This document shows positions 1 to 64,000 of a DNA stretch of 64,000 nucleotides, one piece after another. The first letter of the stretch is position 1, and every line of letters starts with the position of its first letter. The position numbers were made by a program, and so were the translations under genes. The stretch lies in NCBI RefSeq assembly GCF_000282595.1, contig NZ_AKIZ01000015.1, forward strand, positions 124,001 through 188,000, in the 5' to 3' direction. Below the pieces are notes generated by a model. The model had not been told where the DNA came from. It saw only the letters and a list, made by a program, of their open reading frames with translations, and did not search any database. The stretch is from Phyllobacterium sp. YR531 (lineage in GTDB: Bacteria; Pseudomonadota; Alphaproteobacteria; Rhizobiales; Rhizobiaceae).

Positions 1-1
1 C

Positions 2-400
2 ATCGCACCGACATTATTCGGGGTTGCGCTGCTCTGCTGCGGCATTAATTCTACCGTCACCGCCACATTGGCCGGACAGATCGTGATGGAAGGCTTTCTT
101 CACATCAAACTGTCACCATGGCTGCGACGCCTTATCACCCGAGGCATCGCCATTGTTCCGGCAGCCATTGTTACAATCTGGTTTGGCGATGAAGGCACCG
201 CCAGACTACTGATCCTGACGCAGGTCGTGCTCAGCCTTCAACTGTCATTTGCCGTTTTTCCCTTGGTGATATTCACCGCAAGCAAGACGAAAATGGGTGA
301 GCTTGTGTCACCGCGCTGGCTTTCGGCATTCGCCATGTTCATCGCAATTGTCATTGCACTGCTGAACGTGAAACTGCTCAGCGATTTTGTTATCGGCTGA
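2..400 (+). CDS. mntH: Divalent metal (Mn2+) transporter, NRAMP family, 3' part
   Basis: The window opens inside this gene; the frame is open from base 2 to the TGA at 398-400, giving the last 132 residues. The segment [17 protein letters not shown] followed by PWLRRLITR is the conserved late-helix region of NRAMP transporters, and two more hydrophobic helices run to the C-terminus. Family members are inner-membrane proton-coupled importers of Mn2+ (also Fe2+). Its stop codon is immediately followed, without a single spacer base, by the stop codon of the convergent hydroxylase gene, so no separate terminator fits between them. Start and promoter lie outside the window. Family identity is firm; metal preference is inferred from the family. 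Confidence 0.9.
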
Positions 401-1600
401 TCATTGCTGACCTGCGTTCCGGGCGGAGAGGCGAAAGCCGCTTCCCGGGCGCAATCCCTCACGCATCACAAAGCTGCGCAATGGTGAAAAGGCGCGCAAA
501 AGCTCCAACCCGCCGCTGCGAACCATCTGTACAGGTAGGAAATCCGACAGGAGGGAGCGATTCAGCGCATCAACAGCGCCGGTACGGGCAAGAATATCCG
601 GGCTGCGCTTACGATTGTAGGCGGATATGACACTCGCGGAACCCAAATCCTCACCATCTTCCGGCAGTGTTTCGGTAAGGGCCTCTACGTCCCGAATGCC
701 GAGATTGAGACCCTGCGCACCAATTGGCGGAAACACATGGGCTGACTCACCAGCCAAAAAGATACGGTTTCGTGCAAACGAAGTGGGTACGAGGCCGGAC
801 AGTGGCCAGCTTTGCGGTGCTACCTCTATCGTGACTGCGCCCAGCATGGACTGCATCCGCTCTTCCACGCGCTTCGCCAGTTCGTCGCGATCCAATACGA
901 GTAGCTCAGCGGCCATTTCCGGCGTGGTAACCCAGACAAGGCTGGAACGCTGCCCCTGAAGCGGGACAATAGTGAACGGGCCATATTCCGTATGAAATTC
1001 AGTTGAAATGTCATGATGATCGCGCGTATGAGCAAAACTTAAAACCACTGCGGTCTGGTTATAGCTCCAGGTGCGGGCGGTGATCCCGGCAGCATCGCGG
1101 GCCAGAGAAGACCGACCATCAGCAGCCACAATTGCATTGGCCGTCAAGGTCGAGCCATCACCAGTTTCTACCAGGACGGTCTCTCCTGCATGGTCGTATT
1201 TCACGATGGGCACAGCACGGTGCTCTACAGTTGATTTCTTCATTGCGTCGCTGAGCACCGCGGTGAGTGTGCTGTTAGCAATATTATAGCCAAAGGCAGG
1301 CTCACCGATCTCGGTGGCTTCAAACGTAACTGAAGGGCTTCTGACAAGGCGTCTCGTGCCATCGAGAATACGCATTGTAGTCATCGGCGCTGCATGTGGT
1401 TCAATATCTGTCCAAAGATCGACGCTTTGCAAAAAATGGATGGCCGGCATCATCAATGCGGTGGTGCGCTTGTCGCTGCTGCCGGGCATTTCCCCCAGAT
1501 TGATAACGTTATGCCCTGACTTCGCCAAAGAGAGAGCTGCGATCAATCCAACATGACCTGCACCCGCCACAATGATTGGATCGGTAATGGTATTGGTCAT
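401..1600 (-). CDS. UbiH/UbiF/COQ6-family FAD-dependent monooxygenase
   Basis: A 399-residue flavoprotein hydroxylase of the ubiquinone-biosynthesis type. The N-terminus has a Rossmann GxGxxG (AGAGHVG, about residues 12-18), and the second FAD motif reads FLAGESAHVFPPIGAQGLN, with the GE(S/A)AH variant I associate with alphaproteobacterial members instead of GDAAH. The family hydroxylates the polyprenylated benzene ring of ubiquinone precursors at the inner membrane. I chose the ATG at 1600 because GGAG sits 6 nt before it; an in-frame ATG 12 nt upstream (1612) is preceded by a poorer site. It is a single gene, convergent with mntH and divergent from pcs. Which ring position it hydroxylates cannot be read from sequence, so no symbol is assigned. 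Confidence 0.88.
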   Translation of the reverse strand: MTNTITDPIIVAGAGHVGLIAALSLAKSGHNVINLGEMPGSSDKRTTALMMPAIHFLQSVDLWTDIEPHAAPMTTMRILDGTRRLVRSPSVTFEATEIGEPAFGYNIANSTLTAVLSDAMKKSTVEHRAVPIVKYDHAGETVLVETGDGSTLTANAIVAADGRSSLARDAAGITARTWSYNQTAVVLSFAHTRDHHDISTEFHTEYGPFTIVPLQGQRSSLVWVTTPEMAAELLVLDRDELAKRVEERMQSMLGAVTIEVAPQSWPLSGLVPTSFARNRIFLAGESAHVFPPIGAQGLNLGIRDVEALTETLPEDGEDLGSASVISAYNRKRSPDILARTGAVDALNRSLLSDFLPVQMVRSGGLELLRAFSPLRSFVMREGLRPGSGFRLSARNAGQQ

Positions 1601-1710
1601 GGTTTTCTCCATTTCATAGCTTTCAACAGCTTATATATGCTTCTTTGCTTGCACTTTGGGCCATTTTCAAGAAAAGCTGCTCACAAAATGCTCGGCATGC
1701 GTAAGATATA

Positions 1711-2505
1711 ATGGCGAGCAGACAATTATCATGCAGCAGATTGGCGCGGACTGTGAAAAAACCAACTTTACCCAAGGGCATAAAGCCCAAGAAGGTTACT
1801 GCACCGCAGGCAAAAGCATTCTCCGTTCATCTTCTCACAGCCTCAGGTTCATTTCTGGCTTTTCTTTCCGTGGTAGCAGCCAGCGAGGAAAGTTGGACTG
1901 CAATGTTCTGGTGGCTGGGTCTGGCGCTTTTTGTTGATGGCATTGACGGGCCAATCGCTCGCAAGCTCGATGTCAAATATGTGCTGCCCAACTGGTCGGG
2001 CGAATTGCTCGATAATATTATCGACTACATGACCTACGTGCTCATTCCCGCTTTTGCGCTTTATCAGCGTGGTTTCATGGGCGAGGGGCTATCATTTCTG
2101 GCAGCCGCCATCATCGTCGTTTCAAGCGCTATTTACTACGCCGATACAGGCATGAAGACCAAAGAGAACTTTTTCAAAGGTTTTCCGGTCGTGTGGAACA
2201 TGGTCGTTTTTACACTGTTTATCGTACGACCAGGTGAATGGGTTGCTTTCGCTATCGTCCTCGCCGCAGCGATCGTCTCCTTCCTGCCGATCTATTTCCT
2301 TCATCCAGTGCGTGTACAAAGATTGCGGCCGCTTAATCTGGCCATATTCTTTGGCTGGTGTGCACTCGGTGCTATTTCGCTCTATCAGCAGCTGGATTCA
2401 CCCTTGTGGGTTCGCGTTGGTATTTCGGTGACCGGTATATATCTCTTCTGCATCGGTGCCGTAATGCAGGCATTTCCTAATCTTGGACGTACGGAGAAAG
2501 CATGA
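1711..2505 (+). CDS. pcs: Phosphatidylcholine synthase (CDP-alcohol phosphotransferase)
   Basis: Condenses CDP-diacylglycerol with choline to make phosphatidylcholine in the inner membrane, the Pcs route known from Sinorhizobium and Brucella. The CDP-alcohol phosphotransferase motif is intact (D76, D79-G80, A83-R84, G97, D101, D105), with the longer spacing between AR and G typical of Pcs. Several membrane helices follow, as do the family stretches FPVVWNMVVFTLF and FLHPVRVQRLRPLNL. From the ATG the protein is 264 residues, slightly long for the family; an in-frame GTG at 1753 would give a more usual length of 250. The gene overlaps the next one by 4 nt (ATGA), so the two are translationally coupled. 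Confidence 0.93.
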   Translation: MASRQLSCSRLARTVKKPTLPKGIKPKKVTAPQAKAFSVHLLTASGSFLAFLSVVAASEESWTAMFWWLGLALFVDGIDGPIARKLDVKYVLPNWSGELLDNIIDYMTYVLIPAFALYQRGFMGEGLSFLAAAIIVVSSAIYYADTGMKTKENFFKGFPVVWNMVVFTLFIVRPGEWVAFAIVLAAAIVSFLPIYFLHPVRVQRLRPLNLAIFFGWCALGAISLYQQLDSPLWVRVGISVTGIYLFCIGAVMQAFPNLGRTEKA

Positions 2506-3482
2506 TGGTCAAAGCCATTCGGGTACATCAGACGGGCGGCCCCGAGGTTCTGACCTATGAGGATGTCTCAATTGCTGCGCCGGGTCCTGGCGAGGTTCAT
2601 ATCCGTAATGAGGCCATCGGCCTGAATTTCCTAGACGTTTATTTTCGTACCGGGCTTTATCCGGCTCCTAAAGGCCTCCCTTTTGTACCGGGTAATGAAG
2701 GAGCAGGCGTCGTACTGTCTGTTGGTCCTGATGTGCAGGAGTTCAAGCAGGGGGACCGGGTCGCATATGCTGACCCTATGGGCTCCTATGCGCAAGAACG
2801 CCTGATTCCAGCTGCGCGGTTGGTGAAGCTGCCCGATGTTATCGGGTTTGAACAGGCTGCCTCGATGATGCTCAAGGGGATGACTGCACAATACCTTTTG
2901 CGGCAGACTTTCCCGGTAAAGAAAGGCAATACCATCCTGTTCCATGCCGCCGCTGGAGGCGTTGGCCTGATTGCCGGTCAATGGGCAAAACACCTTGGAG
3001 CGACAGTCATCGGCACGGCCGGTTCTGACGAAAAGGTCCAGCTGGCGTTGGAGCACGGGTATGACCACGTTATCAACTATCGCTCCGAAAACTTCGTTGA
3101 GCGCGTAAAAGATCTTACCGGCGGCAAGGGTGTCGATGTTGTCTATGATTCCGTTGGCAAGGATACGTTTGATGGATCGCTGGATTGCCTGCGCCCACTA
3201 GGCATGCTGGTTTGCTTTGGCCAGTCCTCAGGTCCGGTTCCACCATTTGACCTTGGCATTCTGGCACGCAAAGGATCGCTGTTTTTGTCGCGGCCCACGC
3301 TGGTAACGTATGTAGCGGCACGCGAAGCATTGGTGAAAGCATCGAGCGAGTTATTTGACCTCGTTGCAAAGGGTGTAATCCGCATCGAAGTGGGGCAAAG
3401 CTTTCCACTGAAAGATGCAGCTACGGCTCATCGCGAGCTTGAATCGCGCAAAACAACGGGAACAACTGTGCTTATTCCTTAA
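2502..3482 (+). CDS. qor: Quinone oxidoreductase, zeta-crystallin type (MDR superfamily)
   Basis: NADPH-dependent quinone reductase of the zinc-free medium-chain dehydrogenase group. Visible features are the N-terminal GroES-like domain with GLNFLDVYFRTGLY, the nucleotide-binding AAAGGVGLIAGQWAKHLG at about residues 150-167, and the typical C-terminal DAATAHRELESRKTTGT. The cysteines that bind zinc in alcohol dehydrogenases are absent. Length (326) is normal. GGAGAAAGC precedes the ATG, which overlaps the pcs stop. Pairing with a membrane phospholipid synthase is not functionally obvious. A promoter for the next operon is expected in the 115-nt gap downstream. Confidence 0.9.
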   Translation: MMVKAIRVHQTGGPEVLTYEDVSIAAPGPGEVHIRNEAIGLNFLDVYFRTGLYPAPKGLPFVPGNEGAGVVLSVGPDVQEFKQGDRVAYADPMGSYAQERLIPAARLVKLPDVIGFEQAASMMLKGMTAQYLLRQTFPVKKGNTILFHAAAGGVGLIAGQWAKHLGATVIGTAGSDEKVQLALEHGYDHVINYRSENFVERVKDLTGGKGVDVVYDSVGKDTFDGSLDCLRPLGMLVCFGQSSGPVPPFDLGILARKGSLFLSRPTLVTYVAAREALVKASSELFDLVAKGVIRIEVGQSFPLKDAATAHRELESRKTTGTTVLIP

Positions 3483-3597
3483 GCCATTTTTGCCGATGCA
3501 CGAATAATGTGCGCAAATAGCCGCAATATACAAATTACGCTTCCCAAGCGGATTATGCCTGACATAGGATCAAACACGGTCTTGGCCGCGGGGAACT

Positions 3598-5184
3598 ATG
3601 ACAACGACAACAATAAAAGACGGCTCCGAAAATCCGCTACTGGAAGCAGACAAGCTCACCAAAATTTTCGGAACATTGAAGGCGTGTGACGCAATCGACC
3701 TGACAATCGGTAAAGGCGAAATTCATGCCTTGCTGGGCGAAAATGGTGCAGGGAAATCCACGCTTGTCAAAATGCTGTTTGGCGCGCTGCAGCCCACATC
3801 CGGCGGCATATCCTGGAAAGGCGAGCCTGTAACGGTATCAAGCCCTGCTGTCGGAAGATCGCTTGGCATCGGTATGGTTTTTCAGCATTTTTCGCTTTTC
3901 GATGCGCTGACTGCAGCAGAAAACATTGCGCTTTCACTTGATGAGAAAGCACCTTTGGACAGTATTGCCGAGCGTGCCAGAGAGATTGGCCAGACCTATG
4001 GTTTGCCAGTAGATCCGGATGCATTGGTAGGCGATCTTTCTGTGGGTGAACGCCAGCGTATCGAGATCATCCGCTGCCTTCTGCAAAATCCCGATCTGAT
4101 TATCCTCGATGAGCCAACCTCCGTGCTTACACCACAGGAAGCTGACCTGCTGTTCCTGACACTGGAAAGGCTGCGCTCTGAGGGAAAGTCTATTCTTTAC
4201 ATCAGCCATAGGCTCGAAGAGGTGCGTCGCCTTTGTGACCGCGCAACTGTTCTGAGGCATGGCAAAGTAGTCAGTCATTGTGATCCGCGAGGCGAAACAG
4301 CATCGTCTCTTGCGCGCATGATGGTGGGAAGCGACATTCACGTTATTGAACGCCCGTCCGTAGAAAAGTTGGCCAATAAACCGACACCGCTGCTCCAAAT
4401 CAACGGATTATCACAGAAGCCGCGCGGGCCGTTTTCAGTCGCATTGCATAACATAAATCTCGTGGTTAATTCCGGCGAAGTGCTTGGTATTGCTGGCGTA
4501 GCAGGCAACGGGCAGGGCGAGCTATTTGATGCGATCTCAGGAGAGGTGCGTCAGGAACAGGCTGGAAAAGTTACAATTCGAAGCACGGATGCCAGTCTTT
4601 TGGGTATTTCGGCGCGCCGCAAACTTGGAGCAGCATTCGTGCCGGAAGAGCGCTTGGGTCATGGGGCGGTGCCGGATATGGCTCTGACCCAAAACCTTCT
4701 GCTTTCCCGCCACTCGACGGACAAAAAAGTGTTTGTATCGGGCGGGCTGCTTAAACTCGTTGCGCAGTCCAGCCTCGCAACGGCGGCAAAGCGCATCATA
4801 TCCAGAATGGACGTGCGGAAAAGCGCCGATAATCCTGATGCTTCCGCACTTTCGGGTGGAAATTTGCAGAAGTTTCTCATTGGAAGAGAGCTTGATCGCG
4901 CGCCGTCCGTATTGGTCGTCAATCAACCCACCTGGGGCGTTGATGCCGGGGCAGCGGCGCTCATTCGGCAGGCCTTGGTGAATCTTGCACGTAGTGGCTC
5001 CGCTGTTGTCGTCATCAGTCAAGACCTCGATGAATTGTTTGAAATTTCAGACATGATGGCTGCCATGGTTCACGGAAGATTGTCCCAATCCGTACCTATT
5101 GAAGCAATGAATATGGAGCGTGCAGGCCTGATGATGGGCGGCGCTGACGCATCTTCCGGCCCCATTCACGTTGGAGCAGCCTGA
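3598..5184 (+). CDS. BMP-type nucleoside/purine ABC importer, ATP-binding protein (two NBDs)
   Basis: Cytoplasmic ATPase of a carbohydrate-uptake-2/BMP-family importer (YufO/NupO-like), 528 residues with two fused nucleotide-binding domains. NBD1 has Walker A GENGAGKST (about residue 49), signature LSVGERQRIEI and Walker B LIILDEPTSVLTP. NBD2 has the degenerate Walker A usual for this group (AGNGQGE) and signature LSGGNLQKFL. GGGGAACT precedes the ATG. It is first in a four-gene operon with two permeases and a BMP binding protein. Family members in other bacteria import purine nucleosides; the exact substrate here is not readable. Confidence 0.93.
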   Translation: MTTTTIKDGSENPLLEADKLTKIFGTLKACDAIDLTIGKGEIHALLGENGAGKSTLVKMLFGALQPTSGGISWKGEPVTVSSPAVGRSLGIGMVFQHFSLFDALTAAENIALSLDEKAPLDSIAERAREIGQTYGLPVDPDALVGDLSVGERQRIEIIRCLLQNPDLIILDEPTSVLTPQEADLLFLTLERLRSEGKSILYISHRLEEVRRLCDRATVLRHGKVVSHCDPRGETASSLARMMVGSDIHVIERPSVEKLANKPTPLLQINGLSQKPRGPFSVALHNINLVVNSGEVLGIAGVAGNGQGELFDAISGEVRQEQAGKVTIRSTDASLLGISARRKLGAAFVPEERLGHGAVPDMALTQNLLLSRHSTDKKVFVSGGLLKLVAQSSLATAAKRIISRMDVRKSADNPDASALSGGNLQKFLIGRELDRAPSVLVVNQPTWGVDAGAAALIRQALVNLARSGSAVVVISQDLDELFEISDMMAAMVHGRLSQSVPIEAMNMERAGLMMGGADASSGPIHVGAA

Positions 5185-6275
5185 TGCGTATAGAACTTGT
5201 CAGGCGTCCGCAGCATTCAGCATTGTTCAGTGCTTTATCACCCTTTATCGCATTGCTTTTAACGCTGATTGCCGGGGCGATCCTGTTTTCAATATTGGGA
5301 AAAAACCCATTTGCAGCGCTCTATTCCTATTTCATAGAGCCGTTGACCGAAATCTGGTCCATCCACGAATTGCTCATAAAAGCTGCTCCGCTGATCCTCA
5401 TAGCCGTCGGGCTATCTGTCTGTTTTCTTTCAAACAACTGGAATATCGGTGCCGAGGGACAGTTTATTGCGGGAGGCATCGCAGGTTCAATTCTTCCTAT
5501 TGTATTTCCCGATTTTCAGGGCTGGTACGTCCTGCCTATCATGCTGCTTCTCGGGATGGCCGGTGGTGCCGCCTATGCTACAATCCCGGCATTACTGAAA
5601 GTGCGCTTCAACACCAATGAAATCCTGACCAGCCTGATGCTGGTTTATGTGGCGCAGCTATTTCTTGACTGGCTTGTTCGTGGACCGTGGCGTAATCCGC
5701 AAGGGTACAATTTTCCCGAAACAATCCAGTTCAATGCGAGTGCGATTCTGCCGGAAATATGGACCGAGTCGGGCAGAGCACATTGGGGTTTCATTCTTGC
5801 CCTGATTGCTGCACTTGCAGTGTGGTTCACACTATCGCGAACATTAAGCGGCTTTGAAATCAAGGTTTTTGGCCGTAGTGCAAGGGCAGGACGTTTCGCC
5901 GGTTTCAGCGCCGGGCGACTGACATTCTTTGCATTTTTGATCTCGGGCGCTTTGGCAGGACTAGCAGGAATAGCCGAGGTTTCGGGCGCTGTCGGGCAGC
6001 TTCGCACCAGCATTTCGCCGGGTTACGGCTTTACGGCAATTATCGTTGCATTCCTTGGCAGGCTCAATCCGCTAGGGATCGTTGCAGCAGGACTGGTACT
6101 CGCTTTGACCTATCTTGGAGGTGAGGCAGCCCAAATATCATTGGGTATTTCGGAGAAGTCGGCTCGAATATTCCAAGGCATAATGCTGTTTTTTATCCTC
6201 GCCAGTGACACCCTGATTTATTATCGCATCCGGATTGTGTCCCGTTTGGGCGACACAGCGGCGAAAGGCGCGTGA
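5184..6275 (+). CDS. BMP-type ABC importer, permease 1
   Basis: Inner-membrane permease (363 residues, about 8-10 hydrophobic helices) of the BPD_transp_2/YufP type. Conserved segments include NWNIGAEGQFIAGGI near residue 90 and the cytoplasmic coupling stretch VFGRSARAGRFAGF. Its ATG shares one base with the ATPase stop codon (TGATG), so translation is coupled. It forms the transmembrane pore with the second permease encoded directly downstream. Confidence 0.92.
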   Translation: MRIELVRRPQHSALFSALSPFIALLLTLIAGAILFSILGKNPFAALYSYFIEPLTEIWSIHELLIKAAPLILIAVGLSVCFLSNNWNIGAEGQFIAGGIAGSILPIVFPDFQGWYVLPIMLLLGMAGGAAYATIPALLKVRFNTNEILTSLMLVYVAQLFLDWLVRGPWRNPQGYNFPETIQFNASAILPEIWTESGRAHWGFILALIAALAVWFTLSRTLSGFEIKVFGRSARAGRFAGFSAGRLTFFAFLISGALAGLAGIAEVSGAVGQLRTSISPGYGFTAIIVAFLGRLNPLGIVAAGLVLALTYLGGEAAQISLGISEKSARIFQGIMLFFILASDTLIYYRIRIVSRLGDTAAKGA

Positions 6276-6276
6276 A

Positions 6277-7197
6277 ATGACGATGTTCGAGGCCATATTA
6301 CTGACGATTGCAACGGCCGCTACGCCGCTGCTGATCGCTGCCTTGGGCGAGCTTGTCGTCGAACGTTCAGGTGTTCTCAATCTGGGCGTTGAGGGCATGA
6401 TGATCATGGGCGCTGTTTCGGGTTTTGCGGCCGCCCAAATGACCGGATCTGCCTGGCTCGGACTGCTTGCAGCAGTGCTTGCAGGAGCAGCGTTTTCTTT
6501 GCTTTTCGGGTTTCTGACGCTGACGCTGGCGACCAATCAGGTCGCTACGGGATTGGCGCTCACCTTGCTTGGTCTGGGTGCTTCAGCGATGATTGGCGAA
6601 AGCTTCGTCGGCCTGCCGGGAATTCGTATGCAATCGCTTTATATTCAAGGGCTTACGGATATTCCCTATGTTGGAAAGTTTCTTTTCGGACAAGATCCGA
6701 TCTTCTATTTATCCATCTTTTTGACTGCTGCAGTGGCGTGGTTCCTGTTTAAAACCCGCGCTGGACTGACGCTTCGGTCTGTCGGCGATAACCACACATC
6801 GGCTCATGCTTTAGGTGTGCCGGTGATCAGGATTCGCTACCTCGCAGTGCTGTTTGGCGGCGCTTGTGCCGGCCTTGCGGGTGCACAGCTTTCACTGGTT
6901 TATGTGCCGCAATGGGTCGAAAACATGAGCTCAGGCCGTGGCTGGATCGCCTTGGCCTTGGTGGTATTCGCCTCTTGGCGGCCTTGGCGCATTCTCGCTG
7001 GTGCCTATCTGTTTGGCGCAGTGACCATTGGTCAGCTTCACGCGCAAGCTTTGGGAATTGGGGTGCCTTCGCAGCTAATGTCGGCACTGCCTTATCTTGC
7101 TACGATAATCGTCCTGGTGTTGATTTCCAGAAACAAGCGCCTGACGCTAATGAACACGCCAACATCACTTGGCAAAGCTTTTGTCCCTGACCGCTGA
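6277..7197 (+). CDS. BMP-type ABC importer, permease 2
   Basis: Second permease of the importer (306 residues, YufQ-like). The start is set at the ATG at 6277, one base after the stop of permease 1; the longer open frame from 6235 would overlap that gene by 41 nt and lacks family similarity there. Landmarks are VERSGVLNLGVEGMMIMGA near residue 30 and LRSVGDNHTSAHALGV near residue 170, both typical of this family. It works with the upstream permease and ATPase in the inner membrane. Confidence 0.92.
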   Translation: MTMFEAILLTIATAATPLLIAALGELVVERSGVLNLGVEGMMIMGAVSGFAAAQMTGSAWLGLLAAVLAGAAFSLLFGFLTLTLATNQVATGLALTLLGLGASAMIGESFVGLPGIRMQSLYIQGLTDIPYVGKFLFGQDPIFYLSIFLTAAVAWFLFKTRAGLTLRSVGDNHTSAHALGVPVIRIRYLAVLFGGACAGLAGAQLSLVYVPQWVENMSSGRGWIALALVVFASWRPWRILAGAYLFGAVTIGQLHAQALGIGVPSQLMSALPYLATIIVLVLISRNKRLTLMNTPTSLGKAFVPDR

Positions 7198-7252
7198 TTG
7201 CAGCAGGGACCAAGAAGAACAACGCATTGCTTTAACAGAGAGGTGAACTTCA

Positions 7253-8335
7253 ATGAAAAAAATGATTATGGGGCTGACCATAGCAGCAGCTCTAGGTGCA
7301 GCCAGCTTCGCTGCAACAGGTGCAGCCTTTGCAGCGGAAAAACTGAAAATTGGTTTTATCTATATCGGACCACCCGGCGACTTTGGCTGGACCTATCAGC
7401 ATGATCAGGGCCGTAAGGAAATGGAGAAAGCGCTCGGCGATCAGGTTGAGACAACTTTCCTTGAAAGCGTACCGGAAGGTGCCGACGCAGAGCGTTCGAT
7501 CGAGCGACTGGCACGCGCCGGCAACAAGCTGATTTTCACAACCTCATTTGGATATATGGACCCGACAATCAAGGTTGCGCAGAAGTTTCCGGATGTGAAG
7601 TTCGAACATGCAACGGGCTATAAAACCTCTGAAAACGTTTCGGTTTATAATTCCCGCTTCTATGAAGGCCGTTATGTACAGGGCGTAATTGCTGCAAAAC
7701 TGTCAAAGGTTGGCGTTGCCGGGTATATCGGTTCTTTCCCGATCCCTGAAGTCGTGCAAGGCATCAATGCATTCATGCTCGGCGCTCAGTCGGTCAATCC
7801 TGATTTCAAGGTCAAGGTTATTTGGGCGAACTCCTGGTTCGATCCGGGCAAGGAAGCCGACGCGGCCAAGGCTCTCGTCGATCAGGGCGTGGACATCATC
7901 ACGCAGCATACGGATTCGACAGCTCCCATGCAGGTCGCGTCCGAGCGCAAGATCAAGGCTTTCGGTCAGGCCTCCGACATGATCAAGTTCGGTCCGGAGA
8001 CCCAGCTGACATCTATCGTCGACAATTGGGGTCCGTACTACATTGAGCGCGCCAAGGCTGTAATTGATGGCAGCTGGAAGTCGCACAATGTTTTCGAAGG
8101 CATGAAGGAAGGGCTCGTCGTCATGGCGCCGTACACGAACATGCCGGATGATGTGAAGAAGCTCGCCGAGGAGACACAGGCCAAGATCACTTCCGGTGAA
8201 TTGAAGCCATTTACCGGTCCGCTGAAAAAGCAGGATGGCTCTGAATGGTTGAAGGCAGGCGAAACTGCTGACGACAAGACAATCCTGAGCATGAACTTTT
8301 ATGTCGCGGGCGTGGACGACAAGCTTCCGAACTGA
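7253..8335 (+). CDS. BMP-family ABC importer substrate-binding protein
   Basis: Periplasmic binding protein (360 residues) with a clear Sec signal peptide (KK start, Ala-rich core, AFA-A cleavage region near residue 28). The mature part begins KLKIGFIYIGPPGDFGWTYQHDQG, shown here only as the family landmark GPPGDFGWTYQH, characteristic of the BMP/PnrA family that binds nucleosides. AGAGAGGTGAA precedes the ATG. It is the last gene of the importer operon; a strong bidirectional terminator follows 18 nt after the stop. There is no lipobox, unlike many Gram-positive BMP lipoproteins. Confidence 0.93.
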   Translation: MKKMIMGLTIAAALGAASFAATGAAFAAEKLKIGFIYIGPPGDFGWTYQHDQGRKEMEKALGDQVETTFLESVPEGADAERSIERLARAGNKLIFTTSFGYMDPTIKVAQKFPDVKFEHATGYKTSENVSVYNSRFYEGRYVQGVIAAKLSKVGVAGYIGSFPIPEVVQGINAFMLGAQSVNPDFKVKVIWANSWFDPGKEADAAKALVDQGVDIITQHTDSTAPMQVASERKIKAFGQASDMIKFGPETQLTSIVDNWGPYYIERAKAVIDGSWKSHNVFEGMKEGLVVMAPYTNMPDDVKKLAEETQAKITSGELKPFTGPLKKQDGSEWLKAGETADDKTILSMNFYVAGVDDKLPN

Positions 8336-8352
8336 TTTCGGATTCTCCGGAT

Positions 8353-8382
8353 AAAAAAAGGGCGCCCAGAGCGCCCTTTTTT
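8353..8382. terminator. Bidirectional rho-independent terminator
   Basis: A seven-A run (8353-8359), stem GGGCGC (8360-8365), loop CCAGA, stem GCGCCC (8371-8376), then six T (8377-8382). The A and T runs make it functional in both directions, which fits its position between the convergent BMP operon and bfr. Confidence 0.9.
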
Positions 8383-8401
8383 AGCTTTAATGGAAACAGG
8401 A

Positions 8402-8887
8402 TCAGGCTGCTTCGTCTGCCGAAGCGGCATTCAGCATGCCATAGCGTTCGATGCCGATTGCGTTGAGCAGGTCGAGTTGGGTTTCCAGAAAGTCCACATG
8501 GCCTTCTTCATCTTTGAGAAGTTCGTCAAAGAGTTCCTTGGAAACATAGTCGCCCAGTTCGGAGCAGATTTCGCGGGACTTCTTGTAAGAAGCAACTGCG
8601 TCCATTTCACCCTGAAGGTCAGCTTCAAGCACTTCCTTGATGTTCTGGCCAATACGCAGTGCACCAATGGATTGCAGGTTAGGATGGCCTTCAAGGAAAA
8701 TAATGCGCTCTATAATGCGATCTGCGTGCTGCATTTCTTCAATGGATTCAGCACGTTCTTTCTTTGCGAGCTTCTTGAAGCCCCAGTCGTCGAGAAGACG
8801 GAAATGCAACCAATACTGATTGACAGCTCCCAGTTCGAGGAAAAGTGCCTCGTTAAGCCGCTCGATGACCCTTGGATCGCCCTTCAT
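8402..8887 (-). CDS. bfr: Bacterioferritin (haem-containing iron storage)
   Basis: 161-residue 24-mer-forming ferritin that oxidises Fe2+ and stores it as a mineral core in the cytoplasm. Ferroxidase ligands align with E. coli Bfr: E18, E51 and H54 in EEMQHAD, E94 in the DLQGEMDA segment, and the E-H pair in [10 protein letters not shown]. The haem-ligating Met is M52. The N-terminus [15 protein letters not shown] is typical. The upstream bfd reading frame runs 35 nt into this gene, so the two form one translationally coupled unit. An Irr-type box lies far upstream, before bfd. Confidence 0.95.
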
Positions 8888-9164
8888 GTCGTGAACTCCC
8901 GTATTCGTGTCTTAATGACCGCACACGGTCAATGAACAACACAGCATCGGAGTCGTTCGAACCATGGCGGAGGTGATAATCTTCCGTCACCTTTATGATG
9001 GTTTCGACGACATTTGGGAAGCAGCCGCAGCAGCGGCCACGCTTCTTCAGAGCATGGTAAATTTTGGCAGGAACAAGAAGCTGCCAAGGGTCAGCATCGA
9101 GAAACTCAATGATAGTATTCTCGATCTCTTTTTGTGTAATGATATTGCAATGGCAAACTAGCAT
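8853..9164 (-). CDS. bfd: Bacterioferritin-associated ferredoxin ([2Fe-2S])
   Basis: 103-residue protein with the Bfd cluster ligands: C4-x-C6 at the N-terminus ([10 protein letters not shown]) and C45-C46-G-C48 in the GRCCGCFP segment, fitting the C-x-C ... C-x-x-C pattern. Bfd donates electrons to the haem of bacterioferritin to release stored iron. The C-terminal about 25 residues are polar and extend beyond the usual Bfd core, and the frame overlaps the start of bfr by 35 nt. Immediately adjacent bfr supports the assignment. Confidence 0.9.
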
Positions 9165-9215
9165 CGTGTTTTGACGCCGTATTGCGAAGTAGACAAGCCA
9201 TTGGAAATGCTGTGT

Positions 9216-9240
9216 GTTTTCTTGGAAATACCAAGAAAAC
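9216..9240. promoter_or_regulatory. Perfect 10-bp inverted repeat upstream of bfd
   Basis: GTTTTCTTGG (9216-9225), spacer AAATA, CCAAGAAAAC (9231-9240). It lies 52 nt before the bfd start codon. No T-run follows on the minus strand, so an operator or 5'-leader hairpin fits better than a terminator. Confidence 0.5.
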
Positions 9241-9452
9241 GTCGAAGGCGGACCTCAAGCCGGGATTTTGTAGCTGAGAACACGCTCCCGCAAGCGGGTA
9301 ATACTTCCGAACCAGACAATGGTTCCTCCAATCGCAAGGGTTCAAGGCCCAAACATTAAAGGTCATGCGTCTATGCAACGCTGAGCACATAAAACGTATT
9401 TTTGCGGCTTCTGTCAAACGGGCAGGCCAGATTGCGTCATGATTTCAATAGC

Positions 9453-9467
9453 TTAGAATAGTTCTAA
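9453..9467. promoter_or_regulatory. ICE (Irr) box upstream of bfd-bfr
   Basis: TTAGAATAGTTCTAA is a perfect TTAGAA-N3-TTCTAA palindrome, the iron control element bound by Irr in Rhizobiales. Irr is known to act on iron-storage genes as well as uptake genes. It sits about 290 nt upstream of bfd and downstream of rirA, so bfd-bfr is the likely target. Confidence 0.75.
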
Positions 9468-9795
9468 ACTAGAAAAATAACATAACCATTTCAATCATGT
9501 TTCAGTAAATACGGGTTGGAAGCGTGCTATTTTTTACCCTGAAAGGACGTGTGTCATAACGTCTCATTTGCCGGAATGCGCCAGCAATAGACCTCTCAGG
9601 CAGGAGCGATTACAACCGGACACAATCAAATTTCAACCAAGGGGCACAATTTCAGTCGCAAATCAGAGCTTTTTGCTCCCAGATTCGCTCAATTCTCTCG
9701 CAAACCGAATCCGTTTGCGGTGAAGCTTCATCAGAACCGCATTACAGCGTTAACCGGGGCAAAAAACCCCAGTCATAATCAATGTTGAAACGAAT

Positions 9796-10257
9796 TCAGC
9801 TGGCAGTGGCGAGGCGCGGTGCCAGTGCATCTATTCCGAGCAAAGCACGCACATCGCGCTTGTCGACAATATCGTCGATGGAATATTGGGCCAGCACTTC
9901 AAAGAATGCGTTCAGTGCCTTGCGAAGTGCGGAGTTAAGACCGCAGCTGTCGATGAGCGGGCAATCAGCACCGTCTGCTTCAAAGCACTCGGCCATTGCA
10001 AAGTTTTCTTCGGTAACACGGACAACATCAAACAATGTGATGTCCGCTGCAGGCTTGCCAAGCTTCACGCCACCATTACGGCCACGTACAGTTTCGATAA
10101 AACCGTTTTCAACGAGAGGCTGAAGGATCTTGAAAAGAAATAATTCGGATACCGTATAGGCTTGCGCGATCTCACCAATTCGGCTCAGTTTGCCGTCATT
10201 TGCAGCGCAGTACATCAGAATACGAATGGCGTAATTTGTCTGTCGTGTAAGTCGCAT
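9796..10257 (-). CDS. rirA: Iron-responsive Rrf2-family regulator
   Basis: 153 residues, matching RirA of Rhizobium/Brucella. The N-terminus MRLTRQTNYAIRILMYCA begins the Rrf2 winged helix-turn-helix; three cysteines that ligate the Fe-S cluster lie in ECFEADGADCPLIDSCG. RirA with bound cluster represses iron-uptake genes in iron-replete cells. An Irr-like dyad lies 57-73 nt upstream of the ATG, consistent with cross-control by Irr. The gene is monocistronic; a 4-bp GGGG/CCCC hairpin downstream is only a weak terminator candidate. Confidence 0.94.
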   Translation of the reverse strand: MRLTRQTNYAIRILMYCAANDGKLSRIGEIAQAYTVSELFLFKILQPLVENGFIETVRGRNGGVKLGKPAADITLFDVVRVTEENFAMAECFEADGADCPLIDSCGLNSALRKALNAFFEVLAQYSIDDIVDKRDVRALLGIDALAPRLATAS

Positions 10258-10313
10258 TGGAATGTCTTTCTCAACCCGAAATGTCAGGCATGTTCACTCA
10301 CTAGGCATCCTAC

Positions 10314-10330
10314 TTTAGAATTATTCTGGA
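10314..10330. promoter_or_regulatory. ICE-like (Irr) dyad in the rirA promoter region
   Basis: TTTAGAATTATTCTGGA has the TTAGAA-N3-TTCT core with two mismatches in the right half. It is nested in a wider dyad, TACTTT (10311-10316) and AAAGTA (10332-10337). It lies 57 nt upstream of the rirA start; Irr control of rirA is known in related species. Confidence 0.6.
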
Positions 10331-10399
10331 TAAAGTAAATAATAAATATGATGTTAAAATTCATATTATTGATTGCAAGCATCACGATGGTGAGATGAA

Positions 10400-10645
10400 T
10401 CAGACGATCAGAACAGCAATTGAGGAAGCGATCAGGCCAATAGCGATGAGCAGCGAAAGCCCGTAAAGACGTGGCTTGTCGAAAAGCACGGCGAAGCCTG
10501 CGGCCCACACAATAATAGCAGCGCCAAGCGCCAGCAGAAAACCCGCCTTGTGCAGCCAGGCTATATGGACAGCCATCAGGCCACCAATGATCAGAGCGCC
10601 GAATACGACCATCAAAGCCAGGGCGTAATTCTCGAACTTGTCCAT
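10400..10645 (-). CDS. Small inner-membrane protein, paralogue A
   Basis: 81 residues with three predicted membrane helices and no charged loops of size. The block VFGALIIGGLMA and the later PRLYGL are shared with the 81-residue protein at 14572-14817, so the two are paralogues about 4 kb apart. I do not recognise a named family. The ATG is followed by DKFENYA, as in the paralogue (DRYETFA). Transcribed alone. A role in the membrane is all that can be stated. Confidence 0.75.
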   Translation of the reverse strand: MDKFENYALALMVVFGALIIGGLMAVHIAWLHKAGFLLALGAAIIVWAAGFAVLFDKPRLYGLSLLIAIGLIASSIAVLIV

Positions 10646-10811
10646 CTCAGGTAACTCACTCTCAGAACTTCATATTGTGAAAGGCCACGCCTTCCAGTCA
10701 TAAATTGCGGCCAAGACCGACATATTGGCCATTACATAGACCGTTCAACCGTGCGAAAGCAATATTTCCTTCAATCCCGGCAAATAAGTGCCCAAGAAGG
10801 ATGGTAGGCAC

Positions 10812-10836
10812 AAAAAAGGCCGGGAAAACCCGGCCT
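10812..10836 (-). terminator. Rho-independent terminator of the DUF883-family gene
   Basis: Stem AGGCCGGG (10817-10824), loop of four A, CCCGGCCT (10829-10836). Read on the minus strand it is followed by a T6 run. It lies 20 nt after the stop codon of the DUF883-type gene. Confidence 0.9.
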
Positions 10837-10856
10837 GTTTATCCATGATGCATATA

Positions 10857-11165
10857 TCAGCGGCGATAAGCACTTAATCCAATGAGCAGGCCTACCGCAG
10901 CAACCGCTGAAACGATTGCGACAGCGGTCAACGGATTTTCTTTGGCTTTATCGGCAACATATTGCGCCTCATCACCAACGAATCTCGCTGCTCTGCGACC
11001 GCTTTGCTTTACGCTGTCGTAGGTGGAACTGGCCTGATCGTACAGATCATATCCTTGGTCGGAGAGTGATTTGCTGATCGAGGAAAGCTCTTTGCGCAAA
11101 GAAGCGATCTGTGTTTCCAGATCGTCTTCAATTGTGTCGCGAACTTTCGATGTATTCGTTGCCAT
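10857..11165 (-). CDS. DUF883 / YqjD-ElaB-like tail-anchored membrane protein
   Basis: 102 residues: a charged helical N-terminal region (about 10-55), the stretch YVADKAKENPLTAVAI, and one C-terminal membrane helix ending AYRR. This is the layout of YqjD/ElaB proteins, which in E. coli bind ribosomes at the inner membrane in stationary phase. I chose the ATG at 11165 because AGGA lies 9 nt before it; the ATG at 11174 overlaps that site. Single gene with its own terminator. Confidence 0.85.
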   Translation of the reverse strand: MATNTSKVRDTIEDDLETQIASLRKELSSISKSLSDQGYDLYDQASSTYDSVKQSGRRAARFVGDEAQYVADKAKENPLTAVAIVSAVAAVGLLIGLSAYRR

Positions 11166-11241
11166 TCCAAACATTCCTTTGTCATTTCTATCGTTTGCAA
11201 AACGTCAAAGGGAATGTTTGGTTCCGTATAGAACCGAAAAG

Positions 11242-11475
11242 CTATTTCCAGCAGCCGTTATTCTGGCCATTCAGATTATGCGAATCGATATCGATGCCTG
11301 CAGAAAAATCGTTCTTTGCAAGAAATACCGCCGTCTCAGGTTTGATCCTGATCTTGTTCCAGCCGGCGCAATTCGAGTTTCTCGGCGGATTCTTATCAGC
11401 CCATCGCATTGCGCCACATCCCGTCAGCGCCAGCATGCAGGGCAGAATAACAACCGTCGCTAATATTCTCATCAT
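11242..11475 (-). CDS. Small predicted lipoprotein
   Basis: 77 residues with a lipoprotein signal peptide and lipobox ALTGC (Cys about residue 20). The mature part has three further cysteines and the segments CAGWNKIRIKP and NLNGQNNGCW, a pattern I associate with short phage- or Rhizobiales-type hypothetical proteins (CxGWxxI ... HNxxGxxxGCW). No phage genes are nearby. Likely anchored to the outer or inner membrane facing the periplasm. No function can be assigned. Confidence 0.6.
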   Translation of the reverse strand: MMRILATVVILPCMLALTGCGAMRWADKNPPRNSNCAGWNKIRIKPETAVFLAKNDFSAGIDIDSHNLNGQNNGCWK

Positions 11476-11578
11476 TTCAGACTTTCAAATAGGGCCATTC
11501 GCAAACATCACGGGCTTCAGCAAGCATGCCATATAACGCACAGGTTGCACCATGATACTTTCGTTGCAGAGGATCAAA

Positions 11579-11944
11579 TCAATCATCATTGCTGGCGTTG
11601 AGTTCCTGCGGCGTTAGTCCTTCAGCCGGCGTTTTACCATCCACGGCTTGCGCAAGAATAAGTCTGCTGGATTTCAATAGGGGACCATTTGCTTCACGCA
11701 CCCTTGCAAGACGCGGATTGGATTCATGAGCAGTCACCGCCGCTTCGTTGGCATAAAGCTCGTTTACCATTACCTTGTTTGGAATAGGTGTTCCGTCCCG
11801 CTTGATCGGCTTTATAACTTCGAAGCGCAGGCAGCCGGGCTCTTCTTCAAGAGTCTTTCTGGCGTGTTCGCGAATGCGGGTCAGGAACTCCTCTTCCTTG
11901 CCTTCATTCGTTTCGAACTCAACGATAATAGTCAATGCGGTCAT
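11579..11944 (-). CDS. Antibiotic-biosynthesis-monooxygenase (ABM) domain protein, YgiN-like
   Basis: 121 residues forming one dimeric alpha/beta-barrel ABM domain: N-terminal strand LTIIVEFETNEGKEEEF, then ARKTLEEEPGCLRFEV and the typical NELYANEAAVTAHESNP. Family members include quinol monooxygenase YgiN and several cofactor-free oxygenases. A polar C-terminal tail of about 25 residues is additional. The gene is alone. The substrate is unknown. Confidence 0.85.
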   Translation of the reverse strand: MTALTIIVEFETNEGKEEEFLTRIREHARKTLEEEPGCLRFEVIKPIKRDGTPIPNKVMVNELYANEAAVTAHESNPRLARVREANGPLLKSSRLILAQAVDGKTPAEGLTPQELNASNDD

Positions 11945-12010
11945 GAATCCTGTCTCCCATCTGGATAAAAAAGGTCTAACAGGGCCAACAGGTTAAATCC
12001 AGACAGCCGT

Positions 12011-12190
12011 TCACTGCCGTCGCAGGAAAACCAATAAAAGCGCACCCATGATCATGGTGCAAAGGCCTATCACTAGCCAACGGGTCTGCCCCACCATGAA
12101 ACTGCCACCAATCAGGCTCAACCCCTGAAGCGTCCATATGCAGCCAGCTATGATCAGCAGTGCCGCAATGATCCTCAAAATAACTTTCAT
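12011..12190 (-). CDS. Small two-helix membrane protein
   Basis: 59 residues: MKVILRIIAALLIIAGCIW forms helix 1 and RWLVIGLCTMIMGALLLVF helix 2, separated by the conserved-looking LQGLSLIGGSFM and ending with basic RRQ. GGAGGACAG immediately precedes the ATG at 12190, a strong site, whereas longer frames upstream have none. Proteins of this layout (LQGxxxLxGSFMxGQxRW) are common in Rhizobiales but have no assigned role. Part of a run of small membrane and envelope genes. Confidence 0.75.
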   Translation of the reverse strand: MKVILRIIAALLIIAGCIWTLQGLSLIGGSFMVGQTRWLVIGLCTMIMGALLLVFLRRQ

Positions 12191-12427
12191 CTGTCCTCCA
12201 CATCCCATTTTTCGCCAATGAAAATTCAAACAAAAAATCCGGAACATCTCGAGAATCCGGGCGTTAGTTTTTAGTCCGCCATCGCATGCAGGCATACCAC
12301 AATGCCGATCGAGTGCGATAAGCACGGTTGCACCTGCAGCCAAGGGTAAAGACCACCCTAGTCTCAAACGGAAGGAAACTCCCAATGAAACTTGTCCAGT
12401 ACCAAAACTCGAATAGTGGAGTTTAAA

Positions 12428-12874
12428 ATGGTGGATGTAATGTTGAACCGGAAAACCTGGATCGTTGTTGCAGATGGTGAAAAAGCCCTGTTTCTTCAAA
12501 ACCAGCGTGAAGTGAACAATGTTGAGCTGCGCACTATCCATGAAATGACACAGAGCAATCCCGCAACACGTGAGCAGGGCACAGATAAGCCCGGGCGTTT
12601 TTCAGACGGACCGACAGCGCACCGCAGTGCCGCCGAAGAAACCGACTGGCATGAGATTGCAAAAAAACGCTTTGCAAAAGAGGTTGCCGATGAGCTTTAC
12701 AGCTTTGCACATAAGGGCGATTTCGAACGGCTTGTGATCATCGCTCCGCCGGTTGTGCTGGGTGAAATGCGTCAGGAATTCCACAAGGAAGTTTCAGACA
12801 AGGTCGTGAGCGAAATACCGAAGACACTCACCAATCACCCGATCAGTGACATTCAGTCAATTCTCGCTGCTTAG
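12428..12874 (+). CDS. Host attachment protein family (AtsE-like)
   Basis: 148 residues from the ATG at 12428 (GGAG 6-7 nt upstream); a start at 12440 is nearly as good. The beginning KTWIVVADGEKALFL and the later YSFAHKGDFERLVIIAPP match the family named after the Agrobacterium attachment gene product. Family proteins are small, cytoplasmic and resemble archaeal eRF1-like folds; a direct role in attachment is not established. Ends with a hairpin terminator at 12891-12920. Confidence 0.82.
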   Translation: MVDVMLNRKTWIVVADGEKALFLQNQREVNNVELRTIHEMTQSNPATREQGTDKPGRFSDGPTAHRSAAEETDWHEIAKKRFAKEVADELYSFAHKGDFERLVIIAPPVVLGEMRQEFHKEVSDKVVSEIPKTLTNHPISDIQSILAA

Positions 12875-12890
12875 CCGGGTTATTTCAAAC

Positions 12891-12920
12891 AAAACCCTTG
12901 GCCATGCGGTCAAGGGTTTT
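12891..12920 (+). terminator. Hairpin after the host-attachment-family gene
   Basis: AAAACCCTTG (12891-12900) pairs perfectly with CAAGGGTTTT (12911-12920) around a 10-nt loop. The T-run is part of the stem. It starts 17 nt after the stop codon. Confidence 0.7.
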
Positions 12921-13076
12921 GCAAGTTGAGGCTTGATTCGGCTCTAACAAACTGGACTCTGGATAAATATATCGCGCATCGTTTCAGTGCGGCTCAGGCT
13001 CAAGGCACCGCTACACTCAACTTACTGCCATTTTAACACAACTGTCGTCAGATTCAACGACCGACCCGAGCACGTA

Positions 13077-13235
13077 TTATTTCAATCGGGCTTTCAGGCG
13101 TTCATTTTCCTCTTCCAATACTTTAATTCTTTCTTCCAAAGCATTGATGGCTTTAAAAACTGCTACGCCCATACTTTTGAAATCTCCGCTATGAATAGCA
13201 GCTTCAATTGCTTGCCTCGCGTTTTCGAGCGACAT
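13077..13235 (-). CDS. Small coiled-coil protein
   Basis: 52 residues starting MSLENARQAIEAA at the ATG at 13235; GGAGGAGAACG just upstream is a near-ideal ribosome site. The C-terminal half (LEERIKVLEEENERLKARL) is a heptad coiled coil, predicting a dimer. The longer open frame extending to 13340 lacks a site and is not used. Not a recognised family; similar short proteins occur in Rhizobiales. Confidence 0.7.
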   Translation of the reverse strand: MSLENARQAIEAAIHSGDFKSMGVAVFKAINALEERIKVLEEENERLKARLK

Positions 13236-13327
13236 CGTTCTCCTCCCACAACCACCTTGAGCGATACAAAAGTCGGCTTTCACCGTACAATTTTGCCTGC
13301 CCGAAAAGGTGCTCCAACTTGATGTAA

Positions 13328-13410
13328 AAGAAAAGCCCAATCCTCAGGGGCGTGAGGACTGGGCTGTTGGCTTGTGGGGTTTAGCCAAGACTGGTTTGGG
13401 GGAACCAGTA
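13328..13410 (-). ncRNA. Candidate small RNA with C-rich loop and own terminator
   Basis: On the minus strand, a perfect hairpin (ACTGGTT/AACCAGT at 13390-13409) exposes a CCCCCA loop. It is followed by a second hairpin (pairs 13334-13339/13360-13365 and 13341-13346/13353-13358) ending in TTTTCTTTT. No open frame fits. The 5' end is unknown and could lie near 13450. The terminator could instead belong to the 49-residue ORF upstream. Confidence 0.45.
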
Positions 13411-13478
13411 CACACGAAATGCAATTCCCCAATATTTGGTTCCAACTGTTTGAAAAAATATTTGAGGTAAGGTGATTA

Positions 13479-13628
13479 TTATGCCGACGGCAGGAGATTG
13501 AAGATTACGGCCAGATGGAAAACAACAGCACCGGCGAATATCAGCAAACCTGTCAGACGATCAGAACGAATAAACTTCTCCTGTTTAACAGGCATGGTTT
13601 CGCAGCTATTGGCTTCAATCAGGCTCAT
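13479..13628 (-). CDS. 49-residue single-helix membrane peptide
   Basis: ATG at 13628, stop TAA at 13479-13481, with GAGGGA 7 nt before the start. The peptide has a polar N-terminus (MSLIEANSCE), a basic segment (KQEKFIRSDR) and one hydrophobic helix (LLIFAGAVVFHLAVIF), ending LLPSA, so it is probably a single-pass inner-membrane protein. No function known. Its length is below most gene-finder limits. The terminator-like hairpin at 13334-13365 follows. Confidence 0.55.
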   Translation of the reverse strand: MSLIEANSCETMPVKQEKFIRSDRLTGLLIFAGAVVFHLAVIFNLLPSA

Positions 13629-14000
13629 GCAGATATCCCTCATTTTCAGGGAAGATAATGCGTGAATTGATACACGATTAAAACGATAGAGATTATTTAA
13701 ACTGGCGGCTTTGCGGATGAAGTTTGCGCATAATGCGCCTGCAACAGAATATTTTTATCCTCGCAATTCGGCGCTATCTGAATAACCCTGCTGCGTTGGG
13801 CTCGTGCTATCCTTGGCGTTTTGTCTTTTGGGAATTCGATTTCTCGAAATCAGGCGATACGCAAAAACAATATCGCGAAATAGGCGGCTGCTGAGCAAAT
13901 CGTAATCTGGCTGACGGTATAGGGGATGTGCTGCAATAGGAAATGCGGAGAGTCTCGTTCTCCACGTACATGTCGGCAGCAATCGAGGAATGACAATCCA
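13629..14000. other. 372-nt intergenic region
   Basis: No gene seen. Contains a 13-nt palindrome GCGCATAATGCGC (13726-13738), AT-rich stretches around 13670-13760 suited to divergent promoters for the 49-residue ORF and the flavin reductase, and GAGGA at 13985-13989 near the flavin reductase start. Confidence 0.4.
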
Positions 14001-14564
14001 ATGGCTTTACTTCAAGCAGGAGCCGCGCAAGTTCATCAAAACTTGCCGGTTCATAATGATCTGACTGTGGAATCCGCTTCGTTCAAGGATTCGATGCGCC
14101 ATCTTGCGGGCGCAGTGAGTGTCATTACAGTTGGACGAGGCGATGATCGCAGCGGCTTTACAGCGACCTCAGTTTCTTCTTTGGCTATCGACCCGCCTTC
14201 GGTGATTGTCAGCCTCAATCGTGAATCATCTTCTTGGGCTGTGCTGCAGCGCCATCGCAGCTTTTGCGTGAACGTGCTTGCCCATGACCAGAAGCACATT
14301 GCAGATAATTTTGCAGGGCGAGGCGGTATAAAGGGTCTTGAGCGCTATCGCGATGCGGAATGGCAGGAACTCGTGACGGGAACATCAGCGCTGAAAAACG
14401 CTCTGACCGTGCTCGATTGCGAGCTTGACGAAGCCGTCGAGCGGCATTCCCACGGCATACTGATCGGACGGGTGAGGGCAGTTACGCTGCGTACAGAAGC
14501 GGAGCCTCTGCTATACTGGCATGGCGCCTATCGGCACATTACCGCACCGATCGTCAGCGCCTGA
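14001..14564 (+). CDS. Flavin reductase domain protein (FMN-binding split barrel)
   Basis: 187 residues from the ATG at 14001. The segments FKDSMRHLAGAVSVITVG, GFTATSVSSLAIDPPSVIV and FCVNVLAHDQ are the hallmark of the NADH:flavin oxidoreductase small-component family (HpaC/RutF-like). Such enzymes hand reduced FMN or FAD to a partner monooxygenase. No oxygenase partner is adjacent; the LLM monooxygenases elsewhere in the window are possible clients but far away. The stop lies 7 nt from the stop of the convergent small membrane protein. An open frame extends upstream to 13926 without a better site. Confidence 0.88.
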   Translation: MALLQAGAAQVHQNLPVHNDLTVESASFKDSMRHLAGAVSVITVGRGDDRSGFTATSVSSLAIDPPSVIVSLNRESSSWAVLQRHRSFCVNVLAHDQKHIADNFAGRGGIKGLERYRDAEWQELVTGTSALKNALTVLDCELDEAVERHSHGILIGRVRAVTLRTEAEPLLYWHGAYRHITAPIVSA

Positions 14565-14571
14565 ACGTCTT

Positions 14572-14817
14572 TCAGGTAACGATCGTGGTTACAGAACCTG
14601 CGATTAATGCAAATGAAACAAAAAGGATCAGCCCGTACAGACGCGGGCGGTCAAAAATGACAGCAAAACCCAAGAAGAACGCACTGCAAGCAGATGCCAG
14701 CGCAAAAATAAATGCCGGTTTGTCGCCGGTAGAAATGGCAAACGCCATCAGCCCGCCAATGATAAGCGCTCCGAAGACAATGAATATCCACGTTGCGAAG
14801 GTTTCATAGCGGTCCAT
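14572..14817 (-). CDS. Small inner-membrane protein, paralogue B
   Basis: 81 residues, same length as paralogue A at 10400-10645 and sharing VFGALIIGGLMA, GFAV, FD-PRLYGL and the N-terminal MD-[RK]-[YF]-E pattern. Three hydrophobic helices are visible. The variable part is the first loop (ISTGDKPAF here). GGAGTAAA lies just before the ATG. No recognised family or function; duplication within one lineage is the likely origin. Confidence 0.75.
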   Translation of the reverse strand: MDRYETFATWIFIVFGALIIGGLMAFAISTGDKPAFIFALASACSAFFLGFAVIFDRPRLYGLILFVSFALIAGSVTTIVT

Positions 14818-15063
14818 ACTTTACTCCTGCAGTCCACATACAATCATTGCCTGCGATTACAACTGAATAAGTCCACACAGTCAAATCAGTTTGCCCCGCT
14901 AATGAGTGCCCGGGCACCAATCGCAACTGAATTCCACAACTTGGCCGAAATCAGGAATTGCCTACCCCGATCATCGCGCAATTTAATCGCCACATCGTTC
15001 TGCTGTCATAAACCAATGCCTATAATAGGGACAATTGAATCGTAGACGGAAAGCATACGTGAA

Positions 15064-15387
15064 ATGAACGGGCGAGTCGTTCCAACTGAGAATCCGGAGG
15101 TGGCCGGCGAAAAACTTCTGGCATCCATGCTGGCAGGAACGGCCATTCATGCAAAGACAAGCAATAAATTGCGTCAGGCAATTTCACATATCGATGCTGC
15201 TAAACAGCAGGTTGCCTTGGCCAGAGCTGCGGCAGACCAAAGTCTGTTACGGGCAAAATCCGCACCGAGACCGCATGAAATTAGCAATCCGGCATTTGTC
15301 GAATTATTTGAGGCACATCAGCGGGATAGGGAAGTTCTATTTGCCGCAATGCGTGCATTGGAGAATGCGCGTTCCGCTGTGGAGTAG
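15064..15387 (+). CDS. Hypothetical helical protein
   Basis: 107 residues, predicted almost wholly helical with Ala/Lys/Glu-rich heptads (for example KLRQAISHIDAAKQQVALA), no signal peptide and no membrane helix. GGAAAG lies about 13 nt before the ATG, a modest site. I recognise no family. Codon use looks like that of its neighbours, so I keep it as a probable gene. It is monocistronic and convergent with a small membrane ORF. Confidence 0.5.
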   Translation: MNGRVVPTENPEVAGEKLLASMLAGTAIHAKTSNKLRQAISHIDAAKQQVALARAAADQSLLRAKSAPRPHEISNPAFVELFEAHQRDREVLFAAMRALENARSAVE

Positions 15388-15411
15388 TGTTGCTGAATTG
15401 GGTCAGACGAT

Positions 15412-15579
15412 TCAGCAAATATAGACGATCAAGGCTGCGACAGCGACACCAATACCAAATATCGCAAGATACCAGCCTTGGGAATTATGCACTGCCCATG
15501 CATCTTCATCGTCTTCGTCGAAATCATCTACTACCAATAATCCGATCCTTCCGGTGGATGTTCTGAGGGCGCTTGCCAC
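15412..15579 (-). CDS. 55-residue acidic single-pass membrane peptide
   Basis: Open frame with GTG start at 15579 and TGA at 15412-15414; GAGGG lies 9 nt upstream of the GTG, and an alternative TTG lies 12 nt earlier. The middle is a run of acidic residues (DDFDEDDEDAW), followed by a membrane helix (YLAIFGIGVAVAALIVYIC) to the C-terminus. The layout suggests a tail-anchored protein. Not a recognised family. Confidence 0.45.
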   Translation of the reverse strand: MASALRTSTGRIGLLVVDDFDEDDEDAWAVHNSQGWYLAIFGIGVAVAALIVYIC

Positions 15580-15666
15580 TGGCTCCAACCCTCAGATTAC
15601 TTATGGTAGTAAGATAACGCATCAAAATGCAAACAGTTTCAACACTGCCTGAATTTTAGGCCGCCC

Positions 15667-16374
15667 TTATTCGAGGCGGGCGGGAATTTCCAGTCCACGT
15701 TGTACGGCTGGGCGTGCCAAGCCACGTTCCAGCCAAGCTGGAACATTCTTGAGAGCATCAAACTCGACAATCTCGCGAGCGCCATAGAAACCGATCAGGT
15801 TACGGACCCAGCCAAGCATGGAGATATCAGCAATGGTGTATTCATCGCCCATGATCCAATCACGGCCTTCAAGACGGGTTTCAAGAACGCCGAGCAAACG
15901 CTGTGATTCAGCGCGGTAGCGCTCGTGCGGACGCTTGTCTTCATATTCGCGGCCTGCAAACTTATGGAAGAACCCGAGTTGACCGAACATCGGCCCGATA
16001 GCCGCCATCTGGAAGAATACCCATTGGATGGTTTCATAGCGTTTCGCCGGATCGGCAGGGAGAAGCTCGCCGGTCTTTTCCGCCAGATAAAGCAGGATCG
16101 CGCCCGACTCAAACAGGGCAAGCGGCTTGCCGCCCGGACCGTCCGGATCGATAATTGCGGGGATTTTGCCGTTTGGATTTAGCGACAGAAACTCCGGCGT
16201 CCATGTCTCGTTCTTCGTGATATCGACGAAGTGAGGCTCATAAGGGATGCCAAGTTCTTCCAGTGCTATGGAAACCTTCACACCATTGGGCGTAGCCAAC
16301 GAGTAAAGCTGCAGACGGTCAGGATGTTGTGCGGGCCATTTGGTGTCGATGGGAAAAGAGGACAAATCAGTCAT
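15667..16374 (-). CDS. Glutathione S-transferase, YfcG/Ure2-like
   Basis: 235 residues from MTDLSSFP at 16374; the longer frame to 16431 has no ribosome site. The thioredoxin-like N-domain begins DRLQLYSLATPNGVKVSI and includes the glutathione-binding LNPNGKIPAIID and ESGAILLYLAEKTG. The helical C-domain has DWIMGDEYTIADISMLGW. The NG-K pattern near residue 30 is that of the Nu-class enzymes YfcG/YghU, which act as glutathione-dependent disulfide-bond reductases. Cytoplasmic. Single gene. Confidence 0.9.
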   Translation of the reverse strand: MTDLSSFPIDTKWPAQHPDRLQLYSLATPNGVKVSIALEELGIPYEPHFVDITKNETWTPEFLSLNPNGKIPAIIDPDGPGGKPLALFESGAILLYLAEKTGELLPADPAKRYETIQWVFFQMAAIGPMFGQLGFFHKFAGREYEDKRPHERYRAESQRLLGVLETRLEGRDWIMGDEYTIADISMLGWVRNLIGFYGAREIVEFDALKNVPAWLERGLARPAVQRGLEIPARLE

Positions 16375-16475
16375 TTGATATTCCGTTCTGGCGTTTACGA
16401 GTCGTGGGAAGCTAGCATGATCGCCCGTCAAAGTGTTCCGGCGAAATGCTGTTTCACCGAAACACTTTTGCTTGA

Positions 16476-18002
16476 TCAGGCAGTTGCAGAGAAGGATGCG
16501 AAAAATTCTTCCGGCCCTTCAACTTCAATCAGGCGGCGCTTCTCGATCAGCCAGAAACGGTTTGCGATAGCCCGCACAAAACTGCGATCATGGGAGACCA
16601 CCAGACAACTGGCCTCATGCGCCATAAGCTCGTTTTCCAACGCCTCCTGACCTTCAATGTCCAGATGGTTTGTCGGCTCATCCAGAAGATAAAAGTTAGG
16701 ATTGGACAATCTTAAAACCAGCATTCCCAACCGCGCCTTTTGCCCACCGGAAAGAACGCTGTTTGACTTGTTTTGGATATCAATGCCAAGCCCCGCGCCC
16801 GCCAGCAAAGTGCGAACACGCTGATCACCAACATCGAAGCGCCTGCTGATCGTATCGAACGGCGTTGAATTGTCCGAAAGGTCTGACAAGGCCTGATCGC
16901 CATAGCCGAGCACAAGCGAAGGCGTTGCCTTGAGTGAATCAGACGATGCGGCTGGATTGGTGATTGATTTTCGGATCATGTCGACAAGGCGCGTCTTGCC
17001 TGCACCATTCAGTCCCAGAAGGACAATGCGGTCACCCTGACAAATCCAGCGCTTGCCGGTGTTGAACAGAACTGTACCATCTGGCGTGGTAACCGGCGCA
17101 TCGTTCAGCGTCACGAGAACCTTTGCATGAGTACCGCTATTGCTGAGCCTGATTGCGCCGGCAGAGCGCTCCTGATGCGCCGGTCTGGCAGAGTCTTCCA
17201 GCCGTTCAGCACGTTGCTTCAACTGCTTGGTCTTCACAGTCAGCAGATCGCTGCCCGAATTGATGGCGATATTGTTCAGTTTCGCTGCCTGCTGACGAAG
17301 CTGTTGCGCGACCTTCATATCCCGTTGAAAACGCCGGGCTTCGGATGCGTCAATCTCATCCAGAGCCTGTCTGGCACGGCTGTAGGGCAGTGAGAAGACT
17401 TGCGAATTCTCCGGCCGCAGAAACAGCGTGCGATTTGTGGTCGCGTCAAGAAATGCACGGTCGTGGCTACAAATGATGATCGGCACGTCACGCGGCAGAT
17501 TATTAATCCAGCGCTCCAGCTGGGTAATCTTTGACAAATCGAGGTGGTTCGTCGGCTCATCAAGCAGCAGGACATCCGGATCCGTCACCCAAATGCGTGC
17601 AAGCAATGCAAGCCGCTGCCAGCCGCCGCTAAGTTTTGAAAGGACACGCTGGCGCAACTCATCCGGCACATTGAGCGAATCGAGCACGATATCCACACGC
17701 CAGCTTTCGCTATCGATCTGATCGGCGGGTAGGGCCATTAGCACTGCTTCATAGAAAGGCGTGTTCATAAATCTTTCGGGCACGATCTGTTCGACATGGC
17801 CCACTCGCAGACCTCGCGTGCGGGTTATGTCGCCCGTTGTTGGTTCAAGATCACCGGCAAGACTGCGCAAAAGGGTGGATTTACCGCGCCCATTGGCTGC
17901 GATAATCCCGAGCCGGTCACCGGCTGCGATTGCTAGATTAAGATTGGTGAACAGCGGTGCACCGAGGGTAATGCCAAGGTTTCTAACGTTGATCAAAGTC
18001 AT
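16476..18002 (-). CDS. ABC-F family ATPase (ribosome-associated type)
   Basis: 508 residues with two NBDs and no membrane segment. NBD1 has Walker A AANGRGKST, signature LSGGWQRLALLARI and LLLDEPTNHLDL; NBD2 has GLNGAGKTR, LSGGQKARLGM and LLDEPTNHLD. The charged linker between them (about residues 200-270) is the ABC-F P-site-tRNA-interaction region. ABC-F proteins act on stalled ribosomes or give antibiotic resistance. The ATG at 18002 opens MTLINVRNLGI; the longer frame to 18068 is not family-like. A possible 23-residue leader peptide with a hairpin lies 166 nt upstream. Confidence 0.9.
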   Translation of the reverse strand: MTLINVRNLGITLGAPLFTNLNLAIAAGDRLGIIAANGRGKSTLLRSLAGDLEPTTGDITRTRGLRVGHVEQIVPERFMNTPFYEAVLMALPADQIDSESWRVDIVLDSLNVPDELRQRVLSKLSGGWQRLALLARIWVTDPDVLLLDEPTNHLDLSKITQLERWINNLPRDVPIIICSHDRAFLDATTNRTLFLRPENSQVFSLPYSRARQALDEIDASEARRFQRDMKVAQQLRQQAAKLNNIAINSGSDLLTVKTKQLKQRAERLEDSARPAHQERSAGAIRLSNSGTHAKVLVTLNDAPVTTPDGTVLFNTGKRWICQGDRIVLLGLNGAGKTRLVDMIRKSITNPAASSDSLKATPSLVLGYGDQALSDLSDNSTPFDTISRRFDVGDQRVRTLLAGAGLGIDIQNKSNSVLSGGQKARLGMLVLRLSNPNFYLLDEPTNHLDIEGQEALENELMAHEASCLVVSHDRSFVRAIANRFWLIEKRRLIEVEGPEEFFASFSATA

Positions 18003-18167
18003 GTTCGTTCTCTGGACTGCCGAGCAGATTCTGCATTCCGGATGCGAATCGAAGGCGGAGATCGCCAATACTCGGTGAATTATCGATTGGCAGCGCGCCT
18101 GATTTCAGGTCGAACGCTGCACTCCACGAAGGGCAGACCAGGATATGAACTTGAAAGAGAGTTCCGG

Positions 18168-18239
18168 TCAGCCCTGCAAACGCGATTGCAGGGCATAGAC
18201 AGGGCCGCGCTGACGATGCTGATGAAATGGTCCGGTCAT
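18168..18239 (-). promoter_or_regulatory. Candidate 23-codon leader peptide with 3' hairpin upstream of ABC-F gene
   Basis: An ATG at 18239 is preceded at 6 nt by AGGAGGG, the strongest ribosome site in this part of the window, and opens a 23-residue frame (begins MTGPFHQHRQ) ending at TGA 18168-18170. The last eight codons form a perfect 9-bp hairpin, GCCCTGCAA/TTGCAGGGC (18171-18194). A ribosome translating the peptide would melt this hairpin. This is the layout of leader-peptide control known for several ABC-F genes; the role here is inferred. Confidence 0.45.
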
Positions 18240-18379
18240 GTGCAGCCCTCCTTTCTTGATAGTGTTCGGCGCATAGATAACATTGCTTTTTGCCGGATGC
18301 AATCAGCGCGCCCTCAAGCGTAATGCCAGCGTAATCTGACAATCCTATCAGCTGAGCATCAACTCAGTCAGGGGGATAT

Positions 18380-18769
18380 ATGTCAGTTTCCAACATCAAA
18401 CGCTGGCCGCGCATCGTGGCGACCGTTCTTTTAAGCACCGCATTTCTTGCTGGATGTGCATCGGACATCATGAAAGGCTATATCGGAAAGCCGCTGGAAT
18501 CCGTTGTGCTCGATTATGGTCCACCAACAAATGTTATCGAAATGGGTCCGGGCCGCAAAGCCTATCAATGGCGCAAGATCAATACCAACGTGGTTCCCGG
18601 CACATCTACCGAGGAAGTTCGCAAAACCAGACATGGCAGAACTTATCAGACCATCGAGACGCCGGGTTATGTGCAGGAAACCGAATGTTTCTACACATTC
18701 TATGCGGATTACATCAATGGTCGCTGGTACGTCATCGACTTCCGTAAACCAAAGCTTGAATGCGAATGA
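18380..18769 (+). CDS. Predicted lipoprotein, SmpA/BamE-like layout
   Basis: 129 residues with a signal peptide and lipobox FLAGC (Cys near residue 26). The mature part begins DIMKGYIGKPLESVVLDYGPP and has a Tyr/Trp-rich C-terminal half (CFYTFYADYINGRWYVIDF). The opening resembles the GxxxxxVxxxxGxP turn of small BamE-like lipoproteins, but this is only a structural analogy. GGGGGATAT precedes the ATG. The gene is alone and convergent with the sensor kinase, whose stop is 1 nt away. Confidence 0.75.
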   Translation: MSVSNIKRWPRIVATVLLSTAFLAGCASDIMKGYIGKPLESVVLDYGPPTNVIEMGPGRKAYQWRKINTNVVPGTSTEEVRKTRHGRTYQTIETPGYVQETECFYTFYADYINGRWYVIDFRKPKLECE

Positions 18770-18770
18770 G

Positions 18771-20114
18771 TTAGCCGGCGAGGGGTATTGTGATCCGGAA
18801 ACAAGCACCGCTTGAGATTCCATCTACTATGGTCACATGCCCGTTATGCCGGCTGACGATCTCTTTCACCAGATTGAGCCCCAATCCCGCGCCATGGTCG
18901 CGCGGGTGCAAGCGGTAGAATGGCTCGAACACCTGCTCTCGTTCGCTGACAGGTATCCCGCTACCCTCATCGGACACCTCGATGACGCCATCCCGTTCAA
19001 CGCGTATCGTTATATCACCCTGCTGCCCGCCATATTCGATAGCGTTCTGGACGAGATTGATGACAGCACGCTCAAGTGCCCCTGTATCGCCCATAACGAA
19101 TACGCCGCTTACTCCTGCCTCCACGGACAGTTCGTAGCCTGACGCAATGGCGAGCGGGGCAAGATCGGCGGCAACTCTTTTGCAAATGACCGCAAGATCG
19201 ACACGCTTGAAGCTGGCCTTATCGCGATCCAGACGCTGCAAGTCCAGAAGTTGCTCAGCAAGAGCCGCGATCCGGCCTGTATCAGCCAAAAGCCGTGTAC
19301 GAAGCGGATTGGCGGGCATGGTTTCCACTCTCGTTTGCAGAATGGCAATTGGCGTACGCAACTCGTGTGCCGCATCAAGGATAAATCGTTGATGCCGCTC
19401 GTAACCCGCATCAAGACGTTGCAATGCACCATTAACGGCATGGACAAGAGGCCGCACTTCAGCAGGAACATTGTTTTCCGGGAGCCGGTCACCCCGCCGG
19501 TCAATATCAATTTCTTCTGCCTGACCCGCAACCACAGCCAACCCGGAAAAAGCACGCGTAACGATCCATGGGATAGCTATGATCGTAATGAGCGTCAGGA
19601 TGAGCAGGATCGGGATCATCAGGAGATTGGAGAGAAACAGCACAACAAAGGTCAGACTGAAAAGGCGTCCTTCACCCAGAACGGTAAATCCACCTGCCGG
19701 GCCGGACGTTTTTCTGATTACGGCAGAATAGGTATAGGGTTGGACCATATCGCGGATATCGGCAAAGCTCACCCGATCAAGATGTTTTGCCATACTCTGA
19801 TAAACCGGCGGAACGTCTCCAACCGTAATGACTTCGCCTCGATCGCTGCGAGCGACAAACCAGAAGTCCGGCACAGCATTACGCAATGCCTTCAGTTCCT
19901 CCGTTTCATCCAACCGCAGGTGCCCGTTTTCATCCCTGACCATCGCTCGCGCAGCAATCTCGGTGACTTCAGGATCGACCAGTGCGCCACCCAAGTCGGC
20001 TCGCACCAGCAGCGCCACAAGCGCCAGAACAAACAGGAAGAGCAACACAACCTGAAACAGCAGCAATTGCCAGATCAGCCTGCGCTTCAGCGAATTGCGG
20101 GAAAATGACGTCAT
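18771..20114 (-). CDS. Sensor histidine kinase (TctE/QseC-like)
   Basis: 447 residues. Helix 1 is about residues 14-38, a periplasmic domain of about 120 residues follows, helix 2 lies near 160-185, then HAMP, the H-box DAAHELRTPIAIL, N-box NLVQNAIEYGG and G-boxes DEGSGIP and GAGLGLNLVKEI. The ATG at 20114 overlaps the stop of the regulator gene by 4 nt (ATGA), so the pair is co-translated. The periplasmic ligand is unknown. An open frame on the opposite strand (19251-20108) is a shadow. Confidence 0.93.
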   Translation of the reverse strand: MTSFSRNSLKRRLIWQLLLFQVVLLFLFVLALVALLVRADLGGALVDPEVTEIAARAMVRDENGHLRLDETEELKALRNAVPDFWFVARSDRGEVITVGDVPPVYQSMAKHLDRVSFADIRDMVQPYTYSAVIRKTSGPAGGFTVLGEGRLFSLTFVVLFLSNLLMIPILLILTLITIIAIPWIVTRAFSGLAVVAGQAEEIDIDRRGDRLPENNVPAEVRPLVHAVNGALQRLDAGYERHQRFILDAAHELRTPIAILQTRVETMPANPLRTRLLADTGRIAALAEQLLDLQRLDRDKASFKRVDLAVICKRVAADLAPLAIASGYELSVEAGVSGVFVMGDTGALERAVINLVQNAIEYGGQQGDITIRVERDGVIEVSDEGSGIPVSEREQVFEPFYRLHPRDHGAGLGLNLVKEIVSRHNGHVTIVDGISSGACFRITIPLAG

Positions 20115-20785
20115 GAAAGACACCGCAACAGATAACCCACGCCGCGTATGCCATGTACTTCGACATCTGCACCCGCGTCTGAAAGTTTTTTCCTCAAGCG
20201 GGACACGTGCGAATCCAATGCATTGGACTGAATTTCATCATCAAAACCATAGACTGCCTCTTCGAGAGCACCTCTAAGAACTGTACGGCCTTGCCTGCGA
20301 ATAAGCGCCTCCAGAACCAGCAATTCACGCCGCGGCAAGTCGAGGATTACTCCATCAACGCGTGCTTCGCGATTATCAAGATTGAACTCAAGTTTGCCCA
20401 AAGTGGCAATGAGAGGCGCTATAGCCGAAGGACGACGCAGGAGCGCCCGCAGGCGAGCCAGCAATTCCTCTACGGCAAAAGGTTTTGCCAGATAATCATC
20501 TGCTCCCATGTCAAGTCCAGTAACGCGGTCGGGTACGGAGCCGAGAGCTGTAAGGACAATAACCGGAATGCTCACATTGGTTGATCGCAGATAGGTCAGC
20601 AGCGATATACCATCGCCGTCAGGCAATTGCCGGTCCAGCACAATGGCATCGTGCACCTGTTCGCTCACTGCATATTTGGCTATTTCAAGCGTCGGCGCAT
20701 GATCGACAATAATATCGAACTGCGTGAGGGCTTGGCTTAGTGCCTCGGCCATTTGCGGCTCGTCCTCGACAAGCAATAAACGCAT
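20111..20785 (-). CDS. OmpR/PhoB-family response regulator
   Basis: 224 residues from MRLLLVEDEP; GAGGAATAAT precedes this ATG, while the open frame running to 20920 lacks a receiver-like extension. The receiver has the acidic pair in VEDEP, phospho-acceptor D in VLDRQLPDGDG and K in LAKPF. The C-terminal winged helix has SNALDSHVSRLRKKL and GIRGVGYLL. Transcribed before and coupled with the sensor kinase. Confidence 0.94.
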   Translation of the reverse strand: MRLLLVEDEPQMAEALSQALTQFDIIVDHAPTLEIAKYAVSEQVHDAIVLDRQLPDGDGISLLTYLRSTNVSIPVIVLTALGSVPDRVTGLDMGADDYLAKPFAVEELLARLRALLRRPSAIAPLIATLGKLEFNLDNREARVDGVILDLPRRELLVLEALIRRQGRTVLRGALEEAVYGFDDEIQSNALDSHVSRLRKKLSDAGADVEVHGIRGVGYLLRCLS

Positions 20786-20947
20786 ATTATTCCTCATTTC
20801 CAACGCTATGAATTTCTCCGCAATATCGGGACAGACAGTTGCGTCAGTATTACGTGCTTGTTCACGATATGGGAACGTTTCGCAATGCTGCTGCAATCCC
20901 ATCGATTCATCATTGCTCATGTTTGTTCGAAGCGAATGGGGTCAAGT

Positions 20948-21568
20948 ATGGCAAATCTTTCGGGGACGGCAGGGCGGCCAGCGCTAAAGCGAAAGCGAAC
21001 CATTTTTGCATTGGGTACGCTCGCAGTGATGTTGTTGGCCACACAGCCGCAATGGGCTATTGAAAGTGCAACCTCCACTTCGATCCGTTTGACAGGCCTT
21101 GTGTTCATCGCAATTTGTGTCGCCGGACGCTGCTGGTGCGGACTGTATATTCCCCAAACCCGAACCGGGCCACTTATTACCTACGGTCCATATTCCATTG
21201 TGCGTAATCCCTATCATCTGTTCTCGGTTCTAGGAGCAGTTGGTGCCGGATTTCAGCTGGGCAGCCTTATTTATGGATTTGTAGCAGGTATCACCGCGTT
21301 GGTTGTCTTTTCTTCGACGATAAAACGAGAAGAACGTTTTCTGTCAAACCTGCACGGTGTCGAGTATGAATATTACCGCCGTCACATCAGGCGGCTGGTT
21401 CCAAGCATACGCCGTTGGCGCACCGGTCGTCTGGCCAATTACTCCGCCGAAACAGCCGCCGCGGGCCTTCTTGACTCGCTTCACTATTTCGCGGTCATAC
21501 CATTCGCATGGTTCTTGGAAAGCTTGCACGCGTCGGGCGGATTGCCTGTCGTGTTTACTTTGCCTTAA
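20948..21568 (+). CDS. Isoprenylcysteine carboxyl methyltransferase-like membrane protein
   Basis: 206 residues from MANLSGTAG at 20948 (GGGG 6 nt upstream); frames extending to 20858 overlap the divergent regulator leader. Four to five membrane helices are visible, with the ICMT/PEMT-type motif LITYGPYSIVRNPYHLF, then KREERFLSNLHGVEYEYYRR, a canonical pairing in this family. Such bacterial proteins are mostly uncharacterised membrane methyltransferases. The C-terminal about 50 residues are unusual for the family. Confidence 0.8.
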   Translation: MANLSGTAGRPALKRKRTIFALGTLAVMLLATQPQWAIESATSTSIRLTGLVFIAICVAGRCWCGLYIPQTRTGPLITYGPYSIVRNPYHLFSVLGAVGAGFQLGSLIYGFVAGITALVVFSSTIKREERFLSNLHGVEYEYYRRHIRRLVPSIRRWRTGRLANYSAETAAAGLLDSLHYFAVIPFAWFLESLHASGGLPVVFTLP

Positions 21569-21577
21569 TGCCGCTTG

Positions 21578-22159
21578 TTATGAGCGGGCTGTCCTTGCGC
21601 ACATATCCTGCCATTCACTCGCCAAGGCGGCATACACATACTCATCACCCCACACATCATTGAATCGATCATTTTGAATAAGATGTGCTTCGCGGCGGAG
21701 CCCCAGTCGCTCGACAACTCCGACCGAGCCCTTATTATCCACATCCAGCCGGGCAAAAATCCGGTGGAAACCAAATTCAATGAAACCCACATTCATCACG
21801 GTCTTGACGGCTTCTGTTGCATAGCCTTTGCCGGAAAATTGAGGGTTGAATATATAGCCAATTTCACCTTGCAACGCATCGCGGCTGGCAAGCTTCAGGC
21901 TCACGTCTCCAACAAGTGCATCATCGTTGCGGGAGATGACGGCCACACGAAAAGCATCTCCGTCATTTTCAAACGGCGCACCGACAATACTGTCAAATTT
22001 CTTTTGAATCTCAGGCACGGACAAGGGTGCGGTATAGAGATACCGGTATAGTTCTGGAAGTGTATGATAAGCGGCATAAGCTGTGAAATCAGCAGGCACG
22101 AATGCACGCAACACAAGACGATCCGTTATCAAAGGCAGGGGTGAACTCTTGAGATTCAT
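21578..22159 (-). CDS. GNAT acetyltransferase, RimJ/RimL-like
   Basis: 193 residues with the order typical of RimJ-type N-acetyltransferases: LITDRLVLRAFVPADF at the start, GEIGYIFNPQFSGKGYATEAV containing the acetyl-CoA loop, and the C-terminal RIFARLDVDNKGSVGVVERLGLRREAH. The acceptor (protein N-terminus or small molecule) cannot be told. Convergent with the ICMT-like gene, 9 nt between stops. Confidence 0.9.
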   Translation of the reverse strand: MNLKSSPLPLITDRLVLRAFVPADFTAYAAYHTLPELYRYLYTAPLSVPEIQKKFDSIVGAPFENDGDAFRVAVISRNDDALVGDVSLKLASRDALQGEIGYIFNPQFSGKGYATEAVKTVMNVGFIEFGFHRIFARLDVDNKGSVGVVERLGLRREAHLIQNDRFNDVWGDEYVYAALASEWQDMCARTARS

Positions 22160-22239
22160 GGGCTCGTGGGATTTGAGAAAAGAAGACAGTAATAGATCAG
22201 CGATTTACAGATTTACAAGTCCGCCACAAATATCTGCAA

Positions 22240-23112
22240 TCAGGGCACAAAAACCGCAATTGCCTTTTCCCGTATGGTAAAACGAACAGGCGTTTCGGTC
22301 TTCAATTCGCCATCCAGGTTGACCCGGCGCGGCTTTCGCGTGCGGATTGTCAAATCTTTGGTTGAGAATGCCCGCACATCATCCCATTGCCCATGGGTGC
22401 CTTTGCGCAGACTAGGCAAAAGGGTCAGCAAACGCCACCAATGGTCAACCTCAAGACTATAGAAGTCGAGCAGACCATCGGTTGCCGTTGCATCCTCATG
22501 AACGGTCATGCCGCCGCCATAATGCCTGCCGTTGCCGACCGCGATCTGCAGGGTGCGCAACTCTTCGCTGACGCCATCATGTTCCAATGTGGCTGTGAAA
22601 AGACGGGAGTCTGCCAAAAGCCGTGCGGCAACGAGACCGTAGCCTAGCTTACCCCAATATTTCTTTGCTTTTTCGGTGAGCGACATGGCGAGATCCGCAC
22701 TAAAGCCAATGCTGGCAACGTTGAAGAACGGAAATCCGTTGGCATCGCCAAGGTCGACGAGCGTGGTTTTGCCTTTGACGATACTGTCGATCGCGGCCGG
22801 AATATCCAGTGGAATGCCTATGGTGCGGGCAAAATCATTGGCTGTCCCCAGGGGCAATACGCCAAGGGGGAGGCCGGTGTCGAGCAAAGCCTTGGCGCAA
22901 TCATTCAGCGAGCCGTCGCCGCCTCCAACAATCACCAGATCAATGTTCGCTGCATGTTTATGAATGAGATCCGACAGGGGCTGACCCCGGCTGGGTGCAT
23001 CTTCGATAACATCAATATCGGCCTGATCCAGCAGTTGCCGAACCTGAACAATGCTGGCCTTGCCACGGCGGGCATAGGGGTTCACCAGAACCAAAGCTCT
23101 CTTCGCTGTCAA
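22240..23112 (-). CDS. YegS-type lipid kinase (diacylglycerol kinase catalytic domain)
   Basis: 290 residues. The nucleotide-binding GGGDGSLND is near residue 65, PLGTANDFART follows, and a C-terminal beta-sandwich ends with NLDGELKTETPVRF. The family phosphorylates phosphatidylglycerol or diacylglycerol in the cytoplasmic leaflet. The start codon is TTG at 23112, with GGAG 6 nt before it; no nearby in-frame ATG would retain the N-terminal ALVLVNPYARRG segment. Confidence 0.9.
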   Translation of the reverse strand: MTAKRALVLVNPYARRGKASIVQVRQLLDQADIDVIEDAPSRGQPLSDLIHKHAANIDLVIVGGGDGSLNDCAKALLDTGLPLGVLPLGTANDFARTIGIPLDIPAAIDSIVKGKTTLVDLGDANGFPFFNVASIGFSADLAMSLTEKAKKYWGKLGYGLVAARLLADSRLFTATLEHDGVSEELRTLQIAVGNGRHYGGGMTVHEDATATDGLLDFYSLEVDHWWRLLTLLPSLRKGTHGQWDDVRAFSTKDLTIRTRKPRRVNLDGELKTETPVRFTIREKAIAVFVP

Positions 23113-23263
23113 ACCGATCTCCAGATTGGGGGTAAAATCACTGCTTACACATTGCCAGTATGATTCAGTTCATTTTCCGGCGATTTTCAGCATATGTGGC
23201 GGCAGGAGCCGGTATTCAACAAAATACGATGCTTGATGTTTGCGCTTCTGGTAGAAACCAAAG

Positions 23264-23296
23264 AAAAAGGCGGCTCCGAGGAACCGCCTTTCTTTA
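23264..23296 (-). terminator. Hairpin terminator of the BA14K-family gene
   Basis: AAAGGCGG (23266-23273) pairs with CCGCCTTT (23284-23291), extended by an inner CTCC/GAGG-type pairing. T-rich sequence flanks it on the minus strand. It lies just after the BA14K stop at 23304. Confidence 0.8.
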
Positions 23297-23303
23297 TCGC
23301 CTA

Positions 23304-23738
23304 TCAATTATAGGGCGAATAGCACTGCGCCCGCGGACCGCCATAAGGCTGATAGCTATTGTCCCAAGACCGGTACGAACGATACTTGTTATAGCACCAC
23401 TGAACGTGTGCGCTGCCGCGTACTGGTGCTACCCGGCGAGGTTGGTTGGCAATTGCGCCGCCAATGATCGCACCCGCCCCAAAGGCTGCCAAAGGATACC
23501 ACCATCCATCATTATGGCGGCGATAGCCCGGGCGGGAATGGCGATAGCCACGATGCCCGCGCCAATGGTGACCACCACGCCAGCGTCTGTCACTACGGTA
23601 CTGGACCTGATCGACACTGGACTTGATTTCAAGCGGGGCAGGTACAAAAGGAGCTGCGGTCGCAGGAATGATCGATGTAACGCCCATAGCCATGCTCAGT
23701 GCGCCTGCGAAGATTGCGGAAACTATTTTTTTCATCAC
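23304..23738 (-). CDS. BA14K-family protein
   Basis: 144 residues with a Sec signal peptide (cleavage near ATA-AP, residue 28), a His/Arg/Tyr-rich middle ([14 protein letters not shown]), a Gly/Ala-rich hydrophobic segment ([15 protein letters not shown]) and the C-terminal BA14K signature [19 protein letters not shown]. The family includes the Brucella 14-kDa immunoreactive lectin-like protein, so this gene is a good lineage marker. Single gene with its own terminator. Envelope or periplasmic location. Confidence 0.92.
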
Positions 23739-23848
23739 TATTCCTCCTGAATAAGAAGTTCAGAATGGCTTCTGCCATATGAATGCCGGATGAACAGTAC
23801 GCTATCTAAGTGCCCTAAAAGATTACGTTTTTGTAATCTTGCGAGTGA

Positions 23849-24184
23849 CTACTTTGCAGGCAGAACGGTGCAGGCGGTTTCGCCCTGAACCGGTTTGATT
23901 AGTGCAGTCTCAGCTTCTTTCTTGAGCTTGGCTATTTGCGCGTCTGCATCGCTTTCAGCCACACCAGCTTCGATCAGACCGGCTTTGGCATCCGCTACGC
24001 CTTTTTCATAAATGGATGGATCATTTTTGAACTTTCCGCACTCCTGCGAGACCGACACAAGGAATGACGCATTGACCTCTGCCTTTTGCTGGGGTGTTGC
24101 GGTTTTCGGATCATAGGATTGAGCAAAAGCAGCTCCAGCTTGCGCAACCACAAGAGCGGCGAGAGCGTATCGATACAGTTTCAT
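23849..24184 (-). CDS. Periplasmic protein of unknown function
   Basis: 111 residues with a signal peptide (ALAALVVAQAGAAFA, cleaved near residue 21). The mature part is helical and acidic and contains two cysteines that could form a disulfide (SQECGKF and ETACTVL). I recognise no family. It lies alone between BA14K and another small gene. Confidence 0.7.
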   Translation of the reverse strand: MKLYRYALAALVVAQAGAAFAQSYDPKTATPQQKAEVNASFLVSVSQECGKFKNDPSIYEKGVADAKAGLIEAGVAESDADAQIAKLKKEAETALIKPVQGETACTVLPAK

Positions 24185-24271
24185 GAATGGTCTCCAGAAC
24201 AGAACGAAGTGAATCAGCGCAATATTTTAAGGAGAATACCCTTCATGTAAACCGATCCTGACAGCCTGTTA

Positions 24272-24517
24272 TCAGCGCGATAAACGCCGTTCGTTTGCTT
24301 TGACTTTTCGGCGGTAATTACTGACGATTGAAGCTGGCGAAGACCCCATGGCAAGACGAAAGGCCGACTGACCGGCAGCATCGATTTTTTCCTGGAGCAT
24401 CAGATTTGCTTCCGCCATCGCGGCAGGACCGCCGACTGACATTTTCCACATTCGGAGCCAGACCACGCGCTGCGATTCTGCACCCAGAAGCCACATATTG
24501 AACCAGTAATTATTCAT
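24272..24517 (-). CDS. Short helical protein (phasin-like layout)
   Basis: 81 residues beginning MNNYWFNMWLLGAESQRV, then an Ala/Glu-rich amphipathic helix with MAEANLMLQEKIDAA, and a basic C-terminus (YRRKVKANERRLSR). Proteins of this layout are common in Rhizobiales, sometimes mislabelled antifreeze protein. They resemble phasin-type helices, but no function is known. Monocistronic. Confidence 0.65.
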   Translation of the reverse strand: MNNYWFNMWLLGAESQRVVWLRMWKMSVGGPAAMAEANLMLQEKIDAAGQSAFRLAMGSSPASIVSNYRRKVKANERRLSR

Positions 24518-24600
24518 GATCTGATCTACCCGCGACCGGAGGAAGGCTATGCTGCCTTTTGTACAGCTAGCATAGAACTCGCGGGATAAGGGCCAGTTCC

Positions 24601-24644
24601 ACCAAAAATCAAAAATCGCCGGATGGCGCTATAGCCATCCGGCG
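24601..24644 (-). terminator. Rho-independent terminator of the DUF4394 gene
   Basis: CGCCGGATGGC (24617-24627) pairs perfectly with GCCATCCGGCG (24634-24644) around a 6-nt loop. Read on the minus strand it is followed by ATTTTTGATTTTTGG. It lies 13 nt after the DUF4394 stop. Confidence 0.92.
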
Positions 24645-24656
24645 GGTAGCATTCGG

Positions 24657-25442
24657 TTATTTGGCCTGCATGACCGCAATCGCACGGGGTTCGCCGCTTG
24701 CCCCCTTTATCTCATTCGACAGCGTTGCGGCTCCCGATTCGAGATTAACGGTATAGAGGTTACTGCCATTGATGAGCCAGGCGGTGTTTTTTCCGTCCTT
24801 GTCCGTATGGATATCGAATGCATAGTTTGCTGCGGGCTTTTCTATACCAAGCTTGCCGATAGCCTTCAGCTGACCATCGTTCGGCGGTGCCTGCTGGATC
24901 AGAGCGACGATTGTCGCATCAATATTGTACATCGCCGTCTTTTCCGGCTTTCCGTAGGAATTGATATAGGCAGCTGCCACGATGTTTGGTTTTTCGCCTT
25001 TGTGCATATCGCCTTCTGCAAATGCCAATGGACCATCGACGGTGACTTCACCGGAATCCGCATTGACGCGATGATTGGTAGTGCCGGTCATATAGCGCAG
25101 CCGGTCTGCCATCGGATTGAAGTCCACGATGACCGGGGCAGAGCCAATTTCAAGCGGCTTGTTCATCGCTGAAAGCTTTGTAGCTGCTCCGGTTGAAGGA
25201 TCGATCGTGACGATGCCACTATCTGGCGTCACGCCAACGAGCGTGTTGTTTCCCGGGCGAAAATCTATGCCCACAAGTTTATCGACGCCTTCCACGTCAA
25301 CGGACTTCGAGACTTCCGGCTTGTCCGTATCAAAGAATATCAGCGTCTTGTCTCCAACAAGTCCAACCGCAGGCGCGGCAAGAGCCGCAGAGCCTGTAAT
25401 TCCCAAGCTGGCTGCAACCGCAAAAAAACTAATGATTTTCAT
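24657..25442 (-). CDS. DUF4394 domain-containing exported protein
   Basis: 261 residues starting MKIISFF at 25442, with GGGAG just upstream. A signal peptide (cleavage near ALA-AP, residue 21) is followed by a beta-propeller-like DUF4394 domain with KLVGIDFRPGNNTLVGV, DFNPMADRLRYM and a TKDG-type repeat. DUF4394 genes are often next to RskA/SigK pairs, as here, where the sigma operon is divergent. Periplasmic or extracellular. Function unknown; possible target of the adjacent sigma factor. Confidence 0.88.
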   Translation of the reverse strand: MKIISFFAVAASLGITGSAALAAPAVGLVGDKTLIFFDTDKPEVSKSVDVEGVDKLVGIDFRPGNNTLVGVTPDSGIVTIDPSTGAATKLSAMNKPLEIGSAPVIVDFNPMADRLRYMTGTTNHRVNADSGEVTVDGPLAFAEGDMHKGEKPNIVAAAYINSYGKPEKTAMYNIDATIVALIQQAPPNDGQLKAIGKLGIEKPAANYAFDIHTDKDGKNTAWLINGSNLYTVNLESGAATLSNEIKGASGEPRAIAVMQAK

Positions 25443-25576
25443 GTCTAGTCTCCCTTTTGAGCAGGTCAGGTTGACCGCTTCAAAGGGGAGACACGCCAAC
25501 TGCATTTTTGGATGCAGGGGCAATCAAAAAACTTTGCATCCAAATCACCGACTGCTGTGTAGTCGGGAATAGAGGC

Positions 25577-25600
25577 ACAGTTCCGACGCTGGACGGAACT
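25577..25600. promoter_or_regulatory. Inverted repeat carrying two divergent GGAACT ECF -35 candidates
   Basis: CAGTTCC (25577-25583), 10-nt spacer, GGAACTG (25594-25600) is a perfect dyad. Each arm reads GGAACT outward, the usual -35 of ECF sigma factors: one toward DUF4394, one toward the sigma gene. If the rightward promoter is real, its start point falls near 25628, which would favour the 25659 start of the sigma gene. Confidence 0.5.
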
Positions 25601-25625
25601 GTTTAATTCATGGCAAGGATAGACG

Positions 25626-26228
25626 ATGGCCGGATCGGGCTTGAATTTGCGAGTAATCATGCGGGACAATGAAACGACTGGCATTGCGCAACCGGACCTT
25701 GCCGCTGCACTCATCCGGTGCACGAACGGTGATAAGCAGGCTTTACGTGCCATTTTCGAAGCAGAAGGCGGCAGGCTGATCGCAATTGCCCAAAGGATTG
25801 TGCGCCGCAGGGAACTTGCTGAAGAGGTGGTCCAGGACAGCTTCGTGCAAATCTGGACCAAATCTCATCAGTACGATACTTCGCGAGGCTCCGCACGGGG
25901 CTGGATATATGCCATTGTCCGCAACAAGGCGCTTAATACGATAAGGGCCAGCAGGCATGAAGACCTTACAGAGCCTGATATTCTGGTAACGCTGGCAGAT
26001 GCAAATACGGATGACGAAGTGGACCAGGCCTGGGCAGACCTGGGAGCCCAGAGCCGCCTGAGGCAATGTCTTGCAGCGCTAGAGGAAACCAAGCGGAAGC
26101 CGATTCTCATGGCATATATTTGCGGATATACCCACGGTGAAATTGCCGGGCGACTGCGTATTCCGCTCGGCACTGCCAAAGCATGGATACGAAGAGGGCT
26201 ATCAGCTTTGCGGGAGTGCATGGCATGA
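25626..26228 (+). CDS. ECF sigma factor, SigK/RpoE group
   Basis: 200 residues with region 2 (ALRAIFEAEGGRLIAIAQRI, then EEVVQDSFVQIW) and region 4 (ILMAYICGYTHGEIAGRL, then GTAKAWIRRGL). It directs RNA polymerase to a small regulon and is held by the anti-sigma factor encoded next, whose ATG overlaps its stop (ATGA). The 25626 start has AAGGA 6 nt upstream; an in-frame ATG at 25659 would remove 11 residues and fits the promoter candidate better. Confidence 0.92.
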   Translation: MAGSGLNLRVIMRDNETTGIAQPDLAAALIRCTNGDKQALRAIFEAEGGRLIAIAQRIVRRRELAEEVVQDSFVQIWTKSHQYDTSRGSARGWIYAIVRNKALNTIRASRHEDLTEPDILVTLADANTDDEVDQAWADLGAQSRLRQCLAALEETKRKPILMAYICGYTHGEIAGRLRIPLGTAKAWIRRGLSALRECMA

Positions 26229-26923
26229 GCAACGAAGCCCGTTCTATTGATGATCGTGCTGATGACTATGTTCTTGGCTTGCTGGAAGGCAGTGAGCTGG
26301 AAACGTTTGAGACTGCATTGATTACGGATGTGTCGATGCAAAATGCAGTGTCAGCGAGCCGTGAGCGCTTTCTCGAACTCGATATGACTGCAAAGCCGGT
26401 ACCGGCATCACAAGCTCTTTGGGATGGCATCGCAACACGGCTTGATAAGGTCGTGCGCGGACAGGAAGCTCCGCCGGTTGCAGCAAACAACAACGGGCTG
26501 TTCTGGCGCAGGCTTGCCCTTGCAGCCTCTGCAGCTTCAATTCTCTTGGCAATCGGGCTTGGCTGGAGTTTGCAGAATCGGCCCGACCCCTTGGTTATCG
26601 CCGTACTTCTCGACGAAAAGGGGCAGGCGCAGGCGCTGGTGGAAGATTTTGGAGATCGCAGCGCAAAGGTTACCCTTCTGACCGATTTCACAGTTCCCAA
26701 AGACAAGGTGATGCAGGTCTGGACCTTGCCGTCTCAGGAAATGGGGCCGGTGTCTTTGGGTCTTCTGTCGACATCAACCACCGCATTGCTTGACGGGCCT
26801 GAACTGCCAAAGCCTCGGCTCGATCAGCTATACGAAATTACGGTTGAACAGAGCGGCGGCTCGCCAACAGGTCGTCCGACAGGTCCTATCCTGGTTAAAG
26901 GCTTCTCGAAAGCAGCACATTGA
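26225..26923 (+). CDS. RskA-type anti-sigma factor
   Basis: 232 residues from the ATG at 26225. The N-terminal anti-sigma domain contains DDYVLGLLEGSELETFE, one membrane helix lies near residues 97-115 (LALAASAASILLAIGLG), and the periplasmic C-domain carries KDKVMQVWTLP and GPILVKGF of the RskA_C family. It is an inner-membrane protein that sequesters the partner sigma factor until an envelope signal triggers proteolysis. The classical zinc-binding HxxxCxxC is absent, as in many RskA proteins. Confidence 0.9.
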   Translation: MSNEARSIDDRADDYVLGLLEGSELETFETALITDVSMQNAVSASRERFLELDMTAKPVPASQALWDGIATRLDKVVRGQEAPPVAANNNGLFWRRLALAASAASILLAIGLGWSLQNRPDPLVIAVLLDEKGQAQALVEDFGDRSAKVTLLTDFTVPKDKVMQVWTLPSQEMGPVSLGLLSTSTTALLDGPELPKPRLDQLYEITVEQSGGSPTGRPTGPILVKGFSKAAH

Positions 26924-27057
26924 TACCATTGCCAACAAGGAATTGTTACGTCGAAATGGCGATGGCAATATACATCGAAGGGATTAGTTCGCGCGGTAAA
27001 GTATCAATAGAATTGTAATTAAACACCAGCACCATTCGACCGAATATCCAACGGGGA

Positions 27058-27393
27058 ATGATGATGATTACAGTATTGTTGCTTGGCGCGCTTGTATCTG
27101 TCGGGAGCATCGAAAAAGGTGATGCGATCGTTGCGGCGCAGATCGAACTGCTGAAACTTTCCTTTTTCTGCGACGATCCTCTGTATCGATCAAAGCGGAA
27201 CAGGGTGATCGAGACAATTGCGGAGCTGAAAGGCGTAACTTCATTCAGCGAGAAAACCGTCACCGCCTTGGACGATGCTTTGAAGAACAAGACCGTCAGG
27301 CTTGCCACGCCCATCAACCGGGGTGACTGCATGGCGCTGATCTCCGAGGCACAGGAAGCCGTGGACGCGCTTTACGGTCCAGCTGCAAAGTAG
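27058..27393 (+). CDS. Hypothetical exported or membrane-anchored protein
   Basis: 111 residues with a hydrophobic N-terminus (TVLLLGALVSVGSI), then a mixed helical domain with two cysteines (FFCDD and RGDCMAL). GGGG precedes a run of three ATG codons, so the true start may be 27061 or 27064. No recognised family. Not linked in operon with the sigma genes (134-nt gap) or the transporter downstream. Confidence 0.55.
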   Translation: MMMITVLLLGALVSVGSIEKGDAIVAAQIELLKLSFFCDDPLYRSKRNRVIETIAELKGVTSFSEKTVTALDDALKNKTVRLATPINRGDCMALISEAQEAVDALYGPAAK

Positions 27394-27638
27394 CGACGCT
27401 CTCCCGAGCCCAACCAAAAATGCAGGGCCAATGCGCTTCAAGGATCAAAACTTCTTGTCGCAGCATGGCAGCATTGGCTCGAACAGCGGTTGCAATCCAC
27501 TAGTAAATAATTTCTACTTATACGGGAGAAAATGGGAAACCATTCTACGAAACGCACGATCAAGATTGATAACATGAAAAATGATTATTTAAACCAGTAA
27601 GATACGACGAGATCTTACGCCAGCTTTTGGGAAATATC
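27394..27638. other. 245-nt promoter region of the OpuC-type operon
   Basis: AT-rich toward the right (27500-27600), with no open frame. Includes the 22-bp dyad at 27597-27618 immediately upstream of the binding-protein gene. No terminator for the preceding gene was found. Confidence 0.5.
27597..27618. promoter_or_regulatory. 22-bp dyad operator candidate before the OpuC-type operon
   Basis: GTAAGAT (27597-27603), 8-nt spacer, ATCTTAC (27612-27618) is a perfect inverted repeat 20 nt upstream of the first gene. Its spacing suits a dimeric regulator. No regulator gene is adjacent. Confidence 0.5.
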
Positions 27639-28520
27639 ATGATCTTGAAACGTATCGCCGCGCTTGGTCTTGGCGCACTTGTAACACTCGCTGGTGCGAG
27701 TGCCGGTTTTGCCCAAACGGTAAAGATCGGCAGCAAGAACTTCACTGAGCAGTTTGTCGTTGCGGAAATCTATGCGCAGGCTCTCGAGAAGGCCGGCGTC
27801 ACTGTTGAACGCCGTTTGAACCTTGGTGCGACGCTTATTGCGCACTCGGCTCTGACAAACGGTGAAATCGATCTTTATCCGGAATATACCGGTACGGCGC
27901 TGGCGTCCGTGGTCAAAGGTGACCTCTCTGGTTCTGCCGATAAAATCTACAAGGAAGTCAAGGATTTCTACGAGAAGAACCTGCAGCTGACCTTGCTTGA
28001 GCCAACAAAGATCAACAATGGCTATGCGATCATTACGCTTCCGGCAACAGCCGAGAAATACAAGCTCAAGACATTGACCGATCTTGGACCTGCTTCCAAA
28101 GAACTGTCCTTCGGTGCCGAAGGTGGTTTTGGCGAGCGCAAGGATGGATTGCCCGGCCTGAAGCAGACTTATGGCATTGAATTCAAGGATTTCCGTATTT
28201 TCGCCAAGCTTGGCATCCGTTACAGCGCGCTGACAAGCGGTAATATCGACGTGTCCTATGGTTTTAGCACGGATTGGCAGATTGCCGACAGTAAACTCGT
28301 CGTGCTTGATGACGACAAGCATCTTTTCCCACCCTATTACCTTGTGCCTGTAGTTCGTCAGGATACGCTTGCGAAGAACCCGAAGATTGCTGAAGTGCTC
28401 AACAAGATCAGCCCATTGCTGAACAATGAAAATATGCGAGATCTGAACGCTGCCGTTGAGCGGGATAAAAAGGAACCAAAGGAAGTCGCTGAAGAATTCC
28501 TGAAAGCCAACAATATCTAA
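27639..28520 (+). CDS. Quaternary-amine ABC importer, substrate-binding protein (OpuC/OsmF type)
   Basis: 293 residues from the ATG at 27639 with a Sec signal peptide (ASAGFA-Q, near residue 25). The mature start VKIGSKNFTEQFVVAEIY and GEIDLYPEYTGTAL are the signature of OpuAC/OsmF-type binding proteins, which bind trimethylammonium compounds such as glycine betaine, choline, carnitine or ergothioneine. First gene of an eight-gene operon. The ligand is not readable, but the catabolic genes downstream suggest a nitrogenous betaine that is degraded, not an osmoprotectant kept intact. Confidence 0.92.
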   Translation: MILKRIAALGLGALVTLAGASAGFAQTVKIGSKNFTEQFVVAEIYAQALEKAGVTVERRLNLGATLIAHSALTNGEIDLYPEYTGTALASVVKGDLSGSADKIYKEVKDFYEKNLQLTLLEPTKINNGYAIITLPATAEKYKLKTLTDLGPASKELSFGAEGGFGERKDGLPGLKQTYGIEFKDFRIFAKLGIRYSALTSGNIDVSYGFSTDWQIADSKLVVLDDDKHLFPPYYLVPVVRQDTLAKNPKIAEVLNKISPLLNNENMRDLNAAVERDKKEPKEVAEEFLKANNI

Positions 28521-28568
28521 GGGTTTCTAGCGGAACCAAAAGTTCCACTGACCATTCGATAAGAACCG

Positions 28569-28590
28569 GCGGAGATGATTGCATCTCCGC
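28569..28590 (+). promoter_or_regulatory. Intercistronic hairpin between binding protein and permease
   Basis: GCGGAGATG (28569-28577), loop ATTG, CATCTCCGC (28582-28590): a perfect 9-bp stem. No T-run follows, so it may stabilise the upstream message and keep the binding protein more abundant than the pore proteins. Confidence 0.6.
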
Positions 28591-28626
28591 TGTTTCATTA
28601 CAGAACCGGCGATACAGGACATTCCT

Positions 28627-29244
28627 TTGAATTGGGCTCCCAAAAATATCCCTGAAATACTGGCCGCAACATGGCAGCACCTGTTTCTGTCGGTCACTTC
28701 GGTGTTGATAGGGCTGGTAATTGCACTGGTGCTCGGCATCATCTGCGCCCGCCGCCAGAAGCTTTACGCTTTCGTGCTGACAATAACCGGCATAATCTTT
28801 GTCATCCCCAGCCTGGCATTATTTGCCTTGCTTATTCCGTGGCTCGGGCTTGGTACCAAACCTGCGCTTGTCGGCTTGTCTTCTTATTGTCTGCTCATCC
28901 TGTTGCGCAATGTCGTGACGGGGTTGCGTGGCGTTCCGGCCGATGTGCTGGATGCAGCGGATGGAATGGGCTACAGCGCCTGGCAAAGGCTGGTCCGTAT
29001 TGAATTACCCCTGGCAATGCCGCTTATTCTTTCCGGCATTCGAATTGCGCTCGTCACAGTAATCGGCATTGCAACGGTTGCTGCCTTCATTGATGGCGGC
29101 GGTCTGGGAACGATCATCCTGACCGGGATTGATCAGGAATATACCGAGAAGATTCTCGTTGGCGGCATATTGACGGCGCTCATGGCGACATTTTTCGATG
29201 TCGTTCTAAGCCAGGCTGAAAAACTGATGGCGAGGGGGCGGTGA
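28627..29244 (+). CDS. Quaternary-amine ABC importer, permease 1
   Basis: 205 residues with about five membrane helices and the binding-protein-dependent transport motif ADVLDAADGMGYSAWQRLVRIELPLA (landmark: DAADGMGYSAWQRL). No ATG exists near the start. The TTG at 28627 (CAGGAC 5-6 nt upstream) gives the family-like opening LNWAPKNIPEILAATW; a TTG at 28579 lies inside the intercistronic hairpin and is less likely. Forms the pore with permease 2. Confidence 0.9.
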   Translation: MNWAPKNIPEILAATWQHLFLSVTSVLIGLVIALVLGIICARRQKLYAFVLTITGIIFVIPSLALFALLIPWLGLGTKPALVGLSSYCLLILLRNVVTGLRGVPADVLDAADGMGYSAWQRLVRIELPLAMPLILSGIRIALVTVIGIATVAAFIDGGGLGTIILTGIDQEYTEKILVGGILTALMATFFDVVLSQAEKLMARGR

Positions 29245-29248
29245 CATC

Positions 29249-29890
29249 ATGTTAAGCACAGCCTTCACCTGGATTATTGAACATCAGCCCGAATTCTATC
29301 AGGCATTGGGTCGGCATCTCGTCATGTCGGGTGTTTCCCTTGCAATTGCACTTGCGATTGGATTGCCGCTGGCGATCCTGATCATCAATCGAAGCAATCT
29401 TGCCTTCACCGTTATCAATACGGTCAATGCGTTGCGAACGGTTCCGAGCCTCGCCATTCTGGCCATCATGATGCCTTTACTGGGTATCGGCCTCTGGCCT
29501 TCCATCGTTGCACTTACTGTTCTGGCTCTCCCGCCAATCCTGCTCAATGCCTTTATCGGTCTGCGCGACGTTGACGCGGACGCTGTTGAAGCGGCAATCG
29601 GGATGGGCATGAGCCGCGGGCAGGTATTGCGCAAAATCCGCATTCCGCTGGCTGCACCCGCCATGTTTGCCGGAGCACGCACAGCTGCCGTTCAGGTGCT
29701 TGCAGGCGCGACCTTGGCACCTTTCATTGGCGGCGGCGGGCTTGGCGATTTCATCGCGGTTGGCATCAGCATGATGGATATGTCACGCCTGCTTGTTGGC
29801 GCAATTCCAATCGCACTTCTGGCGCTGGGGACTGAATTCATCCTTGGCCTTGCCGAAAAAGTCTTCTTTTCAGAAAGATCTGCCGCATGA
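29249..29890 (+). CDS. Quaternary-amine ABC importer, permease 2
   Basis: 213 residues, five to six helices, with the coupling motif DAVEAAIGMGMSRGQVLRKI and the late LAPFIGGGGLGDFI typical of OpuCB/OpuCD-type permeases. GGGGCGG precedes the ATG, which lies 4 nt after the stop of permease 1. Overlaps the ATPase gene by 4 nt. Confidence 0.92.
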   Translation: MLSTAFTWIIEHQPEFYQALGRHLVMSGVSLAIALAIGLPLAILIINRSNLAFTVINTVNALRTVPSLAILAIMMPLLGIGLWPSIVALTVLALPPILLNAFIGLRDVDADAVEAAIGMGMSRGQVLRKIRIPLAAPAMFAGARTAAVQVLAGATLAPFIGGGGLGDFIAVGISMMDMSRLLVGAIPIALLALGTEFILGLAEKVFFSERSAA

Positions 29891-30819
29891 TCAATATGGA
29901 ACATGTCACGAAACGCTATACTGACGGCGGGCCTGCTTCGGTTGACGATCTGTCCATTGTCATACCCGAAGGAACCACGACAGCGCTCATTGGCCCATCA
30001 GGTTGCGGCAAGACCACGACAATGAGGATGATCAATCGTCTTATTGATCCCAGTGAAGGCAAGATCATCGTCAATGGCGAAGATGTGACCAAGGTCGATC
30101 CTGTGCAACTGCGCCGTCATATCGGGTATGTAATCCAGCAGGTCGGCCTGTTTCCGCACATGACCATAGCGCAGAATATTGCGGCGGTACCAAAACTCCT
30201 CGGCTGGGATGATGCGAAGATCAGGAGCCGGACGGAAGAACTGCTGCATCTGGTTGGTCTTGATCCCAAGGAAATGCTCAAGCGATACCCGCGCCAATTA
30301 TCGGGTGGACAACGGCAGCGTATTGGTGTTGCCCGCGCGTTGGCAGCTGACCCACCCGTGTTGCTGATGGACGAGCCCTTCGGAGCGATTGATCCGATCG
30401 CGCGCACAAGGCTGCAGGCCGAGTTCCGCCAGATATTGCAACGAGTAAAAAAGACGGTCGTACTGGTGACACATGACCTTGACGAAGCGATCAGGCTTGG
30501 CGATCGCATTGCTATTATGAAAGACGGCAAGATCATTCAATATGATACGCCAGACACAGTGCTGTCGCATCCGGCAGACGCTTTTGTCGAAAACTTCGTC
30601 GGTATAGACAGGGCGATCAAACGTCTTAGCCTGTTTACTGTCGGTGATGCCATGAATGGTGACGCACCAGCAAAGAATGCAAGCACAGTCGGGCAAACGA
30701 GTAATCTGCGCGATGCGCTGGCGCTGATGGTTGCCGCCAACAGCGACGTTCTTGCGGTGGTCGACCAGCATGGCACGGTGACGGGCAAGCTAACCCGTGA
30801 CGCCATTTTTTCGGTTTGA
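29887..30819 (+). CDS. Quaternary-amine ABC importer, ATPase (OpuCA/OsmV-like)
   Basis: 310 residues: Walker A GPSGCGKTT near residue 38, Q-loop, signature LSGGQRQRIGVARAL, Walker B VLLMDEPFGAID, then one C-terminal CBS-like domain (about residues 245-310, ending GTVTGKLTRDAIF). OpuCA proteins often have two CBS domains that sense ionic strength; a single short one here suggests weaker or absent osmotic control. The ATG overlaps the permease stop (ATGA). LLM gene 1 follows after 16 nt. Confidence 0.92.
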   Translation: MINMEHVTKRYTDGGPASVDDLSIVIPEGTTTALIGPSGCGKTTTMRMINRLIDPSEGKIIVNGEDVTKVDPVQLRRHIGYVIQQVGLFPHMTIAQNIAAVPKLLGWDDAKIRSRTEELLHLVGLDPKEMLKRYPRQLSGGQRQRIGVARALAADPPVLLMDEPFGAIDPIARTRLQAEFRQILQRVKKTVVLVTHDLDEAIRLGDRIAIMKDGKIIQYDTPDTVLSHPADAFVENFVGIDRAIKRLSLFTVGDAMNGDAPAKNASTVGQTSNLRDALALMVAANSDVLAVVDQHGTVTGKLTRDAIFSV

Positions 30820-30835
30820 TTCTCAAGGAAATGCA

Positions 30836-31906
30836 ATGATGCATCTTGGAATATCCATTACGCCATTCGGGCATCATCCCGGTGCTTGGCAAAAAAATGG
30901 ATCATCAAATTCGCTTCAGTTAAACCGGATTTCCCAGCAGGTAAAACAGGCGCAGGATGCAAAATTTGATTTTGCCCTTTTCGCAGACAATTCCGGAATC
31001 CGCCCTGTGGGAAATCTGACCACACAAGTGCCTTTCGAGCCAACGACTCTGATATCCGCACTGGCAACAGTGGCACATGAGATCGGATTGATCGCCAGCG
31101 CGGCAATCGACCAACACGAACCCTATAATCTCGCCCGCCGTTTTGCCTCGCTTGATACGATCAGTCACGGCCGGGCAGGGTGGAATCTGATTGCGTCCGC
31201 CTCTGTGCCAAAATCTGCCGAATATATCGATGTCGTCAGCGGATTGTGGGATAGCTGGGAGGATGATGCCTTCATATATGACAAGGCGAAGGGCCGTCTC
31301 TTTCTACCTGAGAAAATGCACGTCCTTGATCACGCGGGCGAAAACTTCACGGTTCGCGGGCCGCTCAATGTCAATCGATCCGAGCAAGGAAAACCCGTTA
31401 TTGCCACTTTGCTGCAGTCGCAGACACTGGAAATTGCAGCGCAAAAGGCTGAGGTTATTTTCATAGACGTGACCACGTCAGAGGAGCTGAAATCCAACCT
31501 GTCAGATTTGCAGCGGGCTTTTGATCGCAATGGTCGTAATCGACGTAATGTAAGGATTCTCGCGAATGTCGTACCTTACGTTAGCACGTCTGAAGCCGAC
31601 GCTAATAAACTTCGACAGGAGCTTGATGGTCTGGCAAGCAATGTCAGTCTCTCGGGCATCGAATTAATCGGTACAGCACAGACTATTGCTGACCATTTGG
31701 AAGAGTTGGCCGAACGGGTTGACGGCTTTACCATACTGCCTGCAATAGTGTCCGATGAGCGCGAGACGTTCGTTGAAAGTGTCATTCCGGAATTGCGCAA
31801 TCGCGGTCTGTTTCGCGACGATTACACGGGAAAAACCTTGCGGGATCATCTTGGTTTGCCAAGGCCGGCCCATCCGGCTGCCATTGCCCCGGAGCATTCA
31901 CTATGA
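30836..31906 (+). CDS. LLM-class flavin monooxygenase 1 (NtaA/SnaA/SoxA group, short)
   Basis: 356 residues from the ATG at 30836 (AAGGAA 6 nt upstream). The landmarks LASLDTISHGRAGWN (written RFASLDTISHGRAGWN) and the C-terminal FVESVIPELRNRGLF place it in the FMNH2-dependent monooxygenase group with nitrilotriacetate, EDTA and sulfone monooxygenases. It is about 80 residues shorter than its downstream partner and usual family members, mainly in the middle insertion, so the pair may have distinct substrates or form a heteromer. FMNH2 must come from a separate reductase. Confidence 0.88.
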   Translation: MMHLGISITPFGHHPGAWQKNGSSNSLQLNRISQQVKQAQDAKFDFALFADNSGIRPVGNLTTQVPFEPTTLISALATVAHEIGLIASAAIDQHEPYNLARRFASLDTISHGRAGWNLIASASVPKSAEYIDVVSGLWDSWEDDAFIYDKAKGRLFLPEKMHVLDHAGENFTVRGPLNVNRSEQGKPVIATLLQSQTLEIAAQKAEVIFIDVTTSEELKSNLSDLQRAFDRNGRNRRNVRILANVVPYVSTSEADANKLRQELDGLASNVSLSGIELIGTAQTIADHLEELAERVDGFTILPAIVSDERETFVESVIPELRNRGLFRDDYTGKTLRDHLGLPRPAHPAAIAPEHSL

Positions 31907-33228
31907 CCCCCAGAAACTCAGGCCAGATGAAACTGGGTGCCTTCCTTATGGCTGGCGGACACCACATCGCAGCTTGGCGGCATCCTGATGCTATTGCCGA
32001 TGCCGGTGTAAATATTGACCACTTCATCGAACTGACGCGCATGGCTGAAGCAGCAAAGTTTGACATGGTGTTTGTCGAGGACGCAGCAGCAATTCGCGAG
32101 CGCGACCCCAACCTTGCCAGTCAGGCGGCACGGTCGACAATGTTTGAACCGCTGTCTCTTCTGGCTGCACTCGCGGTGAATACATCGCATATCGGGCTGG
32201 TTGCCACGGCATCGACCACCTATAATGAACCCTATGGTCTGGCGCGGGCATTTGCCTCGCTGGATCAATTGAGCGGCGGGCGATCAGGCTGGAACCTCGT
32301 GACATCTGCCAGCGAACTCGAGGCCGAGAACTTTGTTTCCAGCGGATTGAGGCCGCACGCTCAACGCTATGAGCGCGCTGAAGAGTTTGCCGGTGCAGCG
32401 GTGGCCTTGTGGGATAGCGTGGATGAAGGCGCTTATCGTCTAAGTGATGGTGTTTATGCTGATCCGGACAAATTGCATCCGGTGGATCATAACGGCAAAC
32501 ATTTCACTGTAAGCGGCATACTCGACAGTCCGCGTTCGCCGCAGGGCCGTCCAGTGATGGTGCAGGCCGGGGCTTCTGACGCGGGCAAAAATTTGGCTGC
32601 CCGGACGGCTGATGTGGTTTTTACCGCCGCGCAAACTATCGAGGAAGCACAGGCTTATTATTCAGACCTGAAATCGCGGATGGTGGCGTTTGGGCGGCAG
32701 ACGGATGATCTGAAAATACTCCCGGGGGTCTCGCCGATTGTCGCCAATAGCGAAAGCGAGGCGAGGGCCAAGTATGAAGCGTTGCAGGACCTGATCCCCG
32801 ACGAGGTTGGTGTTGCACTTCTTGCCAGTTATTTGAGCATTAAAGACCTTTCGCAATACCCGCTTGATGGCCCTTTACCTGACATGCCTCCGACAGACGG
32901 TATTCAAAGCCGCCAGCAATTGATTATCGATCAGGCACGGCGGGAAAATCTGAATATCAGGCAATCAGCCCGCAAATTTGCCGGTGCACGTGGACACTGG
33001 CAATTGATCGGAACACCCAAGCAGATTGCGGATGAGCTGGAAGAGCGTTTCCGTGCCAAAGCTGCAGATGGATTCAACATCATGGCCCCATATTTTCCCG
33101 GCGCGCTGAAGGATTTTATCGAATTGGTTATGCCTGAACTTCGCCGCCGTGGTCTCTTCCGTGAAGAATACGAAGGCAAAACACTGCGTGAAAATCTGGG
33201 CATCAGAATTCCGGAGCGCGCCGCATGA
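31903..33228 (+). CDS. LLM-class flavin monooxygenase 2 (NtaA/SnaA/SoxA group)
   Basis: 441 residues, full family length. Opens MKLGAFLMAGGHHIAAWR, with FASLDQLSGGRSGWNLVTS in the flavin-binding region and PGALKDFIELVMPELRRRGLF at the C-terminus (landmarks: SGGRSGWNLVTS, VMPELRRRGLF). Family members oxidise C-N or C-S bonds of small acids using FMNH2 and O2. The ATG overlaps the stop of LLM 1 by 4 nt, and the OCD gene overlaps it in turn. Confidence 0.92.
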   Translation: MTPRNSGQMKLGAFLMAGGHHIAAWRHPDAIADAGVNIDHFIELTRMAEAAKFDMVFVEDAAAIRERDPNLASQAARSTMFEPLSLLAALAVNTSHIGLVATASTTYNEPYGLARAFASLDQLSGGRSGWNLVTSASELEAENFVSSGLRPHAQRYERAEEFAGAAVALWDSVDEGAYRLSDGVYADPDKLHPVDHNGKHFTVSGILDSPRSPQGRPVMVQAGASDAGKNLAARTADVVFTAAQTIEEAQAYYSDLKSRMVAFGRQTDDLKILPGVSPIVANSESEARAKYEALQDLIPDEVGVALLASYLSIKDLSQYPLDGPLPDMPPTDGIQSRQQLIIDQARRENLNIRQSARKFAGARGHWQLIGTPKQIADELEERFRAKAADGFNIMAPYFPGALKDFIELVMPELRRRGLFREEYEGKTLRENLGIRIPERAA

Positions 33229-34244
33229 GCAAAGAAAACAACATGAAACCCGTTTATATTGACTATTTGAACGCATTCGATATCGAAGCGCTGGCGTTGA
33301 CCGATGCGGAAGTTCTTAGTGCCATCGAGAAGTCGCTTGCCGCACAAGGTAACAACCAGACCGTAATCGAGCCCCGCGTACATCTTGAACCCGATGCAAG
33401 TTTTAATGGTCATTTCAATGTGTTGCGCGGGTATGTTGCGCCATTGGATTTGGCTGGCGTCAAGATTGTTGGCGATTTTGTCGACAACTACAAACAGAAC
33501 TATCCGTCCGAATTCGGCGTGCTGAACCTGTTTGACCCACGCACCGGCGTTCCGCGTGCGATCATTGATGCCACGGCCATTACGGATATGCGGACAGGTG
33601 CAATCACAGCCTTGGGCGCAAAGCATCTGGCGCGAAAGAACTCAAAAATACTCGGCCATATCGGCGCGCGTGGCACTGCGTACTGGAATGTGCGGCTGCT
33701 TAATCATCTTTATGATTTCGACGAGATCAGAGTGCATTCCCGCCGCCCCGAAAGCCGCGAAGCTTTTGCCGAAAAACTGTCAAATGATCTGGGTAAAAAG
33801 ATCATCGTCACCGATGATTGGCGCAGTTGCATTGAAGGTGCCGACATCGTTGTTGAAGCATCGCGATTGCCGTCACCTGAGCCGATGTTGAAAACCGCGT
33901 GGATCAAGCCGGGAGCTTTTGTCGTGCCTTATGGCACAATGAGTGCCGTTGAATTGTCTTTGACTGACATCATGGACAAACTGGTCGTGGATGATTGGGG
34001 GCAATGCAAGGGCGGCAAGTTCGGTTCGCTCCGCGCGCACGTGGAAGCCGGAAAGCTCTCCGAACAGACACTCCATGCGGAACTGGGCCAGATCGTTGCC
34101 GGGCACAAGTCTGGCCGAGAGAGCGATAACGAAACCATCCTTTTCTGGCACCGTGGCTTGTCATTGAGCGACATTGCGCTCGGCTATGCCATGCTTGAGA
34201 AAGCCAAAGCAGCCAATATCGGCCAGCGATTGCGGTTTGCATGA
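33225..34244 (+). CDS. Ornithine cyclodeaminase / mu-crystallin family protein
   Basis: 339 residues. NAD(P)-binding Rossmann part with HIGARGTAYWNVRLL near residue 143, DATAITDMRTGA before it and SRRPESREAFAEKL after it, as in OCD/mu-crystallin enzymes, which interconvert cyclic imines, amino acids and keto acids. The canonical GxGxQA is changed to GARGTAY, so cofactor use may differ. The ATG overlaps the LLM 2 stop; an in-frame ATG at 33243 is an alternative. In context it may process an imine or amino acid released by the lyase or monooxygenases. Confidence 0.88.
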   Translation: MSKENNMKPVYIDYLNAFDIEALALTDAEVLSAIEKSLAAQGNNQTVIEPRVHLEPDASFNGHFNVLRGYVAPLDLAGVKIVGDFVDNYKQNYPSEFGVLNLFDPRTGVPRAIIDATAITDMRTGAITALGAKHLARKNSKILGHIGARGTAYWNVRLLNHLYDFDEIRVHSRRPESREAFAEKLSNDLGKKIIVTDDWRSCIEGADIVVEASRLPSPEPMLKTAWIKPGAFVVPYGTMSAVELSLTDIMDKLVVDDWGQCKGGKFGSLRAHVEAGKLSEQTLHAELGQIVAGHKSGRESDNETILFWHRGLSLSDIALGYAMLEKAKAANIGQRLRFA

Positions 34245-35710
34245 CCGTAACTTTTGGCCATGGACCTGTCAGCATCGCAAATATTGCGGATATTGCGCGC
34301 AAGAACGTCGTTGTTGACGTTGCGACTGAAGCATATGCGCGGTTGGAGAAAGCCCGAACCATACTCGATCGCGCTGCCGCTTCAGGCCAGCAGATTTACG
34401 GCCTGAACACTGGTCTTGGTGCCAATCTCAAAACATCCGTCAGCAGTGACATAGCCGGGTTTCAGCAGCAGTTGATACGCGGCCGCGGTATGGGAACGGG
34501 ACCATCTATGTCCCGGGAATTGACGCGTGCGATTATGGCGACACGGCTGTCAATGCTAACGGCGGGAGGCTCAGGCATTTCGCCAAACGTATTTAATGAT
34601 TTGCTCAATCTGTTGAACAGGCAGGTTCATCCGGTCATGCCTTCGATAGGATCGATTGGAGCAGGGGATCTCGTGCTCTTGTCGGCGCTTGCCCAAAGCC
34701 TGATAGGTGAAGGCAGCGCGGAATATCAGGGAGTGATTCATCCGGCAGGTCAGGCGCTGCAACTTGCGGGACTTGCACCCTCGCAACTTGGTCCAAAGGA
34801 TGGACTTTCATTGCTCAATGCTTCTGCCGTATCGGTTGGGCAAGGTGCACTTGCGGTCGTTGATGCATTGGCTTTGTTTGATTTTCAGCGTCAGGCTGCT
34901 GCCTTGAGTTTTGAAGGTTTGAGCGGAAATCCGCTAATTCTTGTACCCGCACTGCAACGCGCACGACCTGCCGCCGGTCAAATAGAAGAAGCCGAAAAGC
35001 TTGCGGCGCTACTGGATGGATCAGCACTGTTTACGGCAAAATCCGCCATACAGGATCCCTTAAGCCTGCGTTGCATCCCTTCTATCCATGGCGCATTGGC
35101 CTCGGCATTGAAGGATGCCAGACTCGCGATAGAAATCGAACTTAACGCCGCGGCTGACAATCCCTTGGTGATTATTGAAGAAGAGCGTGTGCTTTCAACC
35201 GGCAATTTTCATACCCCCGCATTGGCTTTGGCGTTCGAGACATTGGGCCTCGCCATAGCGCAAGCCGCAGCGGTCAGTGCTGCGCGATTCATTCAGCTAA
35301 CCGGATCGTCACGCAATGGTCTTCCAAAATATCTTACGCCTGTCGGCGGTGCATCGGCAGGCTTCATCCCATTGCAAAAGACAGTCGTAGCGTTGCTTGC
35401 AGCCATCCGCCACAAAGCCAATCCCGTCATGCTGGATTTCCTGCCGGTTTCGGAAGGCGTTGAAGACCATGCTACCCAATCGCCTCTGGCAGTCGCCAAA
35501 TGCGCTGACTCGATCGACCTGTGGCGCCAGATCGTGGCTTGCGAACTGCTGGCTGCGGCACAGGCAGTCGATCTAAAGCCCGGACACAGCTGCGGGACAG
35601 GTACCTTGAAGGTACATCAGTTCGTGCGCAACTCTTCAGCTCAATTGATCGAAGACCGGGCGCTTAGCGACGATCTCTCCAAACTCGCCTGTTCAATGAT
35701 TCAGAGCTGA
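34241..35710 (+). CDS. HAL/PAL-superfamily lyase lacking the MIO serine (candidate betaine lyase)
   Basis: 489 residues with clear histidine-ammonia-lyase architecture: IYGLNTGLG with Y53, GLSLLNASAVSVGQGAL, SLRCIPSIHGA and VEDHATQSPLAV. The cofactor-forming Ala-Ser-Gly is not present: where family members read GSVGASGDL, this protein reads GSIGAGDL (A141-G142), with the serine deleted. The active-site tyrosine of QDPYSLRC is Leu274. Without MIO, loss of ammonia from free histidine is unlikely, but elimination of trimethylamine from a betaine, as done by ergothionase, needs no electrophilic cofactor. Last gene of the operon; ATGA overlap with OCD. Confidence 0.88.
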   Translation: MTVTFGHGPVSIANIADIARKNVVVDVATEAYARLEKARTILDRAAASGQQIYGLNTGLGANLKTSVSSDIAGFQQQLIRGRGMGTGPSMSRELTRAIMATRLSMLTAGGSGISPNVFNDLLNLLNRQVHPVMPSIGSIGAGDLVLLSALAQSLIGEGSAEYQGVIHPAGQALQLAGLAPSQLGPKDGLSLLNASAVSVGQGALAVVDALALFDFQRQAAALSFEGLSGNPLILVPALQRARPAAGQIEEAEKLAALLDGSALFTAKSAIQDPLSLRCIPSIHGALASALKDARLAIEIELNAAADNPLVIIEEERVLSTGNFHTPALALAFETLGLAIAQAAAVSAARFIQLTGSSRNGLPKYLTPVGGASAGFIPLQKTVVALLAAIRHKANPVMLDFLPVSEGVEDHATQSPLAVAKCADSIDLWRQIVACELLAAAQAVDLKPGHSCGTGTLKVHQFVRNSSAQLIEDRALSDDLSKLACSMIQS

Positions 35711-35718
35711 ACCTTGCA

Positions 35719-38700
35719 TCAACTCGTCAGAACCAGATTATCCCTGGCCCATTGTGCGAGTTCCTGTATGGATCGCGATTGGCCGGGAGGTCCGCTCGGG
35801 TAGACTACGCCGCCATCAGGCATCTCGATGGGATCCTGACGGGGTGGAGCAGTCAAAGGATAAACACCCTCTTTGTTTGGCTGCACACCGTGCACCTGAT
35901 CTACAAACAGGCGCAATTTGGCGAGATCGTCATTTTTGCGCAGTGCTTCTGTCAGAGCCTGCGGCGTCATGCCAAGTTCCTTGGCCAATGGGGTTAGGGC
36001 AGGCCCGACACTATTGCCGTCGCCGTCATGATCTGCAAGGATTTTGGCAGATTCCTGCTTGAAACCAGCCTGAACAAGAAACTGCTCGGTCGATCCCTCA
36101 TAATAGGCAGCAGCTTCACTCTTGCGGTAAGAATTATAGGCGAATTCGCCGATAACCCCGACAAGTGCGAGACCGGCACCCCAAAGACCAGCCTTTGGTG
36201 ATTTCATCATCGACAGGAACGTGCCAACCGTTGTTGTTGCCGCAAAGGCGGAATTGGCCCATTGGCCTTTGGCCGCAAAATCAAGCGTATAGCCAACCAT
36301 CAGTGCGCCTCCGACGCGATCAAAATACTTGCTGAACCAGCCCCAGCGCGGCGTGCCATTGACGTTGGCAAATTGCGATGTCTTGTCCCAGAAACCGCCT
36401 GCAGGCAGCCGACCGCTTTGGACAAAGTTTTGCAATTGGCCGGCACCCATTTGCGCCACTTCATAGGCTGCGCCGGTATAAAGAAATGCACCAAAAGCCT
36501 TATAGAGAGGGCTATCGGCAGCAAAAGTATCCTGAGCGCTCAGGAAATAGAGCGAGCCCTGAACACCTGCCAGGCCTTTTCCGAATGGCGATGTCGTGGT
36601 GATGCCGATACGCGGGTCGAATTTCGATCCCTCGAAAGCCTTGCTGATATCCTCGATGGCCTTTTGGCGCATGGCCGGGTTTTTGGCAGCTTCAGGTGTT
36701 GCAAGATAACCTGATGCAAGCTGGGCCAGACGTGGGTCCGTTGGCTGCGGACTGATGCGTGAAGCAGTATCAATGCTGCCCTGTGTGGGGGGCTGAAACA
36801 ATTTTGTTCCGCCCAGATCACCATAAGCGGAAAGAGTACGCTTCAAACCTATGATCGAGCGTCCGGTCCAGTAAAGTGTCGGCGTGCTGGGAACTTCCTC
36901 GCCCTTCGGCTTTTCTACGCTTGTCACATAGAGCCTTCCCATTTCGGTCCAGGCGCTTTCGCTGTTGGTCACAGCAAAGGAGGATTTTTCGTCCGTCTGC
37001 AGTCCATTGACTGCTTTCTGGTAATTATCGAAGCCATCCAGTCCTTTCAGCCCTTCTTCGCCCGCATGCAACGCATCGAGAGTGCGGACGATTTTTGCTC
37101 CCTGATCATCCATCTTTGCCTTGCTGTCAGGATGCTTGGTCAGCGAGTCATTGATGCCTTTGGTAAGTTGTCCGCTCGAAAGGGCGTCCTTCCAGTCCGA
37201 AGCAACAACGAGATTATCCTTGGCGAATTCTCCAACAACATTCTGGCTGTTAGACTTGAATTCGTCTGTGCCTTTTATGGTGGCACCCAACAGATTATTG
37301 GCCTGAGACGTTTTTCCAGACGATTTCAGCTGCGTGATGAGAGCAAGTGTCAGTGGCGGTCCCTTGCCATCTGCGATTGCCAGACGGAAAGGATCGCCGA
37401 CTTTGCTCGGATCGGCGGCTTTGATCTCAGGATAGGGAATGCCTATCTCCTTGCCGATCATCTTCTTTTCATCAAGCGTAAAATCCCTGACTTTTTCCGG
37501 AAGTTTACCTTCCCAATCCTTGAACGTCTGCTCTTCCGTCGCAGCCATGGCATTGGCTATGGACTTGGCGCTGTTCTCGATCACGGTTTTACCTTGTGGG
37601 GCAGTGGAAATGCGATCCATCAATTCCGATAGATCACCAACCATGGCACCCGTACCCATATTGATTGACAGCTTGATTTCCTCGGAAATATTACTGTTCT
37701 TGCCGCCCAGCCGATGGTTTGGAATTGCGCCTGACTCGATTGCAATACGCTTGCCGATCGTCTTTTCGATCTCGCTGACCAATTGCACTTTCTCGCCGAA
37801 AGCGTCCGTTGGCTTGTTGGCCTCCTGCATGATCAAAATGGCAGTTTCCGGAGTAACGCCCTTCGTAACGTCATTCAGGGCTTTGGCCGCCAGCCTTGCA
37901 CCATCTTCCTTTTGCACCTCTTTCTTCAAAGCGTCATCACCGCCTAAGAAGACATATTCGCCTTTGCGGTACGCATCCTGAACGGCCTTTGCCGGACGAG
38001 CGACGAGGATTTCATGCCCGCTGGCATCAAGTGCCTGAACAAAGTTGGCATCCTCCGGGCCGAATTGCTTCAAGGTTTCGCGGGCGCGATTAATCGCTGC
38101 CTCGCCCTTGTCTGGAGAGCCTTTTGCCAATTGATCGAACTGATTGGTAATTTCCGCCTGTACCTCCGGCCATTTGGCCGGGTTATCCTGCGCGACAATT
38201 ATTTTGTCGCTAAGCGGAGCAAAAATTGCATTGAGATCAGTCTCGATAGTCTTTCGTTCGCCTTCGACCAATGTCTTGTAGGAATCATCCTTTGGCCCAA
38301 GCGCCACCAGATCGTTCTGGCGATCATCAAGCAAAGTCTTGAGGTTTTCTGGTGTGTAAGCTCCATTCTCGCCGGCCGAAAGCAAATCCGTATTGACCGC
38401 AACTTTTAAAGCCTTGGTCTTTTCTTCTTTAACTGCCGGGTCCGTGGCGGCATTCGCTTCGCTCTGCAGATTTTGAATTGTTTGCAGGCTGGTGCGCCGT
38501 TCTTCACTCAATACACGCAGAGAACCGCCTTCATTTATCAAATCAGGATTGCGGATTTCAGGATTGGTGAGAAGGATATCGGGAATTTCCTGCTGGTAGA
38601 GCGGCGCGATACCGCTCAGCGTCTGTCCTTTCAGAATGCCGTGGTCAATACGCCCGTCTTTCTCCTGCTCAGGATTTCCCTGCGGAACATCCGGCTTTTT

Positions 38701-38811
38701 CGCCGTTTGCACCGCCTTACTGAACACATCAGTATTGGCGGGAGCCGCTGGATTGAAAACCGGATTGCGTAGTAGAGGGGAGAACAGGCGGCTACGATCG
38801 AAAAGTCCCAT
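35719..38811 (-). CDS. Large protein of unknown function, LysM-like N-terminus and EF-hand-like loop
   Basis: 1030 residues, no signal peptide. Residues 57-101 (HGILKGQTLSGIAPLYQQ then NPDLINEGGSLRVL) look like a LysM module. The centre (100-700) is polar, Lys/Asp-rich and helical, without recognised motif. Residues about 825-892 include Gly/Ala-rich hydrophobic stretches (GLWGAGLALVGVIGEFAY), and 927-938 read DHDGDGNSVGPA, an EF-hand or dockerin-like calcium loop. GAGG lies 9 nt before the ATG. Monocistronic and convergent with the lyase (8 nt apart). A secreted effector, translocator or surface protein is possible; I do not recognise it. Confidence 0.85.
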   Translation of the reverse strand: MGLFDRSRLFSPLLRNPVFNPAAPANTDVFSKAVQTAKKPDVPQGNPEQEKDGRIDHGILKGQTLSGIAPLYQQEIPDILLTNPEIRNPDLINEGGSLRVLSEERRTSLQTIQNLQSEANAATDPAVKEEKTKALKVAVNTDLLSAGENGAYTPENLKTLLDDRQNDLVALGPKDDSYKTLVEGERKTIETDLNAIFAPLSDKIIVAQDNPAKWPEVQAEITNQFDQLAKGSPDKGEAAINRARETLKQFGPEDANFVQALDASGHEILVARPAKAVQDAYRKGEYVFLGGDDALKKEVQKEDGARLAAKALNDVTKGVTPETAILIMQEANKPTDAFGEKVQLVSEIEKTIGKRIAIESGAIPNHRLGGKNSNISEEIKLSINMGTGAMVGDLSELMDRISTAPQGKTVIENSAKSIANAMAATEEQTFKDWEGKLPEKVRDFTLDEKKMIGKEIGIPYPEIKAADPSKVGDPFRLAIADGKGPPLTLALITQLKSSGKTSQANNLLGATIKGTDEFKSNSQNVVGEFAKDNLVVASDWKDALSSGQLTKGINDSLTKHPDSKAKMDDQGAKIVRTLDALHAGEEGLKGLDGFDNYQKAVNGLQTDEKSSFAVTNSESAWTEMGRLYVTSVEKPKGEEVPSTPTLYWTGRSIIGLKRTLSAYGDLGGTKLFQPPTQGSIDTASRISPQPTDPRLAQLASGYLATPEAAKNPAMRQKAIEDISKAFEGSKFDPRIGITTTSPFGKGLAGVQGSLYFLSAQDTFAADSPLYKAFGAFLYTGAAYEVAQMGAGQLQNFVQSGRLPAGGFWDKTSQFANVNGTPRWGWFSKYFDRVGGALMVGYTLDFAAKGQWANSAFAATTTVGTFLSMMKSPKAGLWGAGLALVGVIGEFAYNSYRKSEAAAYYEGSTEQFLVQAGFKQESAKILADHDGDGNSVGPALTPLAKELGMTPQALTEALRKNDDLAKLRLFVDQVHGVQPNKEGVYPLTAPPRQDPIEMPDGGVVYPSGPPGQSRSIQELAQWARDNLVLTS

Positions 38812-39138
38812 GGCAGACTACCTCAGCGTAATGGTCATATCGAATTGCCAGCGAATTTATGTAAGCCGATTTACTTTGGCAACCGGTGTATACGCTGCGT
38901 TGCTAATCCGAAGAGTAAATGCGTGCCGTAATCTATGCTGACATAAACTGACAAAAACAATGCTATGGCAATTTTCATAATGTTTGCAGCAAATAAACGC
39001 AGTATTTCTCATAAAGACGCATCATAAATTGTACTGATACACTTTTGATTTCGTACATCTCACGAATATTATCAACGCTGATACTTTATTTGAATGTACA
39101 TGTTGCAAAAACTGAATTTGCGGACTTTATCACACCTT
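38812..39138. other. 327-nt AT-rich intergenic region
   Basis: No gene seen. Strongly AT-rich from 38940 to 39100, suitable as the promoter of the large minus-strand gene. No strong terminator for the LysR gene was found. Confidence 0.5.
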
Positions 39139-40038
39139 CTATTTTCTGATGTGTTCGTTCGATCTTAGCCGCTTTGCCGCAAAATCAACAAACGCTCTCA
39201 TCCTTGCTGAAGCAGTGCGCCCTTCTGCATGAATGATGTGGATCGGCACTGGTTCTTCTTCAAAATCGACGAGAACACGCTGCAATTTTCCCGACTGGAT
39301 GTCATGCGCTACCTGATATGACAGGAACCGGGATATGCCCCAACCTGCGGCGACTGCATCAATCGAAGCTTCATTTGTATTACACAGGAAACGGCTGCTG
39401 ACCGGAACCCTGATCTGCGAGTCCTTTCCGAAGCTCCACTCGAGCGTTCCGAATATTCCGCTGCGGGCAATGAGCCTATGCTGGCGAAGCTCTCCGGGAG
39501 TTTGGGGAACTCCATGTTTCATGAAGTAGGCTGGGGCACCGCAGACAACGCGTCGTACGTAGCCAACGCGTATTGCGTTCAATCCGGAATCCGGCAGATG
39601 GGCAATTCGCACCGCGACATCAATCCCTTCGTCGATCAAGCTGGTAACGCGATCAACAAAGACCGTGCGTATACTTATTCCCGGATAAAGGTCGAGAAAC
39701 TCCAGAATGATCGGCAGAACGTAGAGGCGACCAAAGAGTGTCGGCGCTGTAATGGTTAAAGTACCCGCGGGCGCAGAAAAACTCCCCGCAGCCTGTGCGT
39801 CCGCCTCAGCAATTTCTGTAAGAATTCTGCGGCAGTCCTGAAGGTATCGAAGACCGGCTTCCGTCAATTTGACGGAACGCGTCGTCCTGACCAGCAGTTT
39901 TGCACCGACAGACTGCTCAAGACTGGCCACGGCCCGCGTGACAGTTGCCGGATTCATACCAGAAGACTTTGCAGCACTGGCGAAACCACCATGTTCGGCC
40001 ACCATGCTGAAAACCCGCATACATTCCAAGCGATCCAT
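39139..40038 (-). CDS. LysR-family transcriptional regulator
   Basis: 299 residues from MDRLECMRVF at 40038. N-terminal winged HTH with FASAAKSSGMNPATVTRAVASLE, then the LysR substrate domain, including ITAPTLFGRLYVLPIILEFL and GWGISRFLSYQVA. Belongs to the group with short inducer domains. It is divergent from a GST/PNPOx pair with a T-N11-A dyad between, the usual layout for LysR control of the divergent genes. The inducer is unknown. Confidence 0.93.
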   Translation of the reverse strand: MDRLECMRVFSMVAEHGGFASAAKSSGMNPATVTRAVASLEQSVGAKLLVRTTRSVKLTEAGLRYLQDCRRILTEIAEADAQAAGSFSAPAGTLTITAPTLFGRLYVLPIILEFLDLYPGISIRTVFVDRVTSLIDEGIDVAVRIAHLPDSGLNAIRVGYVRRVVCGAPAYFMKHGVPQTPGELRQHRLIARSGIFGTLEWSFGKDSQIRVPVSSRFLCNTNEASIDAVAAGWGISRFLSYQVAHDIQSGKLQRVLVDFEEEPVPIHIIHAEGRTASARMRAFVDFAAKRLRSNEHIRK

Positions 40039-40052
40039 CGGCACTCCTGATT

Positions 40053-40069
40053 ATTGCAAATTCCGCAAT
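40053..40069. promoter_or_regulatory. LysR box (T-N11-A) between LysR gene and GST gene
   Basis: ATTGC (40053-40057), 7-nt spacer, GCAAT (40065-40069); T40055 and A40067 are separated by exactly 11 nt. It lies 15 nt upstream of the LysR start and 85 nt from the GST start. Confidence 0.65.
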
Positions 40070-40153
40070 AGTTAAGTGCAATATTTATGGATTGAGTTGC
40101 TCACGAAAAGCAATCACATTCCGTCAACATGATTGAACAGCGAGGTTAATCCA

Positions 40154-40765
40154 ATGCAACTCCACTACCATCCACTTTCAGGTCACTCGCACCGGGCGCA
40201 CCTTTTCCTTTCACTTATTGGCGCGGAGTATGAGCTGGTCCTTGTTGATATCAAGACTGCGGAGCACAAGTCCGATTCATTCCGGAAACTCAATTCTTTC
40301 GGGCAGATACCGGTTCTCGTTGATGGCTCAACGATCATCGCCGATTCCAATGCAATTCTCGTTTATCTGGCCAAGAAGTTCGGTCGTACAGACTGGTTGC
40401 CAGAAGATGCTCTGGGTGCAGCCCAAATACAGCGCTGGCTTTCGGTTGCAGCCGGGCAGGTAGCATTCGGTCCGGCGGCTGCACGTCTTGTGACGCTGTT
40501 CAATGCGCCATTCCGGCCTGACGAGGTGATAAACCGGGCTCACGGCATTCTGAAACTGATCGAGGCGGAACTGACCGCGCATGAGTGGATCGTTGGCAGC
40601 AAACCGACAATTGCGGACATTGCACTCTATAGTTATGTCGCTCGTGCGCCAGAAGGCAATGTTGATCTTTCGGACTATGCCGCGGTACATGCCTGGCTGC
40701 GACGGATGGAGGAATTGCCAAACTTTGTTCCTTTTCAGGAAACGCCTGCAGTTGCTGCAGCCTGA
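40154..40765 (+). CDS. Glutathione S-transferase
   Basis: 203 residues from [14 protein letters not shown] at 40154 with GAGG upstream. The thioredoxin-like domain contains [14 protein letters not shown] and [14 protein letters not shown]; the C-domain has [19 protein letters not shown]. The first Ser residues (LSGHS) take the place of the catalytic Ser/Cys of theta/beta GSTs. Cytoplasmic. Transcribed with the PNPOx-like gene 9 nt downstream, divergent from LysR, suggesting an inducible detoxification pair. Confidence 0.92.
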
Positions 40766-40774
40766 TCGGGATTG

Positions 40775-41749
40775 ATGGGAAATACTGCCATGTTGCACCA
40801 TGAAATCCAGCCACCCTGGCATGCGGGGGAAGTGGCACTGCAAAACCATGTGGGTGTTGCAGAACGCATGGCGGAAATTGGAAAGAAAATCATCCGGACG
40901 GAACTGATCGAGCAGCACCGGGATTTTTATCCGCTGCTACCGATGGCGGTACTGGGTTCAGTCGATGAGGCAGGCGATGTCTGGGCAACCGTTCGCGCAG
41001 GCCATCCGGGTTTCATGTCTGCGCCTGATGCACATGCCCTTCATATTGATCTTCCGCGCGACCCATCCGACCCTGCGGATGCGGGCATGCAGGATGGAGC
41101 GGCATTGGCCCTGCTTGGAATAGACTTGCGCACGCGCCGGAGAAACAGACTGAACGGAAATATCAGCCGTGCCAACGACGAGTCGTTTCTGCTTAATGTT
41201 GAGCAGAGTTTTGGCAATTGCCCCAAATATATTCAGCTTCGCACTATGGAACTGCTGGACGATCCGAAGCGGCCATATGCTGGTATTGCCGAGTCATTTA
41301 CAGGTCTGGACAGTGAAGCAACACGGCTTATTACGGAAGCGGATACGTTCTTCGTGGCTTCCTATATCGATCGGCCGGATGGTTTGAGACAGGTTGATGT
41401 TTCTCATCGTGGCGGGCGCGCCGGTTTTGCAGGCGTAACAAAGGACGGTTCTCTCATCATTCCGGAGTTCACGGGAAATCGTTTCTACAACACGCTTGGA
41501 AACTTTCTGGTCAACCCGCGAGCCGGAATCGTGTTCATTGAAAACGGGCAGTTGCTGCAAATGACCGGAACAGTGGAAATCCTGGCCAACGTGCCAAAAC
41601 AGGATTTCGAAGGAGCAGAAATGTTCTGGAAATTCTCCCCCAGGAAAATCGTTCGGAGATTGGAGCGCTTTCCATTGGACCTGCAGATTGCCGATAATGG
41701 CTGGTCACCCAATTCCCTGTCTACGGGCGTTTGGAAAGCTGCAAGTTGA
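40775..41749 (+). CDS. Pyridoxamine-phosphate-oxidase-fold flavoprotein
   Basis: 324 residues from the ATG at 40775; an in-frame ATG at 40790 and a TTG at 40772 are alternatives. Contains split-barrel segments FYPLLPMAVLGSVDEAGDVWATV and DTFFVASYIDRPDGLRQVDVSHRGG (landmarks: FVASY, DVSHRGG, NTLGNFLVNPRAGIVF), typical of the long PNPOx-like proteins sometimes fused to ferredoxin reductases. No ferredoxin domain is present here. Likely binds FMN. Paired with GST under LysR control; substrate unknown. Confidence 0.87.
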   Translation: MGNTAMLHHEIQPPWHAGEVALQNHVGVAERMAEIGKKIIRTELIEQHRDFYPLLPMAVLGSVDEAGDVWATVRAGHPGFMSAPDAHALHIDLPRDPSDPADAGMQDGAALALLGIDLRTRRRNRLNGNISRANDESFLLNVEQSFGNCPKYIQLRTMELLDDPKRPYAGIAESFTGLDSEATRLITEADTFFVASYIDRPDGLRQVDVSHRGGRAGFAGVTKDGSLIIPEFTGNRFYNTLGNFLVNPRAGIVFIENGQLLQMTGTVEILANVPKQDFEGAEMFWKFSPRKIVRRLERFPLDLQIADNGWSPNSLSTGVWKAAS

Positions 41750-41854
41750 CCCACAAGGCGTCAAAATGGTCGCGGCGTTCTTATTCGCCGCTTGCCGAAT
41801 AGGGTGTAATCCGAATTGTCGAGCTAACAACTGTTCAATTAGCTAAAACGACGT

Positions 41855-42166
41855 ATGCCAGCGAAGGCAGAATCTCGATATTTGATTCACATGGCATCCA
41901 GACACGGCAAATCGATGAAATCTAACTCCTATGGTCTACCCGGCATACTGAAAGAACAATCAGACATGATTGAGAGACTTAGTATGGATTATGCAGTGGA
42001 ACGCACATTGATTGCCGGAATATTATCGAATTTATCGGCAAATGGCATTTCAGACATTATCGACTTTGACGTTATTGCACGAACGGCTTCCAGCGTCGGA
42101 GATGCCCGTTTTTCTCTGACTTTGACTGAGCGGATCAATACGATCCGTTATGATCTCGGACAATAA
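41855..42166 (+). CDS. Hypothetical protein
   Basis: 103 residues at most; starts at 41891 (MASRHGK) or 41918 (MKSNSYG) are possible. The C-terminal part (TLIAGILSNLSANGISDIID and TASSVGDARFSLTLTERI) is helical without signal peptide. No recognised family, weak ribosome sites. Kept because the frame is clean and the position between two real genes is otherwise empty. Confidence 0.4.
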   Translation: MPAKAESRYLIHMASRHGKSMKSNSYGLPGILKEQSDMIERLSMDYAVERTLIAGILSNLSANGISDIIDFDVIARTASSVGDARFSLTLTERINTIRYDLGQ

Positions 42167-42268
42167 CCTTAAATCACTTTTTGAAACTTATTCTGGCATC
42201 AGGGATAGAACTTAAGTCTATGCCAATGTTAGAGAGAGTTTACGATTTTTGAATTGAGAGTTAGTGCT

Positions 42269-43381
42269 ATGGCCAGTGCCCACCATGCGACAATCCCGAC
42301 TTGGACATGGGTCATGCCTGCCTTGGCATCCGGGCTGCTGGCACTCAAATTTCTTGATCTCGTCCCGGGCGATGCAGCCATCCTACTCGTATTGGCAGGC
42401 ATATTTCTTGGAGGCTCCGTTTTCGCCGCAGTCCATCATGCTGAAGTGCTGGCGTTCAAGCTCGGCGAACCTTTCGGGTCAATTCTCCTCGCTGTTGCAG
42501 TCACTGTCATTGAAGTGGCGCTGATCGTATCAATCATGGCATCGGGTGCGCCCGGTAGCGACGCTGTGGCTCGCGATACGGTATTTGCCGCGCTGATGAT
42601 TGTGCTTAATGGCATTGTCGGTCTTTGCCTTGTCATGGGTGGGGCGCGGCATTTCGAGCAGAAATTCCAGCTGCAGGGAGCATCTTCAGCGCTTGCGGTT
42701 CTTGGCACCCTGGCTGCACTCACACTTATTCTGCCGAATTATACGCTGACAGCGCTGGGACCATCTTTTTCCAGCACGCAGGTAATATTCGTCGGTGCAG
42801 TCGCGCTGGTTTTGTGGGGTGTTTTCGTATTCGTACAAACCGTGAAACACCGGAACTATTTCGTGGACGCGCCTGTCGTGACCCAAGGCGTGGATGAGAA
42901 CGACACGCAATACGAAAAGCCAACTGATCGTGTAGCGCTGGCTTCACTTGTGCTTTTGCTGATTTCGCTTGTTGCCGTCGTTCTTCTGGCAAAAGCGCTG
43001 TCGCCATCGCTGGACAAGGCAATTGCCTTTGCGGGTCTTCCGCAAGCCTTTGTTGGCGTCGTCATAGCCGCAATCGTGCTCTTGCCGGAAGGGATCGCGG
43101 CAGCCAAATCCGCCGTTAAAAACCAGCTCCAGAACAGTATAAATCTCGCTTTGGGTTCGGCTATCGCGAGTATCGGACTAACCATTCCGACAGTCGCGAT
43201 AGTGTCGCTGATGCTCAATCAGAATCTCGTGCTTGGCATATCTCCGGCGAACATGACGCTGCTCCTGCTTACGCTCTTTGTCAGCACGCTTACGCTTGGT
43301 ACGGGAAGAACAACCGTGCTGCAGGGCGCAGTCCATCTTGTGATTTTCGCGGTCTTCATGCTTTTTTCCGCAATTCCATAA
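42269..43381 (+). CDS. chaA: Ca2+/H+ antiporter (ChaA, CaCA family)
   Basis: 370 residues, about 11 helices. Start at the ATG 42269 with GAGAG 8 nt upstream. The two alpha repeats carry the acidic motifs GEPFGSILLAVAVTVIEVALI (landmark GEPFGS ... EVALI) and LPEGIAAAKSAVKN with NLALGSAIASIGLT. An acidic loop (GVDENDTQYEKP) divides the halves. Exports Ca2+ (also Na+ or K+) in exchange for protons at the inner membrane. Monocistronic. Confidence 0.93.
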   Translation: MASAHHATIPTWTWVMPALASGLLALKFLDLVPGDAAILLVLAGIFLGGSVFAAVHHAEVLAFKLGEPFGSILLAVAVTVIEVALIVSIMASGAPGSDAVARDTVFAALMIVLNGIVGLCLVMGGARHFEQKFQLQGASSALAVLGTLAALTLILPNYTLTALGPSFSSTQVIFVGAVALVLWGVFVFVQTVKHRNYFVDAPVVTQGVDENDTQYEKPTDRVALASLVLLLISLVAVVLLAKALSPSLDKAIAFAGLPQAFVGVVIAAIVLLPEGIAAAKSAVKNQLQNSINLALGSAIASIGLTIPTVAIVSLMLNQNLVLGISPANMTLLLLTLFVSTLTLGTGRTTVLQGAVHLVIFAVFMLFSAIP

Positions 43382-43384
43382 GCA

Positions 43385-46000
43385 TCACCGGCACTCAGGG
43401 ACTGCACAGTTACGAAGCTGATAGCCGATGCGGTAATAAAACCTGCCGACCGGAACGCCCTGCTTGACGACTTCACGCTGATGAACCTGAGTAAGGCTCT
43501 GAAAGTATTTGGTTAAAGATTCCTGTTCCAGCTCATGACGCTTCAGGCTGAACAGGATTGCATTGCTGCCCATCAGATTTTCCGGCTCAAACCAGTAATT
43601 ATACATCAGGCTGTTTTTGCCGACGACACCGCTTCCGACAGAGCTTTTGACCGCATTTTCATCGAGACGATTGTAAAATGCGGTTTGGCTGGCAAGAAAA
43701 TACCGGTCCATGCCAATGAGCAGTACCGGTTTCTCTGTCGCTCGTTCAATCTCGTTTTGGACGAGCCCGACCGTATGGCCAAATTCCTGCCAAGCAACGG
43801 GCAGGGTGCGAATGGTGCCGACATAACCAGTCATAGGCAGCCCCAGAACCAGATAGTGCAGCCCAAGTCCATATATAACGAGCGTTGAAGCCATGGTGGG
43901 AACCCATAATTGCCGGACCATATTGTCGAACTTTGACGCTTTACCGGTTGCCGCCACAATGGAGGCGGCAATTGCCGGAATAAGCGCAAGCCAGATCGGT
44001 CCGGTCCAATTCAGTTTTACGCTGTGAAAGAGGCTGAACATGACAAACACTGATAGCGGGACGATTGTATAGACCCCAACGAAGGTCGAGCGGCGGAAGT
44101 TTTCCGCAGCTTTGTCTTTGAAGTTCAGCCGGCGGAATGCAAGGAGCGCGGCGATTGATCCGAATGGAGTCAACAGAACTGCAATGCTGCCCGCCAACGC
44201 CGGAAGTGAGAAATTGGTTGAGCTGTCGAGCCGACGCGTGCTTTGGAAGGCGAACGATACCCATTCATTCATCGCATTCCATATGATAACCGGCGAGAAC
44301 AGTGCCACAGCGATTGCGAACGCAATATAGGGCTCCGGCCGCAACAACCAACGTCGCGACCTGGCGTCGATTAGAAGAAAAATCAGCGTGGCTGGCCCGA
44401 GCAGGACAATCGTATATTTGGAGAGCATACCGAAACCGACCCAGGCACCTGCGCCGAGCCATGCCCAGCGCTTATCTCCAAGCAGTGCTCTTTCCAGAAA
44501 ATAGAGGGTGCCAGCCCATGCCGCAGTAAGAGGCGCGTCCGGCATCATCATGATCCCGGTCGAAAAGAAAAACGGCAAAGTTGCTACGAGTAAAACACTG
44601 ACAAGTGCAGCCGATTTTCCAAACAGGTTGCGGGAGAACTGAAACACAAAGATGGCCGTCGCTATCCACGCGACATATGCGCCGATACGCACACCAAACT
44701 CGGTATTGCCGAAAAGTGATGTTCCCAACCAGATGAGCCACGCAACCATGGGCGGATGATCAAGATACCCAATATCAAGATGTTGTGCGTAGTTCCAATA
44801 ATATGCCTCTTCCGGAATGAGATCCACGACCCCGAGAAAAGCCAATCGAAGCAAGAGCACATATCCGAGAACACCAATGGCAGCGACGCGCCAAGGGATG
44901 ACAAATGACGCACGCTCTTTAGGGGATGGAAAAACAAAGAAAGCATTGCCGAAATAGTTCACTGCGGCGGCAGCTCCAATGCCTAAAATCAATGACACCT
45001 GTGGAGGCCAGCCGAAGAGCTGGACGGCGCAGGCGATTATGCCGCCGCGCAATGAGAAGGCCAGAAGACAGACCGTCAGAAACCGGGCAAATCGCGTCCA
45101 GTCGCGCCGTTGATTATGGGCAATCTTCGGCGCAAATGCCCACCGGGAATTGAGGATATAGTTGAGTATTGCGGCAAAGGCGAAACCCACGGCGTGAGAC
45201 ACACCCAAACCAAAGCCCGCAGCAAACAGGACCTGGAATATGAGTATATCCGAAGCCAGACCGATCAATCCAACGCCTGCAAAGCGGCCTGCAGTGCCAA
45301 ACGACACAACACCGCCACCCAAAGCCAGTAGACGATGAATGTAACTGATCATTTGCCCAAGGCCGATCTTTGACTGCCCCAGGACCCTGTCGCGAAAGAT
45401 GATTGGTATCTCGCTGACGCGAAAATGCTCCCCGCCCGTGGCAATCACCTCAAGACCGATCTTGAAGCCGCTCGCGTCGGAGTCTACAGCCAGAAGATGC
45501 TCCTTTCGAACCGCAAAGAAACCGGACATGGGATCGCGTAACTCGGTAATCGGCCATGCCAAGGCACCGCCAAGGCGTGACAGGAGGCGGCGGGATTTAG
45601 GCCAGTCGGGCGTTGCACCACCCGGCACATAACGGCTTCCGACCATCATATCGAAGCTGCCATCCATTATCGGCTTTATCAGATCCGGGATGCGATCCGG
45701 GGGATGGCTGAGGTCCGCATCCATCACCACCACGATACCGCCATTGGCGCAACGCGTGGCTGTTAAAACGTCACCGGCCAGACCGTGTGTTCCATCTCCG
45801 CGAATGAGTCGGACAGGGGATTTTGCCTCCCAAGCCTGAACGCGTTCCCGTGTCCCGTCCGTTGAACCGCCGTCCGCCACAAGGATTTCGAGCATTATAT
45901 TTGGGGCTGGCTGGGATAAAATGGATGATAACAGGAGATCGATATTGTCTACCTCATTGAGTGTAGGCACGACAATTGAGACTGAATGAATATGTTTCAT
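43385..46000 (-). CDS. GT2-GtrA-GT39 fusion glycosyltransferase
   Basis: 871 residues. Domain 1 (about 1-225) is a dolichol-phosphate-mannose-synthase-like GT2 with VVPTLNEVDNID, ADGGSTDGT, MDADLSHPPD and DPMSGFF. Domain 2 (about 230-355) is a GtrA-like four-helix flippase unit (FAGVGLIGLASDILIFQVLF, landmark GRFAGVG). Domain 3 (from about 385) is an ArnT/PMT-like GT39 with EEAYYWNYAQHLDIGYLDHPP and eight or more helices. The protein could make, flip and use a polyprenyl-phosphate sugar to decorate an envelope polymer. Start at ATG 46000. Confidence 0.92.
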   Translation of the reverse strand: MKHIHSVSIVVPTLNEVDNIDLLLSSILSQPAPNIMLEILVADGGSTDGTRERVQAWEAKSPVRLIRGDGTHGLAGDVLTATRCANGGIVVVMDADLSHPPDRIPDLIKPIMDGSFDMMVGSRYVPGGATPDWPKSRRLLSRLGGALAWPITELRDPMSGFFAVRKEHLLAVDSDASGFKIGLEVIATGGEHFRVSEIPIIFRDRVLGQSKIGLGQMISYIHRLLALGGGVVSFGTAGRFAGVGLIGLASDILIFQVLFAAGFGLGVSHAVGFAFAAILNYILNSRWAFAPKIAHNQRRDWTRFARFLTVCLLAFSLRGGIIACAVQLFGWPPQVSLILGIGAAAAVNYFGNAFFVFPSPKERASFVIPWRVAAIGVLGYVLLLRLAFLGVVDLIPEEAYYWNYAQHLDIGYLDHPPMVAWLIWLGTSLFGNTEFGVRIGAYVAWIATAIFVFQFSRNLFGKSAALVSVLLVATLPFFFSTGIMMMPDAPLTAAWAGTLYFLERALLGDKRWAWLGAGAWVGFGMLSKYTIVLLGPATLIFLLIDARSRRWLLRPEPYIAFAIAVALFSPVIIWNAMNEWVSFAFQSTRRLDSSTNFSLPALAGSIAVLLTPFGSIAALLAFRRLNFKDKAAENFRRSTFVGVYTIVPLSVFVMFSLFHSVKLNWTGPIWLALIPAIAASIVAATGKASKFDNMVRQLWVPTMASTLVIYGLGLHYLVLGLPMTGYVGTIRTLPVAWQEFGHTVGLVQNEIERATEKPVLLIGMDRYFLASQTAFYNRLDENAVKSSVGSGVVGKNSLMYNYWFEPENLMGSNAILFSLKRHELEQESLTKYFQSLTQVHQREVVKQGVPVGRFYYRIGYQLRNCAVPECR

Positions 46001-46412
46001 GATGTAATCGGGAGCTCGCGGAGACAACAGGTTCCCAATGCTCACCTTCTGTTTGTGCAGAAGGAGGCGATACATAGCCGGCAAAGGGAGATTGATAACG
46101 TTATGCGTTTGCTAAAACGGAGCTATCCCGCAGGTTCTTCCGCAAATGAATATCGCCGCGCCAGAAGCCTGAAGCGTCGTGATTTACGGCGAACTGATCG
46201 ATTAACGTGGATCATTGATACTCACTGGTAAATATATTCCCACCTCAAATGGCGGTATTCCAGCGATTATCAGCTTAAAACCGGCTTATTTTGCGAAACT
46301 ATGTTTAGATATGTTTCAGACTATATGATTTTGTATCATCAGACTGATAATATCGATGAATTGATACAGAGTTTACAAAGTCAATACTTCGGTTTCGAAT
46401 TGGTTATTTCAA
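46001..46412. other. 412-nt intergenic region
   Basis: No confident gene. A 43-codon basic frame (46104-46235) was considered and rejected. The right half (46250-46400) is AT-rich, with ATGAT/ATCAT mini-repeats near 46325. It separates the fusion glycosyltransferase promoter from the 3' end of the sensor kinase gene. Confidence 0.4.
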
Positions 46413-47822
46413 CTAAAGAAAACTTGTGTCCGAAACAGTCTTGTACATAGCCAGTAACCCGGGCTTTGTCGTCATCAAGGCTCGCTTCTTGTCCGCTACG
46501 GCTGGATCACACGGAAGGCTAATACGAGCGATCAATCCAGACGTTTGCTTGTTCCTCAGATAGATTGAGCCGCCATGCCCCCTAATGATGTCTTGAACAA
46601 TGGAAAGGCCCAAGCCGAACCCGCTGGTGGAGCGTGCCGGACTAGCCTTGAAGAACGGTTCGAACACGGTGTTCTGAAGCTCCACCGGTAGTCCCGGGCC
46701 ATCATCGGAAACTTCGATTACCAAAGCGCCGTCAGGCGATGGTATGAGCGACACCACGACCTGCGTGCCAAACTTGGTACCATTATCTACCAGATTGGTA
46801 ATGGCCCGACTGAGTGCGCGAGGCTTGCAGGAATAGGCGAGGCGGTCCGGACCCGAATAGCTCACATTGAATCCCACATCTGCGAAGTCTGAACAGACTG
46901 TACCTAAGAGACTGGGCAAATCCGAACGTAGTGCCGCTTCCGAAGCCACTTCCTTACCGAGATAGGTGAGGGTTTCTTCCATCATCCCGTTGATAGTGGC
47001 GATGTCATTCAGCATCGCTTCGCGCAAAGCACCTTCTTTTGAGCGCTCGACGCGGAGTCGCAAACGCGTAAGCGGTGTCCTTAGATCGTGGCCAATGGCC
47101 CGTAACATCCGCGTTCGATCATTCATCATACTGCGCAAGCGGCTGCGCATATCGTTAAGCGCGCGGGCGAGAGCAACGACTTCTTGCGCGCCACGTTCTT
47201 CAAAGGGCCTGTCCGGTCCTTCATCTGCGCCCAATACAAGAGCCGCAGCCGAAAAACGTGACAGCGGAGCAACGATCATGCATCCGGCATAAAACGCCAG
47301 CAGAATAACCGGAACGACAATCAGCAATCCTTTGAGAACAGAATTGAAACGCGTTTCCGGCAACCAGAATTCCTTTGGCTCCGGGCGTATGGAAAAGGCG
47401 AGCGCGTCGGTAGCATTGACTTTGACGAGCAATGTATTGCGCAGTTCGCCAGAAATATTGGATGACTCCAGTGCCATCGTGAACTTGTTTCCAAGAGCAT
47501 CGCGTACACGCGTTCCCAAATCATTCGTCTGCTCGGTGTCGCTTGCCGCGCTGTTGAATTCTGCGGCACTAATCTTTTCAACCGGAATATCGCTATTGGC
47601 CGTTGCTTCCAAAATAGCGTTGCTGGTTTCTGGAGTTTTAGCTGCCAGAAACTGATTTACGACCGTATCAATCTTGATTGCTGTCGAGCGGTGATACGGG
47701 ATGGTGTCGTCGGACACCAGAGGTTCGGTGACCACATCCATGGCGCAGGCAATCAAAATTGGCACGATTGCGAGTGCTATGATCTGTCCCCGGATAGTAT
47801 CAAGATTGGATGATTGCGACAT
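46413..47822 (-). CDS. Sensor histidine kinase
   Basis: 469 residues. Helix 1 about 13-30, a periplasmic domain of about 140 residues, helix 2 near 168-190, HAMP, H-box AIGHDLRTPLTRLRLR, N-box RAITNLVDNGTKFG and G-boxes DDGPGLP and GFGLGLSIVQDI. The spacing and GHDLRTPLTRL motif are those of EnvZ/OmpR-type kinases. The ATG at 47822 overlaps the regulator stop by one base. C-terminal tail of about 30 residues has no counterpart in the domain. Confidence 0.93.
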   Translation of the reverse strand: MSQSSNLDTIRGQIIALAIVPILIACAMDVVTEPLVSDDTIPYHRSTAIKIDTVVNQFLAAKTPETSNAILEATANSDIPVEKISAAEFNSAASDTEQTNDLGTRVRDALGNKFTMALESSNISGELRNTLLVKVNATDALAFSIRPEPKEFWLPETRFNSVLKGLLIVVPVILLAFYAGCMIVAPLSRFSAAALVLGADEGPDRPFEERGAQEVVALARALNDMRSRLRSMMNDRTRMLRAIGHDLRTPLTRLRLRVERSKEGALREAMLNDIATINGMMEETLTYLGKEVASEAALRSDLPSLLGTVCSDFADVGFNVSYSGPDRLAYSCKPRALSRAITNLVDNGTKFGTQVVVSLIPSPDGALVIEVSDDGPGLPVELQNTVFEPFFKASPARSTSGFGLGLSIVQDIIRGHGGSIYLRNKQTSGLIARISLPCDPAVADKKRALMTTKPGLLAMYKTVSDTSFL

Positions 47823-48562
47823 CACGCACGCTCCACTTTGGGTGTGAAGAGATACCCCGCAAGGCGAACCGTTTTAATCAGGGTGGGTTCGCGGACATTG
47901 GGCTCAATTTTTTGCCTGACCCTGCTGACATGAACATCAATGCTGCGCTCTACCGGTCCCGCAAGACCTGCATGTGTTAGTCCAAGGAGTTGTTCGCGGG
48001 CGAGCACTTTGCCGGGATTGCGGCAGAAAGCGAGGAGCACATCGAATTCGGCGGTTGTCATGGAAATGTGAACGCCATTGGGATCGCGAAGGCGTCGCAG
48101 CACAGGATCGATATGCCATCCTTCAAACTGCATTGGTTCCTGTGCCTGCGGACCGGCAGACGTATAGGACGACCGACGAAGCAGGCTTTTGATCCTTGCC
48201 AGCAGCTCGCGTGAATTGAAAGGCTTGGTGACATAATCATCCGCGCCCAATTCAAGGCCGACGACACGATCAATATTATCGCCCAACGCGGTGAGCATGA
48301 TAATCGGCGTGGTTGCCTGTGCACGCAACCGGCGGCAGATGCTGAAGCCGTCCTCACCGGGAAGCATGACATCCAGCATGATCAGATCGAACGACTGTTC
48401 GCGAAGCAGAACCTCCATTTCGGCAGCCGATCCTGTTGAGACAGCTGAAAACCCGTTGTCCGACAGGGTTTCGATCACCATTTTGGCGATTTCCTTGTCA
48501 TCTTCGACCAGAAGAATATTGGCAGTGTAATCTGAGACTGGAATGCGCATTTGAATATTCAT
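47822..48562 (-). CDS. OmpR-family response regulator
   Basis: 246 residues from MNIQMRIP at 48562. Receiver with VEDDKEI, phospho-acceptor in LIMLDVMLPGEDGFS and lysine in YVTKPFNSRE; DNA-binding domain with LLGLTHAG, RSIDVHVSRVRQKI and VRLAGYLF. Cotranscribed with the kinase. Targets unknown; the nearest neighbour is mipA, divergent or downstream control is possible. Confidence 0.94.
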   Translation of the reverse strand: MNIQMRIPVSDYTANILLVEDDKEIAKMVIETLSDNGFSAVSTGSAAEMEVLLREQSFDLIMLDVMLPGEDGFSICRRLRAQATTPIIMLTALGDNIDRVVGLELGADDYVTKPFNSRELLARIKSLLRRSSYTSAGPQAQEPMQFEGWHIDPVLRRLRDPNGVHISMTTAEFDVLLAFCRNPGKVLAREQLLGLTHAGLAGPVERSIDVHVSRVRQKIEPNVREPTLIKTVRLAGYLFTPKVERA

Positions 48563-48735
48563 CCCCAAGTCCCCCAAAAAAGCATCGCCGTTAGTGGGGG
48601 CAAATCGTGTCCCATGAATGGCGTTATACTGTCACTCGCGGCCATATTTGATTTCGTTGTGAATCAGGCAGCCAAACATGACATCTGCGAGCTTGGGTGC
48701 CGTAGCATTGCAACATTTCTGTGGCCCATCCGCGG

Positions 48736-49578
48736 CTAGAATTTGTAGCCAATCATAAGCATGGCCGACGGCTGAAATGCATCCTGGACGATTGGGCTGT
48801 CTGCTGCGTCACCGACAAGATAGCCAATGCCTACCTGACCCTGAATGAGCCAACTCTTCTCCGTCACGTACATCACAGAAGCTTCGAAATCGACGCGCTT
48901 AAATCCCGCCCCGGCATCATATGACGCAAGGCCGGATCGCACAGACTGAGCTTTCGTCACCCCGAAATATGCATCCATGTGATTGGAGTCGGCCCATGTG
49001 GCAGAAGCTCCAGCCGAAAAAAGAAACTGGTTATAGGAATGCGAGACACTCGCACCAATTGTACCGACCAGGCCATCACTGCCACCAATCGTCTTGTCAA
49101 AGGACGTAAACAATTCCACGGGCCCGAGCTCATATGTCAGCTTGCCACCAATGACGGCACCGGCATCTATGTCTCCCAGCCCTTTAAGATGATCACTGTC
49201 ATCTTCGTCGCGGCCTGAATCGTAGCCGATCTTGGTGGAAAAACTGAAGCTTTGATTGCGGTAGATATTGATGGAAATACCCCGCGGATCGACAGTTACA
49301 TGCTCGCCAAATGTTGCGGAAAACATAGGAAAGGGTTGAATTTCAAATTCATCAGACCCTTCAAACTTCGGCGCATAGATGCCACCTGCACCAATCACCA
49401 CATTCCATTTGTTCAGCCGATCAGTGATTTTCTCGAAACGGCTCGGATTGATGCGCTCGGGGCTTGCTTCATCTGAACTTTGGGCGATCGCCCGTTGAGG
49501 CACCAAACAGATGATACCGAATGCCACGATTGGCAGCAGCAATCGTAGCTCAAAACGAACGTGCTTGGTGACTGGCAT
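48736..49578 (-). CDS. mipA: MipA/OmpV-family outer-membrane protein
   Basis: 280 residues from MPVTKHVRF at 49578 (CAGGAGCAG upstream) with a signal peptide ending near AIA-Q. The mature protein begins with a polar linker, then WNVVIGAGGIYAPKFEGSDEF and the beta-barrel pattern of the family, ending MLMIGYKF with the C-terminal Phe needed for BAM assembly. MipA in E. coli is a scaffold for peptidoglycan enzymes. Located next to an EnvZ/OmpR-like pair, a plausible regulon member. Confidence 0.88.
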   Translation of the reverse strand: MPVTKHVRFELRLLLPIVAFGIICLVPQRAIAQSSDEASPERINPSRFEKITDRLNKWNVVIGAGGIYAPKFEGSDEFEIQPFPMFSATFGEHVTVDPRGISINIYRNQSFSFSTKIGYDSGRDEDDSDHLKGLGDIDAGAVIGGKLTYELGPVELFTSFDKTIGGSDGLVGTIGASVSHSYNQFLFSAGASATWADSNHMDAYFGVTKAQSVRSGLASYDAGAGFKRVDFEASVMYVTEKSWLIQGQVGIGYLVGDAADSPIVQDAFQPSAMLMIGYKF

Positions 49579-49725
49579 ATAAAACTGCTCCTGAGATTGT
49601 CCGAGGGACCTTGTCCAACTGGCAGCCATCTGCCCTCATCAATCAGGATTATCGCCATTTCCGTATTTTCAGGGGTTTTGTAATGTTAAGAAATGTTGCG
49701 CAATTATGTGCTTCCGAAGGCAACA

Positions 49726-49757
49726 GAACGAGGCTGCCCGAATAGGCAGCCTCGTTC
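49726..49757 (-). terminator. Hairpin after terC
   Basis: GAACGAGGCTGCC (49726-49738) pairs perfectly with GGCAGCCTCGTTC (49745-49757) around CGAATA: a 13-bp stem. It lies 38 nt after the TerC stop on the minus strand. The following T-run is weak. Confidence 0.75.
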
Positions 49758-49795
49758 ATTGTTCAGTCGGTTAAAAAACGTTTTGCAGCACCGTG

Positions 49796-50779
49796 TTACG
49801 CTTCCATCTCGTCGTTGCGGGTCTTGATTATGCTCCAGACCACGCCACTGGCGATGATGGCAAAGGTAACGCCGAGCGACAGTGCGGCGGGGAATTTTTC
49901 GAGGCCCAACATATCTGCCGCAAAAACCTTCGAACCGATGAAGATCAGAACGAGCGCCAGCGCTGGCTTCAGATAACGGAAGCGATGGATCATCGCTGCG
50001 AGTGCAAAATACAGAGCGCGCAATCCGAGGATGGCAAAGATATTCGAGGTGTAGACCAGGAACGGGTCGGTTGTGATGGCGAAGATGGCTGGCACCGAGT
50101 CTACTGCAAATATGACATCGGCGACTTCAATCAGGACAAGTGCCATGAAGAGCGGTGTGATGAACCAGATCAACTTACCGGTCTTCGGGTCAGCCTGCTT
50201 TACAAAGAAATGTTCACCATGATGGTTTTCGGTGACATTGAAACGTCGGCGCATGAAGCGGACGAGCGGATTATTGGCAATATCAGGCTCGGCTTCCTTC
50301 ATGAACAACATCTTGAGGCCGGTGAGGATCAAAAATGCAGCGAAGATGTAGAGTAGCCACGAGAACTCAGCGACCAAGGTTGCGCCAACGCCAATCATTA
50401 TAGCGCGCAGCACAATGACGCCAAGAATACCCCAGAACAAGACACGGTGCTGGTAGAGGCGAGGGACAGCGAAGAAGGAGAAAATCAGGGCTATGACAAA
50501 GACGTTGTCTAGCGCGAGTGTCTTTTCGACGACGAAGCCTGTTACGTAAGCCATGCCGGCATCGGGTCCGATATACCACCAGACCCAGCCGCCGAAAGCG
50601 AGACCCAGTGAAATGTAAAGCGCGGACAGCTTCAGGCTGTCAACGACGTTGATCTCTTTGTTTTCCTTGTGCAAAATTCCAAGGTCGAATGAGAGAATGG
50701 CAAGAACCAAGCCAAAAAAGCTCAGCCACATCCAGACCGGCTTACCCAGCCAGTCGACAAAAAAGAAGGTGGTGTCCAA
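49796..50779 (-). CDS. TerC/Alx-family membrane protein
   Basis: 327 residues, eight or so helices, with the TerC metal-site stretches LALDNVFVIALIF (D and N in helix) and VIFAVDSVPAIFA. The middle acidic/basic loop RFNVTENHHGEHFFV is typical of the Alx subgroup, implicated in Mn2+ export and alkaline response. The start is TTG at 50779, with GGAGGAGAAA 6-7 nt upstream; no in-frame ATG fits. The leader carries a strong hairpin that includes the ribosome site. Confidence 0.9.
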   Translation of the reverse strand: MDTTFFFVDWLGKPVWMWLSFFGLVLAILSFDLGILHKENKEINVVDSLKLSALYISLGLAFGGWVWWYIGPDAGMAYVTGFVVEKTLALDNVFVIALIFSFFAVPRLYQHRVLFWGILGVIVLRAIMIGVGATLVAEFSWLLYIFAAFLILTGLKMLFMKEAEPDIANNPLVRFMRRRFNVTENHHGEHFFVKQADPKTGKLIWFITPLFMALVLIEVADVIFAVDSVPAIFAITTDPFLVYTSNIFAILGLRALYFALAAMIHRFRYLKPALALVLIFIGSKVFAADMLGLEKFPAALSLGVTFAIIASGVVWSIIKTRNDEMEA

Positions 50780-50790
50780 AACGGATTTCT

Positions 50791-50839
50791 CCTCCGGCGT
50801 GCGTTGTCGGGAAACGGTCCGACATCGCAAGTTAGCCGG
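50791..50839 (-). promoter_or_regulatory. Stable leader hairpin overlapping the terC ribosome site
   Basis: Three stacked stems: CCGGC/GCCGG (50794-50798 with 50835-50839), TGCG/CGCA (50800-50803 with 50826-50829) and TGTCGG/CCGACA (50805-50810 with 50819-50824). The outer stem contains part of the GGAGG Shine-Dalgarno (50791-50795). E. coli alx has a pH/Mn-responsive leader; this one does not visibly match the yybP-ykoY consensus. Confidence 0.6.
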
Positions 50840-50974
50840 GGAACTTGCCAGAGGGGCCCGGACCAGCGGGTTGCCGAGAACTTAGGCAGGCCGAATTGAT
50901 GATTCAAGAGTGAGACAGAGAATTTCGTATCAAACTTTTGTCAATGCTTGCCGAAAGTGGAATCGCCTTCCGAT

Positions 50975-51862
50975 CTAGGCGGCTCTCAAATCGCGCATCG
51001 CCTTTGCAATATCGCGTGACGGCGGCAACCCGAAGAGGCGGGCATATTCGCGACTGAACTGGTTGGGACTTTCATATCCCACACTGAAGGCGACAGACGT
51101 GGCGGTTTCCTGCCCGGCGATAAGTTGCGAGCGAGCGTGCAGCAGGCGCACACGCTTTTGATACTGCAGAGGGCTGAGTGCAGTGACCGTCTTGAAGTGG
51201 CGATGGAACGCAGAAACGCTTAAAGCAGTCATATCTGCAAGTGACTCTACTCGCATTTGCTCGGCAAAATTTCTTCTGATCCAGTCAATCGCTATACTGA
51301 TACGCGAAATCGCAGTGTCAGGCGTCGCGATGTCCCGCAGCATCCATCCGTGCGGTCCCTGCAGTACACGAAAAAGAATTTCCCGTTCATAGACTGGAGC
51401 AAGCGCGACGATCTCATCGGGGCGCTCGAGAAGCTGCATCATCCGGAGCCAGGCGTCGAGAAGATGAGGCGTCACCGGCGCTACCGAAAATCCCGTATCG
51501 AACGATCTGCTGCCGGACGGTTTCGGTAAATCAGAAAGCAGTTTTGCCAAGATCGTCGGGTCGAGCGTCAGGCTGATCGCCAAATACGGATCGCCCGAGA
51601 CCGAAGGATGAACTGACCCGGCAGCCGGAAGATCAATAGACATGACGAAATAGGTGGCAGGATCGTAATGCAACGTACGATCGCCAATCGTCATGGTTTT
51701 GGATCCCGTGAGGATCAGATTGACCATGGGATCATAGAGCGCGGAAAGCTGATGCTCGGGGATTTCTCCCTGAACCATGGCAATGCGCGGAATGCCCGTC
51801 TCGGTGCGCCGGTTCTCTGCCTTTGAAGCTAACCGTCGAAGTTCCTGCAATTGCTGTTCCAT
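50975..51862 (-). CDS. AraC-family transcriptional regulator
   Basis: 295 residues: N-terminal AraC_N cupin-like part (PEHQLSALYDPMVNLILTG, near residues 34-52) and C-terminal double HTH with LADMTALSVSAFHRHFKTVTALSP and VAFSVGYESPNQFSREYARLFG (landmarks: SVSAFHRHFK, GYESPNQFSREYAR). Divergent from an SDR-VOC-reductase-ABM operon, 133 nt apart, which it probably controls. Inducer unknown. Confidence 0.93.
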   Translation of the reverse strand: MEQQLQELRRLASKAENRRTETGIPRIAMVQGEIPEHQLSALYDPMVNLILTGSKTMTIGDRTLHYDPATYFVMSIDLPAAGSVHPSVSGDPYLAISLTLDPTILAKLLSDLPKPSGSRSFDTGFSVAPVTPHLLDAWLRMMQLLERPDEIVALAPVYEREILFRVLQGPHGWMLRDIATPDTAISRISIAIDWIRRNFAEQMRVESLADMTALSVSAFHRHFKTVTALSPLQYQKRVRLLHARSQLIAGQETATSVAFSVGYESPNQFSREYARLFGLPPSRDIAKAMRDLRAA

Positions 51863-51995
51863 GAAACTAGCCTGACAGAGGCTGTGGGCTCGCGCAAGGT
51901 AAAAGCAGAAATAGGCAAGTTTTGACGAGGATCGGGTGAGTGCAAACCGACCGATAGACGTAGGTTCTTCTCACACCAACGTACAGGAGAGATGA

Positions 51996-52739
51996 ATGAA
52001 GATCGTAATCATAACCGGCAGCAGCCGGGGTTTGGGTGCAAGTACAGCCCTGAAATGCGCAGAGCGCGGCATGGGTGTTATTGTCACCTACAACGCAAAT
52101 CCCGAGAGAGCAGGCGAAGTGGTGGACACCATCATCGCGCAAGGCGGAAAAGCGGTGGCATTGAAGCTGGATGTTGCAGACAGCAGTACGTTCGATGAGT
52201 TTCGCAAGACTGTCAGCTCCAAGCTTGAAAGCATTTGGGAGCGCCAAACCTTTGATTATCTCGTCAATAATGCCGGATACGGCCTCTACAATCCGATCTC
52301 TACGGTGACACATGAGCAGTTTGACGGTCTCTTCAATGTTCACCTCAAAGGGCCATTCTTTCTGACCCAAACTCTGCTACCCCTGATGGAAGATGGGGGG
52401 CATGTTATCAACCTGACAAGTGCAACTAGCCGCGTGGCTACGGCTGGCGTCGCGCCATATGCTGCATTCAAAGGCGGGCTTGAAGTATTGACGCGGTATA
52501 TGGCCAAGGAATTTGGCGAGCGCCGGATAAGGGCGAACTCGATTGCACCAGGAGCGATACGGACAGAGCTTGGCGGCGGACTGAACGACGAATTCGAAGC
52601 GCTGCTTGCCGGACAGACAGCTCTTGGCCGCGTCGGTGAACCCGAAGAGGTCGGAGGTGTCATTGCAAGTCTGCTTTCTGATGAAAACCGCTGGATCAAT
52701 GCCCAGAACATCGAAGTCGCTGGCGGTTACATAATCTGA
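51996..52739 (+). CDS. Short-chain dehydrogenase/reductase
   Basis: 247 residues. TGSSRGLGASTA is the TGxxxGxG cofactor loop, NNAG is in VNNAGYGLY, and the catalytic S-Y-K is present (TSATS ... YAAFK). The acidic/basic residue after strand 2 (YNANPER) favours NADPH. AGGAGAGATGA precedes the ATG. First of four genes in an operon. Substrate not readable. Confidence 0.93.
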   Translation: MKIVIITGSSRGLGASTALKCAERGMGVIVTYNANPERAGEVVDTIIAQGGKAVALKLDVADSSTFDEFRKTVSSKLESIWERQTFDYLVNNAGYGLYNPISTVTHEQFDGLFNVHLKGPFFLTQTLLPLMEDGGHVINLTSATSRVATAGVAPYAAFKGGLEVLTRYMAKEFGERRIRANSIAPGAIRTELGGGLNDEFEALLAGQTALGRVGEPEEVGGVIASLLSDENRWINAQNIEVAGGYII

Positions 52740-52753
52740 CAAGGAGATAGATA

Positions 52754-53149
52754 ATGCTGGATCACGTATTCATATCGGTAAGTGATATCGCCCGTTCTAT
52801 AGCATTCTACGAGCGCACACTTGCGCCGCTCGGCATTACCCATGTGCTTGATTACAACGGAAAAGATGGCCCTGCCGGACATCCTGATCTCAAAGGATTC
52901 GGCGCAAATGGCCGGGTGTTCTTCTGGCTGCGTGAAGGCGTGGTTGAAGGGCGGGCCGCGCATGTCGGTTTCGTCGCCAAAAGCACAGAACAGGTCGACG
53001 CGGCCTATGCGGCAGCTATCGATGCGGGAGCCACCGACAATGGCGTGCCAAGCGCACGCCTTTATTATGATCCCCGTTACTATGCGGCGAATGTCCTTGA
53101 TCCGGACGGCTACAGCCTGGAATTCGTCCACAAGGAATGGCAGCACTGA
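52754..53149 (+). CDS. VOC-family (glyoxalase/dioxygenase fold) protein
   Basis: 131 residues, one VOC domain: MLDHVFISVSDIARSIAFYER at the start, AHVGFVAKSTEQV in the centre and YYAANVLDPDGYSLEFV at the end, with metal-type ligands H4, H-in-AHVGF and E in SLEF. AAGGAGATAGATA gives an ideal ribosome site. The SDR and the reductase flank it within 15 nt and 2 nt. Likely a lyase, hydrolase or dioxygenase step. Confidence 0.92.
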   Translation: MLDHVFISVSDIARSIAFYERTLAPLGITHVLDYNGKDGPAGHPDLKGFGANGRVFFWLREGVVEGRAAHVGFVAKSTEQVDAAYAAAIDAGATDNGVPSARLYYDPRYYAANVLDPDGYSLEFVHKEWQH

Positions 53150-53150
53150 T

Positions 53151-54182
53151 ATGAAGAAATTGATGATCTATGGGGCGACTGGCTATACCGGTCGCATGGT
53201 AGCCGAGCATGCAAAAGCAACCGGAACACCTATCATTCTTGCAGGACGCAGCGAGGCAATGCTGGCGCGATTGGCCACTGGACTCGATGCGGAATACCGT
53301 GTCTTTACGCTTGAAGACACCGCAGCGATTGATCGTTCAATGTCGGGAGTGTCGGCCATTTTGAATTGTGCCGGCCCGTTCATGCGGACGGCTGGTATTC
53401 TGATGAGGGCAGCAATCCGAAATGGCGTACACTATCTGGACGTTGCAGCAGAACTCGACAGTTATCGTCTTGCGGAGACGCTGGACACGGAGGCAAATTC
53501 GGCTGGTGTCATGCTCCTGCCGGGAAGCGGCGGCAGTGTGGCAATACTTGGTTGCCTTGCGCAACGAACCTTTGATCGGGTGACTGATCCTCGCCGGATC
53601 AGGGTCGCACTTCATGTTGCCGGAGGCCTTTCACGAGGATCTGCGATCAGCGCAACAGAAAATTTGACTGTCCAATGTCTGGAACGCTTGAATGGTGCTC
53701 TGGTTGATCGTGCCGTCAACAACCTTCAACAGTTCGATTTCGGCAGAGGTCCCGTGGATTGTTTCCCTGTCACTTTGCCGGATCTCATAACCATCTGGCG
53801 CGCAACCGGCATTTCCAACGTCGAAACGTTCGTTCATGTGACGGGAGCCGGATTTCCTCAAGGTGATCTTTCCAAACTACCCGATGGGCCAAGCCATGAG
53901 GAACGGCTGGCTAACCGGTATCAGGCTGTAGCGGAGGTCACAGATGCACACGGATTGGTCTTCCGGTCAGTTCTGGATACTGTAAATGGCTATAGTTTTA
54001 CCGCCTTGGCGGCAGCGGAAGCCGGACGCAGGGTGCTGGAAGGAGAGCTACGCCCGGGATTCCAGACGCCAGCCGGGCTGTTCGGCAAATATTTTGCAGA
54101 AACCATCGCCGATACAACAATCACCCACGTTCATCTCAACATGCCCGAACAATACTCATACAAGAAGGCGAATTCACAATGA
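53151..54182 (+). CDS. Saccharopine-dehydrogenase-like NAD(P)-binding reductase
   Basis: 343 residues. The start is the ATG at 53151, 2 nt after the VOC stop; the open frame that continues upstream inside the VOC gene is out of family. Opens MKKLMIYGATGYTGRMVAEHA with the GxxGxxG loop, GVSAILNCAGPF follows, then VHYLDVAAELDS; these are typical of trans-acting enoyl reductase or saccharopine-type reductases. A FTALAAAEAGRRVLEGEL segment near the end is also family-like. Overlaps the next gene by 4 nt. Confidence 0.88.
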   Translation: MKKLMIYGATGYTGRMVAEHAKATGTPIILAGRSEAMLARLATGLDAEYRVFTLEDTAAIDRSMSGVSAILNCAGPFMRTAGILMRAAIRNGVHYLDVAAELDSYRLAETLDTEANSAGVMLLPGSGGSVAILGCLAQRTFDRVTDPRRIRVALHVAGGLSRGSAISATENLTVQCLERLNGALVDRAVNNLQQFDFGRGPVDCFPVTLPDLITIWRATGISNVETFVHVTGAGFPQGDLSKLPDGPSHEERLANRYQAVAEVTDAHGLVFRSVLDTVNGYSFTALAAAEAGRRVLEGELRPGFQTPAGLFGKYFAETIADTTITHVHLNMPEQYSYKKANSQ

Positions 54183-54484
54183 CCGAGGCCGTCGAAATCA
54201 CAACGTTTCAACTGGCACACGGCCTGACGATGAAGGACTTCATAAAGGCCAATAAGGACATCAATATTTGGCTCAAGAGCCAGAAGGGATTTGTGTCTCG
54301 TCGTATCTGCGAACGTGATGATGGCTCCATACTCGACATGCTGATCTGGAAATCCGCCGAAGATGGCCGAAGGGCAGCCTCTGGAATTGTCACGGAAATG
54401 GCCGGTTCACCTGTTCACGCAGCAATAAACCAATCCACAGTCGATTGGACAATCTCAGCCGTCCACCACACAATGGACGGCTAG
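54179..54484 (+). CDS. Small ABM-like dimeric barrel protein
   Basis: 101 residues. EITTFQLAHGLTMKDFIKANKDI and WLKSQKGFVSRRICERDDGSIL match the stress-response/ABM barrel layout (strand-helix-helix-strand), with DMLIWKSAEDGRRAAS following. ATGA overlap with the reductase. Catalytic or accessory role in the operon's pathway; no recognised name. Confidence 0.7.
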   Translation: MTEAVEITTFQLAHGLTMKDFIKANKDINIWLKSQKGFVSRRICERDDGSILDMLIWKSAEDGRRAASGIVTEMAGSPVHAAINQSTVDWTISAVHHTMDG

Positions 54485-54645
54485 CAGGCTTTCCCAACCA
54501 TGGCGTGACTGCAATCGGGCGCTTGAGAAAAATATACTACAACAGGGGCATACTTCAGGGTCAGTTTCCTTTTTTATGTGAACTGCTTTGGTAATGTTTG
54601 CCGATGGCCGTCCAACGGCAAACGCAATTACCGAGGATCCAGATC

Positions 54646-55209
54646 ATGTCCAACCCGACCGTTGTTGGCCTTTCCGGCAACTTCCATCGCCCTTCGAAGA
54701 CAAGGGCACTCGTCACAAGCGTGGTCAGTCGCATCAGTGAGAGCTACGGTCTGACGCAGGAAGTTTATGATCTTATCGATATCGGCGATTCACTCGGTTC
54801 TGCGCGCCATATAAATGAACTCAGCCCGGCGGCCAGCAATATACTGGAAAAAGTTCTGTCCGCCGAAATTCTTGTGGTTGGAACTCCGACATATAAGGGT
54901 AGTTACACCGGACTGTTCAAACACTTCATCGATTTGATCGATGCTCGCGCCCTACAGGGAAAGCCGGTTGTTCTGACAGCCGCAGGGGCAGGCGACCGGC
55001 ACGCTCTCATCATAGAACATCAGTTGCGGCCACTTTTCGGATTCTTTGCAGCACACACCCTGCCAACCGGCATTTATGCGACGGATCGGGATTTTCAGAA
55101 CCACGAAGTTGCTGCTGCGCACATCAGCGCCCAGATCGATCAGGTCGTCAGTGAAGTTCAACCATTGTTGACAAGGCAAAGCCCGGTGGTTGCAAGCGCG
55201 GCAGAATAG
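54646..55209 (+). CDS. NADPH-dependent FMN reductase, MsuE/SsuE family
   Basis: 187 residues from MSNPTVVGLSGN at 54646. The flavodoxin-like loop is VGLSGNFHRPSKTRAL; VVGTPTYKGSYTGLFKHFIDLID is the classic family motif, with AAGAGDRHALIIEHQLRPLF later. Provides FMNH2 to two-component sulfonate or sulfone monooxygenases. Upstream of cysE and the LLM gene, fitting an organosulfur locus. Single gene with its own start region. Confidence 0.92.
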   Translation: MSNPTVVGLSGNFHRPSKTRALVTSVVSRISESYGLTQEVYDLIDIGDSLGSARHINELSPAASNILEKVLSAEILVVGTPTYKGSYTGLFKHFIDLIDARALQGKPVVLTAAGAGDRHALIIEHQLRPLFGFFAAHTLPTGIYATDRDFQNHEVAAAHISAQIDQVVSEVQPLLTRQSPVVASAAE

Positions 55210-55364
55210 CAGAAACCGGATCACCAAGGCTCAAGCTGTTTCAATGATTTTTACTTTAACTACATGAAATATATGGAAAATATCGATTGTTTATAAGCAG
55301 AACCTGAACCATATTATGCTGAATATCTGCTACATATCTCTTCGATAATTCCAAAGGTCACACC

Positions 55365-56159
55365 ATGCCTGCTACGACTGGAGTAATTTGGCGACAGATA
55401 GTCGCTCATGCCGAACAAGTGGCGAATTCGGAACCATGGCTGGCATCATTTCTCGGAGAGTCCGTATTTCAATTCGATAATCTGGAAGATGCACTTTGCC
55501 GCGTGTTGTCAGAGCTATTGGCCAATGGTTCGCTATCAGGAAACCGATTAATAGAGCTTTTTGATAGTATAAGGTCCGAAGAGCCACGGCTGCTGCATGG
55601 ACTTGCGCGGGATATTCGGGCGGTCTTGGAGAGAGACCCGGCGGCTACGCGCCCACTTCATGTTCTTTTGTACCTAAAAGGTTTTCACGCGATCCAGATT
55701 CACCGTTTCGCAAATCACCTTTGGAAAACGGCACGGGCAGATCTTGCAATGTACCTGCAATCGCGATCTTCCCGGGTCTTACAGGTCGATATACATCCTG
55801 CAGTGCAACTGGGCGTTGGCGTTTTCTTTGACCACGCCACAGGCATTGTTATCGGTGAAACGGCAGTCATTGAAGACAACGTGTCAATTCTCCAAGGGGT
55901 AACACTTGGCGGTACCGGCAAGGACACAGGTGATCGTCATCCAAAGATAAGGCACGGTGTTTTGATTGGGGCGGGAGCCACCGTCTTGGGCAACATAGAC
56001 ATCGGTATCAACTCACGGATCGGTGCCGGTTCTGTCGTCTTGAAGGCTGTAGAAGCGCGCAAAACGGTTGCCGGCGTTCCCGCCCGTGTTGTTGGAGGGG
56101 TTAAAGAGAAAGAGCCCGCCAAGACCATGAACCACATGCTCTTTGATGTTGGTCTATAA
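55365..56159 (+). CDS. cysE: Serine O-acetyltransferase
   Basis: 264 residues: helical N-domain (LLYLKGFHAIQIHRFANHLW) and a left-handed beta-helix with catalytic His in FFDHATGIVIGETAVI, then GVTLGGTGKDTGDRHPKI. Makes O-acetylserine for cysteine synthesis in the cytoplasm. AAAGGTCACACC precedes the ATG. Brucellaceae have a housekeeping cysE elsewhere, so a second copy beside sulfur-scavenging genes suggests use of sulfide released from organosulfur compounds (inferred). Confidence 0.95.
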   Translation: MPATTGVIWRQIVAHAEQVANSEPWLASFLGESVFQFDNLEDALCRVLSELLANGSLSGNRLIELFDSIRSEEPRLLHGLARDIRAVLERDPAATRPLHVLLYLKGFHAIQIHRFANHLWKTARADLAMYLQSRSSRVLQVDIHPAVQLGVGVFFDHATGIVIGETAVIEDNVSILQGVTLGGTGKDTGDRHPKIRHGVLIGAGATVLGNIDIGINSRIGAGSVVLKAVEARKTVAGVPARVVGGVKEKEPAKTMNHMLFDVGL

Positions 56160-56173
56160 ACGGCTTAAGGACC

Positions 56174-56377
56174 TCATCTCGGATCAAGCGCTGGCGGGTT
56201 GTCATTCGCTGTTGGCGTCGCATCCGTGTGACGCAGCCGCGAGATAGAGAACTCCAGCGTGTTTCGCACAATATCAAGCTCGCGTTGACCAGCAAAATTA
56301 TCACTGTCGGCCTCCTTGATTCCCTGAAGTATGTGCCTGAATCGCGCAATTATTTCCGTTCTGGTAAGCATCGTCAT
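56174..56377 (-). CDS. Small hypothetical protein
   Basis: 67 residues, helical, starting MTMLTRTEIIARFRHIL (start 56377 or 56371) and ending with the disordered TANDNPPALDPR, a tail style common in Rhizobiales. Weak ribosome site. Convergent with cysE (14 nt between stops). A plus-strand frame over the same bases (56331-56558) looks less natural. Confidence 0.45.
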   Translation of the reverse strand: MTMLTRTEIIARFRHILQGIKEADSDNFAGQRELDIVRNTLEFSISRLRHTDATPTANDNPPALDPR

Positions 56378-56759
56378 TCAATTGCCCATTACAATATTCC
56401 TTCGCTGGATTCTGGCTAACGAATTGGACCTGCGCAACGCACGCCAAAGTATGGTTTTGGCGTTGATGTGGAAAGCTTTGCTCTTGCTTTCGAAAAAAGA
56501 AGAAACGTGTTCCGCCCAAGCAGTATTATCATCGATTACACACCGCTATAACGACTAAAAGCGAAGGATTTCTGCTGAGAAATTAAACCGCCAATGCACT
56601 TTATTTGAGCAAGATACTACAAACTCTCCCTCGCATTCGCAAAACGATGTCTCCTTTCAGCCCACCAATTCAATAGTCTTTTCGTGGGGCTAGCAGGGGG
56701 ATCGCACGATCCAGACTTATCTGACCCGTGGAACGCACTTCATCAGGAGAATTTGGATT
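56378..56759. other. 382-nt intergenic region before the amino-acid transporter
   Basis: Apart from a doubtful plus-strand frame (56331-56558), no gene. The right 180 nt are AT-rich in part and hold the expected promoter of the Aap-type operon; AGGAGAAT lies before the ATG at 56760. No strong dyad was found. Confidence 0.4.
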
Positions 56760-57803
56760 ATGCGAGCAGAACAAAACCAGTCACATGGCTGGAGAACTAA
56801 GATTGCTGCCGGTCTTGTGGCCGCCGCGACATTGTTCACGGGTATTGCCCACGCCGGACCTACACTCGATAAAATCAAGCAGCGTGGCACGATCAAGGTC
56901 GGAGTTGGCACTTCGCCGGGCTTCTTTGCACCGGACGGAAGTGGCAAATGGCAAGGCTTCTTTGTCGAGTTCGGTAGAGCACTCGCAATTACTGTTTTCA
57001 ATGATCCGGATAAGGTCGAGTTTACCTCTTCCTCGCCGCAACAGCGATTGCCAGCCCTTCAGTCTGGCGAATTCGACATCCTGCTTTCGGGCGTGACCGT
57101 GACCATCACACGCGCCTTTAAACTGGGCTTTCACTTCGGGCCGACAATTTTTTATGACGGGCAGGGCTTGCTCGTGAACAAATCGCTTGGGGTGACCAAG
57201 GGCAGCGACCTGGATGGCGCAACCATCGGCGTGCAGAGCGGAACGACAGGCGAGTTGAATATTGCCGACTTCTTCCGCAAATCCGGACATAAGTTCACTC
57301 CAGTTACAATTGAAGACAGCAATGAGTTTTTGAAGGCGCTCGAATCCGGCCGCGTTGATGCACTGACTCAAGACGCATCTGATCTAGCCTTGAGACGCAC
57401 CCTTTTGAAAAATCCAGATGACTACATATTGCTGCCGGAACGCCTGTCAAAAGAGCCGTTGGCTCCAGCAATTGCTGCCGGTGATGACCGTTGGCTTGAA
57501 ATCGTCAACTGGACTGTCAATGCCACTATTCAGGCTGAAGAATTCGGGATCACCAAGGATAATATCGATACGTTCCTGACCAGCGAAGATCCGGCAATCA
57601 AGAGGTTTCTTGGCACTGACCCATCGCTTGGTGAAGCGATTGGACTGGATCCCAAGTTCGCCTATAACATCGTCAAAACACTTGGCAATTACGGCGAAAT
57701 ATTCGAACGTACTATCGGCAAGGGATCACCAGTAGGCTTTGAGCGCGGTTACAACCAACCGTGGACTCAAGGCGGTCTGCTTTACTCGCCACCATTCCGC
57801 TGA
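56760..57803 (+). CDS. Amino-acid ABC importer, substrate-binding protein (AapJ/BztA-like)
   Basis: 347 residues with a Sec signal peptide (IAHA-G, near residue 32). The mature start TLDKIKQRGTIKVGVGTSPG, the core GATIGVQSGTTGELNIADFF (landmark GVQSGTTGE), and the end GFERGYNQPWTQGGLLYSPPFR (landmark NQPWTQGGLLY) match the AapJ family of general L-amino-acid importers. First gene of a transporter operon whose ATPase is missing. In context it may take up a sulfur-containing amino acid. Confidence 0.92.
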   Translation: MRAEQNQSHGWRTKIAAGLVAAATLFTGIAHAGPTLDKIKQRGTIKVGVGTSPGFFAPDGSGKWQGFFVEFGRALAITVFNDPDKVEFTSSSPQQRLPALQSGEFDILLSGVTVTITRAFKLGFHFGPTIFYDGQGLLVNKSLGVTKGSDLDGATIGVQSGTTGELNIADFFRKSGHKFTPVTIEDSNEFLKALESGRVDALTQDASDLALRRTLLKNPDDYILLPERLSKEPLAPAIAAGDDRWLEIVNWTVNATIQAEEFGITKDNIDTFLTSEDPAIKRFLGTDPSLGEAIGLDPKFAYNIVKTLGNYGEIFERTIGKGSPVGFERGYNQPWTQGGLLYSPPFR

Positions 57804-57808
57804 GGCTG

Positions 57809-59035
57809 ATGGTTTCCGGTGAAATGTCCGTGAGTGGAATAACATCAAAGCCATTGCCAATACCGGGCTCTCCCAAGCCCGGTATTGGTTATTTTATTCG
57901 TGAGTGGTGGGGAAGCTACCCGATTACGCAACTGGCAGTGCTTATCGGCCTGATCGGCATATTCTGGCTGATGGGATCGAATATGGTGCACACCATGCAC
58001 CGGCTTGGCATTCAGCCAGGCTTTGCATTCCTGAGCCAGAGCGCCAACTTCGCCATTGGCGAGAGTCTGATTGCCTACTCCCCAAGTGACACATTTGGGC
58101 GGGCAGCATTCGTCGGTTTGCTCAATACGGGGGCGATCGCAGTCTCCGGCTGTATTCTGGCAACGCTTCTTGGCGTCTCGCTGGGGATAGCACGTCTCTC
58201 CGGGAACATGCTGCTTTCAGGCCTTGTGCGCTGGTACATCGAAATCATCCGTAATACGCCCTTGCTTCTGCAACTCTTTTTCTGGAGTGCTGTTACACAC
58301 GCACTTCCGCCACCGCGTCAGGCCTTCAATCCATTGGGAATTCTTTACCTAAGCAATCGAGGGGTTTCGATTCCCGCATTCCGCCTGCACGAATTGTCAT
58401 TGGTCACTTTAGCCATCTTGGTCGTGTGTATTGCCGCACTGTTCGCGTTCTATAAGGTGCGTTCAAAACGGAGTGTACGACACGGCATTATTGAGTTTTC
58501 AGCAATGGGCCTGCTGGCCGTTTTAGGGTTTGGACTGGCCTTTCGGCTGAGCGGAGCAAGTGTCGCGCTTGAACTGCCATTGCTGCGCGGATTCAATATC
58601 GCCGGCGGATTTAACCTCACGCCCGAATTTGCAGCATTGCTGATCGGTCTCGTCGTCAACTCATCCGCCACCATAGCGGAAATCATCAGAAGCGGCATTC
58701 AATCCGTACCCTCCGGCCAATGGGAGTCAGCGCGGTCTCTGGGGCTCCAACCCGGGCGTATCATGAGGCTGGTAATACTGCCCCAGGCCCTGCGGGTTAT
58801 CGTCCCGCTGATGACCTCAAGCTACCTTGATCTGACTAAAAACTCGAGCCTTGCCGTGGCAATCGGTTTTCCGGATCTCGTCAGCGTTCTCAACACCACG
58901 GCAAACCAGAGCGGTCAGGCCCTTGAAGCATTGGCGATAATCGTCGTGTCCTATCTGGCGATCAACTTGTCCGTCTCAACGATCATGAACAAATACAACA
59001 AACGTATCGAACAACGTGGATTCCTGCCGCGATGA
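57809..59035 (+). CDS. Amino-acid ABC importer, permease (AapQ/BztB-like)
   Basis: 408 residues from the ATG at 57809 (57824 also possible). Long AapQ-type permease with about eight helices; EIIRNTPLLLQLFFWSA and GIQSVPSGQWESARSLGL with VILPQALRVIVP form the coupling region. A Pro-rich cytoplasmic N-terminus precedes the first helix. Overlaps the next permease gene by 4 nt. Confidence 0.92.
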   Translation: MVSGEMSVSGITSKPLPIPGSPKPGIGYFIREWWGSYPITQLAVLIGLIGIFWLMGSNMVHTMHRLGIQPGFAFLSQSANFAIGESLIAYSPSDTFGRAAFVGLLNTGAIAVSGCILATLLGVSLGIARLSGNMLLSGLVRWYIEIIRNTPLLLQLFFWSAVTHALPPPRQAFNPLGILYLSNRGVSIPAFRLHELSLVTLAILVVCIAALFAFYKVRSKRSVRHGIIEFSAMGLLAVLGFGLAFRLSGASVALELPLLRGFNIAGGFNLTPEFAALLIGLVVNSSATIAEIIRSGIQSVPSGQWESARSLGLQPGRIMRLVILPQALRVIVPLMTSSYLDLTKNSSLAVAIGFPDLVSVLNTTANQSGQALEALAIIVVSYLAINLSVSTIMNKYNKRIEQRGFLPR

Positions 59036-60105
59036 CTGCATTGTTTTACACTGGAAGCGTTCGTCCGGCATCGTCAGCCCATTGGCAAAAATGGCGCGAC
59101 GGCCTGTTCGGAACACGGTTGAATATTTTTATCACGCTGGCTACGGCCGGCTTTCTCCTTTGGACAATTCCACCTTTGTTTCGCTGGATTTTACTCGACG
59201 CAACATGGACCGGAAGCGCCAAGGATTGCGCGGCGTCAACCGGCGCATGCTGGGCATTTATCGGGGCAAAGATACGCTTCATATTGTTTGCGCTTTATCC
59301 GCCCGAACTGGATTGGCGACCCGCGCTGACGATTGGGTTGATAGCGCTCTTGCTTGTGATCACGGGTACGCCCAGATTTTGGTCACGGCATCTCGTGCTG
59401 TTGTGGATAGGGACAGTTGTAACCGTCTGGATTCTTATGGCGGGCACTCTCATTGGACCATCAGTGCCGACGGGGCGATGGGGTGGATTGGCACTAACTC
59501 TGCTAATTTCGGTCGTCGGCTTTGCCTGTGCATTCCCGATTGCGGTGCTTCTTGCCTTGGCCAGACGGTCTAAGATGGCGGGCCTTCGCACTGTATCGAT
59601 CATATTCATTGAAGTGGTGCGCGGTGTGCCCATGATCGCAATTTTGTACGTTGCCATGCTGCTTGTACCCATGATGCTGCCGGGGCTTTCACCCGATGCC
59701 TTTGTTCGCGCGCAGATCGGATTGACACTTTTCGTCTCGGCCTATCTGGCGGAGGTTGTAAGGGCAGGGCTCCAATCTGTGGCGGATGGTCAGGCGGAAG
59801 CCGCCGCATCCCTTGGTTTTGGTTATTGGACCACGCTGCGCTTGATCATCCTGCCGCAAGCTCTGCGCTCAGTGATTCCGGCGCTGGTCAACTTGGCAAT
59901 CGGCATATTGCTGAATTCTACATTGATTGCGGTGATTGGAATTTTTGATCTGCTGAACGCTGCAAAGAATGCTGCAAATGACCCGGTTTGGCTCGGCTTT
60001 TACGACGAGAGTTATGTCTTTGTCGGTGTGATTTATTTCGCACTTTGCTATTCTGCATCCCGCTACAGCCTTTGGCTCGAACGGCATTTGCGTGCTGCGA
60101 AATAA
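59032..60105 (+). CDS. Amino-acid ABC importer, permease (AapM/BztC-like)
   Basis: 357 residues, partner of AapQ-type permease. SLGFGYWTTLRLIILPQALRSVIPAL carries the EAA coupling motif and EVVRGVPMIAILYV lies upstream, as in AapM. In classical aap operons the ATPase gene follows at once; here the next gene is an unrelated monooxygenase 209 nt downstream, so an ATPase from elsewhere must be used. Confidence 0.92.
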   Translation: MTALFYTGSVRPASSAHWQKWRDGLFGTRLNIFITLATAGFLLWTIPPLFRWILLDATWTGSAKDCAASTGACWAFIGAKIRFILFALYPPELDWRPALTIGLIALLLVITGTPRFWSRHLVLLWIGTVVTVWILMAGTLIGPSVPTGRWGGLALTLLISVVGFACAFPIAVLLALARRSKMAGLRTVSIIFIEVVRGVPMIAILYVAMLLVPMMLPGLSPDAFVRAQIGLTLFVSAYLAEVVRAGLQSVADGQAEAAASLGFGYWTTLRLIILPQALRSVIPALVNLAIGILLNSTLIAVIGIFDLLNAAKNAANDPVWLGFYDESYVFVGVIYFALCYSASRYSLWLERHLRAAK

Positions 60106-60314
60106 GCGTCACGCTTTAATCGGGACAATGGTTTGGCGGGTAACAAAATGAAGATGTCTGCTTCAACAGAAGTAGCAATCTCATCGCAGGTATCAGGATT
60201 GCTCTCAAGTTACGAAATATCTTCTGCAATACACTGCAACATTGGAACATCCTTCCTCGTCTTATACTCGACCAGATTACTATAGTTTCAGCAGTGAAAC
60301 AAATGGTACGCTGA

Positions 60315-61319
60315 ATGAATTACTCACTAAGTTTGCTCGACAAGAGCCCGGTTGACGGAGAAGAAGCACCTGGCCAAGCCTTGGCAAGAACGTTGTTTCT
60401 GGCACGGCAGGCCGAAAACTGGGGTTTTCGCCGTTTCTGGGTTGCTGAGCACCACAATAATGCACGGCTGGCAAACTCGTCACCTGAAATACTTATTGCG
60501 CATCTGCTGGCTCATACCTCAGCAATCCGCATAGGCTCAGGCGGCGTCATGCTGCAGCACTACAGCGCGTATAAGGTTGCCGAAAACTTCAATCTTTTGG
60601 CCACGCTAGCACCCGGAAGGGTCGACATTGGGGTAGGAAAAGCGCCGGGAGGCTTACCTCTTTCCACAAAGACGCTGCAAAAAGCCTTTGACCAAAAGCA
60701 GAAACCGGCATTTGCCGACCAGCTTGGTGAACTGGACATCTATCTGCGTGATGCGGCGGCAAGTGCCGACCCGGCGACCAATCTGCGGGCCATTCCTTCG
60801 CCTCCTATTCCTGCGGAACGCTTTCTGCTTGGCGCAAGTATTGAAAGTGCAAAACTGGCCGCAGCTCATGATTGGCAATTTGTCTATGCAGGCCATCTGA
60901 ACGGCGACGAATCCCTGCTGCACGACGTGTTTACCACCTATAGCGAGGTGACAAACGGACAGGTACCAATACTCGCCATTGGTGTGATTGCCGCCGAGTC
61001 CGACGCGTTGGCGGAGCGTCTTGAAGGTGATCTGAGGCGATTTAAGGTCGAAGTAGCAAACGGGCAGGGCGTCACCGTTGGCAGCCTGGCACAGGCACAG
61101 GAATATATCCGCCAATCCGGCATAACCGATTACCGTATCGAAGAAAAAATGCCCGGTGTCATCCGTGGGACGCCCGGCCGCATTCATGGCGAGCTGGAGC
61201 GGCTGCACGCGCGCTATGGAGTGAAGGAATTCATCATCGATTGCCCCGTAACAGAAGCTGCAAGCCGGATTAATTCATTCAGGCTGTTGGCTGAATCACA
61301 TCTGGCAGTTGCAGCATGA
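60315..61319 (+). CDS. LLM-class flavin monooxygenase, MsnO8/YtmO-like
   Basis: 334 residues. Opens MNYSLSLLDKSPV, with GFRRFWVAEHHN and RIGSGGVMLQHYSAYKVAENF (landmark GSGGVMLQHYS), the signature of the luciferase-like MsnO8 group that includes B. subtilis YtmO of the S-alkylcysteine salvage operon. Needs FMNH2, for which the MsuE-like reductase upstream is a candidate. Followed closely by a YtmI-like acetyltransferase, reproducing part of the ytm gene set. Confidence 0.9.
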   Translation: MNYSLSLLDKSPVDGEEAPGQALARTLFLARQAENWGFRRFWVAEHHNNARLANSSPEILIAHLLAHTSAIRIGSGGVMLQHYSAYKVAENFNLLATLAPGRVDIGVGKAPGGLPLSTKTLQKAFDQKQKPAFADQLGELDIYLRDAAASADPATNLRAIPSPPIPAERFLLGASIESAKLAAAHDWQFVYAGHLNGDESLLHDVFTTYSEVTNGQVPILAIGVIAAESDALAERLEGDLRRFKVEVANGQGVTVGSLAQAQEYIRQSGITDYRIEEKMPGVIRGTPGRIHGELERLHARYGVKEFIIDCPVTEAASRINSFRLLAESHLAVAA

Positions 61320-61347
61320 CCCATAACAGAATCAAGGCTCGCTAATC

Positions 61348-61905
61348 ATGAGTGACTCTATTCGGATAGCAACAGCCCAAGATGCGACAGCTCTACACCG
61401 CCTGATAAAGGCCTCTTACGAGCCATTGCGGGAGATGAACATCAAGTTCACCGCCACGACTGCGGATGTTGATCTGGTGCGTGAGAAAATTGAACGGCAC
61501 ACCACTTTTGTGGTCGAGCGCGATGCTCAGATCATAGCGACAATATCGGTCCGGTTTCCCTGGCCGATGGGGGAAAATCACCTGACAAGTTATCCGTTTC
61601 TTCACTGGTTTGCTGTTGCGCCGGAACTCAAGCGCCAATCAATTGGCAGCTCTTTACTTGACTATGTTGAACTGAACTTCCTCCGCGATCAGATCAAAGC
61701 GCCGGCTGTCTATCTCGCCACTGCAACACGGCACCCGTGGCTTGTCGGCATCTACGAACGGCGTGGATATGAAGGCTTTTACAAGCGCGACAAGGACGGC
61801 GATGAAATGGTTCTTCTGCGTAAAATCCTGAACCAACACATCTACGAAACACTGGAAGTGGCTGAATATCAACGCTTTGAACCTCTATTGGCGCACGCAC
61901 AATGA
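61348..61905 (+). CDS. GNAT acetyltransferase, YtmI/SnaA-like
   Basis: 185 residues. The opening ALHRLIKASYEPLREMNIKFT, the central ISVRFPWPMG and KAPAVYLATATRHPWLVGIYERRGYEGF (landmarks: SYEPLRE, RFPWP, HPWLVGIYERRGYE) match what I recall of YtmI/SnaA, which N-acetylates S-alkylcysteines before oxidative cleavage. Twenty-eight nt after the LLM gene, so probably cotranscribed. Acceptor substrate inferred from context. Confidence 0.82.
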   Translation: MSDSIRIATAQDATALHRLIKASYEPLREMNIKFTATTADVDLVREKIERHTTFVVERDAQIIATISVRFPWPMGENHLTSYPFLHWFAVAPELKRQSIGSSLLDYVELNFLRDQIKAPAVYLATATRHPWLVGIYERRGYEGFYKRDKDGDEMVLLRKILNQHIYETLEVAEYQRFEPLLAHAQ

Positions 61906-61978
61906 CGAAACCAACACCCCATTTACACCAGCACCCTAATACGAACGAAGGAGTTCACGAGATTTCGGAGTTCGGCAA

Positions 61979-63610
61979 ATGGTGACGAGAAGAGCCTTCA
62001 TCGGCGGTGTGAGCGTGTTGGTCGTGTCCACCATGATCGGACAGCAAAGCGCTTACACGCAGGAAACGGTGACACCTGTATCAGGCGGTTCGCTGGTTTG
62101 GGGCGTCGAGACAGAACCAAGCACGCTCAATCCCCATTTGAACGGGCAGGCAAAGGCGAAGCTCATTCTCCGCAATGTCTATGAATCCCTGCTGGCACGT
62201 ACTGCTGATGGCGGTTACGTCCCTTGGCTGGCTACGGATTACAAGATTTCAGATGAAGGGACGACCTATACCTTCACATTGCGCGACGATGTCACCTTCA
62301 GTGATGGTGAAAAGCTTGATGCCGCCGCAGTCGCGCTAAACTTCACAAAACTCAAGGAACCGACCTATTCGGGCAGTATCAGTGCAGGACATGTCTCGCA
62401 TGTGGTTGAAGCGCTTGCGCCCGATCCACGTACGCTCATCTTGAAACTCGATAGCGTCTACTCCCCGTTCCTGGATGGCGCAGCAAGTCTTGAAATCATT
62501 TCACCAAAAGGTTTTGACTCGAAACAGTTGAAATCCGGAGGCCCGGAGATAGCCGGAACAGGACCATTCATTCTTGATCGCTATGTCAAAGGTCAGGAAA
62601 TACATCTCGTGAAAAACCCTGCCTATAACTGGGCACCAGAGAATGCCGGACACCAAGGCCCGGCCTATCTTGATGAAGTTACCTATCGTTTTCTGCCGGA
62701 GTCCGCAGTTCGCACAGGCGCTTTGGCGTCAGGACAGGTAGACGTCATCGAAGGTATCTCCGGCAATGATGCAGCTGTTTTCAAAGACGATCCGGAATTT
62801 TCCTATCAGAGCGCCATAAACACCGGAACGCCTTACACGCTATATCTCAACGTTACACGCGGTCCGACTGTAGAGGTGAAGGTACGCAAGGCGGTTCTCG
62901 CATCCATAGATGTGGCCAAGGTAATCGACTCTGTCTATCGCGGTGAACGAACCCGGGCTTGGGGCGTGCTGACGCCCGCCGACACGGACTTCTATGACAA
63001 GAGTATCGAAGGTAGCTATGGTTACGACCCGAAGCTAGCCAATGATCTGCTCGATGATGCGGGTTGGACAAAGCGCGATGCCGACGGTTTCCGTACGAAA
63101 GACGGGGCGCGTTTGTCCATTGAAATCGTGCAGGCCCAAGCAACATTGCGTGACCAGCGTGATGTGCTTCTTCAAGCGTTGCAGGCGCAGGCGCGACAGA
63201 ATGCAGGCATCGACCTTGCTCTGAACTATGTTGACGCGGGTACTTACGTGGATCGCCAAAAAAATGGCGAATATGGCGCGGTTCCCAACTCCACAACCAC
63301 TCAGGAAAACGCCGTAACCATTTACTTCCATTATTTACCAAGAAGCCTTGGCGGTTCAATCAATTACAGCCGGACAGAAGCGCCGGAGGTGTTGGCATGG
63401 CTGAAAGAGGCAGCCTCCACGTTGGACCACGCGCAACGCTCGAGAATCTACAACAGGCTGCAGCGCTTCGCCATTCTCGAACAGGCTTATGGTCTGCCGC
63501 TCTACGTGCCGGAAGATCAGATTGCCGCTGCTGTCAATGTTCGCGGAGTAAAATTCCGCCCGTTCAAACATCTTCCGGAAAACGCATACGACATATGGGT
63601 TGAGCGATAA
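61979..63610 (+). CDS. ABC importer substrate-binding protein, family 5 (peptide/opine type), copy 1
   Basis: 543 residues with a Tat-type leader (VTRRAFIGGVSVLVVSTMIG). The mature protein begins GGSLVWGVETEPSTLNP, followed by the family signature region (YVPWLATDYKISDEGTTYTFTL, landmark LATDYKISDEG) and ends AYDIWVER. GGAG is 8 nt before the ATG at 61979. Family-5 proteins bind peptides, nickel, opines or glutathione-like compounds. A close paralogue follows 53 nt downstream. Confidence 0.92.
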   Translation: MVTRRAFIGGVSVLVVSTMIGQQSAYTQETVTPVSGGSLVWGVETEPSTLNPHLNGQAKAKLILRNVYESLLARTADGGYVPWLATDYKISDEGTTYTFTLRDDVTFSDGEKLDAAAVALNFTKLKEPTYSGSISAGHVSHVVEALAPDPRTLILKLDSVYSPFLDGAASLEIISPKGFDSKQLKSGGPEIAGTGPFILDRYVKGQEIHLVKNPAYNWAPENAGHQGPAYLDEVTYRFLPESAVRTGALASGQVDVIEGISGNDAAVFKDDPEFSYQSAINTGTPYTLYLNVTRGPTVEVKVRKAVLASIDVAKVIDSVYRGERTRAWGVLTPADTDFYDKSIEGSYGYDPKLANDLLDDAGWTKRDADGFRTKDGARLSIEIVQAQATLRDQRDVLLQALQAQARQNAGIDLALNYVDAGTYVDRQKNGEYGAVPNSTTTQENAVTIYFHYLPRSLGGSINYSRTEAPEVLAWLKEAASTLDHAQRSRIYNRLQRFAILEQAYGLPLYVPEDQIAAAVNVRGVKFRPFKHLPENAYDIWVER

Positions 63611-63663
63611 GCGTTTGTTGCTTTTCCGGGCTTGTCGCCAGTTTCAGATCAAGGGGTTAGTCC

Positions 63664-64000
63664 ATGAAGATACCTTTCCGCCAGTACTTCCTCCCGCTCA
63701 TTGCGGCCGCCGGCACAACATTTGCTGCCGGTGTCACACAGGCCGCCGACGCAACGCCTGTCACAGGGGGCGCTCTCGTCTGGGGTGTGGAAACCGACCC
63801 GGCAACACTCAATCCGCAACTTAACGGCCAAGATAAGACGAAACTGTTGTTGCGCAATGTCTTTGAATCGCTCCTCTCGCGAACGGCGGACGGCGGCTAC
63901 GTCCCTTGGCTGGCGAATGAGTACCGGATTTCCGATGATGGTAAGACTTATACCTTCACCTTGCGGGACGGCGTCACTTTCACCGACGGCGAGAAGCTTG
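63664..64000 (+). CDS. ABC importer substrate-binding protein, family 5, copy 2 (5' part)
   Basis: The first 112 codons of a second family-5 binding protein; the rest lies beyond the window. It has an ordinary Sec signal peptide (AAAGTTFAAG, cleavage near TQA-AD), unlike the Tat leader of copy 1. The mature part aligns with copy 1 without gaps: GALVWGVETDPATLNPQLNG here, GSLVWGVETEPSTLNPHLNG there. AAGGGG lies about 8 nt before the ATG. Permease and ATPase genes presumably follow. Confidence 0.92.
   Translation, partial: MKIPFRQYFLPLIAAAGTTFAAGVTQAADATPVTGGALVWGVETDPATLNPQLNGQDKTKLLLRNVFESLLSRTADGGYVPWLANEYRISDDGKTYTFTLRDGVTFTDGEKL

Follow-up and report, generated by a model that had tools for sequence, protein, structure and literature searches.

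Ergothionase is the ergothioneine trimethylamine-lyase, and we know of no other MIO-less member of the histidase family whose reaction is known. The enzymes of T. denticola (PDB 6s7j) and Burkholderia have a HAL fold free of MIO, and in the known ergothioneine-degrading route ergothionase is followed by thiourocanate hydratase. EgtU, an ergothioneine importer of the OpuC subtype, is a fused chain in which a cage takes up the quaternary ammonium group and Lys, Thr, and Arg bind the carboxylate. In Sinorhizobium, HutXWV-HutH2 reportedly combines an ABC importer of the betaine type with an adjacent HAL-like gene. Adjacent luciferase-like (LLM) genes encode the heterodimeric hydroxylases NtfO1-NtfO2 and StmO1-StmO2 (PDB 7e36) of actinobacterial polyketide biosynthesis, in which a conserved partner holds the FMN site and the other is fast-evolving and largely without it. 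SbnB and archaeal alanine dehydrogenase are relatives with the OCD fold. We compared these systems with a locus in a 64,000-nt stretch of DNA (the window) from Phyllobacterium sp. YR531 (NZ_AKIZ01000015.1, positions 124,001–188,000; GCF_000282595.1). In the literature covered, which leaves most subscription journals outside, we found no paper on this pathway that combines these gene types.

Gene content and conservation of the locus

The plus strand of the window carries eight consecutive genes, four for an OpuC-type importer followed by LLM1, LLM2, OCD, and lyase genes. This row had been proposed in a sequence-only reading of the DNA, and gene calls and family matches bear it out:

27639..28520, plus strand, substrate-binding protein of the OpuAC/OpuC type, periplasmic, with an apparent signal peptide (PF04069, 231 bits)
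28579..29244, plus strand, permease A (PF00528)
29249..29890, plus strand, permease B (PF00528)
29887..30819, plus strand, ATPase of the OpuCA/ProV type (TIGR01186, 337.5 bits, cut-off 326.6)
30836..31906, plus strand, LLM1, degenerate luciferase-like subunit (TIGR03860, 301 bits, cut-off 279.7)
31903..33228, plus strand, LLM2, predicted catalytic FMN-dependent monooxygenase subunit of the NtaA/DmoA family (TIGR03860, 541 bits, cut-off 279.7)
33225..34244, plus strand, OCD/mu-crystallin (SbnB-like) NAD-type enzyme (PF02423, 177.5 bits, cut-off 24)
34241..35710, plus strand, MIO-less lyase, Arg-type, HAL fold (PF00221, 449 bits)

The 4-nt overlaps that had been noted at 29887, 31903, 33225, and 34241 are all real. 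Order and overlaps stood, but three starts probably differ from those first placed. The binding protein probably begins at ATG 27639 rather than at 27597, where an in-frame GTG is also open; TTG 28627 is the more likely start of permease A, giving a product of 205 aa, a frequent ortholog length; and LLM1 probably starts at ATG 30836.

All 18 of the other Phyllobacterium loci fetched keep the whole eight-gene order, as do 18 of 80 Rhizobiales loci; the two sets have at least four genomes in common. The OCD-lyase pair only was found at 61 of the 80 Rhizobiales loci, some of them on truncated stretches. Bacteria that carry the eight-gene unit are root-associated. Across 40 related loci, with four genomes counted twice, the 4-nt overlap recurs between permease B and ATPase in 37, LLM1 and LLM2 in 37, LLM2 and OCD in 24, and OCD and lyase in all 40. 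Four transporter genes by themselves would be ordinary; judged from the sequences compared, the eight-gene arrangement is beyond chance because the whole order recurs in both locus sets. The chance estimate uses a count of at least 14 of 20 and treats the genomes as independent though they are related. The conserved order, on which the sequence-only reading had staked its proposal, supports importer and enzymes as one unit.

Some loci hold part of the gene set. Locus L154 has the importer, the LLM pair, and a FAH-type hydratase without lyase and OCD, and locus L156 has the importer and a FAH-type hydratase; these hydratases score below all curated cut-offs. The modules therefore need not share one substrate. 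Both loci would fit two unrelated modules, with the importer and LLM pair serving one betaine (e.g., an N-methylpyridinium acid) and OCD and lyase serving another compound, as would Mesorhizobium, where the stretches covered show the OCD-lyase pair but neither OpuC nor LLM genes. LLM2 was missing, at the threshold used, in three of six family genomes that carry the lyase. We consider two modules improbable, given the overlaps that link LLM2, OCD, and lyase in the window and in relatives, the order kept throughout the Phyllobacterium loci, and a locus in another genus (L155) that holds all eight gene types in a rearranged form (lyase at 42% identity, LLM pair ~2.6 kb from the lyase).

The lyase and the importer

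Three sites in the lyase gene bear on its chemistry:

34481..34486, plus strand, Gly81-Arg82 codons (Ser82-His83 in P. putida histidase; GR in 80/80 relatives)
34649..34672, plus strand, GSIGAGDL codons, site of the MIO-motif loss (alignment of relatives)
35378..35380, plus strand, Lys380 codon in LQKT (Val in histidase; QKT in 79/80, HKT in 1/80)

Where histidase has GSVGASGDL, the lyase reads GSIGA-GDL, the MIO-forming Ala-Ser-Gly having been lost by the same one-residue deletion as in T. denticola ergothionase. Ala-Ser-Gly is absent in all 80 relatives, lost through this one-residue deletion (SIGA-GDL in 76, SIGD-SDL in four), and the enzyme had been correctly labeled MIO-less. A HutH2-like protein at locus L097 lost the motif through a different, longer deletion, and HutXWV-HutH2 belongs to other transporter and lyase families than the window genes. 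Like ergothionase, the window lyase has the conserved Lys of the QK motif and keeps equivalents of Glu414 and Arg283. It differs in having Arg for histidase His83, as do 80 of 80 relatives, hence the family name Arg-type; His occupies this position in the T. denticola, Polaromonas, and Burkholderia rows. A further difference is its pairing with OCD, LLM, and OpuC genes rather than with thiourocanate hydratase.

Ergothionase 6s7j is the best PDB sequence match of the lyase (258.7 bits, against 246.7 bits for a Thermoplasma histidase and 220–225 bits for P. putida histidase forms), in agreement with the kinship claimed earlier. The structure model (pTM 0.84) matched the HAL fold, and by fold alone Thermoplasma histidase scores as high against it as ergothionase. 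A quick, unrooted tree of 48 chosen proteins placed 10 MIO histidases on one side of a branch and 38 MIO-less rows on the other. The ergothionase group (six rows, SH-aLRT 100) lies apart from a 30-row group with the window lyase (SH-aLRT 97). The lyase is thus separate from the MIO histidases; clustering with active histidine or tyrosine ammonia-lyases was the outcome that the sequence-only reading had set against itself.

The fold and the 27%–29% identity to HAL/TAL structures would also suit an ordinary histidine or tyrosine ammonia-lyase beside a transporter, and the plasmid relatives shown are annotated as histidine ammonia-lyase. We give this hardly any credence: the MIO motif is lost in 80/80 relatives, the hutH model score of 379.9 bits is below the cut-off of 539.15, and canonical HutH (609 bits) and HutU are encoded elsewhere in the genome. 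On the lost motif, the score, and the separate HutH, an ordinary histidase is ruled out at the sequence level.

The importer comprises an OpuAC binding protein with cage residues, two permeases, and a ProV-type ATPase; binding protein and permeases are separate, in contrast to the fused chain of EgtU. The betaine cage and carboxylate-binding residues are kept in 33 of 33 aligned binding proteins (nine of 41 relatives, with misplaced start codons, were left out). The presence of these predicted residues upholds the proposed OpuC-type importer of quaternary ammonium compounds. EgtUC is among the PDB relatives of the binding protein. The EgtU positions were mapped by motif with AfProX residue numbers, in an alignment of OpuC-type relatives without EgtU itself, and on this mapping G244, F293, and E375 are replaced by Phe (33/33), Tyr (33/33), and Gly (32/33, with Thr in 1/33).

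These comparisons bear on ergothioneine, which the sequence-only reading had named as a substrate and which would be imported and broken down by ergothionase and then thiourocanate hydratase. The best PDB match, the shared MIO-loop deletion, and an OpuC-type binding protein related to EgtUC are in its favor, but the lyase lies outside the ergothionase group and has the invariant Arg, the EgtU residues are absent, and the genome has no thiourocanate hydratase gene over the cut-off, only canonical HutU at 681 of the 930 bits needed. Nor did any of 14 control genomes pass this cut-off, although the B. arboris protein passed it. A search of the genome for EgtD found no match; among the 14 controls there was one match, none over the cut-off. 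We regard this route as very improbable. From the MIO loss, the tree position, the hydratase search, and a cage without the EgtU residues, the earlier idea of a lyase that eliminates the amine from an imported trimethylated betaine holds, and ergothioneine as its substrate is unlikely.

The LLM pair and the OCD enzyme

LLM2 keeps seven of eight FMN residues in all eight rows, and its best PDB match is 7e36_B (NtfO2). LLM1 has lost His151 and Tyr155 in 12/12 rows, its FMN-phosphate residues are largely gone, and it is the fastest-evolving gene of the unit (median 55.5% in the genus). Rather than two LLM monooxygenases, as first proposed, LLM1 and LLM2 are most likely one heterodimeric enzyme, with LLM1 lacking most of the FMN site. 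This is the division seen in the NtfO1-NtfO2 and StmO1-StmO2 pairs, which differ in serving polyketide biosynthesis. No flavin reductase was noticed in the surroundings of the operon.

Of the enzymes in the unit, OCD is conserved best, with an identity of ~73% to both Polaromonas and R. johnstonii, and it ranges from Rhizobiales to Burkholderiales and Streptomyces. It shares VVDDWxQC and LHAELGQ with PDB 4m54 (SbnB) but scores low on the curated models (132 of 327 bits; 190 of 409). In a pairwise alignment to 1vll/1omo, Met239 aligns, next to a gap, with the catalytic Asp of OCD/alanine dehydrogenase. A poor-quality structure model (mean pLDDT 41.9) was left out of the analysis. OCD copies also occur with a MIO histidase, at L099 in a hut cluster and at L101 as a partial OCD match, so the enzyme is not tied to MIO-less chemistry. 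The same OCD lies beside urocanate hydratase and a MIO-less lyase in Paraburkholderia. Its place in a histidine-utilization cluster and beside urocanate hydratase hints weakly at a substrate of the imidazole type. Ten neighbors of OCD copies with no nearby lyase (L137 and L142–L145) gave no clue on reading by eye.

Candidate substrates and significance

Related lyases occur in several contexts. A MIO-less lyase of B. arboris lies 1.4 kb from thiourocanate hydratase, that of Paraburkholderia adjoins canonical urocanate hydratase, and one at locus L138 adjoins EgtB-EgtD. HutC-type repressors over the TIGR02018 cut-off adjoin two sister-clade lyases but fall short of the threshold in another HutC model; these cases excepted, all contexts of the histidine-betaine type come from His-type lyases. 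A PhnD-like protein follows OCD or lyase in several relatives, and the R. johnstonii query had no match in the genome of the window, in a search without a positive control.

CoA-transferase, SDR, and MaoC genes adjoin the R. johnstonii sister lyase. They would suit a non-imidazole betaine, such as the tryptophan and tyrosine betaines that occur in legume seeds, converted to an aryl acrylate and then oxidized or shortened by CoA-dependent steps, and the altered selectivity pair Gly-Arg and the plant-associated hosts are consistent with this. Such a substrate is nevertheless unlikely: the two HutC-type repressors and the OCD in a hut cluster suggest urocanate-like products, the window operon has no CoA genes, and Arg is not obviously suited to indole or phenol rings.

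We slightly favor an operon for the catabolism of an alpha-trimethylammonium amino acid (betaine) other than ergothioneine. Its pathway appears to be a sister to the known breakdown of ergothioneine, with another compound as substrate. In the putative order of steps, the importer would capture the betaine, holding its trimethylammonium group in the Tyr/Phe cage and its carboxylate by Lys47, Thr100, and Arg181. The lyase would remove trimethylamine by beta-elimination, yielding an unsaturated acid; since a quaternary amine leaves readily by itself, the reaction would not require the MIO electrophile. The predicted LLM1-LLM2 heterodimer would oxidize the compound or its product, using reduced FMN supplied by a reductase whose gene lies outside the operon, and the OCD enzyme may act on a C-N bond in an NAD(P)-linked reaction. 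A histidine-derived betaine, either hercynine or an oxidized ergothioneine whose acidic group would suit Arg82, is our first candidate for the substrate, at somewhat less than an even chance. The Arg change in the lyase sequence argues for a side chain different from that of histidine betaines. More speculatively, the Arg-type lyases may be a large unnamed family and mark undescribed betaine routes other than that of ergothioneine, in which the window substrate would be acidic (e.g., hercynine-2-sulfonate or -sulfinate), the LLM pair would break its C-S bond, and the same OCD would serve several routes.

Trimethylamine lyase pathways without MIO are already known as a kind, and we rate the window unit as a variant within them. 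The results point to a second, larger family of MIO-less lyases, which plant-associated bacteria carry under the annotation hutH and which is tied to OCD and betaine importers, and the operon provides a clear set of enzymes, with candidates for their substrate, that can be tested. If the proposed function is true, it would represent an unrecognized soil source of trimethylamine and a way in which root bacteria exchange nutrients with plants or fungi.

Layout and conservation of the gene set

Eight consecutive plus-strand genes lie on contig C15 of the draft genome (5.0 Mb), with 4-nt overlaps at four junctions (29887, 31903, 33225, and 34241). The gene row and overlaps described in the sequence-only reading are both present in the window, with three probable starts shifted slightly.

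Features of the operon
27639-35710, plus strand: OpuC-type binding protein, two permeases, ATPase, two luciferase-like monooxygenase family proteins (LLM1, LLM2), OCD/mu-crystallin enzyme (OCD), and HAL-fold lyase, in that order
27639, plus strand: probable ATG start of the binding protein
28627, plus strand: probable TTG start of permease A
30836, plus strand: probable ATG start of LLM1

A literature search found no paper on this gene set. A lyase scan was run over GTDB genome contigs, and among the best 80 of 97 loci the OCD gene is directly upstream of the lyase in all 80. The full eight-gene order occurs in 18 of these (Phyllobacterium, Rhizobium, and Neorhizobium types), the OCD-lyase pair alone, within the sequence stretch covered, in 61 (mostly Mesorhizobium; for some this stretch reaches <5 kb upstream), and one locus (L008) is interrupted by a contig end. 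Three plasmid records also carry the whole order, one with an additional DUF427 gene. The lyase is present in 19 of 20 genomes of the genus, the window's counted, and the eight genes are in order at all 18 genus loci besides the window, at least four of which are from genomes also among the 80; a DUF427 gene sits between the ATPase and LLM1 in 10 of the 18. Across 151 family genomes, the lyase was found in six (E ≤ 1e-130) and LLM2 in three (E ≤ 1e-190), always <3 kb from the lyase, so three lyase genomes are without LLM2 at that threshold. The binding protein was found in six (E ≤ 1e-110), three Phyllobacterium and three from two other genera. Among these six, L155 has all eight gene types in a new arrangement, with a 42% identical lyase that unrelated genes separate from the LLM pair by ~2.6 kb. 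L154 carries the importer, LLM pair, and FAH-type hydratase but no lyase, and L156 the importer and FAH-type hydratase only. The order kept in the genus and in the scanned loci upholds the proposal of one unit, and together with these three loci indicates that the unit is real, yet built of modules.

Monooxygenase pair, binding pocket, and OCD enzyme

The best PDB match of LLM2 is 7e36 chain B, which in the NtfO1-NtfO2 heterodimer is the subunit that binds FMN, as assessed by docking and mutants (PMC8027225). LLM2 keeps seven of the eight FMN contacts of this chain in 8/8 rows, with Ala58 replaced by Glu. In a chosen sample of LLM1 proteins, FMN residues His151 and Tyr155 are lost in 12/12 rows; 11 rows also lack Thr133, and eight lack Gln203. 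Median identity at 18 Phyllobacterium loci is 55.5% for LLM1, 82.8% for LLM2, 89.4% for OCD, and 71.5% for the lyase, making LLM1 the fastest-evolving gene of the operon. The LLM1-LLM2 asymmetry matches that reported for O1 and O2 in PMC8027225. Two LLM genes are present as first read; instead of two separate monooxygenases, the FMN-site loss in LLM1, its retention in LLM2, and the O1/O2-like asymmetry suggest that they form one heterodimeric monooxygenase.

The window's binding protein and those of 32 relatives (n = 33, some genomes twice; nine of 41 relatives, with miscalled starts, left out) were mapped by motif, using AfProX residue numbering. The carboxylate residues Lys, Thr, and Arg and the cage residues Tyr, Asn, Tyr, and Tyr are invariant in 33/33, and the fourth cage position is Phe. 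For the EgtU residues named in PMC9732360, Gly244 is Phe and Phe293 is Tyr in all 33, and Glu375 is Gly in 32 and Thr in one. Table 1 of that source gives an affinity lowered ~100-fold by G244F and ~400-fold by E375Q in EgtU (PMC9732360).

OCD identity is ~73% among the window, R. johnstonii, and Polaromonas (R. johnstonii lyase, 42%). At E ≤ 1e-60, OCD was found in 20 of 297 genomes of the taxonomic order, at least 14 of which, not being independent, have a histidase-family gene within 10 kb. OCD also occurs in a Comamonadaceae hut cluster (L099) with a histidase retaining MIO (the Ala-Ser-Gly-derived cofactor), and in Rhodococcus (L101) a partial match likewise has a MIO histidase nearby. 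In the pairwise alignment to 1vll/1omo, Met239 of OCD falls opposite the catalytic Asp of alanine dehydrogenase, beside a gap. Motifs VVDDWxQC and LHAELGQ are common to OCD and 4m54 (SbnB, an enzyme cleaving C-N oxidatively).

Lyase groups and their neighborhoods

In a tree of 48 chosen proteins (motif columns excluded), a branch with SH-aLRT 93 separates the 10 MIO histidases from the 38 MIO-less rows; as the tree is unrooted and was built by a quick method, a single MIO loss is not proven. Histidase position His83 is kept in a group of six (SH-aLRT 100).

Members of the His83 group
Treponema denticola
Polaromonas
S. meliloti pSymA
Paracoccus
Burkholderia arboris
Paraburkholderia

The window lyase falls in a group of 30 (SH-aLRT 97), 28 of which have Arg at this place; L135 and L150 have His despite their membership. 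L138 (His) is outside both groups. A HutH2-like protein annotated as histidase, beside a HutXWV-like importer (L097:4917-6410), lost the motif via a different, longer deletion and forms a long branch beside the histidases.

A thiourocanate hydratase gene (1050 bits, cut-off 930) precedes that of the B. arboris lyase by 1.4 kb, as expected for an ergothionase. The Paraburkholderia order of OCD, canonical urocanate hydratase, and lyase suggests hercynine. At L138:8246-12382, genes for EgtB (582 bits) and EgtD (386 bits) come after the MIO-less lyase gene in the same orientation, so that an ergothioneine-making pair adjoins a possible ergothioneine or hercynine lyase. All three contexts belong to His-type lyases. 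Ergothionase-group lyases of Burkholderia and Paraburkholderia (L091:8884-10503, L104:12088-13731) open with an apparent signal peptide at script-chosen starts and may be periplasmic. The S. meliloti pSymA lyase (L089:8866-13849) is near a DMSP-lyase family gene (PF16867) and an ABC importer. A second Mesorhizobium MIO-less lyase (L135:8956-14618) occurs with an aminotransferase and, by eye, alcohol and aldehyde dehydrogenases, with no OCD match within the stretch.

Arg-type loci of R. johnstonii and Martelella encode OpuC importers, PhnD-like proteins, and HutC-type repressors (TIGR02018, 279 and 267 bits, cut-off 220; 235 and 225 bits against a second HutC model, cut-off 424). R. johnstonii adds a CoA-transferase, SDR, MaoC, and a YeiH-like exporter (under model cut-off). 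Among the Rhizobiales sisters, judged by eye and similarity, a peptide-type ABC importer takes the place of the OpuC type at L140 and L146, and L148 has two further ABC ATPase matches. PhnD-like proteins (PF12974, ~270 aa) encoded after the OCD or lyase gene at L083:10465-11265, L084:12615-13433, and L088:12694-13530 have no obvious signal peptide and could be enzymes that adopt the fold of a binding protein. In loci of the Mesorhizobium type and on a Rhodobacteraceae plasmid (L098:11757-14711, L039:5144-8239), desaturase/hydroxylase-like and PanB-like genes (the latter under the panB cut-off) are oriented opposite to the OCD-lyase pair, hinting at yet another route.

Substrate of the operon

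The window's genome has canonical HutH and HutU, no thiourocanate hydratase over cut-off (681 bits vs 930), and no EgtD match in a search with a weak control. Ergothioneine itself, an initial candidate, does not fit the overall evidence well. The OCD and HutC contexts lean toward imidazole compounds, and the Gly-Arg pair of the lyase leans toward a changed, perhaps acidic, side chain; histidine-derived betaines are a plausible substrate that we rate somewhat below an even chance. As a whole, the operon agrees with catabolism of an alpha-trimethylammonium amino acid, from which the MIO-less lyase would expel trimethylamine.
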